A stretch of 55,634 nucleotides of DNA, taken from the NCBI GenBank assembly GCA_014361205.1, contig JACIVZ010000003.1, positions 1 to 55,634 of the forward strand. Reading direction: 5' to 3'. Every line of letters starts with the position of its first letter. Position 1 is the stretch's first letter. The notes beneath the pieces are model-generated. The model searched no databases. It had not been told where the DNA came from and worked only from the letters and a program-made list of their open reading frames with translations. Source of the DNA: Methanomethylovorans sp. GTDB taxonomy: Archaea; Halobacteriota; Methanosarcinia; Methanosarcinales; Methanosarcinaceae. A program made the position numbers and the translations under genes. Of the stretch, positions 1 to 55,634 are shown piece by piece.

Positions 1-170
1 AATCCTCATTAAGATACTCTTTCAACAGGACAAGTATCAGTAGCTGATGTTGTGTATACTTTCTTTTAGAATATTTACAACTATAAATCTGAAGATGTGA
101 GTTTGCCGATACAGCTTGCGCTGTAGCAACAAACTTTAAGTACTTATTAGACAAAACACAATCATCCCCT

Positions 171-551
171 ATGTGTTTTTGGTGGCAGAGAATACTCAGG
201 GGATTTATCCTTTTTAAATTAATAGGTCAAAATAAAATTAAAAGTAGGTTTTCTACAAAGCCTGAACTTTCTAAGGGTGAAAAAAAAGAAAAAGGTTTCA
301 ATGAACTTAAACGTAAGTTGAAAGATATAACTCCGAAGACACTTTCAGGCAGGCTAAAGGAACTGGAGCAAGAGGGCTTAATACAGAAGATTATCGATGA
401 TTCTGTATTTCCTGTACGCTGTGAGTATTCTCTTACTCCCAGTGGAGAGGACTTTATAGTTATAATACGAGCTCTCAAGTTATGGGGCCTTAAATGGAAG
501 TTTAGTAACAAAGTATGTGAAAGTTCAGTTTGCAGGCTTTGTGAACTTTAA
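171..551 (+). CDS. HxlR-type winged-helix regulator, possibly decayed
   Basis: The C-terminal two thirds reads as an HxlR-family DNA-binding domain: FNELKRKL, then ITPKTLSGRLKELEQEGL (recognition helix region), then the PVRCEYSLTPSG wing and a closing LKLWGLKW helix. Such proteins are small dimeric repressors or activators, often of redox or detoxification genes. The N-terminus is abnormal. The expected Cys-Pro and GGKW-type opening is absent, the first 20 residues look like shifted frame, and about 15 lysine/glutamate-rich residues are inserted just before FNELKR. A second frame at about 162-231 carries a short family-like string (CVFGGREY), which suggests a frameshift. No ribosome binding site precedes the ATG. 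It may be a pseudogene; what it regulated cannot be told from the neighbours. Confidence 0.55.
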   Translation: MCFWWQRILRGFILFKLIGQNKIKSRFSTKPELSKGEKKEKGFNELKRKLKDITPKTLSGRLKELEQEGLIQKIIDDSVFPVRCEYSLTPSGEDFIVIIRALKLWGLKWKFSNKVCESSVCRLCEL

Positions 552-788
552 GCAAAGTTATTTGTATCCCAACTTTGATGATCAAAAGCAATTGATATAT
601 TCCTTGATATTATTCCTGATTTATATAAATTTATTGAAACTGCCAAGTAGATTATCCTTACAAAAGTAGGAATTTTGATAAAATCAGATAAATAACATTT
701 GTATTGGCATTTCAAGCTAAAAAAGCTGAATTTAATAGTTATTTTACAGAAACTAAAATTTATATCTGAAATAAAAGAATACAAAAAT

Positions 789-1883
789 TTACTTTCCCAG
801 CACGCTCTCAGCGAGCAGCACCGAGATATCCATCATGTTCAGCTCTTCGTTGCGTTCCTTGCAGACGCCTTCAGTATGATGCATGCAGAAAGGACAATAA
901 GAGATCAGAGTGTCTGAGAACTCCTTGTACTTGTTGACAGCCATCATTGCGATATCGCCGGATATCTGGGGAAAATTGGGTTTAAGACCACCCGGACCAC
1001 CGCAACACCGCGTTTTGCCATCGAATAACTCAATAACCTCTACACCGATGGTTTTAAGGATATCCCTGGGCACATCTGCAAGATGACGTATGGGACATGC
1101 ATCCCTGATAGCCACAGTTCGCTTCAGTTTCTGAGGCTTCAGTTTGCCTTTGTCCAGCAGTTCCTTGAACACGTTTATGGTAAGCTCCACCTCAAACTTT
1201 GGAGCTCTGCACAGTTGGGCATATGAATCCCTGATGCTGTGATAGCATCCCGGACAGGAGACCAGCAGTTTTTTAACACCCGAGGATTCGATATATTTCA
1301 TATATTTTTCAGCATGTGCTGTAATATCATCCAGATGCCCGCTATCTATGAGGAAAATGCCACAGCACTTCTCCTCTTTCAGTATCATGGGCTTTATGCC
1401 AGCCTTGTTGAGCAATCTGATGGAAGACTGTGCAATTTCCGGATGACTGTAAGAAACCCAGCAACCCGCCATGTATGCCACATCTGACCTTTCGGCAATC
1501 TGGAGGTCAGGTGTCACCCAAGAAAACCTCTGGGTCGGGTCCTTGCCTCCCGGACTGTTCTTTTCCAGAATGTTCTTTGAGATAAGAGTGGTCTTTGAAG
1601 GCTCCTTCCCCTGCTCTGCCAAAAACTTCCTTTCATATTGGATTATCTTCGTAATAGGAATATTCACAGGACATACGTCATCACATGCCCCGCACCTAGT
1701 GGATAGATAGATATTGCTAAACTCATCTTCTGTAAGCTCCTCTCCTGCAAGTATCTTCGGCAATGACTGGATCTTGCCCTGAGGAGTATAAATGTTGCCT
1801 GCTGTGACCATATTAACAGGACACACATCCCAGCATTTCTTACAATCAATACACAGAGCAGCCAGTTCCTCTAATTTTTCCAT
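789..1883 (-). CDS. HdrD-like Fe-S oxidoreductase with two CCG domains
   Basis: The 364-residue protein has the layout of HdrD/GlpC-type cytosolic electron carriers: an N-terminal pair of ferredoxin motifs, then two cysteine-rich CCG domains. Motif 1 is complete (C11, C14, C17, C21-Pro). Motif 2 runs STRCGACDDVCP (residues 61-72), so the first of the four expected cysteines is Ser61. CCG domain 1 has CCG near 173 and CPGC near 210; domain 2 has CCGGPGG near 293 and CPFC near 330. In HdrD, CCG domains hold the noncubane clusters that reduce the CoM-S-S-CoB disulfide. This protein is slightly shorter than HdrD and not beside hdrE, so the substrate is unknown. Its ATG overlaps the stop of the DUF523-DUF1722 gene (TAATG), so the two are translationally coupled. 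Confidence 0.85.
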   Translation of the reverse strand: MEKLEELAALCIDCKKCWDVCPVNMVTAGNIYTPQGKIQSLPKILAGEELTEDEFSNIYLSTRCGACDDVCPVNIPITKIIQYERKFLAEQGKEPSKTTLISKNILEKNSPGGKDPTQRFSWVTPDLQIAERSDVAYMAGCWVSYSHPEIAQSSIRLLNKAGIKPMILKEEKCCGIFLIDSGHLDDITAHAEKYMKYIESSGVKKLLVSCPGCYHSIRDSYAQLCRAPKFEVELTINVFKELLDKGKLKPQKLKRTVAIRDACPIRHLADVPRDILKTIGVEVIELFDGKTRCCGGPGGLKPNFPQISGDIAMMAVNKYKEFSDTLISYCPFCMHHTEGVCKERNEELNMMDISVLLAESVLGK

Positions 1884-2863
1884 TATATCAGTTCCTGTTT
1901 CCAGAAATTTTTATCCCTGTCTTCATCCGCTTCTGGGATGAGTGCATCTGGATATGGTTCTAAAAATGTATGATAACCACTTTCCATTCCTGCCCTCATC
2001 GAATAAAGTTTAAGAACTTCAGTTACTGAAGAAAAACAAATCTTATTTTGTTCGTATCTGGTAAGCAAAGCCTCAAAAAACTGTTTTTCTATATCAGATA
2101 AACCTTCTGAGAGGTAATTAAACATCAATCTTGCAGCCTCTGCATTCTCCTTGAAAGCCGGCGGCTTTGCCATCAATTGTTTAAGCAAAGACTCCACTTC
2201 TTCAATTATATTGTCAATGGGCTTCCTATCATCCTTTACAAGTTCGAGCATCTTTTTCTGTATATCTTTATTATAGGACAAGAAAAGAAATTTATTCCGA
2301 TCCAGAAAATTCTGTACAGTTTCAAGGCTTTTATCTTTTTTAACTCTTCTGAAATCAGCAAATGTATAAAGATGAGTAAGGAAATGGTGCCTTATTTTCC
2401 TGTTCCGAAGCCTGTCCTCTTCCTCAAAAGGATAGTCCGGATACTTCTCCAAGATTTTTCCTGCAAAGAAACCTGTACCGCGTTCGACAACTGGAGCATT
2501 CGCCTCCCCTGAATATACTTTTATGTTGCGCAGTCCGATAGTGGGAGATTTAGACTTGAATATAAAACCATCCACTTCTTTAAGAGAGTTGATAAAAAAC
2601 TGCGTAAAAGCATTCATCTTTTCAGTAATATCTTCACCAGTCTTAGGTTGAATGAGCCTGTAATCACCATTCCTACGTACTATTCTTATAGGATCTCTAG
2701 GTACACCCAGACCAATTTCATATTCTGGACAGACTTTTATAAAATCAACAAATGGTTGCAGATCTTTCACTATCTTGGAATGTATAACCTGCCCGTCATA
2801 CCTTACCTTATCAAATTCAAGGCATCTACTGACAACTACAATAGGTCTAGGAAAATTCCTCAT
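1883..2863 (-). CDS. DUF523-DUF1722 protein lacking a conserved cysteine
   Basis: The first ~150 residues are DUF523 (SRCLEFDKVRYDG, CPEYEIGLGVPR, KSKSPTIG) and the rest is DUF1722 (FLTHLYTFADFR onwards). DUF523 includes TudS thiouracil desulfidases, which as I recall hold a [4Fe-4S] cluster on three cysteines in the SxCL, CPE and SPSCG motifs. Here Cys14 and Cys45 remain, but the third site is Ile109 (SPTIG). The paralogue at 27477-28448 keeps all of them. I take ATG 2863 as start because GGAG lies 5 bases upstream; an in-frame GTG at 2869 overlaps that site. It is the first gene of a coupled pair with the HdrD-like gene. An AT-rich region at 2880-2937 probably carries the promoter. Function is unknown. 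Confidence 0.85.
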   Translation of the reverse strand: MRNFPRPIVVVSRCLEFDKVRYDGQVIHSKIVKDLQPFVDFIKVCPEYEIGLGVPRDPIRIVRRNGDYRLIQPKTGEDITEKMNAFTQFFINSLKEVDGFIFKSKSPTIGLRNIKVYSGEANAPVVERGTGFFAGKILEKYPDYPFEEEDRLRNRKIRHHFLTHLYTFADFRRVKKDKSLETVQNFLDRNKFLFLSYNKDIQKKMLELVKDDRKPIDNIIEEVESLLKQLMAKPPAFKENAEAARLMFNYLSEGLSDIEKQFFEALLTRYEQNKICFSSVTEVLKLYSMRAGMESGYHTFLEPYPDALIPEADEDRDKNFWKQELI

Positions 2864-2937
2864 TAACACTCCTTCTTTTTACCTTATTTTATCTATACTA
2901 CCTTTTATACTACCTAATGCATTAAATAGATGAAGAA

Positions 2938-4380
2938 TTACTTAATGGCACCGAGTAAAGATACAAGGAAATTCCAAACTTTGGAAACTGAAGGGATATA
3001 AAGACACTCATCCGGAGAATGTGGGTTCTTGATAGTTGGTCCAAAAGAGATCATATCCAGTTCTTTAAATATTGAACCCATTATGGCACATTCAAGACCA
3101 GCGTGTATTGATTTTACCCTCGGCTTTTCATGATAGAGTGATGTATATACTTCTCTACATTTCTGAAGCAGAGGAGAGCGCATATTAGGCTTCCATGATG
3201 GATAGCCTTCATTGTTGTGAACAATTGCTCCTGTCGACCTTGCAATTTCATTAATTCTATTTGTCAGATGGACAAGTTTTTCCTTGTCTGAGCTTCTCTG
3301 ACTTGTGATAATGGTGACATTGACATTCCCAGTATGTACACTCGCGAGATTGCTGGATGTTTCCACAAGTCCCGGCATATCAGCTGCCATACCGGATACA
3401 CCATGAGGCAGTGCTAACAGTAAGTTTACAAGTTTTTTTGAAATTTCTGGAGAAATACTTTGTAACTTCTCGGTACTATCCATTTTTTCTATTTTTATAC
3501 TCAGTTCTGGTTCTTTTTCACCAAACTCTGCACGCAACTCGCTTTCAAGCTGTGTAATTGTTGATTTCATTTCCGCGAAATTATTCACAGAATAAGCTAC
3601 AATTGCCTGTGAGTATCGAGGAATGGCATTGTGAGCGCTGCCTCCATCAATAGACACAAGCAATATATCGTAAGCCATCAGTTTATCAATAGCTGTAGCA
3701 ATGACCTTGATTGAATTAGCTCTTTTTTCATGGATGTTTACACCTGAGTGACCTCCACACATACCTTCCGCAATCAGTTTGCATATTCCATAAGAGGCTG
3801 GGATCAAAACACGAGTCACATTCATCGTAATATGGGAAGTAATACCACCTGCACAGCCCACAATAAAAACACCTTCTTCTTCAGAATCAAGATTGATTAA
3901 GATTTTTCCTGAAATGAAATCAGGTGTAAGAGCATTGGCACCCTGCATGGATGTTTCCTCATCCACGGTAAAAAGCAACTCAAGAGGCGGGTGATTAACG
4001 TCTGGATCTTTGGCAAGTTTGAGTGCCATTGCAAGACCGATACCATTATCAGCACCAAGGGTTGTACCATCAGCTCTCAGCCACTTACCATCATAAATCA
4101 GTTTTATGGGGTCCCTTTCAAAATCATGAACATATGATCCCACTTTTTCACATACCATGTCCATATGTCCCTGTATAACAACAGTAGGAGATTTTTCATA
4201 GCCTGGAGAAGCTGGCACAGTTATTAATACATTGTTCATGCTATCATACTTGAAACTAAGGCCATGCGATACTGCCCATTCCTTAAGCCACTTAGCAATT
4301 TGTTCTTCGTGTTTTGAACATCGTGGAATACTGCTTATATCTTCAAAGATAGAAAGAATGCTTTTTGTATGCTGATCCAT
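2938..4380 (-). CDS. pepD: Aminoacyl-histidine dipeptidase (PepD, M20 family)
   Basis: The 480-residue protein is a full-length PepD-type cytosolic metallopeptidase that cleaves dipeptides using two zinc ions. Visible motifs are GHMDMVCEK near 70 (metal His and Asp), GADNGIGLA near 108 (bridging Asp), DEETSMQGA near 140 (catalytic and metal Glu), NLDSEEEG near 164, GGHSG near 212, and the late HAGLECAIMG and GPTIKNPHSPDE strings that supply the last metal ligand. The lid/dimerisation domain lies between about 200 and 380. No strong ribosome binding site is visible before the ATG. It is a stand-alone gene, divergent from the macro-domain gene, and probably serves peptide recycling. Confidence 0.9.
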   Translation of the reverse strand: MDQHTKSILSIFEDISSIPRCSKHEEQIAKWLKEWAVSHGLSFKYDSMNNVLITVPASPGYEKSPTVVIQGHMDMVCEKVGSYVHDFERDPIKLIYDGKWLRADGTTLGADNGIGLAMALKLAKDPDVNHPPLELLFTVDEETSMQGANALTPDFISGKILINLDSEEEGVFIVGCAGGITSHITMNVTRVLIPASYGICKLIAEGMCGGHSGVNIHEKRANSIKVIATAIDKLMAYDILLVSIDGGSAHNAIPRYSQAIVAYSVNNFAEMKSTITQLESELRAEFGEKEPELSIKIEKMDSTEKLQSISPEISKKLVNLLLALPHGVSGMAADMPGLVETSSNLASVHTGNVNVTIITSQRSSDKEKLVHLTNRINEIARSTGAIVHNNEGYPSWKPNMRSPLLQKCREVYTSLYHEKPRVKSIHAGLECAIMGSIFKELDMISFGPTIKNPHSPDECLYIPSVSKVWNFLVSLLGAIK

Positions 4381-4498
4381 GGAATTAGTATTGGCTTTAT
4401 TGGTATTTTACTATATACATTTGATAAACAAATCAATGAAGATTATATTTAAGAAATTCCTAATTTAAATGATTAGTAGAGAAAGAAGAGGGGGTTTT

Positions 4499-5029
4499 AT
4501 GCCAAAGATAGCTGAAAAAGTTACAGTCATTATAGGAGACATAGTAGTACAGACAGTGGATGCTATTGTTAATGCAGCAAATAATTCTTTACTGGGAGGA
4601 GAAGGGGTGGACGGCGCTATCCATCGGGCAGCAGGAAACGAACTCCTTGAAGAGTGCCGTAAGCTTGGAGGATGCCCCACTGGAGAAGCAAGAATCACCA
4701 AAGGGTATAATTTACCTGCAAAATGGGTAATACATACTGTAGGACCTATATGGAGGGGAGGCATGTATAGAGAAGATGAAATGCTCTATCGTGCCTATCA
4801 AAGCTCTCTTGAACTTGCACAAAAATATGATATCAGATCCATAGCCTTCCCGGCGATCAGTACAGGAGCCTATGGCTATCCTATAGAGAAAGCAGCTGGA
4901 ATAGCTGTCAGGTCAGTGCTGGATTTCCTACGTGAGACTGATAAAATTAATAACGTAATCATGGTGTGTTACAACCAGACAGCTTTTCATACGTATTCAG
5001 AAGCTTTGTTACAATATTCAAGGCAATGA
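4499..5029 (+). CDS. Macro-domain ADP-ribose hydrolase
   Basis: The 176-residue protein is one macro domain of the O-acetyl-ADP-ribose deacetylase / ADP-ribosyl hydrolase type. It shows [19 protein letters not shown] near 16-34, [14 protein letters not shown] near 36-49, the HTVGPIW strand, and the ISTGAYGYP loop that contacts the diphosphate. Family members remove acetyl-ADP-ribose or mono-ADP-ribose from proteins. I choose ATG 4499 because the purine-rich GAGGGGG lies just before it; an ATG at 4469 would add ten residues with no ribosome binding site. The next gene on this strand is 337 bases away behind two hairpins, so it is probably monocistronic. Confidence 0.9.
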
Positions 5030-5208
5030 GAACATTAACGGTAGTGGAAAAGCCTCTTTTAAGGATTTTTTAAAAATTGGATTATGCGATATCTCATAAT
5101 CATTACAATAACCATATATTAAAATATAGATAATTTTAAATATGAAAATAACTGAAATAACTTTGTTTGCTTATCTGAAAACCAAGAAATAAGAAGGTTG
5201 GTTGGTAC

Positions 5209-5234
5209 GAAATCATCGGTGGTACGATGATTTC
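5209..5234. repeat. Perfect 10-bp inverted repeat
   Basis: GAAATCATCG and CGATGATTTC flank a 6-base loop, GTGGTA. The element sits in the 337-base gap between the macro-domain gene and the amidotransferase gene, and GGTAC also repeats directly around it. It could be an operator for the downstream gene or an RNA hairpin. No protein-coding frame is seen in this gap. Confidence 0.55.
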
Positions 5235-5257
5235 TGCAGAATAGATAAAAAGCAGCA

Positions 5258-5297
5258 AAATATTCCTTTCCTCTTTTCATAGAGGGAAGGAATATTT
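5258..5297. terminator. Long hairpin, probable terminator or attenuator
   Basis: A 16-base arm, AAATATTCCTTTCCTC, pairs with GAGGGAAGGAATATTT with one mismatch around an 8-base loop, and is followed by AATTGTTATATTA. It lies 230 bases after the macro-domain gene and 70 before the amidotransferase gene. It could end the first transcript or form the leader of the second; there is no long T-run to decide. Confidence 0.5.
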
Positions 5298-5366
5298 AAT
5301 TGTTATATTATCCTCATTCCTCATACAATCGATGCACATATATCCTTTTGATGAGCCTTATTTAGT

Positions 5367-6074
5367 ATGAGTGTCCTGATAATAAAGAACTGTGCAAGAG
5401 AAGGGCCGGGAATTTTAGGAGAGATACTTTCCATCAATGAAATTGAACAGCATATAATTGAACTCGAAAATAATACAGATATCCCTTCCCCTCTTGACCA
5501 TGAAGCCTTTATAGTGCAGGGGGGACCTGCAAGTGCAAATGATACCACATTTGCAATCCGACAGGAAATAATAAAAATTAAAGAAGCTGTTATGGCAGAT
5601 GTACCATATTTAGGGATATGTCTTGGCATGCAAGCGCTTGTTAAAGCTTGTGGAGGTAACATAATAAGTAATCCCATAAAAGAAATAGGCTGGAAAGATT
5701 TCGAAGGTAGAAGTTTCCTTCTTGAGCTTACCCAAGCAGGAATAAACGATCCTGTATTCAAAGGATTAGCAGCAACATTACCTATATTTCATCTGCATCA
5801 AGAAACAGCCAAACTGACAGACAATATGAGACTGCTGGCCACAGGAAAACATTGCAAGAATCAAGTGGTTAAAGTCGGAAAAACTGCCTATGGATTCCAG
5901 GGGCATGCGGAACTGACAGAATCAATGCTTGATAACTGGCTTAAGGAAGATGATAATCTAAGGCAACTTACATCTGAAGAAGTAAAAAGAGATTATTTTG
6001 CCGTAAGAGAAGAATATGAAAACAATGCGAAAAAAATATTCACTAATTTTTTAAGGATAGCGGATTTACTATAG
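5367..6074 (+). CDS. Class I glutamine amidotransferase
   Basis: The 235-residue stand-alone GATase domain resembles the glutaminase half of GMP synthase and the YfeJ/GuaA-like group. The nucleophile elbow is GICLGMQAL near residue 83 (Cys85). The catalytic His is in FQGHAELT near 180. The oxyanion strand FIVQGGP is near 48. The C-terminal ~50 residues are a helical tail. Unlike true GuaA partners it is not next to a synthetase, and the tail resembles free-standing members that may act on gamma-glutamyl compounds. The ATG follows TTTAGT with no clear ribosome binding site. The acceptor substrate cannot be inferred here. Confidence 0.85.
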   Translation: MSVLIIKNCAREGPGILGEILSINEIEQHIIELENNTDIPSPLDHEAFIVQGGPASANDTTFAIRQEIIKIKEAVMADVPYLGICLGMQALVKACGGNIISNPIKEIGWKDFEGRSFLLELTQAGINDPVFKGLAATLPIFHLHQETAKLTDNMRLLATGKHCKNQVVKVGKTAYGFQGHAELTESMLDNWLKEDDNLRQLTSEEVKRDYFAVREEYENNAKKIFTNFLRIADLL

Positions 6075-6112
6075 ATAATAAAATATCAAAATTATTAAAA
6101 AGAGTTGCTGTT

Positions 6113-6811
6113 TTACTTTATACAATAAAAAACTGCCTGCATATAGGAATACCACAGGATTTCCACTGTCCTAAAACCTGTTTCTCTCAATAATCTGAGA
6201 TGTTCTTCAACTGTGATTGGAAAATATTCCTTGTCGAATCTGTCAAGATATTTATCTACCTCCTCCTGAGTTTTTCCCATAGATAATTGGAAATTAGCCA
6301 AATGTTGCTTTCCAATAGTAATACCTTCTTCTGTAAAAGGACGGATGTTCTCAGAGGTAATGTATACTCCACCCTCCTTCAATAGATCATAGCATACTTT
6401 AGTTGCTTTTGTTCTGTCTGCATCACACAGATAATGATGGCATTGGATAGCAGTAACAATATCTAACTTTTCTTCAAACCCACTGATATCCTGGGTAGGA
6501 GAAGTATTCATGATTTTAATTTTTCCAGTAGTCGAGGAAGATAGTTTTTTCCGGGCCTTATGAAGCATATTATCAGAGGGGTCAACTAACAAAAATCTGG
6601 TCTTTGGAAATTCAATGCATGCTTTTTCAACCAGTGAACCCGTCCCACAGCCAGTGTCCATCCATGTATGCGGTGTTATAGATAGTGCTTTTACAAGGTT
6701 AATAACTTCTTGATGAATTGACAGATAAAACGGAATTACTTTAGCCACTCCTGTATCATAATCCTCTGGATATTGTGATGACGAGTTAAGAGAAAATTGT
6801 GCATCTGCCAT
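6113..6811 (-). CDS. Class I SAM-dependent methyltransferase
   Basis: The 232-residue protein has a Rossmann-type methyltransferase core: motif I is MDTGCGTGSLVEKA near 51, the SAM ribose acidic residue is in LLVDPSDNML near 75, motif II is LDIVTAIQCHHYL near 116, and motif III is LLKEGGVYITSEN near 144. A helical insert follows, with the closing FRTVEILWYSYM strand. Family members methylate small molecules or cofactors. The substrate is unknown. It is convergent with the amidotransferase gene and lies 170 bases from the ferredoxin gene upstream. No ribosome binding site is obvious at the ATG. Confidence 0.8.
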   Translation of the reverse strand: MADAQFSLNSSSQYPEDYDTGVAKVIPFYLSIHQEVINLVKALSITPHTWMDTGCGTGSLVEKACIEFPKTRFLLVDPSDNMLHKARKKLSSSTTGKIKIMNTSPTQDISGFEEKLDIVTAIQCHHYLCDADRTKATKVCYDLLKEGGVYITSENIRPFTEEGITIGKQHLANFQLSMGKTQEEVDKYLDRFDKEYFPITVEEHLRLLRETGFRTVEILWYSYMQAVFYCIK

Positions 6812-6981
6812 GATTAGAAATTTAATTCATCGTACTTCATGCTTTCCTCCCAGCTAGCAGAGTTCAAAATTTCAAAACCCTGAAGCCAACATACTTGTCC
6901 TGGATGTCTGTTTTGATATATCCTTAGCCTTCATGAAAGGAAGGCAGTAAACCATATAGCTGCTTTTGAGCATGTTAGCCA

Positions 6982-7164
6982 TCACACAAATACTTTTATG
7001 GCATCATAATTGCAAGATGCCACACATGCCATGCAATACTTGCAATTTTCTGTCCTTAGGGCCTTGCATAGTCCATCTTCGATGCTCAGTACCTCATTCT
7101 GACATGCACTGACACATGAACTGCATCCTATGCATTTGTTTTTATACACTGCTATAAATACCAT
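6982..7164 (-). CDS. Small 2[4Fe-4S] ferredoxin
   Basis: This 60-residue protein has two ferredoxin motifs, CIGCSSCVSAC and CKYCMACVASC, eight cysteines in all, in the usual clostridial-type pseudo-twofold layout. The prolines that commonly follow the last cysteine of each motif are replaced by Gln and Asn. It would carry low-potential electrons in the cytosol. I place the start at ATG 7164, where GGAG lies 8 bases upstream; an in-frame ATG at 7200 would add 12 residues without support and would overlap the divergent gene's first ATG. The partner enzyme is not evident. Confidence 0.85.
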   Translation of the reverse strand: MVFIAVYKNKCIGCSSCVSACQNEVLSIEDGLCKALRTENCKYCMACVASCNYDAIKVFV

Positions 7165-7268
7165 CGAATCAACTCCGGAAGTATTGATTATACATCTCAT
7201 TGATATTCCTTAATATAAAGCCTGGTTTATGTAACATCTTTTTATTGAAAAAGATAGTTCAATTGTCT

Positions 7269-8129
7269 ATGGATCAATTATCAATTGGGAAAGTCTACAA
7301 TTATGCTTCTGAAGAAAATATGAAGATACTGCCGCTCTGGAAACAGTCAATAAGTGCTATTGAGATAATGGGTGTCAAAGAAGAACTTTTCAGTGAGGAA
7401 TACTCTCATTACATAGTAATCCATGATGCTCTCAATATAAGGTTTCCTGAGAGCCGCGATGAACTCAACAGAAGATTTTGTGCCCAGTTGGGAGCTTCCG
7501 TCGTCAGATATATCCGCAAGCAAGGAAATGTGCATTATGTAAGAGGATTGATGGCTGAGAATGGAGCCAGTATATATAGCATTTTACCCTACACATCCTT
7601 TGATCTAATAGAAAATGCAAAATTTCCAAAAAACAGTATGGAAGAGAGAAAAATAAAAGCTTTTGAAGAAATAATTCCATTATTGAATGGGGAAAAAATT
7701 CTTGATGTGGGGTGTGGTCTTGGCACTCTGACAATAAAGATAGCTGCTATGAAACCGGATATATCAGTATATGGCGTTGATCTGCAGGAAAGCCTGATGA
7801 AACAATGTCGGTTTAATGCAGAAATAGAAGGTGTGGGAAACATAAAATTTGTTGCCGGTAGTGCATATGAGTTGCCATTTGAAGATGCGTACTTTGATGT
7901 AATTACATGTTTCTTTATGCTGCACCATCTTGATGATGTGCCAAAAGCCTTGAAAGAGATTAAAAGAGTCTTGAAACCTACTGGTGAAGTATTTGTCGTT
8001 GAACCAATAGATCATTTCCATGATATACAAAGAAATCCCGATGACTGGAAAAAACTGTTTATAGATGCTGGCTATGCTGTTGATGTTCGGAAAAAACATA
8101 AATTATCATACATCAAAGGCTTTCTTTGA
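7269..8129 (+). CDS. Methyltransferase with unassigned N-terminal domain
   Basis: The 286-residue protein has two parts. Residues ~1-105 form a domain I do not recognise, with a FPESRDELNRRFC segment. Residues ~115-286 are a class I methyltransferase, with motif I ILDVGCGLGTLTIK, acidic VYGVDLQ, AYELPFEDAYFDVITC, and the post-II FMLHHLDD string typical of the UbiE/menaquinone-type group. I favour ATG 7269 (MDQLSIGK); the reading frame also opens at ATG 7200, but those 23 residues look non-conserved and overlap the divergent ferredoxin region. The N-terminal domain may bind the acceptor. A hairpin terminator follows at 8155. Confidence 0.8.
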   Translation: MDQLSIGKVYNYASEENMKILPLWKQSISAIEIMGVKEELFSEEYSHYIVIHDALNIRFPESRDELNRRFCAQLGASVVRYIRKQGNVHYVRGLMAENGASIYSILPYTSFDLIENAKFPKNSMEERKIKAFEEIIPLLNGEKILDVGCGLGTLTIKIAAMKPDISVYGVDLQESLMKQCRFNAEIEGVGNIKFVAGSAYELPFEDAYFDVITCFFMLHHLDDVPKALKEIKRVLKPTGEVFVVEPIDHFHDIQRNPDDWKKLFIDAGYAVDVRKKHKLSYIKGFL

Positions 8130-8154
8130 GCAAAAAATATTGATATAGGAGGGC

Positions 8155-8172
8155 AGGGGTGAAAACACCCCT
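8155..8172 (+). terminator. Hairpin terminator after methyltransferase
   Basis: AGGGGTG and CACCCCT form a perfect 7-bp stem around an AAAA loop, 26 bases after the methyltransferase stop, followed by CATTAAAAATTG. It is a GC-rich stem in an AT-rich gap and well placed to end the transcript. Confidence 0.65.
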
Positions 8173-8331
8173 CATTAAAAATTGTGTACTCAGGCTAGCT
8201 GTTGTAATCTTACCTACAACCTCATAGTATTAAAAACTAATTGTTTTGTAATACTAAATCTTATTTTATAAGTCAAGTTGATATAACATTTTTGAGAAAA
8301 ACAAGTAGTTCTATAAACCTGGATAATCTTC

Positions 8332-8360
8332 GAAAGATTAATGAATGAGCCATGCTAACA
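8332..8360 (+). promoter_or_regulatory. Conserved leader block, symporter unit 1
   Basis: This 29-base block matches the block at 10203-10231 at 24 of 29 positions (shared core GAAAGATTAA, then ATG, then TGCTAACA). Both lie 42-54 bases upstream of a symporter microprotein start, in otherwise diverged non-coding DNA. A TATA-like CTATAAA lies 20 bases before it. An ATG inside it (8345) is in frame with the microprotein but has no ribosome binding site. It may be a regulatory RNA element, an operator, or a short upstream reading frame. Confidence 0.5.
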
Positions 8361-8401
8361 AATGCCATATAATAAATGAAGATATAAACGGAGATATGAA
8401 T

Positions 8402-8524
8402 ATGCTTGGAATTAACGATCCGCAGATATGGTTGGCTTATTTGTTAAGTATAGGCAGCGCTCTTGGCTGCATAATATACGGGCTGATGCATTGGAATGAT
8501 ACCGATCCGGAGGAAGAAAACTGA
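8402..8524 (+). CDS. Symporter small accessory membrane protein 1
   Basis: This 40-residue protein begins MLGINDPQIW, has one hydrophobic helix (about residues 10-30, LAYLLSIGSALGCIIYG), and ends in an acidic tail, DPEEEN. It matches the small accessory proteins annotated upstream of sodium:solute symporters, and its near copy at 10285 confirms it is a real gene. Its TGA overlaps the symporter ATG (TGATG), so the two are translationally coupled. GGAG lies 8 bases before ATG 8402; an ATG six bases earlier is too close to that site. It probably assembles with the symporter in the membrane; the exact role is not known to me. Confidence 0.85.
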   Translation: MLGINDPQIWLAYLLSIGSALGCIIYGLMHWNDTDPEEEN

Positions 8525-10107
8525 TGGCAAGCAGCATGGTTCTTGGAATTGCTGTACTCATCTACCTCATGATCACTTTTTACTTAGGATGGCTGGGATA
8601 CAAGCAAACCAAAAGTACTGATGATTTCATGGTTGCAGGCAGGAAGGTAAATCCATTCATTCTTGCACTATCATATGGAGCGGCTTTTATCAGCACTTCA
8701 GCTATAATTGGGTTTGGAGGATATGCGGGTGCTTATGGAATGGGGATATTGTGGCTGGTATTTATGAATATCTTTGTTGGGATATTTATTGCGTTTGTTG
8801 TATTCGGTTCACGGACAAGGAGAATGGGATTAAATCTAAAAGCAGTTACTTTTCCTGAACTCCTTGGGAAAAGATTCCAATCACGTTTCATTCAGGGATT
8901 TTCAGGACTTTTAATTGCTGTTTTTATGCCACTTTATGCAAGCAGTGTACTTATAGGAGGAGCCCGCTTTATGGAAACCGCCCTGAGTATTGATTATAAT
9001 ACAGCTGTACTTTTACTTACTATTATAACTGCAGCTTATGTGATTACAGGTGGTCTGATTGCGGTTATGTATACTGATGCAATGCAGGGAACTCTTATGT
9101 TCATAGGTATGGCAATTCTTATGGTATTTACTTATGCAAAACTTGGAGGTGTAACCTCAGCTCATCTTGCACTTACCAATCTTGCCTCCTTGGTACCTGA
9201 AGCTATGGCTCAACAAGGACATACGGGTTGGACATCAATGCCTGCTTTTGGTTCCCCCATATGGTGGACTCTTGTATCTACAATTATTCTCGGCGTAGGG
9301 GTGGGAGTGTTAGCCCAACCTCAGCTTGCTGTGAGGTTCATGACTGTTAAGAATACAACATCGCTTAAAAGAGCAGTTTTATCTGGTGGTCCTTTTATCT
9401 TTATGATGGTGGGAGTCGCCTACGTAGTAGGAGCTCTTTCCAATGTGTATTTTTTCAGGGAAAAAGGAATGTTATCCTTTGATGTTGCAGGTGGAAACAT
9501 TGACAAGATAATGCCGGAGTACATAAACAGTGCAATGCCCGATTTATTCGTTGTTTTTTTCATGCTCACGCTTCTTGCAGCTGCAATGTCAACCCTTAGT
9601 TCACAGTTCCATAATATGGGTACTGCCATTGGTCATGATCTTTACAGAGAGTACTTAATGCGCGGTAAGATAGGACATACTGTAAACATTACAAAATTGG
9701 GTATTGCAGTTACTATTCTTTTAAGCGTCGTTCTCGCTTATGTACTCCCGGCAGGTATCATAGCCAGAGCAACAGCTATATTCTTTGGATTGTGTGCAGC
9801 TGCCTTTTTACCAATGTACATTGGTGCTTTATTCTGGAAACGTATGACAAGAGAAGGAGCCATTGCTAGCCTGGTGGTCGGTACCTTCAGCAGCCTTGCG
9901 TGGCTTACATTTGTACATGCAAAAGAAGCAACTGCACTTGGAATAAGCCAGGCAATTTTTGGTCAGCCAACATTGCTTACCGGAACTTGGACATTGGTAG
10001 ATCCCATACTTGTGGCCACACCGCTTTCAATGATAGTCGGTATAGTTATCAGCTTTATAACAAAACCAATATCAAAAGACCATATTGAGAAATGTTTTGG
10101 GAAATGA
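8524..10107 (+). CDS. Sodium:solute symporter (SSS family) 1
   Basis: The 527-residue integral membrane protein has about 13 hydrophobic helices and SSS-family signatures: the N-terminal DDFMVAGRKVNPFILALSYG, the ISTSAIIGFGG sodium-site helix, ITGGLIAVMYTDAMQGTLM, and the central TLLAAAMSTLSSQFHNM. It would import an organic solute with sodium at the cytoplasmic membrane. The substrate cannot be read from sequence. It is very similar to the copy at 10410-12002 and shares that copy's upstream microprotein gene, so the pair arose by tandem duplication. It starts inside the stop of its microprotein gene. A T-rich stretch follows the stop. Confidence 0.93.
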   Translation: MASSMVLGIAVLIYLMITFYLGWLGYKQTKSTDDFMVAGRKVNPFILALSYGAAFISTSAIIGFGGYAGAYGMGILWLVFMNIFVGIFIAFVVFGSRTRRMGLNLKAVTFPELLGKRFQSRFIQGFSGLLIAVFMPLYASSVLIGGARFMETALSIDYNTAVLLLTIITAAYVITGGLIAVMYTDAMQGTLMFIGMAILMVFTYAKLGGVTSAHLALTNLASLVPEAMAQQGHTGWTSMPAFGSPIWWTLVSTIILGVGVGVLAQPQLAVRFMTVKNTTSLKRAVLSGGPFIFMMVGVAYVVGALSNVYFFREKGMLSFDVAGGNIDKIMPEYINSAMPDLFVVFFMLTLLAAAMSTLSSQFHNMGTAIGHDLYREYLMRGKIGHTVNITKLGIAVTILLSVVLAYVLPAGIIARATAIFFGLCAAAFLPMYIGALFWKRMTREGAIASLVVGTFSSLAWLTFVHAKEATALGISQAIFGQPTLLTGTWTLVDPILVATPLSMIVGIVISFITKPISKDHIEKCFGK

Positions 10108-10202
10108 ATGATTAAATTTTTAATTTTTATAATTAATTTTTGTCTTCTTACTACTTTTTCCTTTATTCTTTATATACTACATACCAAACCTTTGACCTGA
10201 TA

Positions 10203-10231
10203 GAAAGATTAAATAATGGGTCGTGCTAACA
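10203..10231 (+). promoter_or_regulatory. Conserved leader block, symporter unit 2
   Basis: This is the second copy of the 29-base block described at 8332. A good TATA box (CTTTATATAC, 10168-10177) lies about 25-30 bases upstream, so transcription should start close to its 5' edge and the block should be in the 5' leader. An ATG at 10216 opens only a six-codon frame here, unlike copy 1. That argues that nucleotides rather than a long peptide are conserved, although both start Met-(Ser/Gly)-(His/Arg)-Ala-Asn. Confidence 0.5.
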
Positions 10232-10284
10232 TGTAACATTGCCTAATTTTCATTATTAATCAGGAAAGAAGGAGAGAAAAAGAA

Positions 10285-10410
10285 ATGCTTGGAATAGATG
10301 ATCCTCAAATATGGGTGGTATACATACTATGCGTGGTCAGTGCCATAGGATGTATGATATATGGTGCATTGAATTGGAATAAAGGTAATGAAGAAGAGGA
10401 TGTGAAATAA
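10285..10410 (+). CDS. Symporter small accessory membrane protein 2
   Basis: This 41-residue paralogue of the 8402 microprotein has MLGIDDPQIW, a single membrane helix (about residues 10-30), then NWNKGNEEEDVK. The opening (MLGI-DPQIW), the GC-IYG helix end and the acidic tail are conserved, while the middle of the helix varies. Its TAA overlaps the symporter ATG (TAATG). AAGGAGAGA lies about 8-10 bases before the ATG. It probably partners the adjacent symporter. Confidence 0.85.
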   Translation: MLGIDDPQIWVVYILCVVSAIGCMIYGALNWNKGNEEEDVK

Positions 10411-12002
10411 TGGTTTTGAACACACCTCTTCTTGGAATTACAGTACTTATCTACCTTATGACGATATTCTATTTAGGCTGGCTTGGGTACAAAAAAACGA
10501 AAGCAATCGATGACTATATGGTGGCTGGAAGGAACATACACCCCTACATACTTGCATTGTCATATGGTGCAACCTTTATTAGCACTTCTGCAATAATAGG
10601 TTTTGGAGGAGCTGCCGGAGCTCTTGGAATGGGACTGCTGTGGCTCGCTCTGATGAATATTGTAGTAGGAATATTCATTGCTTTTGTTATTTTCGGCTCC
10701 CGAACGCGCAAAATGGGGAAAAACTTGGATGCTGTCACTTTTCCTGAACTACTTGGCAGGCGTTTTGATTCGAGATTCATCCAGGGTTTTTCAGGTATTC
10801 TTATTGGAATATTTATGCCACTTTACACAGGAATCGTACTTATAGGAGGTGCAAGATTTGTCGAGACAACACTTGGAGTTGATTATAATGTTGCTCTGAT
10901 GATGTTGACCATCATTGTAGCAGCATACGTAATCACAGGCGGGCTAATTGCGGTGATGTATACAGATGCTTTGCAAGGTACTCTTATGCTGGTGGGTATG
11001 TCATTCTTGCTTATTTTCACTTACATTAAACTCGGCGGCATAGTTGAAGCACACCACGCTCTTACTGAAATATCGTATCTTGTGCCTGAGAGTCTTGCAA
11101 AAGGAGGACATATGGGATGGACAGCAATGCCTGCATTTGGTTCACCTATCTGGTGGAATCTTATTTCCACTCTCGTGCTTGGTGTAGGAATCGGAGTGCT
11201 GGCACAACCCCAATTAGTTGTAAGGTTCATGACAGCTAAGGATGACAGAGCTCTTAACAGAGCTGTGTTTGTGGGTGGTCCTTTCATTCTGCTGATGACT
11301 GGTGTTGCCTTCACAGTAGGTGCACTTTCAAACGCATATTTCTTTAAAGAAAAAGGTATGATATCATTAGCTGTTGCTGGAGGCAATACTGACCTTATCA
11401 TCCCAGAATTCATAAACAGTGCAATGCCTGAAATGTTTGTTGTCCTTTTTATGCTCGTACTGCTTGCTGCAGCCATGTCAACTCTTAGTTCTCAATATCA
11501 TACCATGGGTACTGCCATTGGACATGATTTTTACCGACAGTATCTGAAAAAAGGAAATATCAGTCATACCGTTGATATCACCAAAATTGGAATTGCACTT
11601 ACAATCCTTGTAAGTGTGGTGCTGGCATATATCCTTCCCATTAGTATTATTGCCCCGGCAACTGCCATTTTTTTTGGACTGTGTGCTGCAGCTTTTCTCC
11701 CTATGTACATTGGTGCCTTATTCTGGAAACGAATGACTAAAGAAGGTGCAATTGCCAGTATGTTGGTAGGTACATTCAGCAGTCTTTTCTGGCTGGCATT
11801 TGTACATGCAAAAGAAGCAGCTTCACTTGGAATAAGTCAGGCAATTTTTGGTAAGGATACGTTGCTCACAGGCACATGGACAGTCATTGATCCCATAATG
11901 GTGGCAACACCTGTTGCTATTATTACAGGTATTGCTGTAAGCCTGTTCACACGCCCCATGGGCAGAGAACATTTAGAAAAGTGTTTTAAAAATATGAAGT
12001 GA
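10410..12002 (+). CDS. Sodium:solute symporter (SSS family) 2
   Basis: The 530-residue SSS transporter is collinear with the first copy throughout, with matching DDYMVAGRNIHPYILALSYG, ISTSAIIGFGG, ITGGLIAVMYTDALQGTLM and LLAAAMSTLSSQYHTM segments. Differences are scattered conservative changes in the helices and larger ones in loops, consistent with an old tandem duplication kept under selection. It acts at the cytoplasmic membrane; the substrate is unknown and may differ between copies. It is coupled to its microprotein gene by a one-base overlap. A nine-T run at 12022 follows the stop. Confidence 0.93.
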   Translation: MVLNTPLLGITVLIYLMTIFYLGWLGYKKTKAIDDYMVAGRNIHPYILALSYGATFISTSAIIGFGGAAGALGMGLLWLALMNIVVGIFIAFVIFGSRTRKMGKNLDAVTFPELLGRRFDSRFIQGFSGILIGIFMPLYTGIVLIGGARFVETTLGVDYNVALMMLTIIVAAYVITGGLIAVMYTDALQGTLMLVGMSFLLIFTYIKLGGIVEAHHALTEISYLVPESLAKGGHMGWTAMPAFGSPIWWNLISTLVLGVGIGVLAQPQLVVRFMTAKDDRALNRAVFVGGPFILLMTGVAFTVGALSNAYFFKEKGMISLAVAGGNTDLIIPEFINSAMPEMFVVLFMLVLLAAAMSTLSSQYHTMGTAIGHDFYRQYLKKGNISHTVDITKIGIALTILVSVVLAYILPISIIAPATAIFFGLCAAAFLPMYIGALFWKRMTKEGAIASMLVGTFSSLFWLAFVHAKEAASLGISQAIFGKDTLLTGTWTVIDPIMVATPVAIITGIAVSLFTRPMGREHLEKCFKNMK

Positions 12003-12021
12003 TTGGAGAACTCACTACATC

Positions 12022-12030
12022 TTTTTTTTT
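12022..12030 (+). terminator. Oligo-T terminator after symporter 2
   Basis: Nine consecutive T residues begin 20 bases after the symporter stop. T-runs alone can end archaeal transcripts, so this is a plausible end for the symporter 2 unit. Confidence 0.5.
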
Positions 12031-12149
12031 ATAAAACTAAACGAGGTAATCAAACTTGAAAATCTAGAAATGTGCAAGCTATTAGAATATTAAGTAGAAT
12101 ATAATATTAATTAAAAATATGTGTTATAGTTATATAATTATAAGATTAT

Positions 12150-12216
12150 AAGGCAAAAGTCGTATGACGAGAACCAGAGGGGATATATTGAGAATAAGGA
12201 TGTCGACTTTTGCCTT
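12150..12216. ncRNA. 13-bp stem with 41-base loop: sRNA or bidirectional terminator
   Basis: AAGGCAAAAGTCG and CGACTTTTGCCTT are perfect reverse complements separated by 41 bases, in the gap between two convergent genes. The loop contains GAGGGGATATATTGAG. An AT-rich TATA-like stretch (TTAAAAATATG, about 12110-12122) would put a start near the left arm, and the right arm is followed by CTTCTTCTC. It could be a small structured RNA. It could also serve as a terminator for the symporter on one strand and the metallo-hydrolase on the other. Confidence 0.4.
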
Positions 12217-12273
12217 CTTCTCTTTCTGCATTAATTATATATAAACATGCTCCTCATCCACATCAACTTTAAT

Positions 12274-12981
12274 CTAAAGTTCCAGTATATCTTCTACTTC
12301 CATTATTAACACTTCAGTGTCACATAACTCCATTACCCTGTGTTTGAAATCCAAAGGGTTCTGAGTGATCATATTAAAAGTATTATAATGCATTGGTATT
12401 GCAATTTTTGGACGTACAAGAGAAACTGCTCTTGCTGCATCTTCGGGGTCCATTGTATATCTGCCCCCAATGGGCAATAGGGCTACATCTGGTTTATAAA
12501 AATCGCCTATAAGTTGCATATCTCCAAAAAGACCAGTATCTCCTGCATGATAAATTGAACAGCCATTAATCTCCAAAACGAAGCCTGCAGCTCTGCCTCC
12601 GTACAATTTTAATTCTGAATCTGCTATGGAGGATGAATGATTTGCATCTGTCATTACCACTGATATATCATCGATTTTTATCCTGCCGCCTATATTCATT
12701 CCTTCAGCGAGTATATTCTTAGACTTAAGGAAATTGGCAAGTTCATGTATGACGATAACCTTGCAGCCTGTCCTTTTTGCGATCTCAATGGTATCTCCCA
12801 GATGATCATAATGTGCATGCGTCACTAGTATGAAATCCGGTTCTAACTCTTCTGGTAGTATTTTTGCCATGGGATTACCCTTTATAAAAGGATCTATGAC
12901 AACACTATATCCAGCCTTTATTTCAAAACATGCATGACCATGCCATATCAATTGAACTCCATACATGAAATAATAGAACAT
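12274..12981 (-). CDS. UPF0173-type metallo-beta-lactamase-fold hydrolase
   Basis: The 235-residue protein has the metallo-beta-lactamase fold: WHGHACFEI near 13, the HxHxDH metal motif in THAHYDHLGD near 54, DANHSS near 111, the bridging Asp in YHAGDTGLFGD near 144, and a late metal His in PMHYNTF near 197. Length and motif pattern fit the UPF0173 group of uncharacterised metal-dependent hydrolases. An ATG at 12966 is an alternative start (MYGVQLIW); neither has a clear ribosome binding site. It is divergent from the DUF2117 gene with about 60 bases between them. Confidence 0.88.
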   Translation of the reverse strand: MFYYFMYGVQLIWHGHACFEIKAGYSVVIDPFIKGNPMAKILPEELEPDFILVTHAHYDHLGDTIEIAKRTGCKVIVIHELANFLKSKNILAEGMNIGGRIKIDDISVVMTDANHSSSIADSELKLYGGRAAGFVLEINGCSIYHAGDTGLFGDMQLIGDFYKPDVALLPIGGRYTMDPEDAARAVSLVRPKIAIPMHYNTFNMITQNPLDFKHRVMELCDTEVLIMEVEDILEL

Positions 12982-13044
12982 TTACTTAAACTAATATTTT
13001 CCGTGCGGGGGAATTATTAGGTATAATCGATATTATGGGAAATC

Positions 13045-14196
13045 ATGAAAATAGGACTGGTAATACATAGTCCAGAAGCAATTGATTCTGGGCAAGCCGA
13101 GAAAATAATCAGGATCTTAAGTGCCAAAGGAAATCTTACATGCACAATGGCAGGCACTATGGGTAAAACTGCTGTAATTGATGCACATCTTGAGAATGTA
13201 ATTGACATCACCCGAAACCTCATACCAAGTGAATGTATTGAAGAATTCATTTGCACAAAAGATGTGATTTATCTTCTAAACCATGGAAAAAACCTGGAAA
13301 CAGGAATAGCATTTGCAGATATGGTTGTTTCCCATCTGAAACTGAAAAATAAAAAACCAATTGTACATATTGAAAGACCTGGATGTTCTGATGGTGCCGT
13401 TATCTATTGGAATGACCTTGGTCATGGATATGCCGACAGCATTGCCAATGAGCTTGGTTTACCCATAATTGTACCTTCAAAAATTGAAAAGAGGCCACAA
13501 TGTGAAACTGAAGGAGATCGTGTTATACGACATCTCACGGGAGTGCATGCTGGCGAAAATATATTTGTCAATGGCATAGTGGTAGCCTCAGCGATATCCA
13601 ATGAAGTTAGTATTATTGCTGAGAATGGTTTTATCTCTCAAATAAAAGGGGCCATAATAAAAGAGCACGGTTTGGAAAAACTGCGTAATTATGAAAATAA
13701 TACACCTATTGATTTAAAAAAAGCCTGGGTCAAAAGCGGTAAACTACGTTCAGATAATTATAAGGCACAGATATTGAAATCAAGAGACCTTAATACTCTT
13801 ACAGGCAAAAAAGAGAAAGAGCGTAACAAGGGAATACATGCAGTTATAGTGGATCATGAAGCAGATAAAATATTTCAAATCATACCTGAGGCAGATGTTG
13901 CCGTAACTATAGGAGATGATACCACTATTCTTGCAGCGGACATACTTTACAGGCTGATGATACCGATTATAGGAATAACTGATGGTGATTCAGACGGAAT
14001 ACTACAACAAAAAAACATATTTCCAGGTTCAATAGTACTGAGATTAATATCAGATAGTGATGACATTATTGCTCGAAAAATAGTTTCGAATTTGTTCATG
14101 AATAAAAAGTCTATGAACTTTAAAAGCTTGCAGGAACTGAAAGATATGGTCATATATGAAGCTTTTGATGCCATTAAATATATAAAGGAATATTAA
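13045..14196 (+). CDS. DUF2117 family protein of methanogens
   Basis: I recognise this 383-residue protein as DUF2117, known to me only from methanogenic archaea and without assigned function. The N-terminus MKIGLVIHSPEAIDSG resembles a Rossmann-like opening strand and is followed by a KTAVIDAHLE segment. The C-terminal third has VAVTIGDDTTILAADILY and IIGITDGDSDGI, a glycine/aspartate-rich region that suggests nucleotide or metal binding. There are no membrane segments. The ATG directly follows GGGAAATC, which could act as a weak ribosome binding site. It probably has its own transcript. Confidence 0.75.
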   Translation: MKIGLVIHSPEAIDSGQAEKIIRILSAKGNLTCTMAGTMGKTAVIDAHLENVIDITRNLIPSECIEEFICTKDVIYLLNHGKNLETGIAFADMVVSHLKLKNKKPIVHIERPGCSDGAVIYWNDLGHGYADSIANELGLPIIVPSKIEKRPQCETEGDRVIRHLTGVHAGENIFVNGIVVASAISNEVSIIAENGFISQIKGAIIKEHGLEKLRNYENNTPIDLKKAWVKSGKLRSDNYKAQILKSRDLNTLTGKKEKERNKGIHAVIVDHEADKIFQIIPEADVAVTIGDDTTILAADILYRLMIPIIGITDGDSDGILQQKNIFPGSIVLRLISDSDDIIARKIVSNLFMNKKSMNFKSLQELKDMVIYEAFDAIKYIKEY

Positions 14197-14305
14197 ATAT
14201 CAAGTCCTACAAAAAGCCCGGATATAAAAGTTTAAATATAATAATGTGCATACTATGTATTAGATCTCTTAGAAAGAGATAAAGCATAAAATAAGGGGTT
14301 ATTTT

Positions 14306-14689
14306 ATGAAGGACTTTGAAGTAAAAATACTGGACGACAATGACTATAAATTCATAGATGCGCTGAAAAATCTGGGCATGTCTAGGAATGTTGCCACTAC
14401 GCTGACATATCTATCAAATGTAAAAGAGGCTTCATCCCAGGAAATAGAAATGAGTACGGGCTTACGACAGCCAGAAGTAAGTGTTGCGATGAGACAGATG
14501 CGTGAAAAGCATTGGATCAGCGTGCACAACAAAAAGGCTGTTGGAAAAGGCAGGCCAACGAAGATTTATACTCTTAATGCTCCGATTGAAGATATAATAA
14601 AGCATTATGAGGAAAAGATTATAGAAGACACCAAGACCACAATGAATGCAATCAAGAAGCTAAAAACAATAAGTAAGGGAATGCAGTGA
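14306..14689 (+). CDS. Small winged-helix transcriptional regulator
   Basis: The 127-residue protein has an HTH core at about residues 25-90: LTYLSNVKEASSQEIE, then the recognition helix LRQPEVSVAMRQMREKHWI, then a basic wing, KKAVGKGRPTKIYTL. A charged C-terminal helix (residues 95-127) could dimerise. It resembles the archaeal ArsR/TrmB-like predicted regulators. TTTAAATATA near 14230 is a likely promoter element, and GGGG with 8 bases spacing precedes the ATG. No effector domain is visible and targets are unknown. Confidence 0.8.
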   Translation: MKDFEVKILDDNDYKFIDALKNLGMSRNVATTLTYLSNVKEASSQEIEMSTGLRQPEVSVAMRQMREKHWISVHNKKAVGKGRPTKIYTLNAPIEDIIKHYEEKIIEDTKTTMNAIKKLKTISKGMQ

Positions 14690-14884
14690 TTTCCTTACTG
14701 TCATTTATATATTTGATGTGCCTAAAAATATATAAAAGTGTTTTCTTTGTATTTTTCTTGCTGTTGTGTGCAAGTTTATCAGCCTTAAATGTAATTCCAG
14801 ATAGTTTTTTCCCGCATAAGTATCAAACTTAAGAGAGAATTCTGTTGATAGATAAATAATAATCCTTATCTATAATCGTAAGGA

Positions 14885-15300
14885 GCCTGTAAAAAAAGGA
14901 TTTGCCTCCTTTCTTTGTCCAGGTTCAGTCCTTACTTCTTCTTGTTTTTGCTTCTTTTCCATTAGGTTCATCTGCTTTAGCATGTCTCGGATTTGAATGG
15001 ATGAAAGTAGCATCCGGGATTATTCCTTTTTTATCTTCAGTCCAAGAGCATCAAGCTGTTTGTGCATCCAGTCCATATTTGCTCTTCTTTCCCATTATCG
15101 ATAATCCTCTTGCCGAATAACCTGATAGTTTGTACTGTCTGGTACCTATTCAGCAACGGAAAGAAATTTTTGGATGGATATTCTATCAATGCACTGTCTC
15201 TCAAGTTCAGCATCAGAAAGACCATTGTCCATTATGATTTCCAGGAAATCCTTCAATATAATGTTGTCTACATAGATTTAGATTTCTTTGAGCACGAGAT
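14885..15300 (-). pseudogene. Degenerate IS5-like transposase
   Basis: On the minus strand, three frames together give transposase fragments in the right order: DNGLSDAELERQCIDRISI (about 15230-15175), GKRIIDNGKEEQIW (about 15120-15080), HKQLDALGLKIKK (about 15070-15030), then IIPDATFIHS, AKTRRSKD and TWTKKGGKSFF (about 15025-14890). These are hallmark strings of IS5-group DDE transposases. At least two frameshifts, one in an A-run near 15028, and a TGA near 14926 (where glycine is usual) break the frame. The C-terminal catalytic part is missing. No clear terminal inverted repeats were found. The flanks (14690-14884 and 15301-15608) hold no gene. Confidence 0.75.
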
Positions 15301-15608
15301 ACATAATTAAGAGAAGTTCCGAACGCAGCGAGGAATCTGGGTGGAGCGAGGTGCAACCGAGCGAAAACTCTTAATCGCTGTTAAACTCGTCCGTTAGGAC
15401 TTGATTTTTAGTGCAAGGATGCAAGACAAAGAATCAAAGTAAAATTTCAATTTCCAATTATTCTGCAAAGCAGCCTTAAGCTTATGAGAGTTCTATTTTT
15501 TGAGGGGTGTAAAAGTCTTGGAGAATGGTCATTGAATTATTGTGAGTTCCGAATAACTAAATATATAAACTACATAATATTATATATCCAAAATATACAG
15601 GGTGGCAG
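15301..15608. other. Non-coding stretch with GC-rich patch
   Basis: About 308 bases without a recognisable gene. Positions 15310-15400 are clearly richer in G+C than their surroundings and repeat GCGAG/GAGCG several times. The patch abuts the transposase wreck and may be insertion-sequence debris or a structured RNA; I cannot assign it. The 3' part (15555-15595) is AT-rich, with ATATATAAAC and TATTATATATCC as promoter candidates for the next gene. Confidence 0.4.
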
Positions 15609-15896
15609 ATGAAAATTCTCTGGGATAAGAAACCTGAAACAGCAGAGCAAAAGCTAATTGCAGACTATGCTTCTGATTACATTCCTATATTGGAAGGACA
15701 GATTGAATTAATATCAAGTAATGACCTATTAACAGCGTCTTTTACGCCAAGACCTCTAAATGGTCATTTTTACACTTATGAAGTCAGGAAAGAGACATCT
15801 TCCGACAAATACTTATTGATAGTATGGCAGGGGATCAGAACAGGAGATGCCCGGTCTTTGTTATATGGGTGGCTTGAAAAAGAAGGAAATTATTAA
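15609..15896 (+). CDS. Hypothetical 95-residue protein
   Basis: I do not recognise this protein. It is soluble, with no membrane segments or metal motifs, and reads as mixed alpha/beta (LIADYASDYIPILEGQIEL, then HFYTYEVRKE and YLLIVWQGIR strands). GGTGG lies 4 bases before the ATG, and TATA-like sequences lie about 40-60 bases upstream, so it looks expressed. It follows an insertion-sequence remnant and precedes a stop-interrupted frame, so the neighbourhood is in flux. Confidence 0.6.
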   Translation: MKILWDKKPETAEQKLIADYASDYIPILEGQIELISSNDLLTASFTPRPLNGHFYTYEVRKETSSDKYLLIVWQGIRTGDARSLLYGWLEKEGNY

Positions 15897-15933
15897 AATA
15901 GGACAGAATATAGCTCCTGGTTACTAAAAACTC

Positions 15934-16074
15934 AGTTTCTTTACAATCCAGGAAATGGAATTTTTATTGAGTTTAAAGGATAGCGGATAAACAAAGTTGG
16001 AAGGCAATTTGGTGAAGCTCTTTCATGAAAACGTTATGAATACCAAATTTGAAGATAAGAATCTGGAAACATAA
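15934..16074 (+). pseudogene. Stop-interrupted small reading frame
   Basis: One frame reads FTIQEMEFLLSLKDSG, then a TAA at 15988-15990, then TKLEGNLVKLFHENVMNTKF and a short tail to a TAA at 16072. Both halves have protein-like composition and continuous frame, so this may be a small gene with one nonsense change. It could also be chance, since there is no clear start or ribosome binding site. The rest of the 305-base gap (15897-16201) is AT-rich and shows no other feature. Confidence 0.25.
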
Positions 16075-16201
16075 GTTTTTAAATATGTTGGTGCTCGATT
16101 CACTTTTTCACACCTAAATATGTGTCTTTAAATTTATAGCTCACATTAAGAACATATCCAGGAATGCATTAAAATTTACAACAAAACAGAAAACTACACT
16201 A

Positions 16202-17614
16202 TTATTTCCGGCCAAAATAGAAGATGCCAATTAATGTCCAGAATAACATGATAATTGATGCAAGGATGAGTACAAATAGCGGACCAAAGTAAAATATAAG
16301 TGGAACAGATGCTGCTGTAAATATACCTCCTCCTACTACTGGTTCAAAGAGTAGTTGTTTATATCCAAATCCTTCAAGGGCTGGAGAACTGTTTTCAGGA
16401 TCTGCTATTCTCATAAGAAGAAGTCCAGTGGCTGTCATCCCCATGGATTGACCGAAATTACCTATGCTTCTTTCAAACCAATATGAAGGCATCATCCTTG
16501 GTCCCAGAAACATGAATGCAATGAGATTCCACATGATACCCACGGTTGCAAGGATAATGAAAGGTATCAAGTTATTTCCAATAACATTCAATGAAAGTGT
16601 TGCTATGGCACTGGTTATTAGTACATCCAGCGATAATCCCTGGATTCTCATCATAAGGTTTCTGTCTAAAGTCATATGTACATCGAACCTGTCAAGGAAC
16701 ATCTGAAGAATGATGCCACCTATCATTGCCAGGGGAAAAAGAGGGATATGAGCCAGAAGATAAATGCCTGTTGTCTGCCCCCAGGCCATCTTTTCAATCA
16801 GTATAAGTATCTGAAGAATTATATAACCAATTCCTATTGCTACTCCCACATATGCTAAATGGAGAGAAAGAGGTTCAATAGATTCAGGTCTTGTAGTAAT
16901 TTTTCCTGCACATTCCCTTGAATCAAAATCAATTATACCTGTTTGATATCTTTCATCAAGAGTTATATTTTTCTCGTTTTTTAATATCTCTGTTTTACCT
17001 GTTCTTACTCCGTAATTCAGAAGCAAAATACCAAACACAACGCCAAAAAGAATTCCTACAGTTGCAAGTCCAAGTGCCAGGTCAGAGGCATCTGAAAAAC
17101 CCAGCTCTTCAAAGGTTGATGCCATACCGGCAGCTGTACCATGTCCTCCTTCAAAAGCTATCTCAATGAGAGCACCTGCCATAGGATCTATTCCAAAAAA
17201 AGGAGTGAGGATAAGCATAGTTACCATTATTCCGAATACATACTGCCCCCAGGCTATTGTCTGTCCGTGAGCTATCTGAGGACCTGCTATAAACCAAATG
17301 TTCCTTATATCAGGTATTTTCTTTCCAAGAAACAATGTGGCAAAAATTATATTAATGAAAAGTGCTGGTATGCTCGCCCATATAGCAAGCATTTCCTCCG
17401 GAAAGATTCCACCTGATAAAATAGTATTATATTCCGTTCGTGAAGCTATATAACCCAAAATTTCTGGTCCAAAGAATAAAGCCAGAAAACCACCAATCAG
17501 CGAACTGGGAATAAAGAGCTTCTGAAAGGGAAGAAAAACTACCCTGATCAATTTTCCAAGAAGCAGGAAAACACCCAGTACAAGAAAACTCATACCTACA
17601 AAGAAAGTTGACAT
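16202..17614 (-). CDS. gltS: GltS-type sodium:glutamate symporter
   Basis: The 470-residue membrane protein has ten or more hydrophobic segments in two similar halves. Each half has a re-entrant-loop signature of the GltS/ESS family: GGHGTAAGM near 153 and GNFGQSMGMTATGLL near 384. The middle loop (about 205-240) is hydrophilic. GltS imports glutamate or a related anion with sodium. The protein is slightly longer than bacterial GltS, and an archaeal homologue may have a different substrate. GGGGAGG lies 9 bases before the ATG, a strong start. It stands alone, divergent from the hypothetical gene at 17851. Confidence 0.85.
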   Translation of the reverse strand: MSTFFVGMSFLVLGVFLLLGKLIRVVFLPFQKLFIPSSLIGGFLALFFGPEILGYIASRTEYNTILSGGIFPEEMLAIWASIPALFINIIFATLFLGKKIPDIRNIWFIAGPQIAHGQTIAWGQYVFGIMVTMLILTPFFGIDPMAGALIEIAFEGGHGTAAGMASTFEELGFSDASDLALGLATVGILFGVVFGILLLNYGVRTGKTEILKNEKNITLDERYQTGIIDFDSRECAGKITTRPESIEPLSLHLAYVGVAIGIGYIILQILILIEKMAWGQTTGIYLLAHIPLFPLAMIGGIILQMFLDRFDVHMTLDRNLMMRIQGLSLDVLITSAIATLSLNVIGNNLIPFIILATVGIMWNLIAFMFLGPRMMPSYWFERSIGNFGQSMGMTATGLLLMRIADPENSSPALEGFGYKQLLFEPVVGGGIFTAASVPLIFYFGPLFVLILASIIMLFWTLIGIFYFGRK

Positions 17615-17850
17615 TGAACAAAACCTCCCCTATACAAAAATTAACGATTCATCAGCAGTGTTAGGACTTCTTTGAAATAGTATATATTTTTTGCTATATT
17701 TAACATTCAGCATCAATAATAAATAAAAGTGTCATTAACAGTTTTACATTTTATTGCAAGATTTATAAGCTAAGTTGAAAAGTTAAATACTTTCAAACTG
17801 CATATGTTATGCATTTATAGGCAAAGATAATTTTGTAATTGGTGTTACAT

Positions 17851-18411
17851 ATGTCAGATGGTGGCTTTGATGTAGATAAGTTAATTCAGCAAAGAAGAAA
17901 TGAATTAAATCTTTTTGGAATAGTAACTGACCCCATTACCAAACAAAGAGTTAGTTTTCCTTCCATTTCTCTGAATTCTATTTCTGATGAGAACAAATCT
18001 GAGATATCGTTGGCAAAGGATGAGATATATGATATAGTCGATAAATATGCAAGACTTGCAGAAGAAAAAAAAAGTATTGAAAGGGAATTAGAATTACTCA
18101 AGAAAGAAGTTGTAAGATTGAGTAAAGACAGAAAAACTGAAACATTAAATGGAAAAAATGCGATATTGAGAGTAAAGATCACTACTGAAATAAAATTTCC
18201 TCGTGCAAATGAGCCACAACGTCTAATTCTGGAACAGATCCTGAAAGAAAATGAAAAATGGTCAGATGTATCTTCATTAAGTATAAGCAAGCTTTCCAAA
18301 GCTCTTAGTAGCAATAACTGGACTGATTATCTGCGAGAAAGAGTGCTTCAGTTTTCTCATAAGGAAGAAAGTTCCCGGATAACTATTGAAAATTATAGAC
18401 ATCAGGTATGA
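17851..18411 (+). CDS. Hypothetical coiled-coil protein
   Basis: The 186-residue protein has no family I can name. Residues about 45-90 are a charged helix rich in Glu/Lys with heptad-like leucines (LAEEKKSIERELELLKKE), a likely coiled coil. The C-terminal part (FPRANEPQRLILEQILKE, then SISKLSKALSS) looks like a small helical domain. There are no membrane segments. I take ATG 17851; a TTG at 17839 would add four residues. ATTTATAAGC near 17760 is a plausible TATA box about 60 bases before the leader. Confidence 0.6.
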   Translation: MSDGGFDVDKLIQQRRNELNLFGIVTDPITKQRVSFPSISLNSISDENKSEISLAKDEIYDIVDKYARLAEEKKSIERELELLKKEVVRLSKDRKTETLNGKNAILRVKITTEIKFPRANEPQRLILEQILKENEKWSDVSSLSISKLSKALSSNNWTDYLRERVLQFSHKEESSRITIENYRHQV

Positions 18412-18582
18412 AATATATCAATTTCAGATATGGATAAAAATGTTATTTTAAGCTGATTATAGTTATATCAAGGTTTCAAGAAACCTGTTTATAATTCTTT
18501 AAATGAATTCTCCAAAATCTAACATTTTAAGCACGTTATTATAGCTGATTTTATAAAATAATTTGAAAATGAAAAATCAAAG

Positions 18583-18654
18583 AGCCTCGGACGGGATTTG
18601 AACCCGCGGCCTCGTCCTTACCAAGGACGCGCTATACCCCTAAGCCACCGAGGC
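18583..18654 (-). tRNA. tRNA-Thr (GGT anticodon)
   Basis: The minus strand folds as a cloverleaf. The acceptor stem is GCCTCGG paired with CCGAGGC, with U as discriminator. The anticodon stem is CGTCC/GGACG with loop TTGGTAA, giving anticodon GGT (threonine, ACC/ACU codons). The T arm contains GGTTCAAATC. There is no intron, and the CCA end is not encoded. It stands alone, 100 bases from the chorismate-lyase-like gene. Confidence 0.95.
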
Positions 18655-18757
18655 ACACAGAATCAGTGGGGCAACTCTGTAATATACAGAATCTATTAAT
18701 AAGGTTTCGGTTGAATGCGGCTTTTTCCGGCTGGCTGACAGCATCGACGCAGAGCGG

Positions 18758-19270
18758 TTATAAAAGCCAGCGGTCATCGATGGGGAACCGCTCATTGATC
18801 CACATAAGCACACTGTTATTGTGCATTATTCTGTAAGAACGGGAGAGCACCGAGCTTGCCCCGAAAAGATGTTCATCTCTGTGAAGCTCAACATCCTCAA
18901 AATCCCTGCGAGTTTCTATATTGTGGTCACGCAGAATTCTACCAATGGGAATATCAGCTTTCATCATATCACATTTTACACTTGATGGCATTTTTTCGAT
19001 GGCAGACAAAGATCTTGCATAGACATAGGGCACCCCTCCAGTAGTAAGGATAACCACTCTGTCATTTACATCTGCGCCAACTCCTACTCCAAACATCTGT
19101 GCCATCCACTTATCTGCAGGAATAATATGCTGGTATTGTGTCACAACTGCTGTAGGATGGCCGGTCATGATTTCCAGTAGGAATGTCACAGAACCATCAG
19201 TACCAGCGCATATTCGCAAACATGTGGGTATGTGAAAATTCTTCAGTTTTTCAAGGAATTTGCTGTCCAT
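18758..19270 (-). CDS. Chorismate pyruvate-lyase-like protein (DUF98)
   Basis: The 170-residue protein matches the DUF98/UbiC-like fold group in archaea: an N-terminal FLLEIMTGHPTAVVTQYQ, a central VVILTTGGVPYVYARSL (the arginine of the active-site strand), PIGRILRDHNIETRRDF, and the closing SRSYRIMHNNSVLMWINERF. UbiC splits chorismate into 4-hydroxybenzoate and pyruvate. In methanogens the product could feed an aromatic cofactor or quinone-like carrier, but that is inference. The next downstream plus-strand feature is unrelated. No ribosome binding site is clear at the ATG. Confidence 0.75.
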   Translation of the reverse strand: MDSKFLEKLKNFHIPTCLRICAGTDGSVTFLLEIMTGHPTAVVTQYQHIIPADKWMAQMFGVGVGADVNDRVVILTTGGVPYVYARSLSAIEKMPSSVKCDMMKADIPIGRILRDHNIETRRDFEDVELHRDEHLFGASSVLSRSYRIMHNNSVLMWINERFPIDDRWLL

Positions 19271-19302
19271 GTGAATAATAAATAGTGATATTTTTTAGCA
19301 AC

Positions 19303-19614
19303 TTATTTGGATACTTCCTCTTTAGCTTTTTTCACACGTTCTTTAGCTGTGTAGCCGGTGGCCTGATACAAAAAGTCTCTGTATCTCTTGTTAGTATCCA
19401 GAATCATATCATCGTGTGCCACAGAAATATCAGATTCAGTTTCCACTGCCATTTTCTTATTCTGTATCCATACGGTGAGCTTTTTGAAAATACCGTAGGA
19501 TACCACAAGCTTGTCTCCTTCTTTTTTAATCTCAGTCGGGAAGTTATTTGCAAGGCATTCATGTATTCTTTCAAGATCAAGTTTGTATCCACGTTTTAAA
19601 CTATATTCCTGCAT
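19303..19614 (-). CDS. Conserved small protein of methanogens (DUF5611-like)
   Basis: The 103-residue protein begins MQEYSLKRGYKLDLERI and ends in a lysine/glutamate-rich tail, AKERVKKAKEEVSK. I associate this opening with a small uncharacterised methanogen family (I believe DUF5611, not certain). It looks like a compact alpha/beta domain with strands KLVVSYGIFKKLTVWIQNKK. I choose ATG 19614, where GAGG lies 9 bases upstream; ATG 19620 and TTG 19623 are in frame but too close to that site. It sits between the photolyase and chorismate-lyase-like genes, possibly in one transcript. Confidence 0.7.
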   Translation of the reverse strand: MQEYSLKRGYKLDLERIHECLANNFPTEIKKEGDKLVVSYGIFKKLTVWIQNKKMAVETESDISVAHDDMILDTNKRYRDFLYQATGYTAKERVKKAKEEVSK

Positions 19615-19667
19615 TGCCATCAACCTCTTAATTGCTGGTAAAAAGCATAAATATTCCGGTGTTTTTA

Positions 19668-21176
19668 TCAGTATCTCTTTACTTTTTCCATTTGACTTAT
19701 AGTTTTAAGGAAGCCTTCTGCAGCCTGCATAAGATTATCTTTTCTTTGCTGATTCATCTTATCATAGGCATCTACCATCATACTCATCCTGAAGTTCCTG
19801 TGTAGGATATCTCTATGTCTATTAACGAACCTCCAGTACAGTCCGTTCCATATATCACACCAAATACCTTTTTTATAATCACTCATTTTCAATATATAGG
19901 CAGAACTGGAAATATAAGGTTTAGTTGTTAAACTTCCACCATCAGCAAATTGGCTCATTCCATACACATTTGGAACCATTGCCCAGTCAGCAGCATCCAC
20001 AAAAAGTTCCATGAACCACCTGTATACTTCATCAGGGTGTATACCACAAAGAAGCATGAAATTTCCCAGAATCATCAATCTTTCTATATGGTGACAATAT
20101 CCAACTTCCATTACCTTCCTTATTGTGATATCCACAGGGTCAATACCCAGGGTACCATTGTACCATCTTTCATCCAACATCCCCCAATTGTTTAAAAAAT
20201 TTATTTGCAGTTTTGAAGTATGATACATGCCCCTCATGAACTCCCTCCATCCGATAATCTGTCTAAGAAATCCCTCGAGACTGGAAACAGGCACATCTGC
20301 GTTCTTTTCCGAATATGCAATAGCCATATATATCAGTTCATTCGGAGTAAGCAATCCTATATTAAGTAACGGTGATAGCACTGAATGAAACAGAAAATGT
20401 TCATTTTTGGCAATTGCATCTTCATATGGACCGAAGTACTTTAATCTTTCTGCAAGGAAAGCCGTTAGCCATATAAGAGCAGCTTCCCTTGTTGTGGGAA
20501 GGTAGAAATTATGGGTATTTCCAGGATTATTTGGAAATATTTGTTCTATAAGCTCTGCAATTTCCTTTGTGTGAATTGTCCAAGGAGCAGGCTTTACTTC
20601 AGGTATATATATACTTTCAGGCAGTTTTTTTCTGTTTTCTCTGTCAAAGTTCCATAATCCACCAATAGGAGCCATATCTTCATCTAGGAGAATATTAAGA
20701 CGTTTCCTTTGCCAGATGTAGAAATTATTCATAAGAAGCTTTTTTTTCCCTGCTCTGTATTTTTTGAAATCTGAGATATTTGTAAGAAAACCTGGATTGT
20801 CAACATATTGAAGACTTAACTCATGACGCTCACAAAACTCTCTGATCCTTGAAGCAAAAAGCTTATCATCCACCTCAAAAGTAACGATTTGCTTTATTCC
20901 ATGCTCTTCCAGTACATAAAGCAATTTCTCTTCGTATGTTCTGGTATCATTAATCTCAAAATATCTGACAGCGTATTTTCTAAGAAGCATGTCTCTATAA
21001 GAGCGCATGGAAGATAGTATCAGTATAAGCTTATGTTTATGATATTTGTATCTTGAACACATATCTAAATCTTCAGCCATAAAAAAAAGAGTGTTATCAT
21101 CCATTACAAGTTTTTCAGCAGAAGGAAAGAGACAATTACCGGGTATGAGTGCAAGTTTTGTATATTTATGACTCGT
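19668..21176 (-). CDS. Photolyase-related protein, apparent ACG start
   Basis: A COG3046-type cryptochrome/photolyase, with an N-terminal alpha/beta antenna domain and a C-terminal FAD domain (LRQIIGWREFMRGMY, HHIERLMILGNFMLL, PNVYGMSQFADGG, WNGLYWRFV). It probably repairs UV lesions by light. The first ATG (21104) would remove the family's opening strand. In frame upstream, after a TGA, the codons read ACG-Ser-His-Lys-Tyr-Thr-Lys-Leu-Ala-Leu-Ile-Pro-Gly-Asn, matching a normal N-terminus. A strong GAGGTGA (21187-21181) sits correctly for ACG 21176, and no ATG, GTG or TTG is available. So ACG is either a real start or a mutated ATG. The cysteine-rich stretch that holds a [4Fe-4S] cluster in PhrB-type members is shortened here to KKGIWCDIWNG, so a cluster is unlikely. 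Confidence 0.85.
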   Translation of the reverse strand, partial: TSHKYTKLALIPGNCLFPSAEKLVMDDNTLFFMAEDLDMCSRYKYHKHKLILILSSMRSYRDMLLRKYAVRYFEINDTRTYEEKLLYVLEEHGIKQIVTFEVDDKLFASRIREFCERHELSLQYVDNPGFLTNISDFKKYRAGKKKLLMNNFYIWQRKRLNILLDEDMAPIGGLWNFDRENRKKLPESIYIPEVKPAPWTIHTKEIAELIEQIFPNNPGNTHNFYLPTTREAALIWLTAFLAERLKYFGPYEDAIAKNEHFLFHSVLSPLLNIGLLTPNELIYMAIAYSEKNADVPVSSLEGFLRQIIGWREFMRGMYHTSKLQINFLNNWGMLDERWYNGTLGIDPVDITIRKVMEVGYCHHIERLMILGNFMLLCGIHPDEVYRWFMELFVDAADWAMVPNVYGMSQFADGGSLTTKPYISSSAYILKMSDYKKGIWCDIWNGLYWRFVNRHRDILHRNFRMSMMVDAYDKMNQQRKDNLMQAAEGFLKTISQMEKVKRY

Positions 21177-21466
21177 ATGCTCACCTCAAAAAGAAAAAAT
21201 CATTCATGAAATATTATACGTTCAGTTTTCATATCTTTTACTTTTTATATCTGGTTTAATTTAATTAGACTTCATAAGCACTTACTCTTTGGAATTACAG
21301 AAGTTTTCGTGGATTAATGTTCTATTTAAAAGAAACATCCCCGAATTACAAGTAAAACTTGATAAAGCTCTCAACGAACTGCTACCACAATTTACATATG
21401 TATGTAGATACAACTAATTTTTGAAGAAAAACGGAATACTGAAAATCTCAAAGGAGTGGTAAAATA

Positions 21467-21871
21467 ATGGTAAAGATGACACAGGAAATTATAGATACTA
21501 TTGCAAAGCAGAATCCTGTCCCTTTGGCAACAGCAAGTTCTGGCGGAGTTCCTAACGTTGCTTTTGTAGGCTTTCTGAAAGTGATGGATCCTGAAACTAT
21601 TTTAATTTCGGATAATTTCTTCCTTAAGACAGAAGACAACCTTAAAAATAATCCCAAAGTAGCCTTTGTTGTATACGATGGTTATACAAAAAAATGCTTC
21701 CAAATAAAAGGCAGTGCAGAAATCATCACTCATGGTGAGATTTATGAAGAAATGAAAAAATGGGTTGACTCGGCGAGACCTAACATGCCCAAGAAAGCAG
21801 CAGTGGTGGTTCATGTAGAAGAAGTATATGACTCAATGCCCGGACCTAATGCAGGTGCAAAAATCCTCTGA
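21467..21871 (+). CDS. Pyridoxamine 5'-phosphate oxidase-like flavoprotein
   Basis: The 134-residue protein is a single split-barrel FMN-binding domain. It has the PLATASSGGVPNVAFVGF opening strands, ILISDNFFLKTEDNLKNNPKVAF (phosphate-binding region), then VVYDGYTKKCFQIKGSAEI. Members of this group bind FMN or F420 and often reduce or scavenge small molecules; they are rarely true PdxH. A GGAG precedes the ATG by ten bases. The gene has its own leader and no obvious operon partner. Confidence 0.85.
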   Translation: MVKMTQEIIDTIAKQNPVPLATASSGGVPNVAFVGFLKVMDPETILISDNFFLKTEDNLKNNPKVAFVVYDGYTKKCFQIKGSAEIITHGEIYEEMKKWVDSARPNMPKKAAVVVHVEEVYDSMPGPNAGAKIL

Positions 21872-21979
21872 AATTTCATATAACTCTGTTATTCCATCCA
21901 TCACATTATATTCTTCTTTTATACGTTTACTTTTTATATAGAAGAAAAATATCACGTCCGTGCAATAGGTGATACAGAT

Positions 21980-22267
21980 ATGGCACGAAAACTTAGACTT
22001 GAAGACTTAAAACCAAAAAAGGACACAAAAAATGAGCAGCTTGAAGATCTTTATGATCTGATAATTCCTCCTGGAACTCCTTCTTACATAATATACGACA
22101 TGATAGAGGAATTTGATCTTGAACCTGTGGAAAGGAAAATGCCAGTAAATATAGTTGAATGTGATGAAAGAGAATTAATAGCATTAAGAGGAAAACTTGA
22201 GGTTGTAAAGGCTGCAGAAAAGTTTCTGTATGATGAATTAAATGCTTGGGTAAACAGTGAGGACTAA
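21980..22267 (+). CDS. Conserved hypothetical small acidic protein
   Basis: This 95-residue soluble protein of no family I can name has a basic start (MARKLRLEDLKPKK) and an acidic body. It has a DLIIPPGTPSYIIYDMIEEF segment, then VNIVECDERELIALRGKLE and a long amphipathic C-terminal helix. The pattern suggests a small alpha/beta protein. TTTTTATATAG about 45 bases upstream is a TATA candidate, and AGGTGATACAGAT precedes the ATG. It is convergent with the methanogenesis marker 2 gene. Confidence 0.65.
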   Translation: MARKLRLEDLKPKKDTKNEQLEDLYDLIIPPGTPSYIIYDMIEEFDLEPVERKMPVNIVECDERELIALRGKLEVVKAAEKFLYDELNAWVNSED

Positions 22268-22307
22268 AATTCCCCAAGCATTTTGAGAAATACACGAGTT
22301 AACTTAT

Positions 22308-23285
22308 TTATTCATCTATCCCAGTAATAATATCTCTACGGAAATCAAATACTGTGGCTTTTTCACTTCCGTTATAAATCTCTAACCTGTGATTTGAATT
22401 AATTTCCCCAACTGCAGCAGCAGTAATATGTACCTGATCAAAAATATCTATACATTCCTGTACATGTTCCGGCTTTGCAGTGACGACATAACCTGTAGCA
22501 GGATACATCTTCAGCCAATGTTCAAGAGCAATATTTTCTGGTTTGGGTATTTTAGTAATATCTACACACGCTCCCACCTTACTTGTCTCACATAACATTC
22601 CCAGAGTGCCAATGGATCCAGGATTACTGATATCCTTGCCCGCGGTTACAAGCTTCTTTTCGGCTATTGTTACCATCACAAGATAGCAATCTCTTACAAA
22701 TTGTGGTTGTTTGAAGGAAGTAGTATCCCAGCTATAAGGAGAATTCGGACCCACCCTGCCATCCATATCATACGCAAAAATAATTACATCTCCTGGTCTT
22801 GCAGTATCACTTCTGATTATATACTCTTTTTTAGCTATGCCTATAACAGCAACTGCAAGTGAATTGTACGGTGTGTCGGGATGAGTATGACCCCCTACCA
22901 TTGGTACACCAAACTTATTTATGCCATCTCTTATTCCTTGCATAATTCCCTTGATGGAATCTATATCTCCCGACGACATCACATTTACCATTGCAATAGG
23001 CTTGCCACCCATTGCCGAGATATCATTCACATTGACTACTACAGACGTGTAACCTGTCCACCATGGACTTTTATCCACTATTTTACCCCATATACCATCT
23101 GCAGCAAACAGGATTACATTATCTTCACCTATATCTATTACTGCAGCGTCATCACCAAAATCTACTATTACATTATCATAGGCATGACGGACATTTTCAA
23201 ATATCTTATATATTTCAGCAATAGGTTTTTTACGTGAAACACCTTCAAACTCCCTCAGATCATGAGCCAGCATTTCCAGGTTCAT
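22308..23285 (-). CDS. AIR-synthase-like methanogenesis marker protein 2
   Basis: The 325-residue protein belongs to the PurM/ThiL/SelD ATP-binding superfamily. It shows DNVIVDFGDDAAVIDIG (the acidic metal-ATP strand), the VVVNVNDISAMGGKPIAMVN motif, and VPMVGGHTHPDTPYNS. Its overall pattern matches what I recall of methanogenesis marker protein 2, restricted to methanogens and of unknown reaction; the superfamily suggests ATP-dependent phosphorylation or amidation. I start at ATG 23285 (MNLEMLAHDL); the frame opens eight codons earlier without an ATG. It lies 33 bases after nifB and is probably cotranscribed with it. Confidence 0.82.
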   Translation of the reverse strand: MNLEMLAHDLREFEGVSRKKPIAEIYKIFENVRHAYDNVIVDFGDDAAVIDIGEDNVILFAADGIWGKIVDKSPWWTGYTSVVVNVNDISAMGGKPIAMVNVMSSGDIDSIKGIMQGIRDGINKFGVPMVGGHTHPDTPYNSLAVAVIGIAKKEYIIRSDTARPGDVIIFAYDMDGRVGPNSPYSWDTTSFKQPQFVRDCYLVMVTIAEKKLVTAGKDISNPGSIGTLGMLCETSKVGACVDITKIPKPENIALEHWLKMYPATGYVVTAKPEHVQECIDIFDQVHITAAAVGEINSNHRLEIYNGSEKATVFDFRRDIITGIDE

Positions 23286-23318
23286 CAAAACACCAATAAT
23301 TACAGCCAATATTTCAGG

Positions 23319-24251
23319 CTATGTTTTTTTAGACAGCTTTGTCATTTCCAGTTTTACGGTATTGCGACGTTCTTCACTCATTTGGGAAAGATCTTTACCA
23401 ATAAGTCCAAAAGCATCAGATCTACACTGGCGACAGTGTTTCATCTGCCGCACGTAAGGCTCACATGCATTCTGTAGAGCCAGTCTTTCTTCCGGAGTTG
23501 GTGGTTCCATATCTGCAAACTTGGCCTGGCAGATCAGTGGCATTATGTTCATTATATACACACCCATTTCATTGACCTTTTTAGCCACTTCCACAACATG
23601 CTTGTCATTGATACCTGGAACCATTACAGTATTGATCTTGACAATAATACCTGCATCTACCGCCATTTTTATGCCTGCAAGCTGATTCTTGATAAGAATC
23701 TCAGCGGCTTCAATACCTTTGTAAATTTTACCTTTATATATTATGTGGCTTATAAGCTGTGCCTCTATTGCCGGATCTATAGCATTCAGAGTCACTGTTA
23801 GAGTATCTACACCGGTTTCAATGATCTCAGGCATTCTGTCAGGAAGTGCAAGTCCATTGGTACTCAGGCAAAGAGTAACTTCCGGAAATGCAGCCTTTAT
23901 ATGCCTGAAGGTCTCAAAAGTAGTATCATTGGCCAGCGGATCTCCTGGACCTGCTACTGCCACAACCTTGATAAAAGGGAATTCCTCAAGCACCTGCTTT
24001 GTTTTTTCAAGAGCTTCTTCTGGGGTCAGCACTTCACTTGTGACCCCTGGACGGCTTTCATTAACACAATCAAACTTTCTGTCACAATAGTTACACTGGA
24101 TATTGCATGCAGGAGCCACAGGCAAATGTATCCTGCCGAACTTGTGTTGTGCCTCTTTGGAGTAACAGGGATGTTGTGCAATGATTCTCTTCATTTCCTC
24201 ATCCTTATTTGAGACTTCTATATCACAAATGTTCTTTATTTCAGTTGACAT
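23319..24251 (-). CDS. nifB: NifB-type radical SAM FeS-cofactor protein
   Basis: The 310-residue protein has the NifB core: HPCYSKEAQHKFGRIHLPVA near 26, the radical SAM motif CNIQCNYC near 49, DRKFDCVNESRPG, VAGPGDPLAN near 98, and the late CRQCRSDAFGLIG. NifB joins two [4Fe-4S] clusters and inserts carbide from SAM to make the [8Fe-9S-C] core. Like other archaeal NifB it lacks the C-terminal NifX-like domain. No nifHDK or nifEN is in the window, so use outside nitrogenase is possible. It is followed by the methanogenesis marker 2 gene. GGTGTAACAGG precedes the ATG. Confidence 0.92.
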   Translation of the reverse strand: MSTEIKNICDIEVSNKDEEMKRIIAQHPCYSKEAQHKFGRIHLPVAPACNIQCNYCDRKFDCVNESRPGVTSEVLTPEEALEKTKQVLEEFPFIKVVAVAGPGDPLANDTTFETFRHIKAAFPEVTLCLSTNGLALPDRMPEIIETGVDTLTVTLNAIDPAIEAQLISHIIYKGKIYKGIEAAEILIKNQLAGIKMAVDAGIIVKINTVMVPGINDKHVVEVAKKVNEMGVYIMNIMPLICQAKFADMEPPTPEERLALQNACEPYVRQMKHCRQCRSDAFGLIGKDLSQMSEERRNTVKLEMTKLSKKT

Positions 24252-24334
24252 CCTGTTACACCCACAGATACTTTTCTTTAAATTAATCCCACTATACTTT
24301 TACACATTATATATGTTTTGGAATTTTTCCAAAA

Positions 24335-24676
24335 TCAGCAGACTTCACACCACTTACCTTCTCCTTCCCATATCTTTACAGACAATGAAAAATTCAATCT
24401 GGAACTAAGATTGTGATGTATATGTTCACACAGATTCTCTACACTTGGATACTCCAGTATATCATTGAGAAGCCTGTGATCATATTCCTTAAGTACTTCT
24501 TTGACAACCTTTTTAATGTCATAAAAATCCATTATCATACCATTTTCGTTTTTTTCTCCTTCTATCACGATCTCAACTTTATAGGTGTGACCGTGTATTA
24601 TGCCACATGTAATATGTTTTGGTAAATAATGGGCACTGTCAATATAATCTATAATTCCAAGTTTCATTTTCATCAT
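24335..24676 (-). CDS. queD: 6-carboxy-tetrahydropterin synthase QueD
   Basis: The 113-residue protein is of the PTPS/QueD family, which makes 6-carboxy-5,6,7,8-tetrahydropterin on the way to preQ0. Zinc histidines are in SAHYL near 16 and HGHTYKVEI near 30, the candidate catalytic Cys is in TCGIIHGH, and the Asp/His pair is in YDHRLLND near 66. A glutamate near the end sits in IWEGEGKWCEVC. The start is one of three close ATGs (24676, 24673, 24667), after GGGGGTG. The first overlaps the queE stop as ATGA. It is the last gene of the que run. Confidence 0.88.
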   Translation of the reverse strand: MMKMKLGIIDYIDSAHYLPKHITCGIIHGHTYKVEIVIEGEKNENGMIMDFYDIKKVVKEVLKEYDHRLLNDILEYPSVENLCEHIHHNLSSRLNFSLSVKIWEGEGKWCEVC

Positions 24677-25392
24677 AAGCACCCCCACATCTTGTGAGTT
24701 TGTGGGATAATTAAAGTATCAATATCACCAAGAAGTTCGTTTTGTAATTCAAGCAGAACCCTGATATTAGGCCTTAATTCAAATTGTGTTACAGGTTGCA
24801 GGACAATACATGAGATATAGTTCCTGATGGCTGCAACCACATTAAGTACATCAAGGGAGTTAGTGTTTTTTGTTATCACGATTTTGCAGAAACAATCTCT
24901 GTAATCGGTCTTTCTGAGAATCTTGAAAGTTTCAATAGTTTTTTCAATATGAGAATTTAGTTTTTCTCCCTGAAACGCCTCCGGAAGCTTCACATCTCCT
25001 GAAACAAAAGATATGCAATCCTTTACTCGCTTTGCCATATCAGGTAATGTCATATTGGATTCCAGGTATAGGGGAACACCCACATTCAGCTCACTTATGA
25101 AATCTGCGTACAATAAAGGTTCTCCTCCTGTGAGGGACAAGGAATGTACATTCATGAACGGATCTATAAGCTCTTCAACTTCACAGGGACTCAAAGGATT
25201 TTTTACATATCTGAATATACCTGATCCGGGATCTTGCTCATATCTGCAGGTTTCAGAGATTTGTACATTTGTGTCGCAATATGTACAATTAAGATTACAA
25301 CCTGCAAATCTTAGAAAAACCTGCCTGTTGCCTACATAAGGTCCCTCACCCTGTACAGAACAAAATATCTCTGTAATCGGTGCTTCCATCAT
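24673..25392 (-). CDS. queE: 7-carboxy-7-deazaguanine synthase QueE
   Basis: The 239-residue radical SAM enzyme converts carboxytetrahydropterin to 7-carboxy-7-deazaguanine. The N-terminal EIFCSVQGEGPYVGNRQVF is typical of QueE, followed by FAGCNLNCTYCDTNVQ carrying the CxxxCxxC cluster motif near 31-38. LSLTGGEPLLY (SAM binding) is near 86 and VSGDVKLPE near 129. Like many archaeal QueE it is compact. It overlaps the DUF366 gene stop by four bases (ATGA) and its own stop overlaps queD, showing tight translational coupling in the preQ0 operon. Confidence 0.9.
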   Translation of the reverse strand: MMEAPITEIFCSVQGEGPYVGNRQVFLRFAGCNLNCTYCDTNVQISETCRYEQDPGSGIFRYVKNPLSPCEVEELIDPFMNVHSLSLTGGEPLLYADFISELNVGVPLYLESNMTLPDMAKRVKDCISFVSGDVKLPEAFQGEKLNSHIEKTIETFKILRKTDYRDCFCKIVITKNTNSLDVLNVVAAIRNYISCIVLQPVTQFELRPNIRVLLELQNELLGDIDTLIIPQTHKMWGCL

Positions 25393-25946
25393 ATCACACC
25401 TAAGGGTCTGGTTTTACGCAGGTCTTTCTCGATGTCATGCATTTCTTCAACATATCTGCTGGCTATTTCCTCCATTAGAGGGAAAAGATCTTTTTCTGGA
25501 ATACCTTGGTCAATGAGACTGCCATATATATCATGTTCCACATTAATACCGAAATGTATTTTCTGGGAGACCGCAGAGGTACTGGCAATCGATATAGTTA
25601 GCTTTTTGCCCTGTACAAAAAGATCATCTCCTACCCTTGAAGTTTTGATTCCTCTTTTTAGTAGTATTTCAGCCACCATAGCTGTGAACAGGCGCTGTCG
25701 TGCATATATAAGTTTAAGGTCAGTAGAATCAAAATGTTCTATCACAAAGTGAAGCATATCAATGGAATAAATCACATCTGCTTCCTTTCTGTCTTCCAGA
25801 TCTATCATATGACGTATCTGCACATCGCATGAACCACGGAAAGCAATAATAGAATCCTCCTGGAGATCTGCCACCATATAACCCCAAAGAGATGAGATCT
25901 GACTGCCATCATAATGAAGAGGATCTTTAAGAACTATCCATCTCAT
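25389..25946 (-). CDS. DUF366 family protein in preQ0 operon
   Basis: The 185-residue protein matches DUF366, an archaeal/bacterial family without a known reaction. It begins MRWIVLKDPLHYDGSQISS. It has VIAFRGSCDVQIRHMIDLED, where an Arg-His-Met-Asp segment could bind a ligand, then FVIEHFDSTDLKLIYARQRL, then VGDDLFVQGKKLTISIASTS. There are no membrane segments. GAGGAG lies 7 bases before ATG. It sits between queC and queE with a four-base overlap to queE, so it most likely serves preQ0/archaeosine synthesis or a related deazaguanine step. Confidence 0.8.
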   Translation of the reverse strand: MRWIVLKDPLHYDGSQISSLWGYMVADLQEDSIIAFRGSCDVQIRHMIDLEDRKEADVIYSIDMLHFVIEHFDSTDLKLIYARQRLFTAMVAEILLKRGIKTSRVGDDLFVQGKKLTISIASTSAVSQKIHFGINVEHDIYGSLIDQGIPEKDLFPLMEEIASRYVEEMHDIEKDLRKTRPLGVI

Positions 25947-25961
25947 ATTTTTCTCCTCTTT

Positions 25962-26696
25962 TTAATCAATACCAAGTCTTACCATTAGTGGATCTTTTAT
26001 ACCTACCTGCATAAAAGCACGTTTTCTACGGATACAACTTTCACATACACCGCATGGTACTTCTCCTCCATGATAACAACTCCAGCTCCATTCGAGGGGT
26101 GCTTTCATTTCAAGAGCCTTAGAAATTATATCTTTTTTGTTTAAACCAGCTACTGGAGCCAGCATCTTTACACCATTCCTGGTTGAGTAACTGAGACATT
26201 TATCAATAACCTCAAGGTATGCATAAGAATTATCAGGGAAGGTCACGGCTTCTTCACTGTTAAAGCCAACTATGATATATTCACAGTCCAGACTCTCTGC
26301 AAAGCTAGCTGCAATGTTTATCATAACCCCATTACGGTTGGGTACCCACACTTTCTTTGCAGAATCAATAGTAATTGTAGGATCTGATTCCTTTTCAATA
26401 TCTTGCATAGATAATTCCGGAACAGCCATATTTCTATTCACAAGACTGGTGGTGGTGATCTCTTTAAGCCAGGGAAGCAGTATAACCTTGTGGTTAATAC
26501 CGTATCTTTCTGCAATTACCCTGGAATATTCTATCTCTTTTGAGGCGGCTTTCTGGCCATAGTCGAATATCAAAGCTAATTTTACAGTTGTTTTCTTATA
26601 TGCTACTGCAAGAGATGCAACAGAATCCAATCCGCTACTAAGCAAAGCAATTGAGCTGATAATAGGTCCCTCATATTCTTTAGATGCTCGCAGCAT
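25962..26696 (-). CDS. queC: 7-cyano-7-deazaguanine synthase QueC
   Basis: The 244-residue protein is the ATP-dependent enzyme that turns carboxydeazaguanine plus ammonia into preQ0. The PP-loop is [12 protein letters not shown] near 17, with SSG in place of the common [22 protein letters not shown] near 116 and [19 protein letters not shown] are typical QueC. The zinc site is [18 protein letters not shown] near 207-224, with four cysteines. It is the first gene of queC-DUF366-queE-queD. The product is the precursor of archaeosine at tRNA position 15. No ribosome binding site is obvious, so the mRNA may be near-leaderless. Confidence 0.92.
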
Positions 26697-26875
26697 AATA
26701 CTTGGATATTATTTATACTTGATGGAAGTAAAAAAGTAAATAATTATAAAATGAAACTATATATTTTACAATACTTATAAACTTATTTTTAATATTAAAA
26801 AGTGCTTAAATATATTTATATATTATATTTGAATTATATTTTATTATATTAATCATATTTATATGGGTGATATTT

Positions 26876-27358
26876 ATGGCAAAGATTCAAGACAAAGCTG
26901 TGCTGGAAGCTCTTCTTAGACGTATGTACTGGATTGAAGCTGAAATGGAACAGCTTGGTACATGGGAAGCACGCATTCAACTTATGGATGAAAGCATAGA
27001 GTTGCTACAAAAACTATCACATGATTCTGATAAACATTGGAGTATATTGAAAAAATGGCTTTTGATTGCAGGTATATCCGTACCTATGACAACTCCTCCT
27101 GGACTTCCCACAAAAATATTTAATTTTAATGGAATGGCTCCACCTAGGATGTTCCATGAAATAATGAAATATGAAATACTTGCACGTGATGCATATATTG
27201 ACATTTTAAATGCTGACAGTGCAGTCATAGAAGAGATTTTACCTGATGAAACAGATAGAAAAGAGTTTATTGAAGATATAAAAAGCATGATAAAGGATGA
27301 AGAAGAACACAGAAAAATATGCGCAAGTAAGGCAGGAGGTTTTAAGACAATTGCTTAA
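26876..27358 (+). CDS. Ferritin-like helical protein
   Basis: The 160-residue, mostly helical protein has a ferritin-like pattern of acidic/histidine helix motifs: YWIEAEMEQLGTWEARI, KLSHDSDKHWSILKKW, EIMKYEILARDAYIDIL (ExxxRDAY) and MIKDEEEHRKI (EExxH near the C-terminus). This spacing suggests a four-helix bundle with a carboxylate-bridged metal site, as in rubrerythrin-related proteins, but no rubredoxin domain or cysteine ligands are present. Function may be peroxide or iron handling. GGTGA lies 5 bases before ATG 26876; an ATG at 26867 is too close. The upstream 170 bases are extremely AT-rich. Confidence 0.65.
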   Translation: MAKIQDKAVLEALLRRMYWIEAEMEQLGTWEARIQLMDESIELLQKLSHDSDKHWSILKKWLLIAGISVPMTTPPGLPTKIFNFNGMAPPRMFHEIMKYEILARDAYIDILNADSAVIEEILPDETDRKEFIEDIKSMIKDEEEHRKICASKAGGFKTIA

Positions 27359-27476
27359 AGTGGAGACCATCTGCAAAATTAAATGAATATCCTAATATGG
27401 TCTATAAAAGCCTAAGAGATAACTTTTAATTGTAAAAATTAAAATGAATTATCAAGAATAATTCTTTCTCTATTTA

Positions 27477-28448
27477 ATGGAGGTTCTGGATATTCATAAA
27501 TTTTCCACTCCTATTGTTGTTATAAGCAAATGTCTAGGATTTGAGCCCTGCAGATATGATGGAAAGATGATTTTTTGTGATATAATAGATAAAATTTTAC
27601 CTTTTATAGATGTATTACCAGTATGTCCTGAATGTGAAATTGGATTAGGAGTTCCAAGAGCCCCTATTCGACTGGTTAATGGAAAAACAATAAGATTGGT
27701 GCAAACGGGCACAGAGCAGGATATTACAGAAAAGATGCAGAATTTTGTCAATGATTTTTTGGATAGTCTACCAGAAATTGATGGTTTCATCCTTAAATCC
27801 AAATCACCTTCCTGCGGATTCGGAAATACAAAGGTATTTGCTTTTTCTGATGCTTCAAAACCTTTACACAGGTATGGTATCGGCTTTCTGGCAAAAGGAA
27901 TAATGGACCGCTTTCCAGGTTTACCATATATAGATGAGATGTCTCTTATGAGCCCACAGCTACAAGAGGAATTTTTTACAAAGCTTTTCCTTATGGCTGA
28001 TTTCAGATTACATCACAATTCAATTCAAGAACTTATGGAATTTCATAGACGCAACAAGTTGCTTCTTATGGCTTATGACCTAAATAAATTGAAAATATTG
28101 GGAAGGATCCTTGCTGACAACAAGCAACATCTTTTTTCTGAAAACGTGACAAATTATGCAAGAATAATACAGGAAATGACATCTGAAACACTTTTGAGAA
28201 CCAATATTATCAATGCTTTCATGCATGCTTTTGGGTATTTTTCTAAGCGCCTGGAACACAGTAAACGACATTACATACTTGACTCCATAGAAGCATACCG
28301 GCTTGGAAACTTAACTTTAAAAGAACTAAGACAAGTTATGATACCCTGTATTGTAGAGTTTCAAGTAGATTATCTGATGGAGCAAACACTATTTCACCCA
28401 TATCCTGAAAATCTTTATTTTAGTGCTCCTGAAACAGGGAAAATATAG
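27477..28448 (+). CDS. DUF523-DUF1722 protein, cysteines intact
   Basis: The 323-residue paralogue of the 1883-2863 gene has the same two domains. DUF523 motifs are SKCLGFEPCRYDG, CPECEIGLGVPR and KSKSPSCGFGN, with Cys19, Cys24, Cys50, Cys53 and Cys113. The three canonical ligand positions for a TudS-like [4Fe-4S] cluster (19, 50, 113) are all present. DUF1722 follows from about residue 160. TudS enzymes remove sulfur from thiolated pyrimidines; whether two-domain archaeal proteins do the same is not known to me. A TATTTAATGG context surrounds the ATG, with no strong ribosome binding site. It stands upstream of a small zinc-ribbon gene. Confidence 0.88.
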   Translation: MEVLDIHKFSTPIVVISKCLGFEPCRYDGKMIFCDIIDKILPFIDVLPVCPECEIGLGVPRAPIRLVNGKTIRLVQTGTEQDITEKMQNFVNDFLDSLPEIDGFILKSKSPSCGFGNTKVFAFSDASKPLHRYGIGFLAKGIMDRFPGLPYIDEMSLMSPQLQEEFFTKLFLMADFRLHHNSIQELMEFHRRNKLLLMAYDLNKLKILGRILADNKQHLFSENVTNYARIIQEMTSETLLRTNIINAFMHAFGYFSKRLEHSKRHYILDSIEAYRLGNLTLKELRQVMIPCIVEFQVDYLMEQTLFHPYPENLYFSAPETGKI

Positions 28449-28517
28449 ATATATAACACTGAAGTCTTTAATAAGTAAGGATGAAGGTTGTCCAAGACAT
28501 GTAAAGGATGTGATTAG

Positions 28518-28757
28518 ATGAATAATGAAGAAGCAGAAGCGGAAGATTTTATGGATGATATATCTGCGGAAGAAAAACTCATTGAAGTCTGTCCGATCTG
28601 CGGTAGTCCTGAGTTATATTTTGAGGCAGGAGGAGTGGAAGGTTTGTATCACTGTAAACACTGCGGCTATATTGGTGCTTTTGTCATTGATGCTAATAAA
28701 GAGATGATGGACCTTATCCAAAAAGAATACAATGCTTCTGTCCGGGACGCAGAATAA
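28518..28757 (+). CDS. Small zinc-ribbon protein
   Basis: The 79-residue protein has an acidic N-terminus and one treble-clef zinc ribbon, CPICGSPELYFEAGG then YHCKHCGYIGAF (CxxC-17-CxxC), near residues 25-50. Similar small ribbons are common in methanogens and serve in transcription or as protein adaptors. Specific function is unknown. It lies 70 bases after the DUF523-DUF1722 gene and could share its transcript. It is convergent with the ribosomal eS1 gene. Confidence 0.75.
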   Translation: MNNEEAEAEDFMDDISAEEKLIEVCPICGSPELYFEAGGVEGLYHCKHCGYIGAFVIDANKEMMDLIQKEYNASVRDAE

Positions 28758-28828
28758 ACTTCTGAATTAAATTTCTCATAGAAAAATAACATGAATAAAC
28801 AAGAACAAGAAAAGGTGTTATAACAAGG

Positions 28829-29416
28829 TCATGCGGCTGGCATGCCTTCGACCTCTGTTTTCCTGATCTCTACTCTTCTGAGTGGATAAATGTTCTTTGC
28901 ATTCCTGTAAATAGTAGCAGAAAGCTTTCCCATAATAGCTTCTTCAACAAACTGCTCAAAGTTAAGCTCGTTTGCTCTTTCCTTCACAGTGTTGTCCATT
29001 ACCTGACGGATACCTTCTATCTGGCTTGTCCTTGCTCTCTTGACAGTGAAACAAATAGGTTTTACCCTAAGAGTATAACCATCCTTCGTGGTAACTTTAA
29101 GGTTAGTGTCTATCCTAGAGGTCTGCCTTTTGACAATGGAACGTAAATAATCAGTAGTTATTTCATGCCCTATGAAACGGGTTTGTGCAATGTTCCCATT
29201 AATATCTTTTATCCTGAACTTTAGCTTTGTGTTATGCTTAGAGAAATCATTAGTAAGGTCACCCACAGTGACTTCCACAATACGTCCGATAAGCTGTTCA
29301 GGTTGTTCAGCCAAAGTGGTACCTATATTATTCTTACCTATGAAATCAGGTGCCTCAATGGAATACCATGATTTTGATTTCCATTTGTCTAATTTTTTCT
29401 GTACTTTTCTTGCCAA
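28829..29416 (-). CDS. rps3ae: 30S ribosomal protein S3Ae (eS1)
   Basis: The 195-residue archaeal/eukaryotic eS1 protein of the small ribosomal subunit platform. It begins [20 protein letters not shown] and contains [29 protein letters not shown] and [14 protein letters not shown], all typical of the family and at full length. The start codon is TTG at 29416, with GGAGG 6 bases upstream. A TATA box (TTTATATATGG on the minus strand near 29552) and a leader with a 16-base palindrome at 29485 lie upstream. Confidence 0.95.
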
Positions 29417-29484
29417 GTAATTCCTCCAATCAATACAAATTCTTATAATTGATGATATGAATAAAGTATCTTTTCATTGTGCAT

Positions 29485-29500
29485 CCGTTCTTAAGAACGG
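29485..29500. promoter_or_regulatory. 16-bp perfect palindrome in eS1 leader
   Basis: CCGTTCTTAAGAACGG is a perfect palindrome 69 bases upstream of the eS1 TTG start. It falls about 50 bases after the TATA box, so it is probably transcribed as a short hairpin (CCGTTC-TTAA-GAACGG) in the 5' leader. It could be a binding site for autoregulation by the ribosomal protein or a transcription-factor operator. Confidence 0.5.
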
Positions 29501-29560
29501 CAACATAGAATAGATCTTAATTTGTGGCTCTCTATACTATACATGTCCATATATAAAGAA

Positions 29561-29582
29561 ATCGGTCAGCGGACTGACCGAT
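29561..29582 (-). terminator. Hairpin terminator after SerRS gene
   Basis: ATCGGTCAG and CTGACCGAT form a perfect 9-bp stem with a CGGA loop, 10 bases beyond the serS stop on the minus strand. It is followed on that strand by TTTCTTTATATATGG, which also holds the TATA box of the next gene, eS1. Confidence 0.7.
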
Positions 29583-29591
29583 AATTTAGAT

Positions 29592-31100
29592 TTACAGGAA
29601 GCGGATACCCTTTAATAATTTACCCACCCTTTTTGTAAATCCCTCCGGCCAGTTAGCAGGATCAAGACCTTTCTGAGCAAAAAACGCAGAAGACCACCTT
29701 TCTAAACCTACACCCGAACAACCTGACCAAAGCTCTTCACCTGACTGGCATTTGACATTAAAACCTGCAGGATATTTTGTTCCATTAACACTTACATTCT
29801 GGAACTCCAGCCATTCTCCTTTCTCTCCCCTGTATGGCAGAAAAGCTTCATAATCTGTAGTACCTGCCCCACTCTGAGCAGATACACCGGTCATTCCCTC
29901 CTGAGCCATGAACCATGGCGTCACCCATGCTTTCCTCCATTCAAGTTCCAGAATGTCATTGAAAATGTACATATACTTCTCATGAAGCTCAGAAGCACAG
30001 TCCAGTACCTGTTCCTTCGTTCCAAGCCAGACAATCTCTATTCGGTGGAATTCGTCCACACGCTCCATTCCATGAATGCCGCCACTCTCATATCTGTGGG
30101 ATGTGCCAGATCTGTCAAATACCTTTATTGGAAACTCATCTGTGGGTATTGTCTCACCTTGGAGAAATATCCAGAAAGGAGGACACTGTGCATAACACAT
30201 TCCACCTATTGGTTCACCAATCTTCTCTTTTATTAGAGCTGTGGGGATTTCATGTGTAACTTTGTAATAATCACTTACCTCTTCCCAGTATTCTGGATCT
30301 CTTGTCTTAGGGGGACATACATAATATATTTCAGGATATACAGCCTTTGCATGTCCTGATTTCTGCCACACCTCCCATGGTATAAGTTTTGGAAAAATCA
30401 TTTCTCTATAGCCTAAAGGTTCTAAAAGTTCCTCAAGAACTATTCTCTCAAAAGTTCTGAACATCTGTGTAGATTGCGGTCCATGTATCCACTGACCTCG
30501 GCTTGCACCTCTTTTGAGCCAGCCTGCCTTTAACATTGCCTGAGTAGGATCCTCAGAAAACTTGTGTTCTCTCTTTTCACTCTGCCAAAGCAGTTGCCAG
30601 TGTTCTGCCTTACCACCATAGGATTGCTGTTGTATTTTATCTTCCATTAAAGTGAGTATTCTGTCCGGTACTCTGTTTTCAATCTCCGATTCACCCACAT
30701 CCAAATATAGCTTTATGGTACCATTTTCATATTCTATAGAATTCACATAGGGTATCTTTAAAGCCTTGAGAGGTTTCTCTGCCGGCATAGTGATAATAAA
30801 AGATTCAACTTCAATTCCCCTAAGACCAATACGAAATTCCTTTCCAAGTTTTGCTGCTAATGGCTTACGAAGGCGCATAAGAGCATCATGAGCACGTACA
30901 TATCTGCCAGATTCAATCAGCAACTCTATTTTGTTGTCATTGACATTCCATTTTACTACCTGTGCTCCCTGACCCTCAGCAGCACCTTTGACTAATATTG
31001 TTCTGTTTGCCTCTTCTAAATACTTTCCAATCATATCACTAGCTGGAGTGACATCTGAACTCGCCCGGAAAGAAACTTTCAATATAAAATGCAATTCCAT
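29592..31100 (-). CDS. serS: Seryl-tRNA synthetase, methanogen type (class 2)
   Basis: The 502-residue protein charges tRNA-Ser. It is the rare methanogen-type SerRS rather than the bacterial-type form. The N-terminal ~165-residue domain differs from the usual coiled-coil arm. Catalytic strings include [28 protein letters not shown] (zinc cysteine), [18 protein letters not shown] (zinc glutamate region), then [22 protein letters not shown] (second zinc cysteine and motif 3). Length is typical. GAGG lies 9 bases before the ATG. It is followed by a terminator and has its own promoter. Confidence 0.96.
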
Positions 31101-31347
31101 TTATCTATTCCTCAGTAATAGTGAATGATGCACAATTTAATAAGTAAGCCTTTCAGTAGAGAAAGGTTTACATCCTTTATTAATTTTACATCAGTAACAA
31201 ATAAGAAGAAAACTAAAATTTACAGGGATCATCAAAATTCTTTTTCCCTAAAAAAAAGAGGGTAGCAAAAAATTTATTTTATATATGTTATTATTACATA
31301 ATCCATTGTTTTCACTATAGAATCACTATTAAAATGTGATGATAGAA

Positions 31348-32298
31348 ATGGCTATTTTGATATTAGGTGCAGGTGCTGTAGGTTTGTCCATTGCAGCTCG
31401 TCTTTCTAAAATAATGGATGTATATGCAGTATGCAGACAAAAACATGCTGACATTATCATGAACAGAGGTTTTAAAATGACAGGTATATGGGGAGAAGAT
31501 ACCTGCTTTTTCGATTGCGGTGAAGATATACCTGTTGGCAGAAATTTTGATTATATTTTCATAACTTCCAAATCAACTGCTACCAGATCCATTTGTGAAC
31601 AGTTCTCCCACCTAATAAAGTGTAGGGAAGTAATAAGCCTCCAGAATGGTATAGGAAATGAAGAAATTATTGCTGAGTATACTGAGCATGTCATAGGTGG
31701 AACTATAATCACGGGTTTTGAATGGATTGGTGATGCCTGTGTTCATGTATCTGTAGAAAGTGGTCCAGTGCAACTTGGAAGATTCCCTTCGGGAATTGAC
31801 GATGAAGTACGAAGGCTTGGAGATATTCTGCAACAGGCTTGTATCCCAGTGTCCATCACAGACAATATAAAAGGTGCACTCTGGTCAAAAGTTCTATACA
31901 ACTGTGCACTTAATCCGCTTGGTGCCATAATGGGCGTGCCCTACGGTAAATTAGACAACCATTATGCATGGAGTATAATTGAAAAAATTATAGATGAAGC
32001 GTTTATGATAATTGTGGCTGAAAAAGTTCAATTACCCTGGAAAAATGCCAAAGAATATATTAAATATCTAAAAGAATACCAGTTACCACATACAAAAGAG
32101 CATCATTCTTCTATGCTCCAGGACTTTAGAGCTTCGAAAAAAACTGAAATTGAGTTTCTGAATGGTGCTATTGTACAGCGTGCAAAAAAATATTTGATAC
32201 AAGTGCCATATAATGAATTCATAACTTCACAGATTCATTTCATGGAAGATCTAAGAAATATTGATGATAATTTAGTCAACAATGAGATACGAATGTAA
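31348..32298 (+). CDS. panE: 2-dehydropantoate 2-reductase (ketopantoate reductase)
   Basis: The ~316-residue protein reduces 2-dehydropantoate to pantoate for coenzyme A synthesis with NAD(P)H. The N-terminal ILGAGAVGLSIAARLS is the Rossmann fingerprint, followed by DYIFITSKST and VISLQNGIGNEE. The C-terminal helical domain has LWSKVLYNCALNPLGAIMG, with the conserved Lys and Asn. Starts at GTG 31336, ATG 31339 and ATG 31348 are all in frame. I favour 31348 because beta-1 then begins at residue 2 as in the family, with GTGATGA upstream. TTTATATATG near 31276 is a TATA box. The stop lies 16 bases inside the glycosylase gene. Confidence 0.85.
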   Translation: MAILILGAGAVGLSIAARLSKIMDVYAVCRQKHADIIMNRGFKMTGIWGEDTCFFDCGEDIPVGRNFDYIFITSKSTATRSICEQFSHLIKCREVISLQNGIGNEEIIAEYTEHVIGGTIITGFEWIGDACVHVSVESGPVQLGRFPSGIDDEVRRLGDILQQACIPVSITDNIKGALWSKVLYNCALNPLGAIMGVPYGKLDNHYAWSIIEKIIDEAFMIIVAEKVQLPWKNAKEYIKYLKEYQLPHTKEHHSSMLQDFRASKKTEIEFLNGAIVQRAKKYLIQVPYNEFITSQIHFMEDLRNIDDNLVNNEIRM

Positions 32299-32875
32299 CA
32301 ATCCTTCTATAATCCCTCATGAACTTGTGGAAATGGGACTTGATGGTATAACAACAACTATACTTGAATGTAAAAGGTGCCAATTACATGAGAATGCAAC
32401 CAATAAAGTAATAATGAGGGGAGGAAAACATCCAAAAGTCCTTTTTGTAGGGGAAGCTCCTGGGAAAAATGAAGATGAAACTGGCATTCCTTTCTGCGGA
32501 AGAGCAGGTAAAATTTTAGATGAACTTATTGATTATATGGGGCTTAAAGAAAATGAATACGCTATAATCAATACTGTCAAATGTCGGCCTCCCAATAATA
32601 GAAAACCAACGCATAAAGAGATTCTTACATGTCAGCCTTTCTTGTATGCACAAATAGAATTGCTCAACCCCAAAATTATCATATTGCTGGGTAACACAGC
32701 CGAAAAGGCATTTTGTTTTTCATCGCTGAACTGGGGTAAAAAAGTAAGCACTCCGGACGGCAAATATTTTATCAAGATATATCATCCTGCTGCTCTTCTT
32801 TACAGGCGTTACCTCATGGAAAAACAGAAAGAAATGATAGAAATCAATAAAGACCTATGGCAGAAAATGATATGA
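32282..32875 (+). CDS. Family 4 uracil-DNA glycosylase
   Basis: The 197-residue protein removes uracil from DNA. Motif A is VGEAPGKNEDETGIPFCGRA near 57-76 and motif B is YHPAALLYRRYL near 160. Family 4 enzymes carry a [4Fe-4S] cluster on four cysteines; here CKRC near 30-33, Cys100 in NTVKCRPP and Cys116 in ILTCQPF fit that pattern. It overlaps panE by 17 bases and is surely cotranscribed with it. The gene pair is not a functional pathway but is a compact transcription unit. Confidence 0.92.
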   Translation: MRYECNNPSIIPHELVEMGLDGITTTILECKRCQLHENATNKVIMRGGKHPKVLFVGEAPGKNEDETGIPFCGRAGKILDELIDYMGLKENEYAIINTVKCRPPNNRKPTHKEILTCQPFLYAQIELLNPKIIILLGNTAEKAFCFSSLNWGKKVSTPDGKYFIKIYHPAALLYRRYLMEKQKEMIEINKDLWQKMI

Positions 32876-32953
32876 TGTTAAAGTTTTCAATGAATTTTCG
32901 TTCTGATGAAGCAACTTTTTTATAAGATGTGAATCACTTTTTTTGTGGCAACA

Positions 32954-32977
32954 AGTGCTTCAGGAGGAGGGAGCACT
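32954..32977 (+). promoter_or_regulatory. Leader hairpin with GGAGGAGGG loop
   Basis: AGTGCT and AGCACT enclose TCAGGAGGAGGG. TTTTTTATAAG near 32920 is a TATA candidate, so this hairpin would lie near the 5' end of the leader of the DUF1508 gene. The loop exposes a Shine-Dalgarno-like purine run, but no start codon follows at usable spacing; the nearest frame is only five codons (ATG 32996). Confidence 0.35.
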
Positions 32978-33064
32978 CAGATATCGCTGTCTATAATGGA
33001 CGAGAGTATTTGAGTCGTAATTTAAGGGTATAATAACACTTTCAGAAAAGGGGGAGGTGATGAA

Positions 33065-33253
33065 ATATCGAAGTTTGAAATATTTACGGATAACACAGGG
33101 AAATACAGTTTCAGATTGAGAGCAAGAAATGGTGAGATAATAGCCACAGGTCAGGTCTACACCAGCAAAGCTGGTTGTCTTAAAGGTATAGAATCCGTGA
33201 AAAAAAACGCACCTCTGGCAAAAGTGGTTGAGATAAAAAATGCTCTTAAATAA
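33065..33253 (+). CDS. DUF1508 (YegP-like) protein, apparent ATA start
   Basis: This 62-residue gene is easily missed because its frame has no ATG, GTG or TTG. It reads SKFEIFTDNTGKYSFRLRA, then NGEIIATGQVYTSKAGC and GIESVKKNAPLAK, which is a full DUF1508 repeat (YegP-like, small beta-rich protein of unknown role). GGAGGTGA at 33053-33060 is an excellent ribosome binding site, with its GGAGG core 7 bases before ATA 33065. Family members usually start Met-Ser-Lys-Phe, so ATA stands where ATG is expected. It is either a non-AUG start or a start-codon mutation. An overlapping ATG at 33060 is in the wrong frame. Confidence 0.78.
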   Translation: MSKFEIFTDNTGKYSFRLRARNGEIIATGQVYTSKAGCLKGIESVKKNAPLAKVVEIKNALK

Positions 33254-33305
33254 GAATTTTGGATTATCCGAAATATTACAATCCATGAAACAACATGTAT
33301 TTAGA

Positions 33306-33551
33306 TTATCTTTGAACCCTTTTATCTACCTTCTCCAGCACTTCCTCGGCTATTATTGCATTCATGAGCAAATCATCAACTGTGGCAATAAGTGTTCTTA
33401 TCTTCTCAGTGTTAAAAAAGATCGTTACACCGTCTCCTAAAAATTTTATGCCCATACCCCCGAGATTATCAGGAGCTATTGCATAAGCTACTTTTTCTGC
33501 TACCTTCGAAGACAATGTGCTTTTCATTGTTACTTTAGTGATTATATTCAT
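33306..33551 (-). CDS. pcc1: KEOPS complex Pcc1-like subunit
   Basis: The 81-residue protein is the Pcc1 subunit that dimerises the KEOPS complex, which makes t6A at tRNA position 37. It reads MNIITKVTMKSTLSSKVAEK, then the APDNLGGMGIKF and TIFFNTEKIRTLIATVDDLL strands and helix typical of Pcc1. I start at ATG 33551; the open frame extends upstream to 33668, but that part overlaps the end of the nuclease gene and is not Pcc1-like. It follows the RecJ-like gene by 10 bases and ends the glm-led transcript. Confidence 0.85.
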   Translation of the reverse strand: MNIITKVTMKSTLSSKVAEKVAYAIAPDNLGGMGIKFLGDGVTIFFNTEKIRTLIATVDDLLMNAIIAEEVLEKVDKRVQR

Positions 33552-33561
33552 ATTTCGTCCA

Positions 33562-34893
33562 CTACCTTTCACCCAGTTGCTGCCCAATAATTTCATCCAG
33601 AATATCAATGAACTCCTGAACCTTACCTGGTGGTATGGAAGCTCCTGAAGCAATATTGTGACCTCCACCCTGACCCCCTACTGCCAATGCTCCTTCCCTC
33701 ATTGCATAAGCAAGATCAAGACCTTTATTTATCAAAGCTCGTGTTCCGCGACCAGAAACTTTGACAATTTCATCTACTTGGTTAGCTACAATACAAGGTT
33801 TCTCTGGATGAATATATCTTACTACTGTACTGCTTATAATGCCTGTGTTATCCATATCTTTAGCAATGATATACCAGATATTCTTTCCTTTCTGTAACAT
33901 ACCTTCTGCCTGCTTTATGCTAGCCACTATAGATTTCTGATGATCAATTGTCAACTGTCGTATTTCATCCATTACAGATGCATCCTGTAAACACATTGAC
34001 AAAGCTAGACCAGCTTGTTCAAGTTTGCCACATGTATTGAGCATAGCAACAAAATCGTATACATTATTCACAAGTTCTCTTTCGAGATAATATATATCTC
34101 CTATAGCTGCATCCACTGCTTCAGGGCTTGCATGTTTTGCAAGCTTGAGTGCAACAGCCGATGTCAGCTTTTTTATGTCTTCTTGCTGCATTTCACTTAA
34201 TTTACCTTTCACACCAAGAATTTCTAGAAAATCGTTTATCTTCTTCCTATCACCCGTGATATCCAGATAGGGCTCAGGTGTATAATCCAGTACATCAGCA
34301 ATATCGCCGTCTCCCACTTTTAAGCCTTTTTTGACAGAAATAACACCTGCTTTAATAGCTTCATCCAATATATACAGATTTGCATTTTCAAAAAGCTGTT
34401 TATCACCCACAGCACCCGCAATAGCCAAACCTGCAAGATCTGTATTTCCAGAATCCATTTCTTTAGCAACAAGATATGTAGCACCAGATGCAGAGAGATA
34501 TATAGCTCCATCAATCCCCGTATAATGCGGATTTACAACCACTTTTGCGGGGGAATCACCCACAGGCATATGATGGTCGATAACTATAATATCATTTTCA
34601 ATCTGTTTGAGAATATCTGCCTGTCCACTTCCCATATCACAGAATATGACAAGATCTCCCTCAGAAACGCTATTTTTTACAATGTCAATTGTATCCTGAG
34701 ATAATCTGCTTACGATAGATGTCTGAAAACGTATCCCTTTCTTCATAAGAGCCTTACATAATATTCCTGCCGAAGTAATGCCATCAGCATCATTATGTGA
34801 TATCAGACGAACATATTTTTCTGCAGAAATAACATCTGCAGCATTTGCTGCAAGCTCTTTTAGCCTGCTTAGAGCTATGCTTTCAGAGGTCAC
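33562..34893 (-). CDS. DHH-family single-strand nuclease (archaeal RecJ/GAN type)
   Basis: The 443-residue protein has DHH phosphoesterase motifs: ISHNDADGITS near 32 (motif I), VIFCDMGSGQ near 82, VIDHHMPVGD near 100 (DHH), and GLAIAGAVGDKQ near 156. The C-terminal DHHA1 domain ends GGQGGGHNIASGAS near 409. Archaeal RecJ homologues degrade single-stranded nucleic acid and some associate with the replisome. GTG 34893 is the start, with GGTGATG just upstream. It lies 10 bases after glmU and before pcc1, in one minus-strand run. Confidence 0.88.
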   Translation of the reverse strand: MTSESIALSRLKELAANAADVISAEKYVRLISHNDADGITSAGILCKALMKKGIRFQTSIVSRLSQDTIDIVKNSVSEGDLVIFCDMGSGQADILKQIENDIIVIDHHMPVGDSPAKVVVNPHYTGIDGAIYLSASGATYLVAKEMDSGNTDLAGLAIAGAVGDKQLFENANLYILDEAIKAGVISVKKGLKVGDGDIADVLDYTPEPYLDITGDRKKINDFLEILGVKGKLSEMQQEDIKKLTSAVALKLAKHASPEAVDAAIGDIYYLERELVNNVYDFVAMLNTCGKLEQAGLALSMCLQDASVMDEIRQLTIDHQKSIVASIKQAEGMLQKGKNIWYIIAKDMDNTGIISSTVVRYIHPEKPCIVANQVDEIVKVSGRGTRALINKGLDLAYAMREGALAVGGQGGGHNIASGASIPPGKVQEFIDILDEIIGQQLGER

Positions 34894-34903
34894 AGCATCA
34901 CCA

Positions 34904-36097
34904 TCAGTGCATCAGGACTTCACCCGGTTTTGTACCACTACCACTTTCAATAACAACACCCACATTGATACTTGTATTGATACCTGTGTGCACATTATCT
35001 CCCATTATAACTCCAAGTTTTCTGCGACCAGTGTCTACTTTTTTACCTTTGATAACAGACTTGATGTTTTTACCATCGTGACGAAGATTTGCAACCTTAG
35101 TGCCTGCACCAAAATTGCAATCATATCCTATTACACTGTCACCAATATAGGTAAGGTGTCCGATTTTAGTTCCATCCATAATAACACAGTTCTTTACCTC
35201 GACACCATTTCCTATATGCACATTATTGCCTACAGAAGTAGAAGGTCTTATAAAACAATTGGGTCCGATATCACAATTTTTACCGATTACCACAGGACCG
35301 ATGATATACGCACCATTGCGGACAATAGTACCTTCGCCTATTACAACATCACCATGCAAAGTGGCCAGTGGTTCCACGGTACCTTCACACTTGGCTTTTA
35401 TCTTTTCGAGTATAGCTTTGTTTGCATCTAGCATATCCCATGGTCTGCCCACATCCAGCCACACACTACTAAGAGGTTCAAAACCTACATGCATACCATC
35501 GTTTACCATCAGCTGCATTGAATCAGTTATTTCATATTCTTTACGTGGAGATGGCTGTGTCCTGTCAATGTATTCAAAGATTACAGGATCAAAAAGATAA
35601 ATTCCAGCATTTACAGTATTAGCTGGAGGAGCTGTAGGTTTTTCTATGATCTGGATGACCTTATTTTCTTCTGTAACTATCACACCAAACTCTGAAGGAT
35701 TATCAACTGACTTTACACTGATAACTGCGGGCTCTTTGTGTTGCATAAGTTTTTTAAGGTGATCAGGGTCTACAAGCATATCTCCGTTAAGTTGAACAAA
35801 GGGCTCATGAACAAATTCTCTTGCACAACCTATAGCATGAGCAGTTCCAAGCTGTTTTTCCTGCGTGACATAATTAATGTTCACCTGCCACTTTCTTCCA
35901 TCCCCAAAATATGTCTTCACCGTTTCTTCCTTGTAGCCTGTAACCACTACAAAATCATTTATTCCTGCCTGTATACAGGCATTCAGTACATGTTCCAGCA
36001 TGGGCTTGTTGGCCAGAGGCAACATGACCTTTGGTCTTGAAGCAGTTAGAGGACGCATCCTTGTACCCTCGCCTGCGGCAAGTATTACTGCTTTCAT
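34904..36097 (-). CDS. glmU: Bifunctional GlmU-like nucleotidyl/acetyltransferase
   Basis: The 397-residue archaeal GlmU makes UDP-GlcNAc from glucosamine-1-phosphate in two steps. The N-terminal nucleotidyltransferase has LAAGEGTRMRPLT, the NGDMLVDP metal loop, EKPTAPPANTVNAG and WLDVGRPWDML. The C-terminal left-handed beta-helix starts near 245 with hexapeptide repeats. The acetyltransferase site appears complete (HLTYIGDSVIG near 314, NFGAGT, NLRHDG). ATG 36097 overlaps the glmM stop (TGATG). A paralogue lies at 39253. Confidence 0.9.
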   Translation of the reverse strand: MKAVILAAGEGTRMRPLTASRPKVMLPLANKPMLEHVLNACIQAGINDFVVVTGYKEETVKTYFGDGRKWQVNINYVTQEKQLGTAHAIGCAREFVHEPFVQLNGDMLVDPDHLKKLMQHKEPAVISVKSVDNPSEFGVIVTEENKVIQIIEKPTAPPANTVNAGIYLFDPVIFEYIDRTQPSPRKEYEITDSMQLMVNDGMHVGFEPLSSVWLDVGRPWDMLDANKAILEKIKAKCEGTVEPLATLHGDVVIGEGTIVRNGAYIIGPVVIGKNCDIGPNCFIRPSTSVGNNVHIGNGVEVKNCVIMDGTKIGHLTYIGDSVIGYDCNFGAGTKVANLRHDGKNIKSVIKGKKVDTGRRKLGVIMGDNVHTGINTSINVGVVIESGSGTKPGEVLMH

Positions 36098-37395
36098 CAA
36101 AGATTCTCCCGTACTATCATCTCTACCATTGAATAAAGTTCTTCCACATTTTCACGAGATTCAGCCGTTATCCTTATCTTGGGCTCGGTACCCGACGGTC
36201 TTACAAGCACCCATCCGTCATTCATTTCCACACGCACCCCATCAATATCTGTAACCTTGCCCATTAACTTCATTTTTGAAGCGATAGCCTGCATAACTTT
36301 CTCCTTTTCCATATTATCGCAGGGGAGAGTGCCTCTTTTAGTAGGATATTTTGGAAGCAGCGCACGCATTGCAGCAAGGGAGGTCTCCTGTACCATTTCT
36401 ACAAGCAAAGCAGCTGCAAGAATTCCATCTGGACAATAAGAGACTCTTGGGAAAATCCAGCTTCCAGATGGTTCACCTCCGAAATCAGCACCCACTTTTT
36501 TAAGCTCCTCGGCCACATAAACATCACCTACACGTGTATAAATCACTTCTGAGAGAGGCAAGGTATCTGCCACCATCATAGATGTATCGATAGGCACTAC
36601 AAGTTTACCGGAATCTTTACATTCTCGTAAAGCGAATATTGCAAGCAGTTCATCTCCCGAAACGAATTCTCCGTTCTCATCCACTGCCATCATCCTGTCG
36701 GCATCGCCATCATGGGCGATTCCAACACGTGCACCGAATTCTTTAACAGCCTTTTTAAGCATCCATAGATTTTCTTCAGTTGGTTCTGGATTACGAGCGG
36801 GGAAGTGTCCATCCAGCTGTGCATTAAGAGTAATTACCTCACACCCCATTTCCCTCAACAGAAAAGGAGTTATAGTGCTACCTGCAGCACAGCCACAGTC
36901 AACCACCACCCGCATCTTGACTGGTTTTACATTGCTAAGGATTAACTCAGCATGTTCTTTTATGGCTGAACTGTCAAATTTGATATCTCCGATTTTGTTC
37001 CAGGGAGCAAACACAAATTCTTGTTTTTCTATGATGTGTTCTATCTTTTCCTGCTGTGAAGAATCAAATGCCATACCATCTGGATTCCACAACTTTATCC
37101 CCACATAGGGGGCAGGATTATGGGAGGCTGTGATCATTACGCCACAATCGTATTTCCTTGCAGCATAAGCAAGTGTGGGAGTTGTGACTATACCTATTTT
37201 AACAACATCACACCCTGCAGAAACAAGTCCTGATATCAGGGCATGCTCTATCATTTCACTGGACACTCGGGGGTCCCTTCCCACAACGGCCGATTTGTTG
37301 GAGATCCCAAGTGCTAATCCAACTTTGAGGGCAAGATCAACTGTGACTTCTTTATTAGCAAGTCCCCTGATACCGGATGAACCAAACAATTTCAT
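36097..37395 (-). CDS. glmM: Phosphoglucosamine mutase
   Basis: The 432-residue alpha-D-phosphohexomutase interconverts glucosamine-6- and -1-phosphate. It has [11 protein letters not shown] at the start, the phosphoserine loop [15 protein letters not shown] near 87, the magnesium loop [14 protein letters not shown] near 233, sugar-binding GGEPSGSW near 315, and the phosphate-binding [11 protein letters not shown] near 401. ATG 37395 has AGAGGTAGTATT upstream; the frame extends seven codons further without support. It lies between glmS (18 bases) and glmU (one-base overlap), as expected for the pathway. Confidence 0.92.
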
Positions 37396-37412
37396 AATAC
37401 TACCTCTTAAAA

Positions 37413-39242
37413 TCATTCCACTGTAACGCTTTTAGCAAGGTTCCTCGGCTTATCTATAGAGCAACCTCTTGCATAGGCGGTATAATATGCGAGCAACTGC
37501 AATACCACCGATGAAAGTACAGGCGATAATAGTTCATGGCAATCTGGTATCCTAAGAACCATATCAACATATTTATTGATCTCAGTATCGCTTTGGTTGG
37601 CAATGGCGATAACCTCGGCACCCCTCGCCTTTACTTCTTTGATATTGCTCAGCACTTTTTCGTAGGTATGACCTTTAGTTGCAATGGCCACTACAGGCGT
37701 TTCACTGCTGATAAGTGCAAGTGGACCGTGTTTAAGCTCGCCTGCAGCATACCCTTCAGCATGTATATAGGAGATTTCCTTGAGTTTCAAAGCACCTTCT
37801 AAGGAAACGGGGTAGTTGACATGTCTGCCAATAAAGAAGTAGTCCTGTACCTTTGCATAATGTTCAGCACATTCTTTAATAATATTTTTGTTATTCAGAA
37901 CCTTTTGAACCTGACCAGGCAATTGTTTGATACCCACCAGAATATCTCTGGCATTTTCAGGAGTTAATCTCCCTCTTACTGTACCCATATGAATAGCCAT
38001 CAGATAAAGTATTATAAGTTGAGCTGTGAATGTTTTTGTAGCAGCTACACCTATTTCCGGTCCCGCACGTGTGAAAAGCACGCTATCTGTTTCTCTGGTA
38101 ATAGAACTTCCTACTACATTGGTTATTGCAGCGGCTTTACATCCATATGCCTTTGAACTTCTTATAGCTGCAAGTGTATCAGCCGTTTCTCCAGACTGAG
38201 TAATAGCAAGAGTGAATACCTGACCACATAGCACAGGGTCTCCGTATCTAAACTCTGAAGCTGTCTCAATGTCTGTGTGTATGCCGGCAAGGCTCTCAAA
38301 AAGATACTTTCCAACACATCCTGCATTCCATGATGTACCACAGGCAATTATAGTGATTCTTTGCAAATTTTTCAGCTGATCATCGCTCATCTTCAATTCA
38401 TCGAGTATAACCCTGCCTTCAAGTTCAGAGATCTTACCTGCATATGTATCCTGGATCGAAGCGGACTGTTCATGTATCTCCTTAAGCATGAAATGTTCAT
38501 AACCTGCTTTTTCTGCAGCTTCTTCATCCCACTCAATAATATCTACTTTCTTTTCTATCTGCTGGCCATCATTATTGTAGAACTCCACACCTGTAGGACT
38601 GATCAATACAAGTTCCTTATCATTGACATATACTGCATTTTTTGTGTATCTGAGAAACGCGGTTACGTCAGAAGCTGCAAAAAAACCATTGTTCCCAAGA
38701 CCAATCACAAGAGGGCTGTCTTTACGTGCAAGTACAATATGGTCAGGCTCTGCAGTATACAATACTGCAATAGCATATGAACCCTCCATCTCATTCATGA
38801 CATGACGCACAGCATCCAGCAAACTAAACTGAGTATTATTTTTTATTGTGCTATGTAACAGATGTGCTATAACCTCAGTATCAGTATCAGATAAAAACTC
38901 ATAACCCTGTGATATCAATTTTTCTTTCAGCTTCATATAGTTCTCAATAATACCATTATGTACAACAGCAATATTTGATGAAAGATGAGGATGAGCATTT
39001 CTGGTTTCTGGTTTTCCATGAGTAGCCCAGCGAGTATGACCTATTCCAATATGTCCTGTAAAATTTGCCGGGATTATTTTTTCCAAATCAGCTATCTTTC
39101 CCACTGTCTTATATGTTTCGAGTTTTTGATTAAGGACAGTGATTCCTGCAGAATCATAACCTCTATATTCAAGCTTCTTGAGGGAACTGATTATTATATC
39201 AACTGCATTCTCTGTGCCCACATATCCTACTATACCACACAT
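37413..39242 (-). CDS. glmS: Glutamine:fructose-6-phosphate aminotransferase
   Basis: The 609-residue enzyme makes glucosamine-6-phosphate from fructose-6-phosphate and glutamine. The N-terminal glutaminase begins MCGIVGYVG, with Cys2 as nucleophile after Met removal, then [16 protein letters not shown] and DTEVIAHL. Two SIS isomerase domains follow (CGTSWNAG near 304, QSGETADT near 352, EGALKLKE near 485) and the C-terminus is KSVTVE. ATG 39242 has GAGGTGAT upstream and restores Cys2; the frame's GTG three codons earlier would bury it. It overlaps the regulatory end of the preceding gene by a few bases. Confidence 0.96.
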
Positions 39243-39252
39243 CAGTATCACC

Positions 39253-40467
39253 TCAGAGTACTAATGTACCTCTGTGCAGTGCTTTATCAATAATATTACC
39301 TGATTCGATTCTACAGTTGATGGATATCAGTATCCCTGCTTTTACAAGGACTCTGTGACCCACATCAGTATCATCACCAATGATAGTTCCCAATTTTTCT
39401 GCTTTATGCATTTCTTCATTCAAAATTATATTGAGATTTGTCGCTGTTTCTGTGATGAAATGCGGACCAATATGACAATTGCTTCCAATAACAGAATCCG
39501 CTAAATACCCATGAGAATCTATACGAACATCATTCATTATTATACTGTTACGAATATGAGTAAAAGAACTAACAGATACATTGTTCCCTATAGATGTGGA
39601 TGGTAATATAACTGCATTAGGTCCTATATCACAATTTTCTCCTATCATAACAGGTCCTACAATATAGCATCCTGACCTAATAATAGTATTCTTACCAATC
39701 GATACATTTCCTTTAATAAAAGCTCCATTTTCTATTGCATTTGATAAAATTTTTCTTTCAATCTTTCCAAGAGTAACAGAATTAAGTCTGAGAAGATCCC
39801 ATGCATATACTGCATCCAGCCACCATGATCTTGTAGTAGCCATTGATACTTCTATTCCACTTTCAATCATTTTCTGAAGCGTATCAGTTATCGCATATTC
39901 TCCCATCGGAGAAAGCGGAGTTTGTCCGATATAATCAAATATTTTAGAAGTCAAATAGTAGATTCCAGTATTTACCAAATGGCTGATTTCAGATACAGGT
40001 TTTTCTAAAATTTCCAATACTCTGTTACCTTCTGCCCGTATAACTCCATACCCACTGACATGTTCTGTCTTAACAGCAAGTATGGTGACATCACCACTTT
40101 TTGATTTAATTAAATCGCTGATTACATGTGGTTCAATGAAGTTGTCACCGTTTAGAGCAAGAAATTCTTTTTCACCAATAAGTTCGCTTTTAGCCTGTTC
40201 TAGAGCATGTGCTGTACCAAGTTGTGTTTTTTGCTCAACATAACGTATGTTTACCCCGAAATCCACACCGTCTTTGAAATAGTTCATTATGCGCTCTTTC
40301 TCATAACCAACTATTAATAGAATGTCTTTGATGTTATTTTGCTCAAGAGCATGGATTACGTGTTCAAGAATCGGCCTGTCAGCAACAGGCAACATTACTT
40401 TAGAACGAGTGAGCGTAAGGGGACGACATCTGAGACCTTCTCCCGCTGCAAGGATAACCGCTTTCAT
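39253..40467 (-). CDS. GlmU-like nucleotidyltransferase, acetyltransferase site altered
   Basis: The 404-residue paralogue of the 34904 gene has the same two-part layout. The nucleotidyltransferase half is intact (LAAGEGLRCRPLT, NGDNFIEP, EKPVSEISHLVNTG). The beta-helix half is present, but the acetyltransferase region differs: SHGYLADSVIG replaces HLTYIGDSVIG, so the His is displaced by one position, and the NFGAGT/NLRHDG strings are CHIGPHF and TATNLN. It may be a nucleotidyltransferase for another sugar phosphate, or a structural partner. It is the first gene of the glm run, with a palindrome at its promoter; its TGA overlaps the glmS ribosome binding site. Confidence 0.87.
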   Translation of the reverse strand: MKAVILAAGEGLRCRPLTLTRSKVMLPVADRPILEHVIHALEQNNIKDILLIVGYEKERIMNYFKDGVDFGVNIRYVEQKTQLGTAHALEQAKSELIGEKEFLALNGDNFIEPHVISDLIKSKSGDVTILAVKTEHVSGYGVIRAEGNRVLEILEKPVSEISHLVNTGIYYLTSKIFDYIGQTPLSPMGEYAITDTLQKMIESGIEVSMATTRSWWLDAVYAWDLLRLNSVTLGKIERKILSNAIENGAFIKGNVSIGKNTIIRSGCYIVGPVMIGENCDIGPNAVILPSTSIGNNVSVSSFTHIRNSIIMNDVRIDSHGYLADSVIGSNCHIGPHFITETATNLNIILNEEMHKAEKLGTIIGDDTDVGHRVLVKAGILISINCRIESGNIIDKALHRGTLVL

Positions 40468-40471
40468 GCCT

Positions 40472-40487
40472 TATAGTGAGTACTATA
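40472..40487. promoter_or_regulatory. Palindrome between TATA box and start of glm run
   Basis: TATAGT-GAGT-ACTATA lies between an AAATATAAA TATA box (minus strand, about 40500-40491) and the ATG at 40467. The expected transcription start is at about 40470, so the mRNA would be nearly leaderless and the palindrome would cover the initiation region, a typical site for an archaeal repressor. Confidence 0.45.
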
Positions 40488-40661
40488 ACAATTTATATTT
40501 TACCTTGATTTTTATAATTAAAAAATTAATTTTGATTATATATAAATTTTCGAAAATGATAAACTGTGGACATTTTAATAAAATACTAGAGAATTAAGAA
40601 GAAAATATAGAGTTCTTAAAATAAATTTTAAAATATGTCGAAAATATAAATTAAAAAAGCA

Positions 40662-40683
40662 TCGACTGGCTAAAGCCAGTCGA
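40662..40683 (-). terminator. Hairpin terminator after uS15 gene
   Basis: TCGACTGGC and GCCAGTCGA form a perfect 9-bp stem with a TAAA loop, 16 bases after the uS15 stop on the minus strand, followed on that strand by TGCTTTTTTAATTTATA. This is a strong terminator. Confidence 0.8.
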
Positions 40684-40698
40684 AATGATATTTTCCAC

Positions 40699-41157
40699 TT
40701 ATCGTGTAATAAGCATTTCTGCTGTTTCCGGCTTGTATTTCCAGTCAGCTGGAAGCACTTTGTTATTTTGATAGTACTTCACAAGTCTTCTGATTTTAGA
40801 TTCAACATTATGTAAGGAGCGTAGGTTGTGGTAATCTGAATGGTTGTTAGCCACATGTTTTCTCATGCCTATTGCTTTCACAATAAGATTGTGCAGGTCT
40901 TCTGGGAGAGGTGGTTTCTGATCATTTTCCTTAAGTATAGTTGTTATTTTTTTTCCAGTAACTAGCTTCACATCTGGCATTCCATATTTGTCCCTGAGGA
41001 CCATACCAATAAGACTTGTACTCATACCTTGCTTCCACATATCCAGCACAAGTTTTGTTATTTCCTCTGTATTCATGGTACACCAGACGGGAGCTTCAGA
41101 GCGCATTGGCCTTTTAGAACCGGATTTACCTTTTCTCCGGGTATGCATTTTTGCCAT
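40699..41157 (-). CDS. rps15: 30S ribosomal protein S15 (uS15)
   Basis: The 152-residue archaeal uS15 binds 16S rRNA in the central domain. The N-terminal extension [17 protein letters not shown] is basic, as in archaea and eukaryotes. The core has [20 protein letters not shown] and [19 protein letters not shown]. Full length. AAGGAGGAATTTA precedes the ATG. It is followed by a strong hairpin terminator and stands as its own unit. Confidence 0.96.
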
Positions 41158-41332
41158 TAAATTCCTCCTTAGAATCGTAAATATATGTTATTTATGTTAT
41201 ATGATCTCAATTATACAAATTTTGTCGATATCAATAAAGGCTATCTTGAACTTTTGGAGAGATAGCCGATAAATGTACTTGGCGAGGCGTGATAAATGAA
41301 ACAGCATAGAATATAAAATTTATGATAGGAAG

Positions 41333-42496
41333 TTACCATATTATAAGGGAAATCTCAGCTCCTCCAGGGGTTACCCGTCTGAAAATAGAACTCATTTGCC
41401 TATCCCTAAGCTCCAGCAAAATACTACTGTCATTAGTTTGCATCATTATCTCAACTGTAGAGTTAATTTCTTCTGAAAGTTCGTCTGAAAGATAGGAATA
41501 AACCTCCTTTGTATACTCCTGTCTCAGCTGATTCTTTACTAACGCAATATTAATTTCTGCAAAGTTTGTGCTATTATTTATTGAATTGTAATTAGTACCA
41601 TCCTTCAACTTAGTATTGTTCATCATATGAGTTTCCATTCTTTTTTCAATGTTATCATCTGAAATAGATCCCATCAAAAAATCTCCCAGTGTCAAAGTGT
41701 TTTCCTCTCTATAACTTATCTGTTCAAGATATTCTTCCGGATAATAAAAATCTATGATCGATGCCGATGAACAAGAGGCTGCCAGTAACATACACTGATT
41801 GAAGAATGATCTTAAATCCTGTTCTTTACTTGAAGAATTAACTGCATGATCAAAAGCAAAATCATCTGCCACATAAACCAAGTCTAATGCGCTTATAGAA
41901 CAGATATATGGAACAGATATTAATGTACTCTGCCTGATAGCCGTTACAGGAGGAGCTTCACCCAACGTAAGTTGACTTAATGGTTCACATCCTGGAACTG
42001 GTTGCCAGGTTGCTTCAAACCTGTAGTCATATCTGCCACCAATTTTTTTGTTAAGGTATTCTTCAATTATTTTTTCTGTCGCTTCTGAATAATTTTTGCT
42101 TAAAGGATGAAGATAACTATATGTTCCATTCTCTTCAGTATGAAGCGAAAAGAGCATATATTCGGCAATTATGTCCGCATAAGTCCTGAAAGTGTGTTCT
42201 CTTACCAATACTGCATTATTTTTATACATAGAGCATTCAGGGAACATAGTAAAAATATTTTCATATATTGTAGGTTCAATTGTGTATTCAAAGCCCTCTA
42301 TTCGACTATTCAGCAGAGATTGAAGCAATTTTTCATCAAACTTGTAACCTGCAACATTCTGCACTGCAGCATTTTGTGCAGACGGAAGCATGACAGGCAT
42401 CAGCAATGCTGCTGAAATGGATATCATTAAAAGAAAAATCATAACATCGATTGTTGAAGAAATAGCTTTAATATCGGAGAATATTTGCTTTTGCAT
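41333..42496 (-). CDS. Single-pass pilin-like surface protein D
   Basis: The 387-residue protein has one N-terminal membrane helix (STIDVMIFLLMISISAALLM, about residues 14-33) after a short cytoplasmic start, and a long extracellular part with several Asn-X-Ser/Thr sites and scattered cysteines. The helix type resembles the haloarchaeal DUF7284-like proteins found with type IV pilus-like genes (from memory, unverified). It is the last and largest of four such proteins downstream of hisS. No enzymatic motif is visible. Its start follows 38 bases after the preceding gene. Confidence 0.6.
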   Translation of the reverse strand: MQKQIFSDIKAISSTIDVMIFLLMISISAALLMPVMLPSAQNAAVQNVAGYKFDEKLLQSLLNSRIEGFEYTIEPTIYENIFTMFPECSMYKNNAVLVREHTFRTYADIIAEYMLFSLHTEENGTYSYLHPLSKNYSEATEKIIEEYLNKKIGGRYDYRFEATWQPVPGCEPLSQLTLGEAPPVTAIRQSTLISVPYICSISALDLVYVADDFAFDHAVNSSSKEQDLRSFFNQCMLLAASCSSASIIDFYYPEEYLEQISYREENTLTLGDFLMGSISDDNIEKRMETHMMNNTKLKDGTNYNSINNSTNFAEINIALVKNQLRQEYTKEVYSYLSDELSEEINSTVEIMMQTNDSSILLELRDRQMSSIFRRVTPGGAEISLIIW

Positions 42497-42534
42497 TTGT
42501 TTTTATCTCCCAGATTTCTTATCCGTTAAGTATT

Positions 42535-43044
42535 TCATTGATCTTTAAACAGTTTCACTGTCAATGTACCTGGGACCTGCTGTATCGGATTAAGCTCAAT
42601 TGTAACAGGCACACTAGCAGCTATATATGCTACGGACGAACGAGACGATAAAGTATTACGTATCTGCCACATGTATACTCCATCATCTGTTGAAATATCC
42701 ACCTGAAATTCAATGCTTGGAGAAAAACTATCAAAGAAAAGATTCAAATTTTGTTTATCAACCTGCGGATTACTCAATTCATCTAATTTTTCAGCAGATA
42801 TGAGGTCCATTCTACTTCCCTGAAGCATATGAGAATGAACAATACTCTGTGCAATAAGAGATGCTTCCTCATAATTCTCCAGAGCAAACGCACTATTTTC
42901 ATGGGCAAGATAAGTTTTTGATACAATACAGGCAAAAACCACAAAGCCCATTACCAATAATGCTGTTGCAAAAATGTCATTCTGCGGTTCTACTATAGCT
43001 CTATTATCTTTGGTAAACAAGTACATATCCAATCTTATCGACAT
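42535..43044 (-). CDS. Single-pass pilin-like surface protein C
   Basis: The 169-residue protein begins with about 22 mostly polar residues, then a helix DIFATALLVMGFVVFACIVS (about 23-42), then an extracytoplasmic domain rich in Ser and hydrophobic strands. No enzyme motif. ATG 43044 overlaps the end of the upstream gene by 41 bases; ATG 43026 would reduce this to 23. The layout, small size and neighbours suggest a minor pilin or pseudopilin-like component. Confidence 0.6.
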   Translation of the reverse strand: MSIRLDMYLFTKDNRAIVEPQNDIFATALLVMGFVVFACIVSKTYLAHENSAFALENYEEASLIAQSIVHSHMLQGSRMDLISAEKLDELSNPQVDKQNLNLFFDSFSPSIEFQVDISTDDGVYMWQIRNTLSSRSSVAYIAASVPVTIELNPIQQVPGTLTVKLFKDQ

Positions 43045-43603
43045 TTATATCATCAGTAAAATATATAAATGTTTTTTGGATGTATATTGGATTACTTGTA
43101 TTAAAACTTACTTCTTTTGTTATGGAAGTCAGATATTTTATTATATCTGCATAATCTGCTCTTATAGGTTCATTTATACTTCCGTTTGAACCATAATTCG
43201 ATTTTAGGTTATTACTAAGAGTCGAAGGAGAATATGGATATACTCTAAATGCTGGTGCTTTTGCTGCAATAATCGATTTCCCATCGATATTTGCATTGAT
43301 TATAACATATTCACAGGAAATAAGAACTTCCACTGTTTTGTACTGAAAATGAGGAAGGTGATTAAAATCAATTGCATAAGTTACGCAAGTTTCCTCTGAA
43401 CTGCTACCAACATTATCTATATAATATAACAATTCCGCAGATAAACGATCAAGTTCCTTTTTGTAACTAATTTCCTCCATATTTAATGCAAAATGATATA
43501 TAGCAGCAATAACCACCACACTTGCAAGTATAAGTGCAGTTTTTGACAGAAAAAAATCTATCCAGCCTCTTTCATCTTGAAAAAAAGTTGATCTGATTAA
43601 CAT
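43004..43603 (-). CDS. Single-pass pilin-like surface protein B
   Basis: The 199-residue protein starts MLIRSTFFQDERGWIDFF and continues into a helix, LSKTALILASVVVIAAIYHF (about 19-38). The ERG-W-then-hydrophobic arrangement is like the cleavage region of archaeal class III prepilins, though this is only suggestive. The rest is extracytoplasmic, with N-X-S/T sites, two cysteines and strand-rich sequence. It lies 21 bases after gene A and overlaps gene C. No known enzyme motif is present. Confidence 0.6.
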   Translation of the reverse strand: MLIRSTFFQDERGWIDFFLSKTALILASVVVIAAIYHFALNMEEISYKKELDRLSAELLYYIDNVGSSSEETCVTYAIDFNHLPHFQYKTVEVLISCEYVIINANIDGKSIIAAKAPAFRVYPYSPSTLSNNLKSNYGSNGSINEPIRADYADIIKYLTSITKEVSFNTSNPIYIQKTFIYFTDDINVDKIGYVLVYQR

Positions 43604-43624
43604 TTTGATTTTTACCTTTTTTAA

Positions 43625-44113
43625 TTATTCAAATACTCTGACAAATAATATACCTTCAGAGGTGCTGACACCAGTCGTCAGATATAGTTTATGCTTGCCG
43701 GCACCAATAACTGCCACGCCGTCCATAAACTCATTGCTGTAAGAAGCTTTGGATTCCCTTATTGTATATTTCCCCTCATATTCCAGAAAATAGTTCTTTG
43801 CATCATGAGGCCAGGAATTTTCATGTCCTGGTAAGGCTCCCAGAATTACTGTACAGCCCTTAGGAATATTTACATCAATAGTAAGATTACTGCCTGGACC
43901 GCTATTATATAATAGTGAAGCTGTAGCATCCATTCTTGATATCTCTGATTCAAGACTGCTCATTTTCATTTGATGAAGAAAACCTGAAGTTGCTGTTGCC
44001 AACATTAGAATAATCACTATCATAAGAATGGAAGAAACTACAAACCTCAAGGGTAAAGAAGATGCAGCAACTTGATTCTTTATAAAATTCTGATAAGTAT
44101 CCCTTATTTTCAC
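43625..44113 (-). CDS. Single-pass pilin-like surface protein A
   Basis: The 162-residue protein starts with GTG at 44113, overlapping the hisS stop (GTGA). It has a basic opening, [14 protein letters not shown], then a strong helix [20 protein letters not shown] (about 20-39), and an extracytoplasmic domain with beta-strand character ([28 protein letters not shown]). No enzyme motif. It is the first of four similar-architecture proteins and is translationally coupled to hisS. Confidence 0.65.
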
Positions 44114-45351
44114 TTATTTTCACCAGTCAGTTTTACAATAATTTCATTCAGTGTAAGGGACTCTTGTCTGCCGCTATTCATATCTTTTAATGTGAAAAGA
44201 CCCTCTGAAATCTCTCTTTCACCCAATATAAGTGCATAACGGGCGCCTATATTGTTGGCATATGACAGTTGAGATTTGAAATTTCTGTTCATAATATCCA
44301 GATATACGGGAACATATTCCCTTAGCTTGCAGGCAATAGAAATGGCATTGAGGCGAGTTCTGTCTGTAGTGACAATAACAACTGTGTTTTGCGGTTCAGG
44401 TTCTATGTTATATATTTCCATAATCCTGTCAAAGCCAATCCCAAAACCAGTAGATGGAACATCTCCTCCGCCAAAAAGTTGGATGAGTTTATATGAACCA
44501 CCTCCACAGACCTGTTTCTGTGCACCAAGACCTTCAGCATAGACTTCAAAAACCATACCTGTATAATAATCAAGACCTCTGGCTATTCCAAAATCAATTG
44601 TATAATTGATTCCATATGCATCTAAGAGAGTAAGTATTTTCTGGAAAGTATCCAGTTCAGGAATGGAACCCAGAAGTTTGTAGGCTTTTGGAAGAGCTTC
44701 CTTTCCTGTAAGGGAAATCAGCTCAAGTAGTTGCATACGCAGATTTATAGGTGCTTTTATTTCCTCTAAGTAATCGTCCAGTCCTTTATCGTCTTTTTTA
44801 TCTACAAGGCGCATTATTTTGCTCTGTTGTTCAGTATTCAGAGAACTAAGGACGTGACGAATGATACCCAGATATCCGACATGCAAATCACATCGGATGC
44901 CTGCAATCTTAAGCATGGTAATTGCCAATGCTATTACCTCTGCATCAGCATCCGGGCTTTCGGACCCAATTAGCTCCACCCCGAACTGCCAGAACTCTCT
45001 GAATCTACCTTTCTGAGGTCTTTCATACCTAAAGCAATTTTCAAAATAGAATAGTTTCAATGGGCGTGGAAAGGCCTGCATTTCATTTACAAACATTCGC
45101 ATCACAGGCGCGGTCAGTTCAGGACGTAACGTCATCTCACGATTTCCTTTATCTGTGAAATTGTATAGTTCACCCACAATTCCTTCACCAGATTTCATTG
45201 TGAAAAGTTCAAGGTGTTCAAAGGTAGGCGTGACTACCTCCTGATAGCCCCATCTGCTAACTACCTGTCTAAACTGATATTCCAGATATCGCCGGCGAGT
45301 CATATCATGTGGGAGGAAATCTCTTGTTCCTCTTGGTCTTTGTATCGTCAT
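44110..45351 (-). CDS. hisS: Histidyl-tRNA synthetase
   Basis: The 413-residue class II synthetase charges tRNA-His. It has [16 protein letters not shown] near the start, motif 2 [18 protein letters not shown] near 117, the histidine A loop [15 protein letters not shown] near 254, and motif 3 [14 protein letters not shown] near 299, then the anticodon-binding domain. Full length for archaea. The stop overlaps the next gene by four bases. It has its own promoter region, divergent from the TrpB2 gene, in the gap 45352-45560. Confidence 0.96.
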
Positions 45352-45560
45352 CTGATCAACCTAATGAATTGTAAGATAAATTAAAATTTGGATCTCGACT
45401 TATCTATTTTGCAGGTTAGTATTTAGACAGTCTATTTTACTTTTTCGATTGTAAATACATTGTAGATGTAAAGTAGATACTGAGAGAAAACCAAAAATAC
45501 TAAATATAATTACAGATATGTGCATCGTTGTATAAATTAATACATTTATTGAGGCTTATT

Positions 45561-46865
45561 ATGGAACATACAAGGATACTACTCGACGAAAACGAGATGC
45601 CTACTCGTTGGTATAACATACTTGCAGATCTGCCTGAGCCCCTTGAACCCCCGCTTAACCCTGAAACCAAGGAACCCATCAAACCATCGGAACTTGAGCC
45701 TATATTTGCAAAAGAACTAATAAAACAGGAAATGAGCCCTGAAAAGTATATTGATATCCCTCAGGAAATCCTCGAAATATATAAGCTTTGGAGACCTTCA
45801 CCCCTCCACAGGGCATACAGGCTTGAGAAAGCTCTTGGCACACCGGCAAAAATATACTATAAAAATGAAAGCGTAAGCCCGGCAGGTAGCCATAAACCAA
45901 ACACTGCCATTGCACAGGCATACTACAATATGAAAGAAGGCACCGAAAGAATTACCACTGAAACAGGTGCTGGTCAGTGGGGCAGTGCTCTTGCACTTTC
46001 ATGTAACTTTTTTGACATTGAATGCAAAGTTTTCATGGTGAGATCTAGCTTTTATCAAAAACCATACAGGAAATCCCTGATAAATCTCTGGGGTGCCAAC
46101 GTTGTCCCTTCTCCAAGCAATGAAACACATTTTGGGAGAATGATTCTTGAGAAATACCCCGATACCAGCGGAAGCCTGGGAATTGCCATAAGTGAAGCAA
46201 TAGAAGTGGCAGCCATGAACGACAATACAAAGTATGCTCTTGGCAGTGTCCTTAACCACACATGCCTCCATCAGACTGTTGTCGGTTTAGAAACACAGAA
46301 GCAGTTTGAAAAAACTGAGGATTACCCGGACATTGTCATTGGATGCTGTGGAGGAGGAAGTAACCTTGCAGGGGTTAGTTTACCCTATATAAGAGATAAC
46401 ATCGCAGGGAAGAGAAATACAAGGATTATTGCAGTAGAGCCAACTGCATGTCCTAGCCTTACAGAAGGCAGATTTGACTATGATTTTGGTGATATGGCAC
46501 AGATGACACCACTGCTTAAGATGTACACCCTTGGCTCTGAGTTCATACCTCCTGCTATTCACGCAGGTGGTCTGCGATATCATGGAGCTTCCCCTATAAT
46601 CAGCAAACTTGTAGCAGATGGTATGATGGAAGCAAGATCCTACCATCAGGTAGAAATATTTGATGCGGCTGTAACCTTTGCACGCAGTGAAGGAATAGCA
46701 CCTGCTCCTGAATCGGCACATGCTATTAAATGTGCTATAGATGAGGCGCTCAAATGCAAGGAGACTGGAGAAGAGAAAACTATTCTCTTCAACTTGAGCG
46801 GTCACGGACACTTTGACATGGCATCATATGACATGTATTTCAATGGAAAGCTGACCAATGAATAA
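45561..46865 (+). CDS. trpB2: TrpB2-type tryptophan synthase beta chain
   Basis: The 434-residue PLP enzyme is of the TrpB2 class, longer than TrpB1 and typically not beside trpA. It shows [14 protein letters not shown], the PLP lysine in [11 protein letters not shown] near 112, [11 protein letters not shown] near 134, [10 protein letters not shown] near 233, and the phosphate-binding [10 protein letters not shown] near 257. TrpB2 forms tryptophan from indole and serine, perhaps as indole salvage. GAGG lies 6 bases before ATG 45561; an ATG at 45528 is in frame but unsupported. A hairpin terminator follows at 46884. Confidence 0.93.
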
Positions 46866-46883
46866 GCTTCACAAGAGAAAAAA

Positions 46884-46902
46884 GCCTGCTATACTGGCAG
46901 GT
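46884..46902 (+). terminator. Hairpin terminator after TrpB2
   Basis: GCCTGC and GCAGGT (one G-T pair) flank a short loop 19 bases after the stop, followed by CATATTTTTCCTATTTTT. A stem with T-runs is a good terminator. Confidence 0.65.
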
Positions 46903-47126
46903 CATATTTTTCCTATTTTTCAAAAGCTCATATATTTCGATAATGTCAATTATTTAATCTCTAATCTTCTTAAAAGTTTGTTTAATAAAAGCTCCACTGA
47001 AGAAAAATTTTACTGGTAGTTCATAAAATAAATAATAAACGTTGAGTAGAGGTAAACTATATAAAGCTGTCAAATTAAGAGAAGCAACTTTTATTAGACA
47101 TCAAATCATCTTTCCAATGGTTCCCC

Positions 47127-49349
47127 ATGCATATCAAAGAACTCAATCTTCCGGAAGAAGTTATTGATTTCTATATAGAGTCCGGAATTGAACATTTGTA
47201 TCCGCCTCAAGCAGAAGCTATTGAAAAAGGCCTTCTTGAAGGAGTGAATATCGTAGCTGCAATACCCACGGCATCTGGAAAAACCCTCATAGCAGAGTTT
47301 GCAATGCTTAACTCTATTTTAAAAGGAGGGAAAGCTCTCTATATTGTACCTTTGAGGGCACTGGCATCTGAAAAGATGGAACATTTCCTAAAGTTTAGAA
47401 AAATTGGTATCAAAACAGGCATATCAACTGGTGATTTTGAGGCAAGGGATGAATGGCTCGGATCAAACGATATAATAGTTGCGACTTCTGAAAAAACGGA
47501 TGCTCTGCTGCGCAATGAGACATCCTGGATGCAGGACATTACTGCAATAGTTGTAGATGAAATACATCTGTTAGATTCAGCTAACAGAGGACCTACGCTG
47601 GAAATCACAATTACAAAATTGAGAAGGCTTAATCCACGTGCTCAAATTATTGCGTTATCTGCAACAGTGGGCAATGCACAGCAAATAGCTGACTGGCTGA
47701 AAGGCAAGCTTATATTAAGTGAATGGAGACCAACCGATCTTCGTGAAGGTGTATACTATGCTGATACTATTAATTTTGTGGGTTCCCAGAAAGCTATTAG
47801 TATAACATCTTCTGACGATGGTGTCAATATCGTTATGGATACACTGGAAGAAGGAGGACAGTGTCTTGTATTCGAAAGCACCCGAAAGAATGCCGTAGGT
47901 TTTGCTAAGAAGCTGGTTAGACACGTTAAAAAGACACTGAGCAAAGAGGAACATAACTTTATAGACGTCATCGTGAATTCAATAGTAGAAGCATCTGAAA
48001 CCGAAGAATCCAAGGTGCTCGCACAATGTGTACGAAATGGTGTAGCTTTTCATCATGCTGGATTGAACTCAGCTCATCGCAGGCTTGTGGAGGATGGATT
48101 CAGAAATAACGTAATCAAAGTTATATGTAGTACTCCAACCCTTGCAGCCGGACTTAATCTTCCAGCGCGGAGAGTTGTTATCCGCAGCTACAAGAGATAC
48201 GATACTAATTTTGGAATGCTGCCAATACCTGTCTTGGAATATAAACAAATGGCAGGCAGGGCTGGCCGACCTCATCTTGACCCTTATGGCGAATCAGTAC
48301 TAATAGCCCGTTCTTATGAAGAGATGGAAGCTCTTTTTGAGAACTACATCAATGCCAAAGTTGAAGACATCTGGTCAAAACTTGGTACGGAAAATGCTCT
48401 GCGTACACATGTCCTTTCTACAGTGGTTAATGGTTTTGCTTCCAGTCAGGAAGGACTGATGGAATTTATGAGTTCAACTTTTTTCGCACATCAGCAGGAG
48501 ACATGCAATCTACTGGAAGTTGTGGAGGAAAGTATAGCATTCCTGTTGGAGCATGGTATGCTACAGGATGAAAGCAGGCTGAGGGCTACAAGACTTGGAA
48601 AACTTGTTTCCATGCTCTATATCGACCCACTTTCTGCAGCTATCATACTAGAAGGACTGAGTAAGGCAAAGAAAATTACAGATTTAACGTTACTGCATCT
48701 GATATGCAGCACTCCTGATATGAAGCAATTGTACATGCGCAGTTCTGATTACACAATGATCAACGAATTTGCAATGACTCATAGGGAAGAATTCGCCAGA
48801 ATGCCCAGTCCTTTCAAGGATATAGAATATGAATGGTTCCTGGGAGAAGTTAAAACTGCTATACTTCTGATGAAATGGATAAATGAAGTGTCAATGGATG
48901 AAATCACTGGTCTATTCAATGTTGGTGAAGGTGATGTACATGCAATTGCTGATATCGCACAATGGCTTATGCATTCAACGGCACGACTTGCTGAGACCAT
49001 GGGGTTAACAGGTGCCGAAAAAGCATATGAATTGGAAAAGCGCATATATTATGGAGCTAATGCTGAATTACTTGAATTAGTAAGTATTCGTGATGTTGGA
49101 AGGGTACGTGCCCGCAGGTTGTATAACGCAGGACTAACGTCCGTGGCTTTATTAAAGCAAGCAAGCGTAGAAAGAATAGCGAAATTGATCGGACAGAAGA
49201 CTGCAGAAAAAATAGTCAAAAATATAAAAGATCAGTACTCAACAGAAGAAGTAAATGATTCAGTTGATATAAACGATTCAGTAAATACAGCATACAGTTC
49301 AATGGAAAAAAAACAAAGAACCTTCTATGATTTTGACTATATAAATTAA
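47127..49349 (+). CDS. hel308: Hel308 (Hjm) DNA helicase
   Basis: The 740-residue superfamily 2 3'-5' helicase acts on stalled forks. Motifs: PPQAEAI (Q-like), Walker [14 protein letters not shown] near 46, VVDEIHLLD near 142 (DEIH), ALSATVGNA near 174, VFESTRK near 255, [10 protein letters not shown] near 310, and [13 protein letters not shown] near 375. A winged helix, a ratchet domain and a C-terminal helix-hairpin-helix ([19 protein letters not shown] near 650) follow. The last 13 residues ([12 protein letters not shown]) resemble a PCNA-interacting peptide. A TATA box (ACTATATAAAG) lies about 70 bases upstream. Confidence 0.96.
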
Positions 49350-49362
49350 TATGAGGATTTTT

Positions 49363-50643
49363 ATGCTTTATGGTAAATTATCAGAAATTCCCAAAAAAGA
49401 ATTGCAGGCACTTATAGAACGCGCAGGAGAGCTGACGAATTTAAATGATACAGTCTCCTCGATTATAGTAAATGTGCGCAGCAAAGGAGATGTATCCCTA
49501 AGGGAATATACTCAGCGTTTTGATGGTGCAATTATTGAGGATATAGAAGTATCTAAAGAAGATATTGAAAAAGCATATGACAGTATAGATAGAGAAATTA
49601 TAAAACATCTAAAAATAGCTGCTGGAAATATTCGAAAATTCCATGAAGCACAAATGCCTGAAAAAATCTGGTTCATGGAACTGGTTCCGGGGATAGAAGT
49701 TGGACAAAAGATAACTGCACTTAAAACAGTAGGTGCATATGTGCCAGGTGGCAGAGCATCATATCCTTCAACTGCTCTTATGACTATTATACCAGCAAAG
49801 GTTGCAGGTGTGAGAAATGTTGTTATGTGTACACCTCCTCGTCCCGATGGAACGGTCAATCCTCTTACGCTGGCTGCAGCAAAAATAGCAGGTGCTGATC
49901 ATGTATACCGGGTTGGGGGAGTACAGGCTGTTGCTGCCATGGCTTACGGCACAGAGAGCGTTATGAAGGTTGATAAGATAGTAGGTCCCGGAAATGTTTA
50001 TGTGACTGCAGCCAAGATGCAGATCAGAGATCTAGCTGATATAGACTTTCCGGCAGGTCCAAGTGAAGTACTGATAATTGCAGATGATTCTGCACATCCT
50101 GCGATGATTGCCGCTGATATGATAGCACAGGCTGAGCATGATCCAAATGCTGTATCTGTACTTGTGACAACTTCAGAGAAACTTGCCTATGATGTAAGAG
50201 AAGAAGTGTTTAATCAGGTAAATAGCACTCTGAGGAAGGAAATTATAAGTTTATCATTAAAAAATGCTGGTATACTTATAGCAGATTCCATCCAAGAATG
50301 TATTGAATTTTCGAACAGTTTCGCCCCTGAACACCTGGAGATCATAACGATAAATGACGATTTTGTACTTAACAGGATAGAACATGCAGGTTCGATTTTT
50401 ATTGGAAAATACGCTCCTGTTCCTGTGGGTGATTATGCTTCTGGCACAAATCACGTTTTGCCTACTGCGGGATATGCCCGAATGTATTCCGGACTTAATC
50501 TTATGCATTTCTTGAAGATTTCCAGTATTCAACGTATAAGTAAGGATGGGCTTTCCAGTATCCAGGATACTGTAATAACTCTGGCTGAAAAAGAAGGGCT
50601 GAATGCACATGCTGATGCTATAAGAATACGCTTTTCCCGATAA
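49363..50643 (+). CDS. hisD: Histidinol dehydrogenase
   Basis: The 426-residue enzyme oxidises histidinol to histidine with NAD and zinc. Motifs: [15 protein letters not shown] near 124, [16 protein letters not shown] near 201, [13 protein letters not shown] near 228, AQAEHDPNA near 254 (metal Gln/His), and APEHLEI then [18 protein letters not shown] near 350. GAGG lies 6 bases before ATG 49363; an ATG at 49351 forms part of that ribosome binding site region. It is 13 bases after hel308, so the two are cotranscribed despite unrelated roles. Confidence 0.93.
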
Positions 50644-50744
50644 AATCAAGCTGTAATCTATTTCAATCGACAATTATTTAATAGGTGAATACATAATTTG
50701 TTTAATAAGTTATTTTTAAAATCATACTGGTGGGGGGGCCACCT

Positions 50745-51146
50745 ATGAAAATAAGAGTTGTAAGTTCCAGGGAAGAGATAAATGAACTCAATCCGAATGA
50801 GAAAGTTATACATCTAGCTTTTCGACCATCAAATAAAGATATTTTCAGCCTTGTACAGACTTGTCCAAAAGTAGAGGTTATTCAGATACCAAGTTCTTAC
50901 AGAAGAACAGTTTCCAAGTCCATAGAGATGTTTCTGCAAATGCAGAATATCAAACTTGTAGAAGGAGATGTATGGGGTCATAGGAAGGATATAAATGAAT
51001 ATTTTAGTATAGCTCCTGCTATTATTGAGAAAATCAAGGAAATGAAGGCTGAAGGAAGATCTGATAGTGAGATAGCCGATAAGGTGGAAAGGGAAGGGAA
51101 ACTTAACAGAGAAATGATATTGTACATACTTGGAAAACATAAGTAA
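50745..51146 (+). CDS. DUF1699 family protein
   Basis: The 133-residue protein matches DUF1699, which I know only from Methanosarcina and relatives: MKIRVVSSREEINELNPNEK, then VIHLAFRPSNKDIFSLVQTCP, VEVIQIPSSYRRTVSKSIEM and LVEGDVWGHRKDINEY. The last 40 residues look like a small HTH-like helical segment (GRSDSEIADKVEREGK). Function unknown; the family's narrow distribution suggests a lineage-specific role. GGTGGGGGGG lies 6-8 bases before ATG 50745. It has its own leader, separate from hisD. Confidence 0.8.
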   Translation: MKIRVVSSREEINELNPNEKVIHLAFRPSNKDIFSLVQTCPKVEVIQIPSSYRRTVSKSIEMFLQMQNIKLVEGDVWGHRKDINEYFSIAPAIIEKIKEMKAEGRSDSEIADKVEREGKLNREMILYILGKHK

Positions 51147-51294
51147 ATAAAAGCAAATTCATTTTTAAGAATTAATTAATGTGTTGTTTTCTGTATAATA
51201 CACATTACGGTTTAAATTGCAGTCCGGCATTTTAACGATGCCTATAAATAACTTTATCACTTCATCTTTTGAAAACAGGACAGGTTTTGCTATA

Positions 51295-52059
51295 ATGACT
51301 GAGAATTACGGAAAAGTATATCTGGTAGGTTCAGGACCCGGAGATCCCGAACTTCTTACATTGAAAGCGAGACGCCTCATTGATAATGCAGATGTAGTTA
51401 TATATGACCAGCTTCCAGGTGAAGCGATAATTGCTTCTATTCCCAAAAAAGCTGAAAAAATTGATGCTGGGAAGTATGCCGGAGATCACACTTTATCTCA
51501 AAACAGTATAAACAAACTTATGATAGAAAAGGCAAAAGAAGGCAAAACGGTAGTGCGCCTCAAGGGTGGGGATCCCTATGTTTTCGGGAGGGGGGGCGAA
51601 GAAGCTCAGGAATTGATAAGAGCTGGAATAAATTTTGAAGTAGTTCCAGGGATTACTTCGGCTATTTCTGCACCTGCTTATGCAGGTATTCCTGTTACTC
51701 ATAGGGAATATGCCTCAATGGTGACTTTTATAACTGGTCATGAAGACCCCACTAAAAATGAAAGCGGCATAGACTGGGAAATACTTGCAAAATTTCCAGG
51801 AACCATCGTGATTTTCATGGGTGTCAAAATGCTTGAAAATAATGTAAATGAACTTATTAAACACGGAAAAGATCCTTCCACTCCAGTTGCACTGATAGAG
51901 AGAGGAACCCGCCCCGACCAGAGAGTAACTATAGGAACCCTTGAAAATATAGTTTCTTTGAAGAATGAAAGAAAAGTAAAAGCTCCGGCAATTACAATAA
52001 TCGGTAATGTTGTAAAACTTCACGATGAACTTGGAGAACAGATACTGGAAGGTATTTGA
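51295..52059 (+). CDS. cobA: Uroporphyrinogen-III C-methyltransferase
   Basis: The 254-residue protein methylates uroporphyrinogen III twice to precorrin-2, the entry to siroheme, cobamides and F430. It shows YLVGSGPGDPELLTLKA, VVRLKGGDPYVFGRGGEEA near 84, VVPGITSAISAPAYAGIPVTHR near 113, and the C-terminal TIIGNVVKLH. ATG 51295 is favoured: TATA-like CCTATAAATA at 51240 would place the transcription start downstream of the earlier in-frame start at 51217. Its stop lies one base before hemD. Confidence 0.92.
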   Translation: MTENYGKVYLVGSGPGDPELLTLKARRLIDNADVVIYDQLPGEAIIASIPKKAEKIDAGKYAGDHTLSQNSINKLMIEKAKEGKTVVRLKGGDPYVFGRGGEEAQELIRAGINFEVVPGITSAISAPAYAGIPVTHREYASMVTFITGHEDPTKNESGIDWEILAKFPGTIVIFMGVKMLENNVNELIKHGKDPSTPVALIERGTRPDQRVTIGTLENIVSLKNERKVKAPAITIIGNVVKLHDELGEQILEGI

Positions 52060-52060
52060 A

Positions 52061-52864
52061 ATGACGTCTGAAAAAAGACCCGTGATAGCTATAATGCGTC
52101 CAACAGTATATAAAGAGGAGTCTGTAAGACTTGCAGAATCCATGGGATTTGATGCGATAGCTGTTCCGATGATAGAACTTGCAGGAATGGAAGATTCTTC
52201 TTTCAAACCTTTTTTTGAGCGCATCGTAAAGAAAGAAGCTGATTATGTGATATTCACAAGTGCCAATGGACTTGATTTCACATTGAGAAAAATACCTTAT
52301 GTTATGCGTGACATGTTCATAGAAGCCTTAAACCGTACTAATGTTATAGCAATCGGCCCAACTACGAAAAAAGCTCTTGAAGAAAAAGGAATCAAAGTTA
52401 TGGGCATGCCAGGCGTATATAGTTCAAAAGGCTTGGTCGAGTACCTTTGCAACGATGTCAAAGGGAAGAAAGTGAACTTAGCTCGTAGCGTTTTTGGTTC
52501 AACTGTGCTTACAGAGGGACTTATCAGATGCGGTGCGGATGTACTGGAAACAAAAGTTTACAGCCTTTTTAAACCTGATGGAGCGGAGCAAAAGGATCTT
52601 ATAAGATCTGCGATGGAAGGTAAGATCACAGCTTTTGCTTTTACAAGTTCTATGATGGTACATAATTTCTTTGAAGTTGCAAAAGAAATGGAAGCTACGG
52701 CTTCTGTTATTGAAGCTCTTAATGGATCTATCGTGGCAGCTATTGGCCTGCCCACAGCTGAAACTTTACGGAGTTACAGAGTAAGTGTCTCTGTGATTCC
52801 AGATGAGTATACCTTTGAAGAAGTATTGAGAAAAATCAGGGATATGCTTTCTGCATGTTCCTGA
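52061..52864 (+). CDS. hemD: Uroporphyrinogen-III synthase
   Basis: The 267-residue HemD cyclises and inverts hydroxymethylbilane. The family is divergent but recognisable: RPVIAIMRPTVY, YVIFTSANGLDF near 68, VIAIGPTTKKALEEKG near 98, KVNLARSV, LETKVYSLF and FAFTSSMMVHNFF near 190, then AAIGLPTAETLRSY near 226. ATG 52061 is one base after the cobA stop, with GGAAGG upstream. It forms an operon with cobA and probably with the downstream ahbC. Confidence 0.88.
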   Translation: MTSEKRPVIAIMRPTVYKEESVRLAESMGFDAIAVPMIELAGMEDSSFKPFFERIVKKEADYVIFTSANGLDFTLRKIPYVMRDMFIEALNRTNVIAIGPTTKKALEEKGIKVMGMPGVYSSKGLVEYLCNDVKGKKVNLARSVFGSTVLTEGLIRCGADVLETKVYSLFKPDGAEQKDLIRSAMEGKITAFAFTSSMMVHNFFEVAKEMEATASVIEALNGSIVAAIGLPTAETLRSYRVSVSVIPDEYTFEEVLRKIRDMLSACS

Positions 52865-52972
52865 AAAACTATTTATATCGTTTTTTCTTTTTTTCATTCA
52901 ATTTAGGAAAAAAGACAACTGAATTAAAATTAAATTTGTGTTCAATCGTCCTTATTAAACGGAAAGATGATC

Positions 52973-54175
52973 ATGATTGGGATTTCTAAACTATATTGCG
53001 GAACCGTGGAACCATCTGATGCACTCAGATATGGCAGAGATTCTAAAAAACTACCTTCTCATCTGTTACAGTTTTCAATTGACAAAAAACCTGTAGTTGT
53101 CTGGAATGTCACCAGGCGCTGTAACCTTAAATGTGTTCATTGTTATGCACATTCTAAGGACATTGATTATGGAAATGAATTAACTACTGAAGAAGGAAAA
53201 GCACTTATAGACGATCTCGCAGAGTTCGGTTCTCCTGTCATACTTTTCTCAGGAGGGGAACCCCTCATGCGGAAAGATTTGCTCGAACTGGTTGCATACG
53301 CAAGATCTAAAGGCAGAAGAGCAGTAATTTCCACTAATGGAACCCTCATCGACAAAGATATTGCAAAAAAATTAAAAGATATTGGTCTATCTTACGTAGG
53401 TATTTCCCTTGATGGTATCAGAGAGACTAATGATCGTTTCAGGGGTTCAGTAGGGGCTTTCAATGCCGCTCTTGAGGGGCTGCGCAATTGCAAAAGGGAA
53501 GGAATAAAGGTTGGGCTAAGGTTTACCATCAATAAACACAATGTACAGGATATCCCTGATATATTCGAATTAATTGAAAAAGAAAATATTCCGCGCATAT
53601 GTTTCTATCATTTAGTATATGCAGGCAGGGGGTCGGATATGATAGATGAAGACCTTTCTCTAGAAGAAAGCCGAAAGGTAATGGATGTAATAATGGAAAG
53701 AACCAGACAGCTTCATGAAAAAGGATTGCCAGTAGAAGTTCTCACGGTTGATAATCATTGTGATGGTCCTTACATTTATCTCAAGTTAATGCAAGAAAAT
53801 CCAAAAAGAGCTGAAGAAGTATATTCACTGCTTCAGATGAACCAGGGCAACTCGACTGGTATAGGTATTGGCTGTGTCTCATGGGATGGTTCAGTCCATC
53901 CTGATCAGTTCTGGAGACATTATACTTTTGGAAATGTACGGGAAAGAAAATTCAGTGAAATATGGGTTGATACCACTGACGAATTGATGGCAGGTCTTAA
54001 GAACCGTAAGCCTCTGATAAAAAAACACGCTGACAGATGTGCAAGGTGCAAATGGCTGGAAATATGTAATGCTAATTTCAGGGTAAGAGCAGAAGCTGTA
54101 TATGAAAATGTATGGGCTGATGATCCTGCATGTTACCTTACAGACGAAGAAATAGGATATCACGGGAAGAACTGA
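52973..54175 (+). CDS. ahbC: AhbC: 12,18-didecarboxysiroheme deacetylase
   Basis: The 400-residue radical SAM enzyme removes acetyl-derived groups in the alternative heme pathway. It starts MIGISKLYCGTVEPSDALRY, a string I associate with AhbC. The SAM cluster motif is CNLKCVHCYAH near 50, LFSGGEPLMRKDL near 90, and a SPASM-like domain ends CARCKWLEIC near 362. ATG 52973 matches the family start; ATG 52967 is adjacent. TATTTATATC near 52872 may be its promoter, followed by T-runs at 52881-52894 that might also terminate hemD. AhbD and siroheme decarboxylase genes are not in the window. Confidence 0.88.
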   Translation: MIGISKLYCGTVEPSDALRYGRDSKKLPSHLLQFSIDKKPVVVWNVTRRCNLKCVHCYAHSKDIDYGNELTTEEGKALIDDLAEFGSPVILFSGGEPLMRKDLLELVAYARSKGRRAVISTNGTLIDKDIAKKLKDIGLSYVGISLDGIRETNDRFRGSVGAFNAALEGLRNCKREGIKVGLRFTINKHNVQDIPDIFELIEKENIPRICFYHLVYAGRGSDMIDEDLSLEESRKVMDVIMERTRQLHEKGLPVEVLTVDNHCDGPYIYLKLMQENPKRAEEVYSLLQMNQGNSTGIGIGCVSWDGSVHPDQFWRHYTFGNVRERKFSEIWVDTTDELMAGLKNRKPLIKKHADRCARCKWLEICNANFRVRAEAVYENVWADDPACYLTDEEIGYHGKN

Positions 54176-54344
54176 TGTTTCATTTCCAATATTGTATATA
54201 CTCAAAAATATATTCTATAAAAATTTCTGCCATCACAATGACTAAAAACAGCAAACACAACGTTTTTAAGAACATTGCAAACAAAGATATCACCTGTCTG
54301 CATATTTTTTTATAAAAGATAGTATGGACAGCTATATAAAGAGT

Positions 54345-54362
54345 ATGACCTTCAGAGGTCAT
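54345..54362 (-). terminator. Hairpin terminator after superoxide reductase
   Basis: ATGACCT and AGGTCAT form a 7-bp stem with a TCAG loop, 18 bases beyond the superoxide reductase stop on the minus strand, followed by ACTCTTTATATAGC. It fits a terminator for that gene. Confidence 0.6.
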
Positions 54363-54379
54363 GAAAGTATCCAGTTGAA

Positions 54380-54730
54380 TTAAACTTCAATGCAGTTCTG
54401 CCATACACCGTGAATATTACAGTATTCAAGAGCACAGAATGCTTTGAAATTATCAATGTTGTTGACATGGAAAGTAGCTATTGGCTGTGTATGTACAGGT
54501 TCAAAATTCATCTTTCCAAAATCGATGGTTTTTCCATCCCTGGTGACACCATAAAGCTCCACCCATTCGATATGATGTTCCACTGTATTGGGATGAGGTA
54601 CTTCCTTGCCTACAATCACCCTTATAAAATCATTACCGTTTGATCCATGTCCTCTTATGATTTCGATTGTGGGAACATGTTTCTCTTTACCTTCTATTTC
54701 TTTTCCTTTTAATACTTCTCCGAACTGCAT
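54380..54730 (-). CDS. Superoxide reductase (neelaredoxin type)
   Basis: The 116-residue protein is a one-iron superoxide reductase that reduces superoxide to peroxide without making oxygen. It shows GKEKHVPTIEI (catalytic Glu-Lys-His), VPHPNTVEHHIEWVELYG near 44-60 with iron histidines, and ALEYCNIHGVWQ near the C-terminus with the Cys and His ligands. No N-terminal desulforedoxin domain. GGTGA lies 6 bases before the ATG. It is typical of anaerobic archaea and convergent with ahbC. Confidence 0.92.
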   Translation of the reverse strand: MQFGEVLKGKEIEGKEKHVPTIEIIRGHGSNGNDFIRVIVGKEVPHPNTVEHHIEWVELYGVTRDGKTIDFGKMNFEPVHTQPIATFHVNNIDNFKAFCALEYCNIHGVWQNCIEV

Positions 54731-55061
54731 TATTTCACCTTTCTTTTTAAATACTATTGACCTTTACTTTGTTTACTCTTATATCCTCGCTATCGTGGTG
54801 TGAATATATTACAATGATATTCTTCTCAAATTTGTCAGATTATGCATGACCATGCTTGGATGACCAAACATTGCATTACATAAATGAAGTCCTTTTAGAT
54901 CTGTTCTATTTATTTAATTTATTTAATTTATTTGTTTACATAGAGACTACATAGAGACAGAGACTCGGAAAAAAGTTTTGCAGTGTTCGTCAAACAGGAT
55001 ACATTGATGATACCAGCAGCCATAATTATCAGCTTTACAGCATGTTCCTTTTTCTTCTTTA
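54731..55061. other. AT-rich gap with short tandem repeats
   Basis: The 331 bases between the superoxide reductase and FTR genes hold no recognisable gene. Positions 54910-54933 repeat TTATTTAAT almost three times with a 9-base period. CTTTTTAAATACTATTG near 54743-54760 could be promoter sequence for superoxide reductase. No hairpin with a strong stem was found. Confidence 0.4.
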
Positions 55062-55370
55062 TTAATGGTTCTCTACAGATCCATTTTCCCTGAAAAAAAG
55101 CCCACAATGACAACTACCATTGTTTTTGATCTCTTCTTCATGGTAAACGCATGGACAAATTATCTTTTTATCCTGCTCTACATCACCGGTAATTATCCTG
55201 CATGGACAATATTGCCTGCCAAGTTCATTTCTGTTGTTTGTAAGTCCTTCTATAACTATATTGAGCATTTCTTCATTAGGATTCAAAATAAAGCCTTTTT
55301 TATCAGCATATCGTAATAACCATTCTCTTGTCTTTTCAGGAATATGTTTTTGCTTGACCATATGTTTCAT
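55062..55370 (-). CDS. Ferredoxin:thioredoxin reductase catalytic chain
   Basis: The ~102-residue protein has the FTR catalytic-subunit cysteines: CPCRIITGD, IICPCVYHEEE and SCHCGLFF, three CxC pairs that bind a [4Fe-4S] cluster and the active-site disulfide. It passes electrons from ferredoxin to thioredoxins; methanogens lack the plant variable subunit. The start is uncertain: ATG 55370 (MKHMVKQKH) is chosen, ATG 55361 and ATG 55427 are alternatives; the last adds 19 residues not typical of the family. The upstream 200 bases hold repeats and AT-rich sequence. Confidence 0.82.
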   Translation of the reverse strand: MKHMVKQKHIPEKTREWLLRYADKKGFILNPNEEMLNIVIEGLTNNRNELGRQYCPCRIITGDVEQDKKIICPCVYHEEEIKNNGSCHCGLFFRENGSVENH

Positions 55371-55541
55371 CACACTTTCACACTTTATTCTTCCCCGGAT
55401 TATTAAAGGTTTGGTATAATATCCCATGAAAATATCATTGCTTATGTTTATATGTATTGCGGTTGGTGTCTGCCGAGTTATTATACTTATAACTATCTAA
55501 TCAAAATAATGATAAGTCTAAAATCATTCAACCATGTTTTG

Positions 55542-55580
55542 AAATAACTTTTATTTTAAATTTAAAATAACTTTTATTTT
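55542..55580. repeat. 16-base direct repeat
   Basis: AAATAACTTTTATTTT occurs at 55542-55557 and again at 55565-55580, a period of 23 bases. Both copies lie in the AT-rich right end of the window, after the FTR gene's upstream region. It is too short to call an array. Confidence 0.5.
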
Positions 55581-55634
55581 GAAGAATATTAAAATACTTC
55601 CGATATATTTCTCCTAGAATTGTTTATTTAGTTA

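Follow-up and report, generated by a model that had tools for sequence, protein, structure and literature searches.

The window analysed here, a 55,634-nt stretch covering positions 1 to 55,634 of contig JACIVZ010000003.1 of Methanomethylovorans sp., carries four adjacent open reading frames on the minus strand (162, 199, 169 and 387 residues), all of which were confirmed at the coordinates given in the original prediction and are referred to below as A–D. The block and its neighbours are as follows:

44110..45351, minus strand: hisS, upstream neighbour, named by eye from its translation and included for context only.
43625..44113, minus strand: gene A, 162 aa with a GTG start, distant homologue of DUF7311; helix followed by a beta domain.
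43004..43603, minus strand: gene B, 199 aa, pilin-like, possible positional counterpart of DUF7283.
42535..43044, minus strand: gene C, 169 aa as listed, pilin-like, distant homologue of DUF7285.
41333..42496, minus strand: gene D, 387 aa, assigned to the DUF7284 family; the largest among A–D.
40699..41157, minus strand: ribosomal S15-like gene, downstream neighbour, named by eye; context only.

The tight packing described originally, with overlaps or spacings of 20–40 bases, is borne out: A begins at a GTG that shares 4 nt with the end of hisS, A and B are 21 nt apart, C and D 38 nt apart, and B and C overlap by 41 nt with the start of C as listed. Sequences of relatives suggest, however, that the true start of C is an internal ATG at 43026. 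As had been stated, no secretion ATPase, TadC-like platform protein or prepilin peptidase is encoded inside the block; all three are encoded elsewhere in the genome. The N-X-S/T sites attributed to the larger proteins are present in D (8) and B (2); A has one, and C has none.

The expectation that synteny would be conserved in relatives proved correct. The A-B-C-D order is kept in 19 of 20 chosen regions, the exception being L055, where A and B were not detected, and this conservation is far beyond chance. Within the same family, hisS is the next gene upstream, within ~0.4 kb, in 15 of 16 regions. The distance between hisS and A ranges from -74 to +41 nt in 26 of the 27 named loci showing both (258 nt in L200); the S15-like gene lies downstream of D in most same-family loci, except L047 and L052. 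A functional coupling to hisS is nevertheless not supported, since regions with these genes from other families, four of them from other families of the order, lack a hisS beside the block (L055–L058, L102, L103 and L105) and in L051 the two are ~7.8 kb apart. The association is positional.

Profile searches, one of the checks put forward with the original prediction, provided a family for D and, more distantly, for A and C, but not for B. D can be assigned to DUF7284: it matches PF23955 with 38.5 bits, above the gathering cut-off of 27, all 24 members of the D alignment match the same profile at E ≤ 0.01, and the hhalign comparison with DUF7284 yields 98.7%. At the level of sequence profiles, A shows distant homology to DUF7311, and C to DUF7285. 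Compared with hhalign to the haloarchaeal-type families, A reaches 95.1% (E 3.2e-8; 35.5% with a narrower alignment) and C 96.6% (E 5.4e-10). In Pfam, the copy of A in this genome has no match to DUF7311, 3 of 27 members of the A alignment match it weakly (best E 0.013), and a weak match of A to Pilin_N (13.6 bits) falls under the cut-off of 25.2. PF23956 is matched at E ≤ 0.01 by 15 of the 27 sequences in the C alignment; the copy of C in this genome is not among them and scores 13.6 bits against a DUF7285 gathering score of 27. No convincing Pfam family was found among the 27 alignment members of B, and its hhalign comparison with DUF7283 is not significant (4.3%, E 0.0094). By position, B may still be the counterpart of DUF7283, given that it directly precedes C as DUF7283 precedes DUF7285, and that DUF7283 directly follows DUF7311 in locus L094. 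All other pairings of A–D with the DUF profiles gave at most 4.3% in hhalign, and DUF7283 was rejected as a counterpart of A (0.4%).

These families are gathered in one operon in haloarchaeal-type genomes (this label, like Methanosarcina-type and Methanolobus-type, reflects a judgement based on named relatives, control rows and the character of the sequences). Of 16 haloarchaeal-type loci, 15 have TadA, TadC, DUF7283, DUF7285, DUF7284 and DUF7286 consecutively on a single strand; DUF7311, present in all 16, lies just upstream of TadA, and DUF7310, a coiled coil, is present in 15. The sixteenth locus, L094, has no TadA-TadC in the region, and there DUF7311 stands directly before DUF7283, which is the A-B-C-D-E order of methanogens. 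The haloarchaeal-type operon contains families homologous to A, C, D and E together with the motor, in the same order as in methanogens once the motor is subtracted, and A–D appear to be the methanogen form of part of it.

The search for pilus ATPase and TadC-like genes, also suggested originally, recovered a lone TadA-TadC pair on contig C154, apart from A–D. The C154 ATPase matches T2SSE with 77.9 bits (cut-off 24.9) and, in a tree of 46 rows, 31 of which have an unusual letter make-up, groups with three methanogen-side orthologues and 13 cluster ATPases in one clade (100/100) that excludes 29 paralogues. The tree does not include L168, a long branch removed by hand, L163, which yielded no ORF, L170, whose protein is identical to that of L087, or L171; 14 of 44 ATPase matches had no locus, and two of the 15 cluster ATPases (L089 and L101) are outside it. 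Members of this clade are further marked by cysteines in the N-terminal extension of the ATPase, 4–10 in 16 of 17 compared to 0–3 in the 29 others, the count of the seventeenth (L164) being mis-measured. The C154 TadC has no Pfam family at E ≤ 0.1 and is homologous to haloarchaeal-type TadC with E values down to 1.8e-70; the one haloarchaeal-type TadC tested scores 21.8 bits against T2SSF, below the cut-off of 25.2. By sequence and phylogeny, the C154 pair is the apparent orthologue of the haloarchaeal-type cluster motor. Another operon, on contig C87, with MinD-, TadA- and two TadC-like genes and no pilins seen, was rejected as the cognate motor because its ATPase groups with other paralogues. 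One A24 prepilin peptidase was found in the genome, on contig C24, above cut-off for both Peptidase_A24 and Arc_PepC_II.

We consider it likely that A–D are pilin-type components of an archaeal type IV pilus-like machine that resembles subclade 4F and whose genes are dispersed, with the motor supplied in trans, and that they are probably minor subunits forming its tip or base. The original idea of pilin-like subunits that borrow machinery encoded elsewhere fares well here: homologous families stand beside TadA-TadC, a cognate motor is present elsewhere in the genome, and the components co-occur.

Two further components, E and F, are encoded on contig C46. E is a DUF7286 protein of 1338 residues with its own pilin-like N-terminus, and F is a 'sarcinarray' protein whose N-terminus looks, by eye, like a signal sequence and which falls into a surface-protein family; the sarcinarray profile has no match in the Haloferax volcanii control on the haloarchaeal side, and in the open-access literature searched sarcinarray/IPR026476 was found in a single paper, as a table row. 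The control genome of Methanosarcina acetivorans, a relative amenable to genetics, matches the DUF7284, DUF7286 and sarcinarray profiles. In three genomes of another family, A-B-C-D is followed by genes of the size of E and F (profiles confirm E in L102, and F in both L102 and L105), and in L046 a divergent F-E pair adjoins hisS-A-B-C-D. Of 41 ORFs that carry an E C-terminus, 39 have an F as the very next gene. Moreover, the last segment of E co-varies with F (r 0.52, 0 of 5000 permutations) and not with the E segment before it (r 0.16), in 18 of 19 modules, L140_10845 being excluded as an ORF that is fused or frameshifted; when all 19 modules are used and the halves cut differently, the last half and the first half correlate with F at r 0.35 and 0.33, and with each other at 0.73. 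In some relatives, the E C-terminus and F look like exchangeable cassettes. A more speculative extension of the pilus reading, somewhat less likely than not, is a recognition machine with an exchangeable head, in which A–D and the body of E would be constant, the last 100–190 residues of E and the following F would form a paired specificity cassette, and homologous recombination would transfer copies of reserve cassettes, located downstream in Methanosarcina-like relatives, to the gene that is expressed. Sarcinarray proteins would then be cognate partners of a variable tip, and the whole would parallel, in archaea, the antigenic variation of pilins or polymorphic tip modules.

The adjacency of F to the E C-terminus and its covariation with the last segment would also suit a short pseudopilus, similar to type II secretion, which exports or displays E and F, possibly for contact-dependent rivalry in which the E C-terminus and F behave like toxin and immunity; A–D would be pseudopilins and no long filament would be formed. 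This is a variant of the last step of the pilus reading, with which it overlaps, and we regard it as rather unlikely. The E C-termini remain homologous, with the last segment averaging 63% identity, unlike most toxin domains, F has the features of a surface protein described above, and this genome contains one E-F pair and no array.

The components are largely inherited together. Among 149 genomes of the class (sets compiled by hand from genome listings, with Fisher values that ignore relatedness), C was found in 69, D in 65, E in 64, F in 67 and TadC in 72; the C/D block, E, F and TadC are all present in 59 and all absent from 69. Ten genomes with C or D are incomplete, seven without E and three with E but without F. 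TadC is intact in G038, which has none of C/D, E and F; G140 has C/D, E and F, and no TadC was found there; in G108 the other components are present, yet no more than 204 residues of TadC could be located. A partial TadC, like that of G108, was also seen in G146. The separation of TadC and the block in G038 and G140, together with the description of PilB3-C3 as complementing a pilB1-C1 deletion in Haloferax, would be compatible with a picture in which A–D build an adhesive filament as ordinary structural pilins, any of the genome's seven TadA motors could assemble it, and the tie to C154 is historical only. We find this improbable, because 67 of the 149 genomes have both the C gene and a C154-type TadC and only 7 have one of them alone, and because C, E and F were not found in the three genomes where TadC is broken by stops (G061, G065 and G105).

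A prepilin-like junction appears to precede the membrane helix in A–E. The residues at this position, RG in B (DERG followed by WIDF), RA in C and KA in D, fit the class III signal pattern of a charged residue and then G or A ahead of a hydrophobic helix; A has VA. A broad motif, [DN]xx[GA], is present in 104 of 105 homologues of A–D compared to 13 of 160 other ORFs with an N-terminal membrane segment, a background from which eight known or likely pilins and pieces of E were removed by hand; the motif widens the stricter one tried first, and neither pattern nor homologues are independent of earlier inspection. With the stricter motif the signal is weaker (A 21/27, B 13/27, C 27/27, D 10/24 and E 1/14 against 6/159 in the background). 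The junction motif of A–D is of the kind found in likely pilins of the same genome. Cleavage may be expected on this basis, although for A it is doubtful because the haloarchaeal-type DUF7311, which lacks the N-terminal stretch of A, starts right at the helix with no junction.

Structure prediction agrees with the proposed strand-rich extracytoplasmic domain for A, but not for D. The A model (AF2, pLDDT 84.3) consists of a helix (residues 3–71) and seven strands, whereas that of D (mean pLDDT 67.9) is mixed, with a large helical part resembling a helical bundle and no clear pilin head. Foldseek matched no pilin among solved structures (the lowest E values being 0.30 with A and 0.24 with D), profile searches of A, B and C against solved chains returned nothing convincing, and in fold searches the best Z scores were 7.2 for D, to helical bundles, and 5.0 for A, over 44 helix residues; the absence of pilins from these lists is not evidence for a new fold. 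A non-filament membrane complex, such as a receptor or envelope assembly factor with the ancestry of a pilus operon and not its mechanism, would accord with the missing structural matches and with the D model, but is highly improbable given the stable operon with TadA-TadC in haloarchaeal-type loci, the pilin-like junction motif and the helix-beta layout of A.

Under the dispersed-pilus reading, the ancestral operon would have been DUF7310-DUF7311(A)-TadA-TadC-DUF7283(B?)-DUF7285(C)-DUF7284(D)-DUF7286(E), an order still present in haloarchaeal-type genomes. In the family of the present genome, TadA-TadC would have been removed from between A and B, and E and its partner F would also have relocated. 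A single PibD-like peptidase would cut the membrane-anchored subunits, and the C154 pair would assemble them, TadA as the ATPase and TadC as the platform; A–D would bring E, with its 1338 residues, to the outside as a tip protein, with F as a secreted surface partner of its C-terminus, possibly in adhesion or cell recognition. Bacteria possess a minor-pilin set, FimU-PilV-PilW-PilX, with the giant tip protein PilY1, and the likeness extends to a quartet of small subunits, of which one is larger and has additional helices, and to one protein of more than 1000 residues; no sequence or fold match was obtained, however, and E has its own pilin-like N-terminus. The comparison is an analogy only.

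The machine appears to fit subclade 4F of archaeal type IV pili (Makarova, Koonin, Albers 2016; PMC4858521), described in haloarchaea and methanogens, with an ATPase bearing a cysteine-rich N-terminal extension, a coiled-coil partner in haloarchaea (arCOG07564), a major pilin (arCOG02981) and a motor separable from the pilins. The cysteine-rich extension is found in the present ATPase, and DUF7310 is a candidate for the coiled-coil partner on the haloarchaeal side; the difference is that here the subunit block is hisS-linked and apart from the motor. The passages of PMC4858521 consulted make no link to DUF7284-7286/7311 or sarcinarray; the Pfam names came later.

Collectively, these results would place six or more families that have had no assigned function (DUF7283, DUF7284, DUF7285, DUF7286, DUF7311 and sarcinarray) in a joint role and provide an example of an operon pulled apart while its parts stayed co-inherited. 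They may also indicate that methanogens have a surface system that generates diversity and is open to testing; in these organisms, recognition between cells and of surfaces is little understood.

Four open reading frames predicted on the minus strand beside hisS are all present in the window, and the GTG start of the first indeed overlaps the hisS stop, by four bases:

44113-43625, minus strand: gene A, ORF confirmed
43603-43004, minus strand: gene B, ORF confirmed
43044-42535, minus strand: gene C, ORF confirmed
42496-41333, minus strand: gene D, ORF confirmed

Homologue comparison places the start of C in relatives at the residue matching the ATG at 43026, so that the first six residues of C as listed are probably not translated. 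In a family scan of the window, D scored above the cut-off for DUF7284, C and A gave only hints of DUF7285 and Pilin_N, respectively, and B matched no family; the NCBIfam scan of the window genes returned nothing convincing.

The DUF7284 profile was found in 65 of 149 genomes of the class, at one place each (above the cut-off in 54), and the profile of C in 69. Among 20 regions picked from the 65 genomes, all 16 fetched from the same family keep the order A-B-C-D, a conserved synteny. hisS is the next upstream neighbour of the block in 15 of the 16 and lies ~7.8 kb away in L051. The four regions taken from other families within the order lack hisS beside the block, and one of them, L055, yielded only C and D. 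Named genomes, which partly coincide with the class set (e.g., L176 and L040) and therefore do not form an independent sample, were scanned as well and gave 28 loci from Methanomethylovorans, Methanococcoides, Methanolobus, an ANME-3 bin and others; 27 of these loci show both hisS and A, separated by -74 to +41 nt in all but L200, which has a gap of 258 nt and an A broken into two pieces.

The motif [DN]xx[GA], widened after a stricter version had been tried first, directly precedes the membrane helix in A, B, C and D, as well as in E, a DUF7286 protein of the same genome. It is found in homologues of A (27/27), B (27/27), C (27/27), D (23/24) and E (13/14, the fourteenth being without a membrane stretch), whereas only 13 members of a background set have it, out of 160 other ORFs that begin with a membrane stretch. 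The stricter junction motif is present in 21/27, 13/27, 27/27, 10/24 and 1/14 homologues, respectively, versus 6/159 in the background. Likely pilins of this genome recognized by eye, such as those in region L064, have the same kind of junction, and the genome yielded one A24 peptidase that carries the archaeal C-terminal domain. The AlphaFold2 model of A (pLDDT 84.3) has an unbroken helix at 3-71 followed by seven strands, a predicted type IV pilin layout; that of D is less certain (pLDDT 67.9). Structure searches with both models revealed no resemblance to solved pilins, and profile searches of solved chains gave weak, unrelated rows only.

A phylum-wide search detected DUF7284 in 60 of 246 genomes. 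From the 20 regions fetched, 16 (L087-L101, L104) belong to genomes that we infer to be haloarchaeal-type. All 16 carry DUF7283-DUF7285-DUF7284-DUF7286 in this order on one strand, preceded in 15 by TadA and TadC, together with DUF7311, located just upstream of TadA wherever the latter is present; the coiled-coil DUF7310 is encoded in 15. In the sixteenth (L094), the motor (TadA-TadC) and DUF7310 are absent from the fetched region and DUF7311 immediately precedes DUF7283, which is the methanogen arrangement. Profile-profile comparison of broadened methanogen alignments with the haloarchaeal-type families produced a clean diagonal, pairing A with DUF7311 (95.1%, E 3.2e-8), C with DUF7285 (96.6%, E 5.4e-10) and D with DUF7284 (98.7%, E 4.5e-16), all remaining pairings being at or below 4.3%, including the non-significant one of B with DUF7283 (4.3%); narrower alignments gave 35.5%, 88.4% and 97.7%. 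Together with the haloarchaeal gene order, this diagonal indicates that methanogen A-B-C-D corresponds to the haloarchaeal order with TadA-TadC removed between A and B; B would be the DUF7283 counterpart by position. On the haloarchaeal side, DUF7311 starts right at the helix, and hence A may escape proteolytic processing. Region L095 additionally encodes, alongside its DUF7284 operon, an Ig-like protein (189-686, minus strand; DUF7382 over the cut-off) with an N-terminus resembling that of A.

The pilus ATPase and TadC-like genes for which a genome search had been proposed are both present: the genome encodes seven TadA-type ATPases and one distant ATPase domain, including a lone TadA-TadC pair on contig C154, with no pilin genes visible on this 9.3-kb contig. 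The C154 protein is the best match of the cluster ATPases in this genome (E 1e-64 to 1e-84); the runner-up paralogue reaches 1e-22 to 1e-30. Of the TadC proteins compared, the C154 one is the sole match of the cluster TadC proteins. A 46-member ATPase tree, with uneven letter make-up in 31 rows, groups the C154 protein, three orthologues from other genomes and 13 cluster ATPases in one clade (100/100), with the 29 others, including archaellum-type and further haloarchaeal-type paralogues, falling outside. The N-terminal extension contains 4-10 cysteines in this clade, one member of which was mis-measured, versus 0-3 in the others. This extension is the trait by which Makarova 2016 (PMC4858521) marks archaeal type IV pilus subclade 4F, calling it 'especially prominent in methanomicrobia' and naming a halobacterial coiled-coil protein alongside. 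In a two-contig genome of the same genus (G049), D (1,845,568), TadC (1,981,424) and E (1,140,569) are far apart on one contig; thus, the dispersal is genuine and no artefact of our draft assembly. Two further loci were noted in this genome. Contig C87 (L059, 3388-8057) carries, as judged by eye, a MinD-like gene, TadA and two TadC-like genes in a row without adjoining pilin genes, a second orphan motor. Contig C111 (L062, 8196-15477, minus strand) carries a bindosome-like operon joining an ABC importer (named Pst by eye) to pilus assembly genes: a PBP_like_2 phosphate-type binding protein that starts with a type IV pilin-like signal, two permeases, TadA and two TadC (T2SSF).

E is a 1338-residue ORF on contig C46, followed after ~12 nt by F, a sarcinarray protein (TIGR04209, 158.6 bits versus a cut-off of 45) with an N-terminal signal sequence recognized by eye. 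In three regions from another family (L102, L103, L105), A-B-C-D is followed by a 984-1061-residue ORF and then a small ORF, the larger confirmed as DUF7286 in L102 and the smaller as sarcinarray in L102 and L105; in L046, a 1362-residue E (DUF7286, 132 bits), itself followed by a sarcinarray gene, is divergent to hisS-A-B-C-D. That the parts share one locus in some relatives and are dispersed in others speaks for A-D, E and F being one system. Given its pilin-like N-terminus and a C-terminal part conserved across families, E is read as a putative tip protein that would be carried by A-D, the C154 motor would drive this machine, and F is predicted to be exported.

Counts across the 149 class genomes are 69 for C, 65 for D, 64 for E, 67 for F and 72 for C154-type TadC. 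A complete set of C/D block, E, F and TadC occurs in 59 genomes, 69 have no part and 21 a partial set; these counts ignore relatedness. The partial sets comprise F alone (six, one genus), C/D with TadC (six), C/D-E-TadC (three), TadC alone (three), and C/D alone, E-F-TadC and C/D-E-F (one each). Stops interrupt TadC in G061, G065 and G105; the search for C, E and F found none of them in these three genomes, and G061 retains a shortened D. C itself is broken in G028 and split in G131; E and F are missing from both, and TadC from G028 as well. Against linkage, G038 has an intact TadC and no other part, TadC was not found in G140, and G108 shows only 204 residues of it and G146 two pieces on two contigs, the latter two genomes with all other parts. 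Sarcinarray matches in six genomes of one genus (G006, G020, G022, G047, G101, G145) have frames of ~222-243 residues, containing a stop in G101; C, D, E and TadC were not found there, and thus the family also has another life.

The fetched regions contain 41 ORFs that include an E C-terminus; 39 have an F immediately behind them, two of these sharing the same F. Genomes that we infer to be Methanosarcina-like carry, after the full E gene, extra modules of the E C-terminus and F without the pilin-like start. Such modules (L125-L128, L130, L133-L136, L138, L140, L142, L143) lie either downstream of full-length DUF7286 genes or away from them, and some of the E pieces are broken. In the single-contig genome G128, two full-length copies of E share 97-100% identity across ~1200 residues, which falls to 81% and 63% at the end; between L126 and L142, the last block of E is the most alike (96% versus 74-95% elsewhere), and L124 and L131, each from a genome with one E and one F, show no identity drop. 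Over 18 modules, identity in the part of E that follows the NVW motif tracks identity of F (r 0.52, 0/5000 permutations) but not identity in the part preceding the motif (r 0.16, p 0.11). The preceding part also tracks F, to a lesser degree (r 0.34, p 0.001; partial 0.31, p 0.011). The last E segment and F have matching nearest neighbours in 7/18 (permutation mean 1.05, maximum 7). These data fit, without proving, cassette exchange by recombination, a pattern seen in relatives; our genome has one E and one F.

In the open-access papers searched, DUF7283-7286 and DUF7311 are named in no paper found, and sarcinarray appears only as a table row. In kind, the system is ordinary, a type IV pilus-like machine of the sort that subclade 4F already outlines. 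What is new is the hisS-linked subunit block split from its motor, the named relatives for three of the four proteins, and the link to DUF7286 and sarcinarray.
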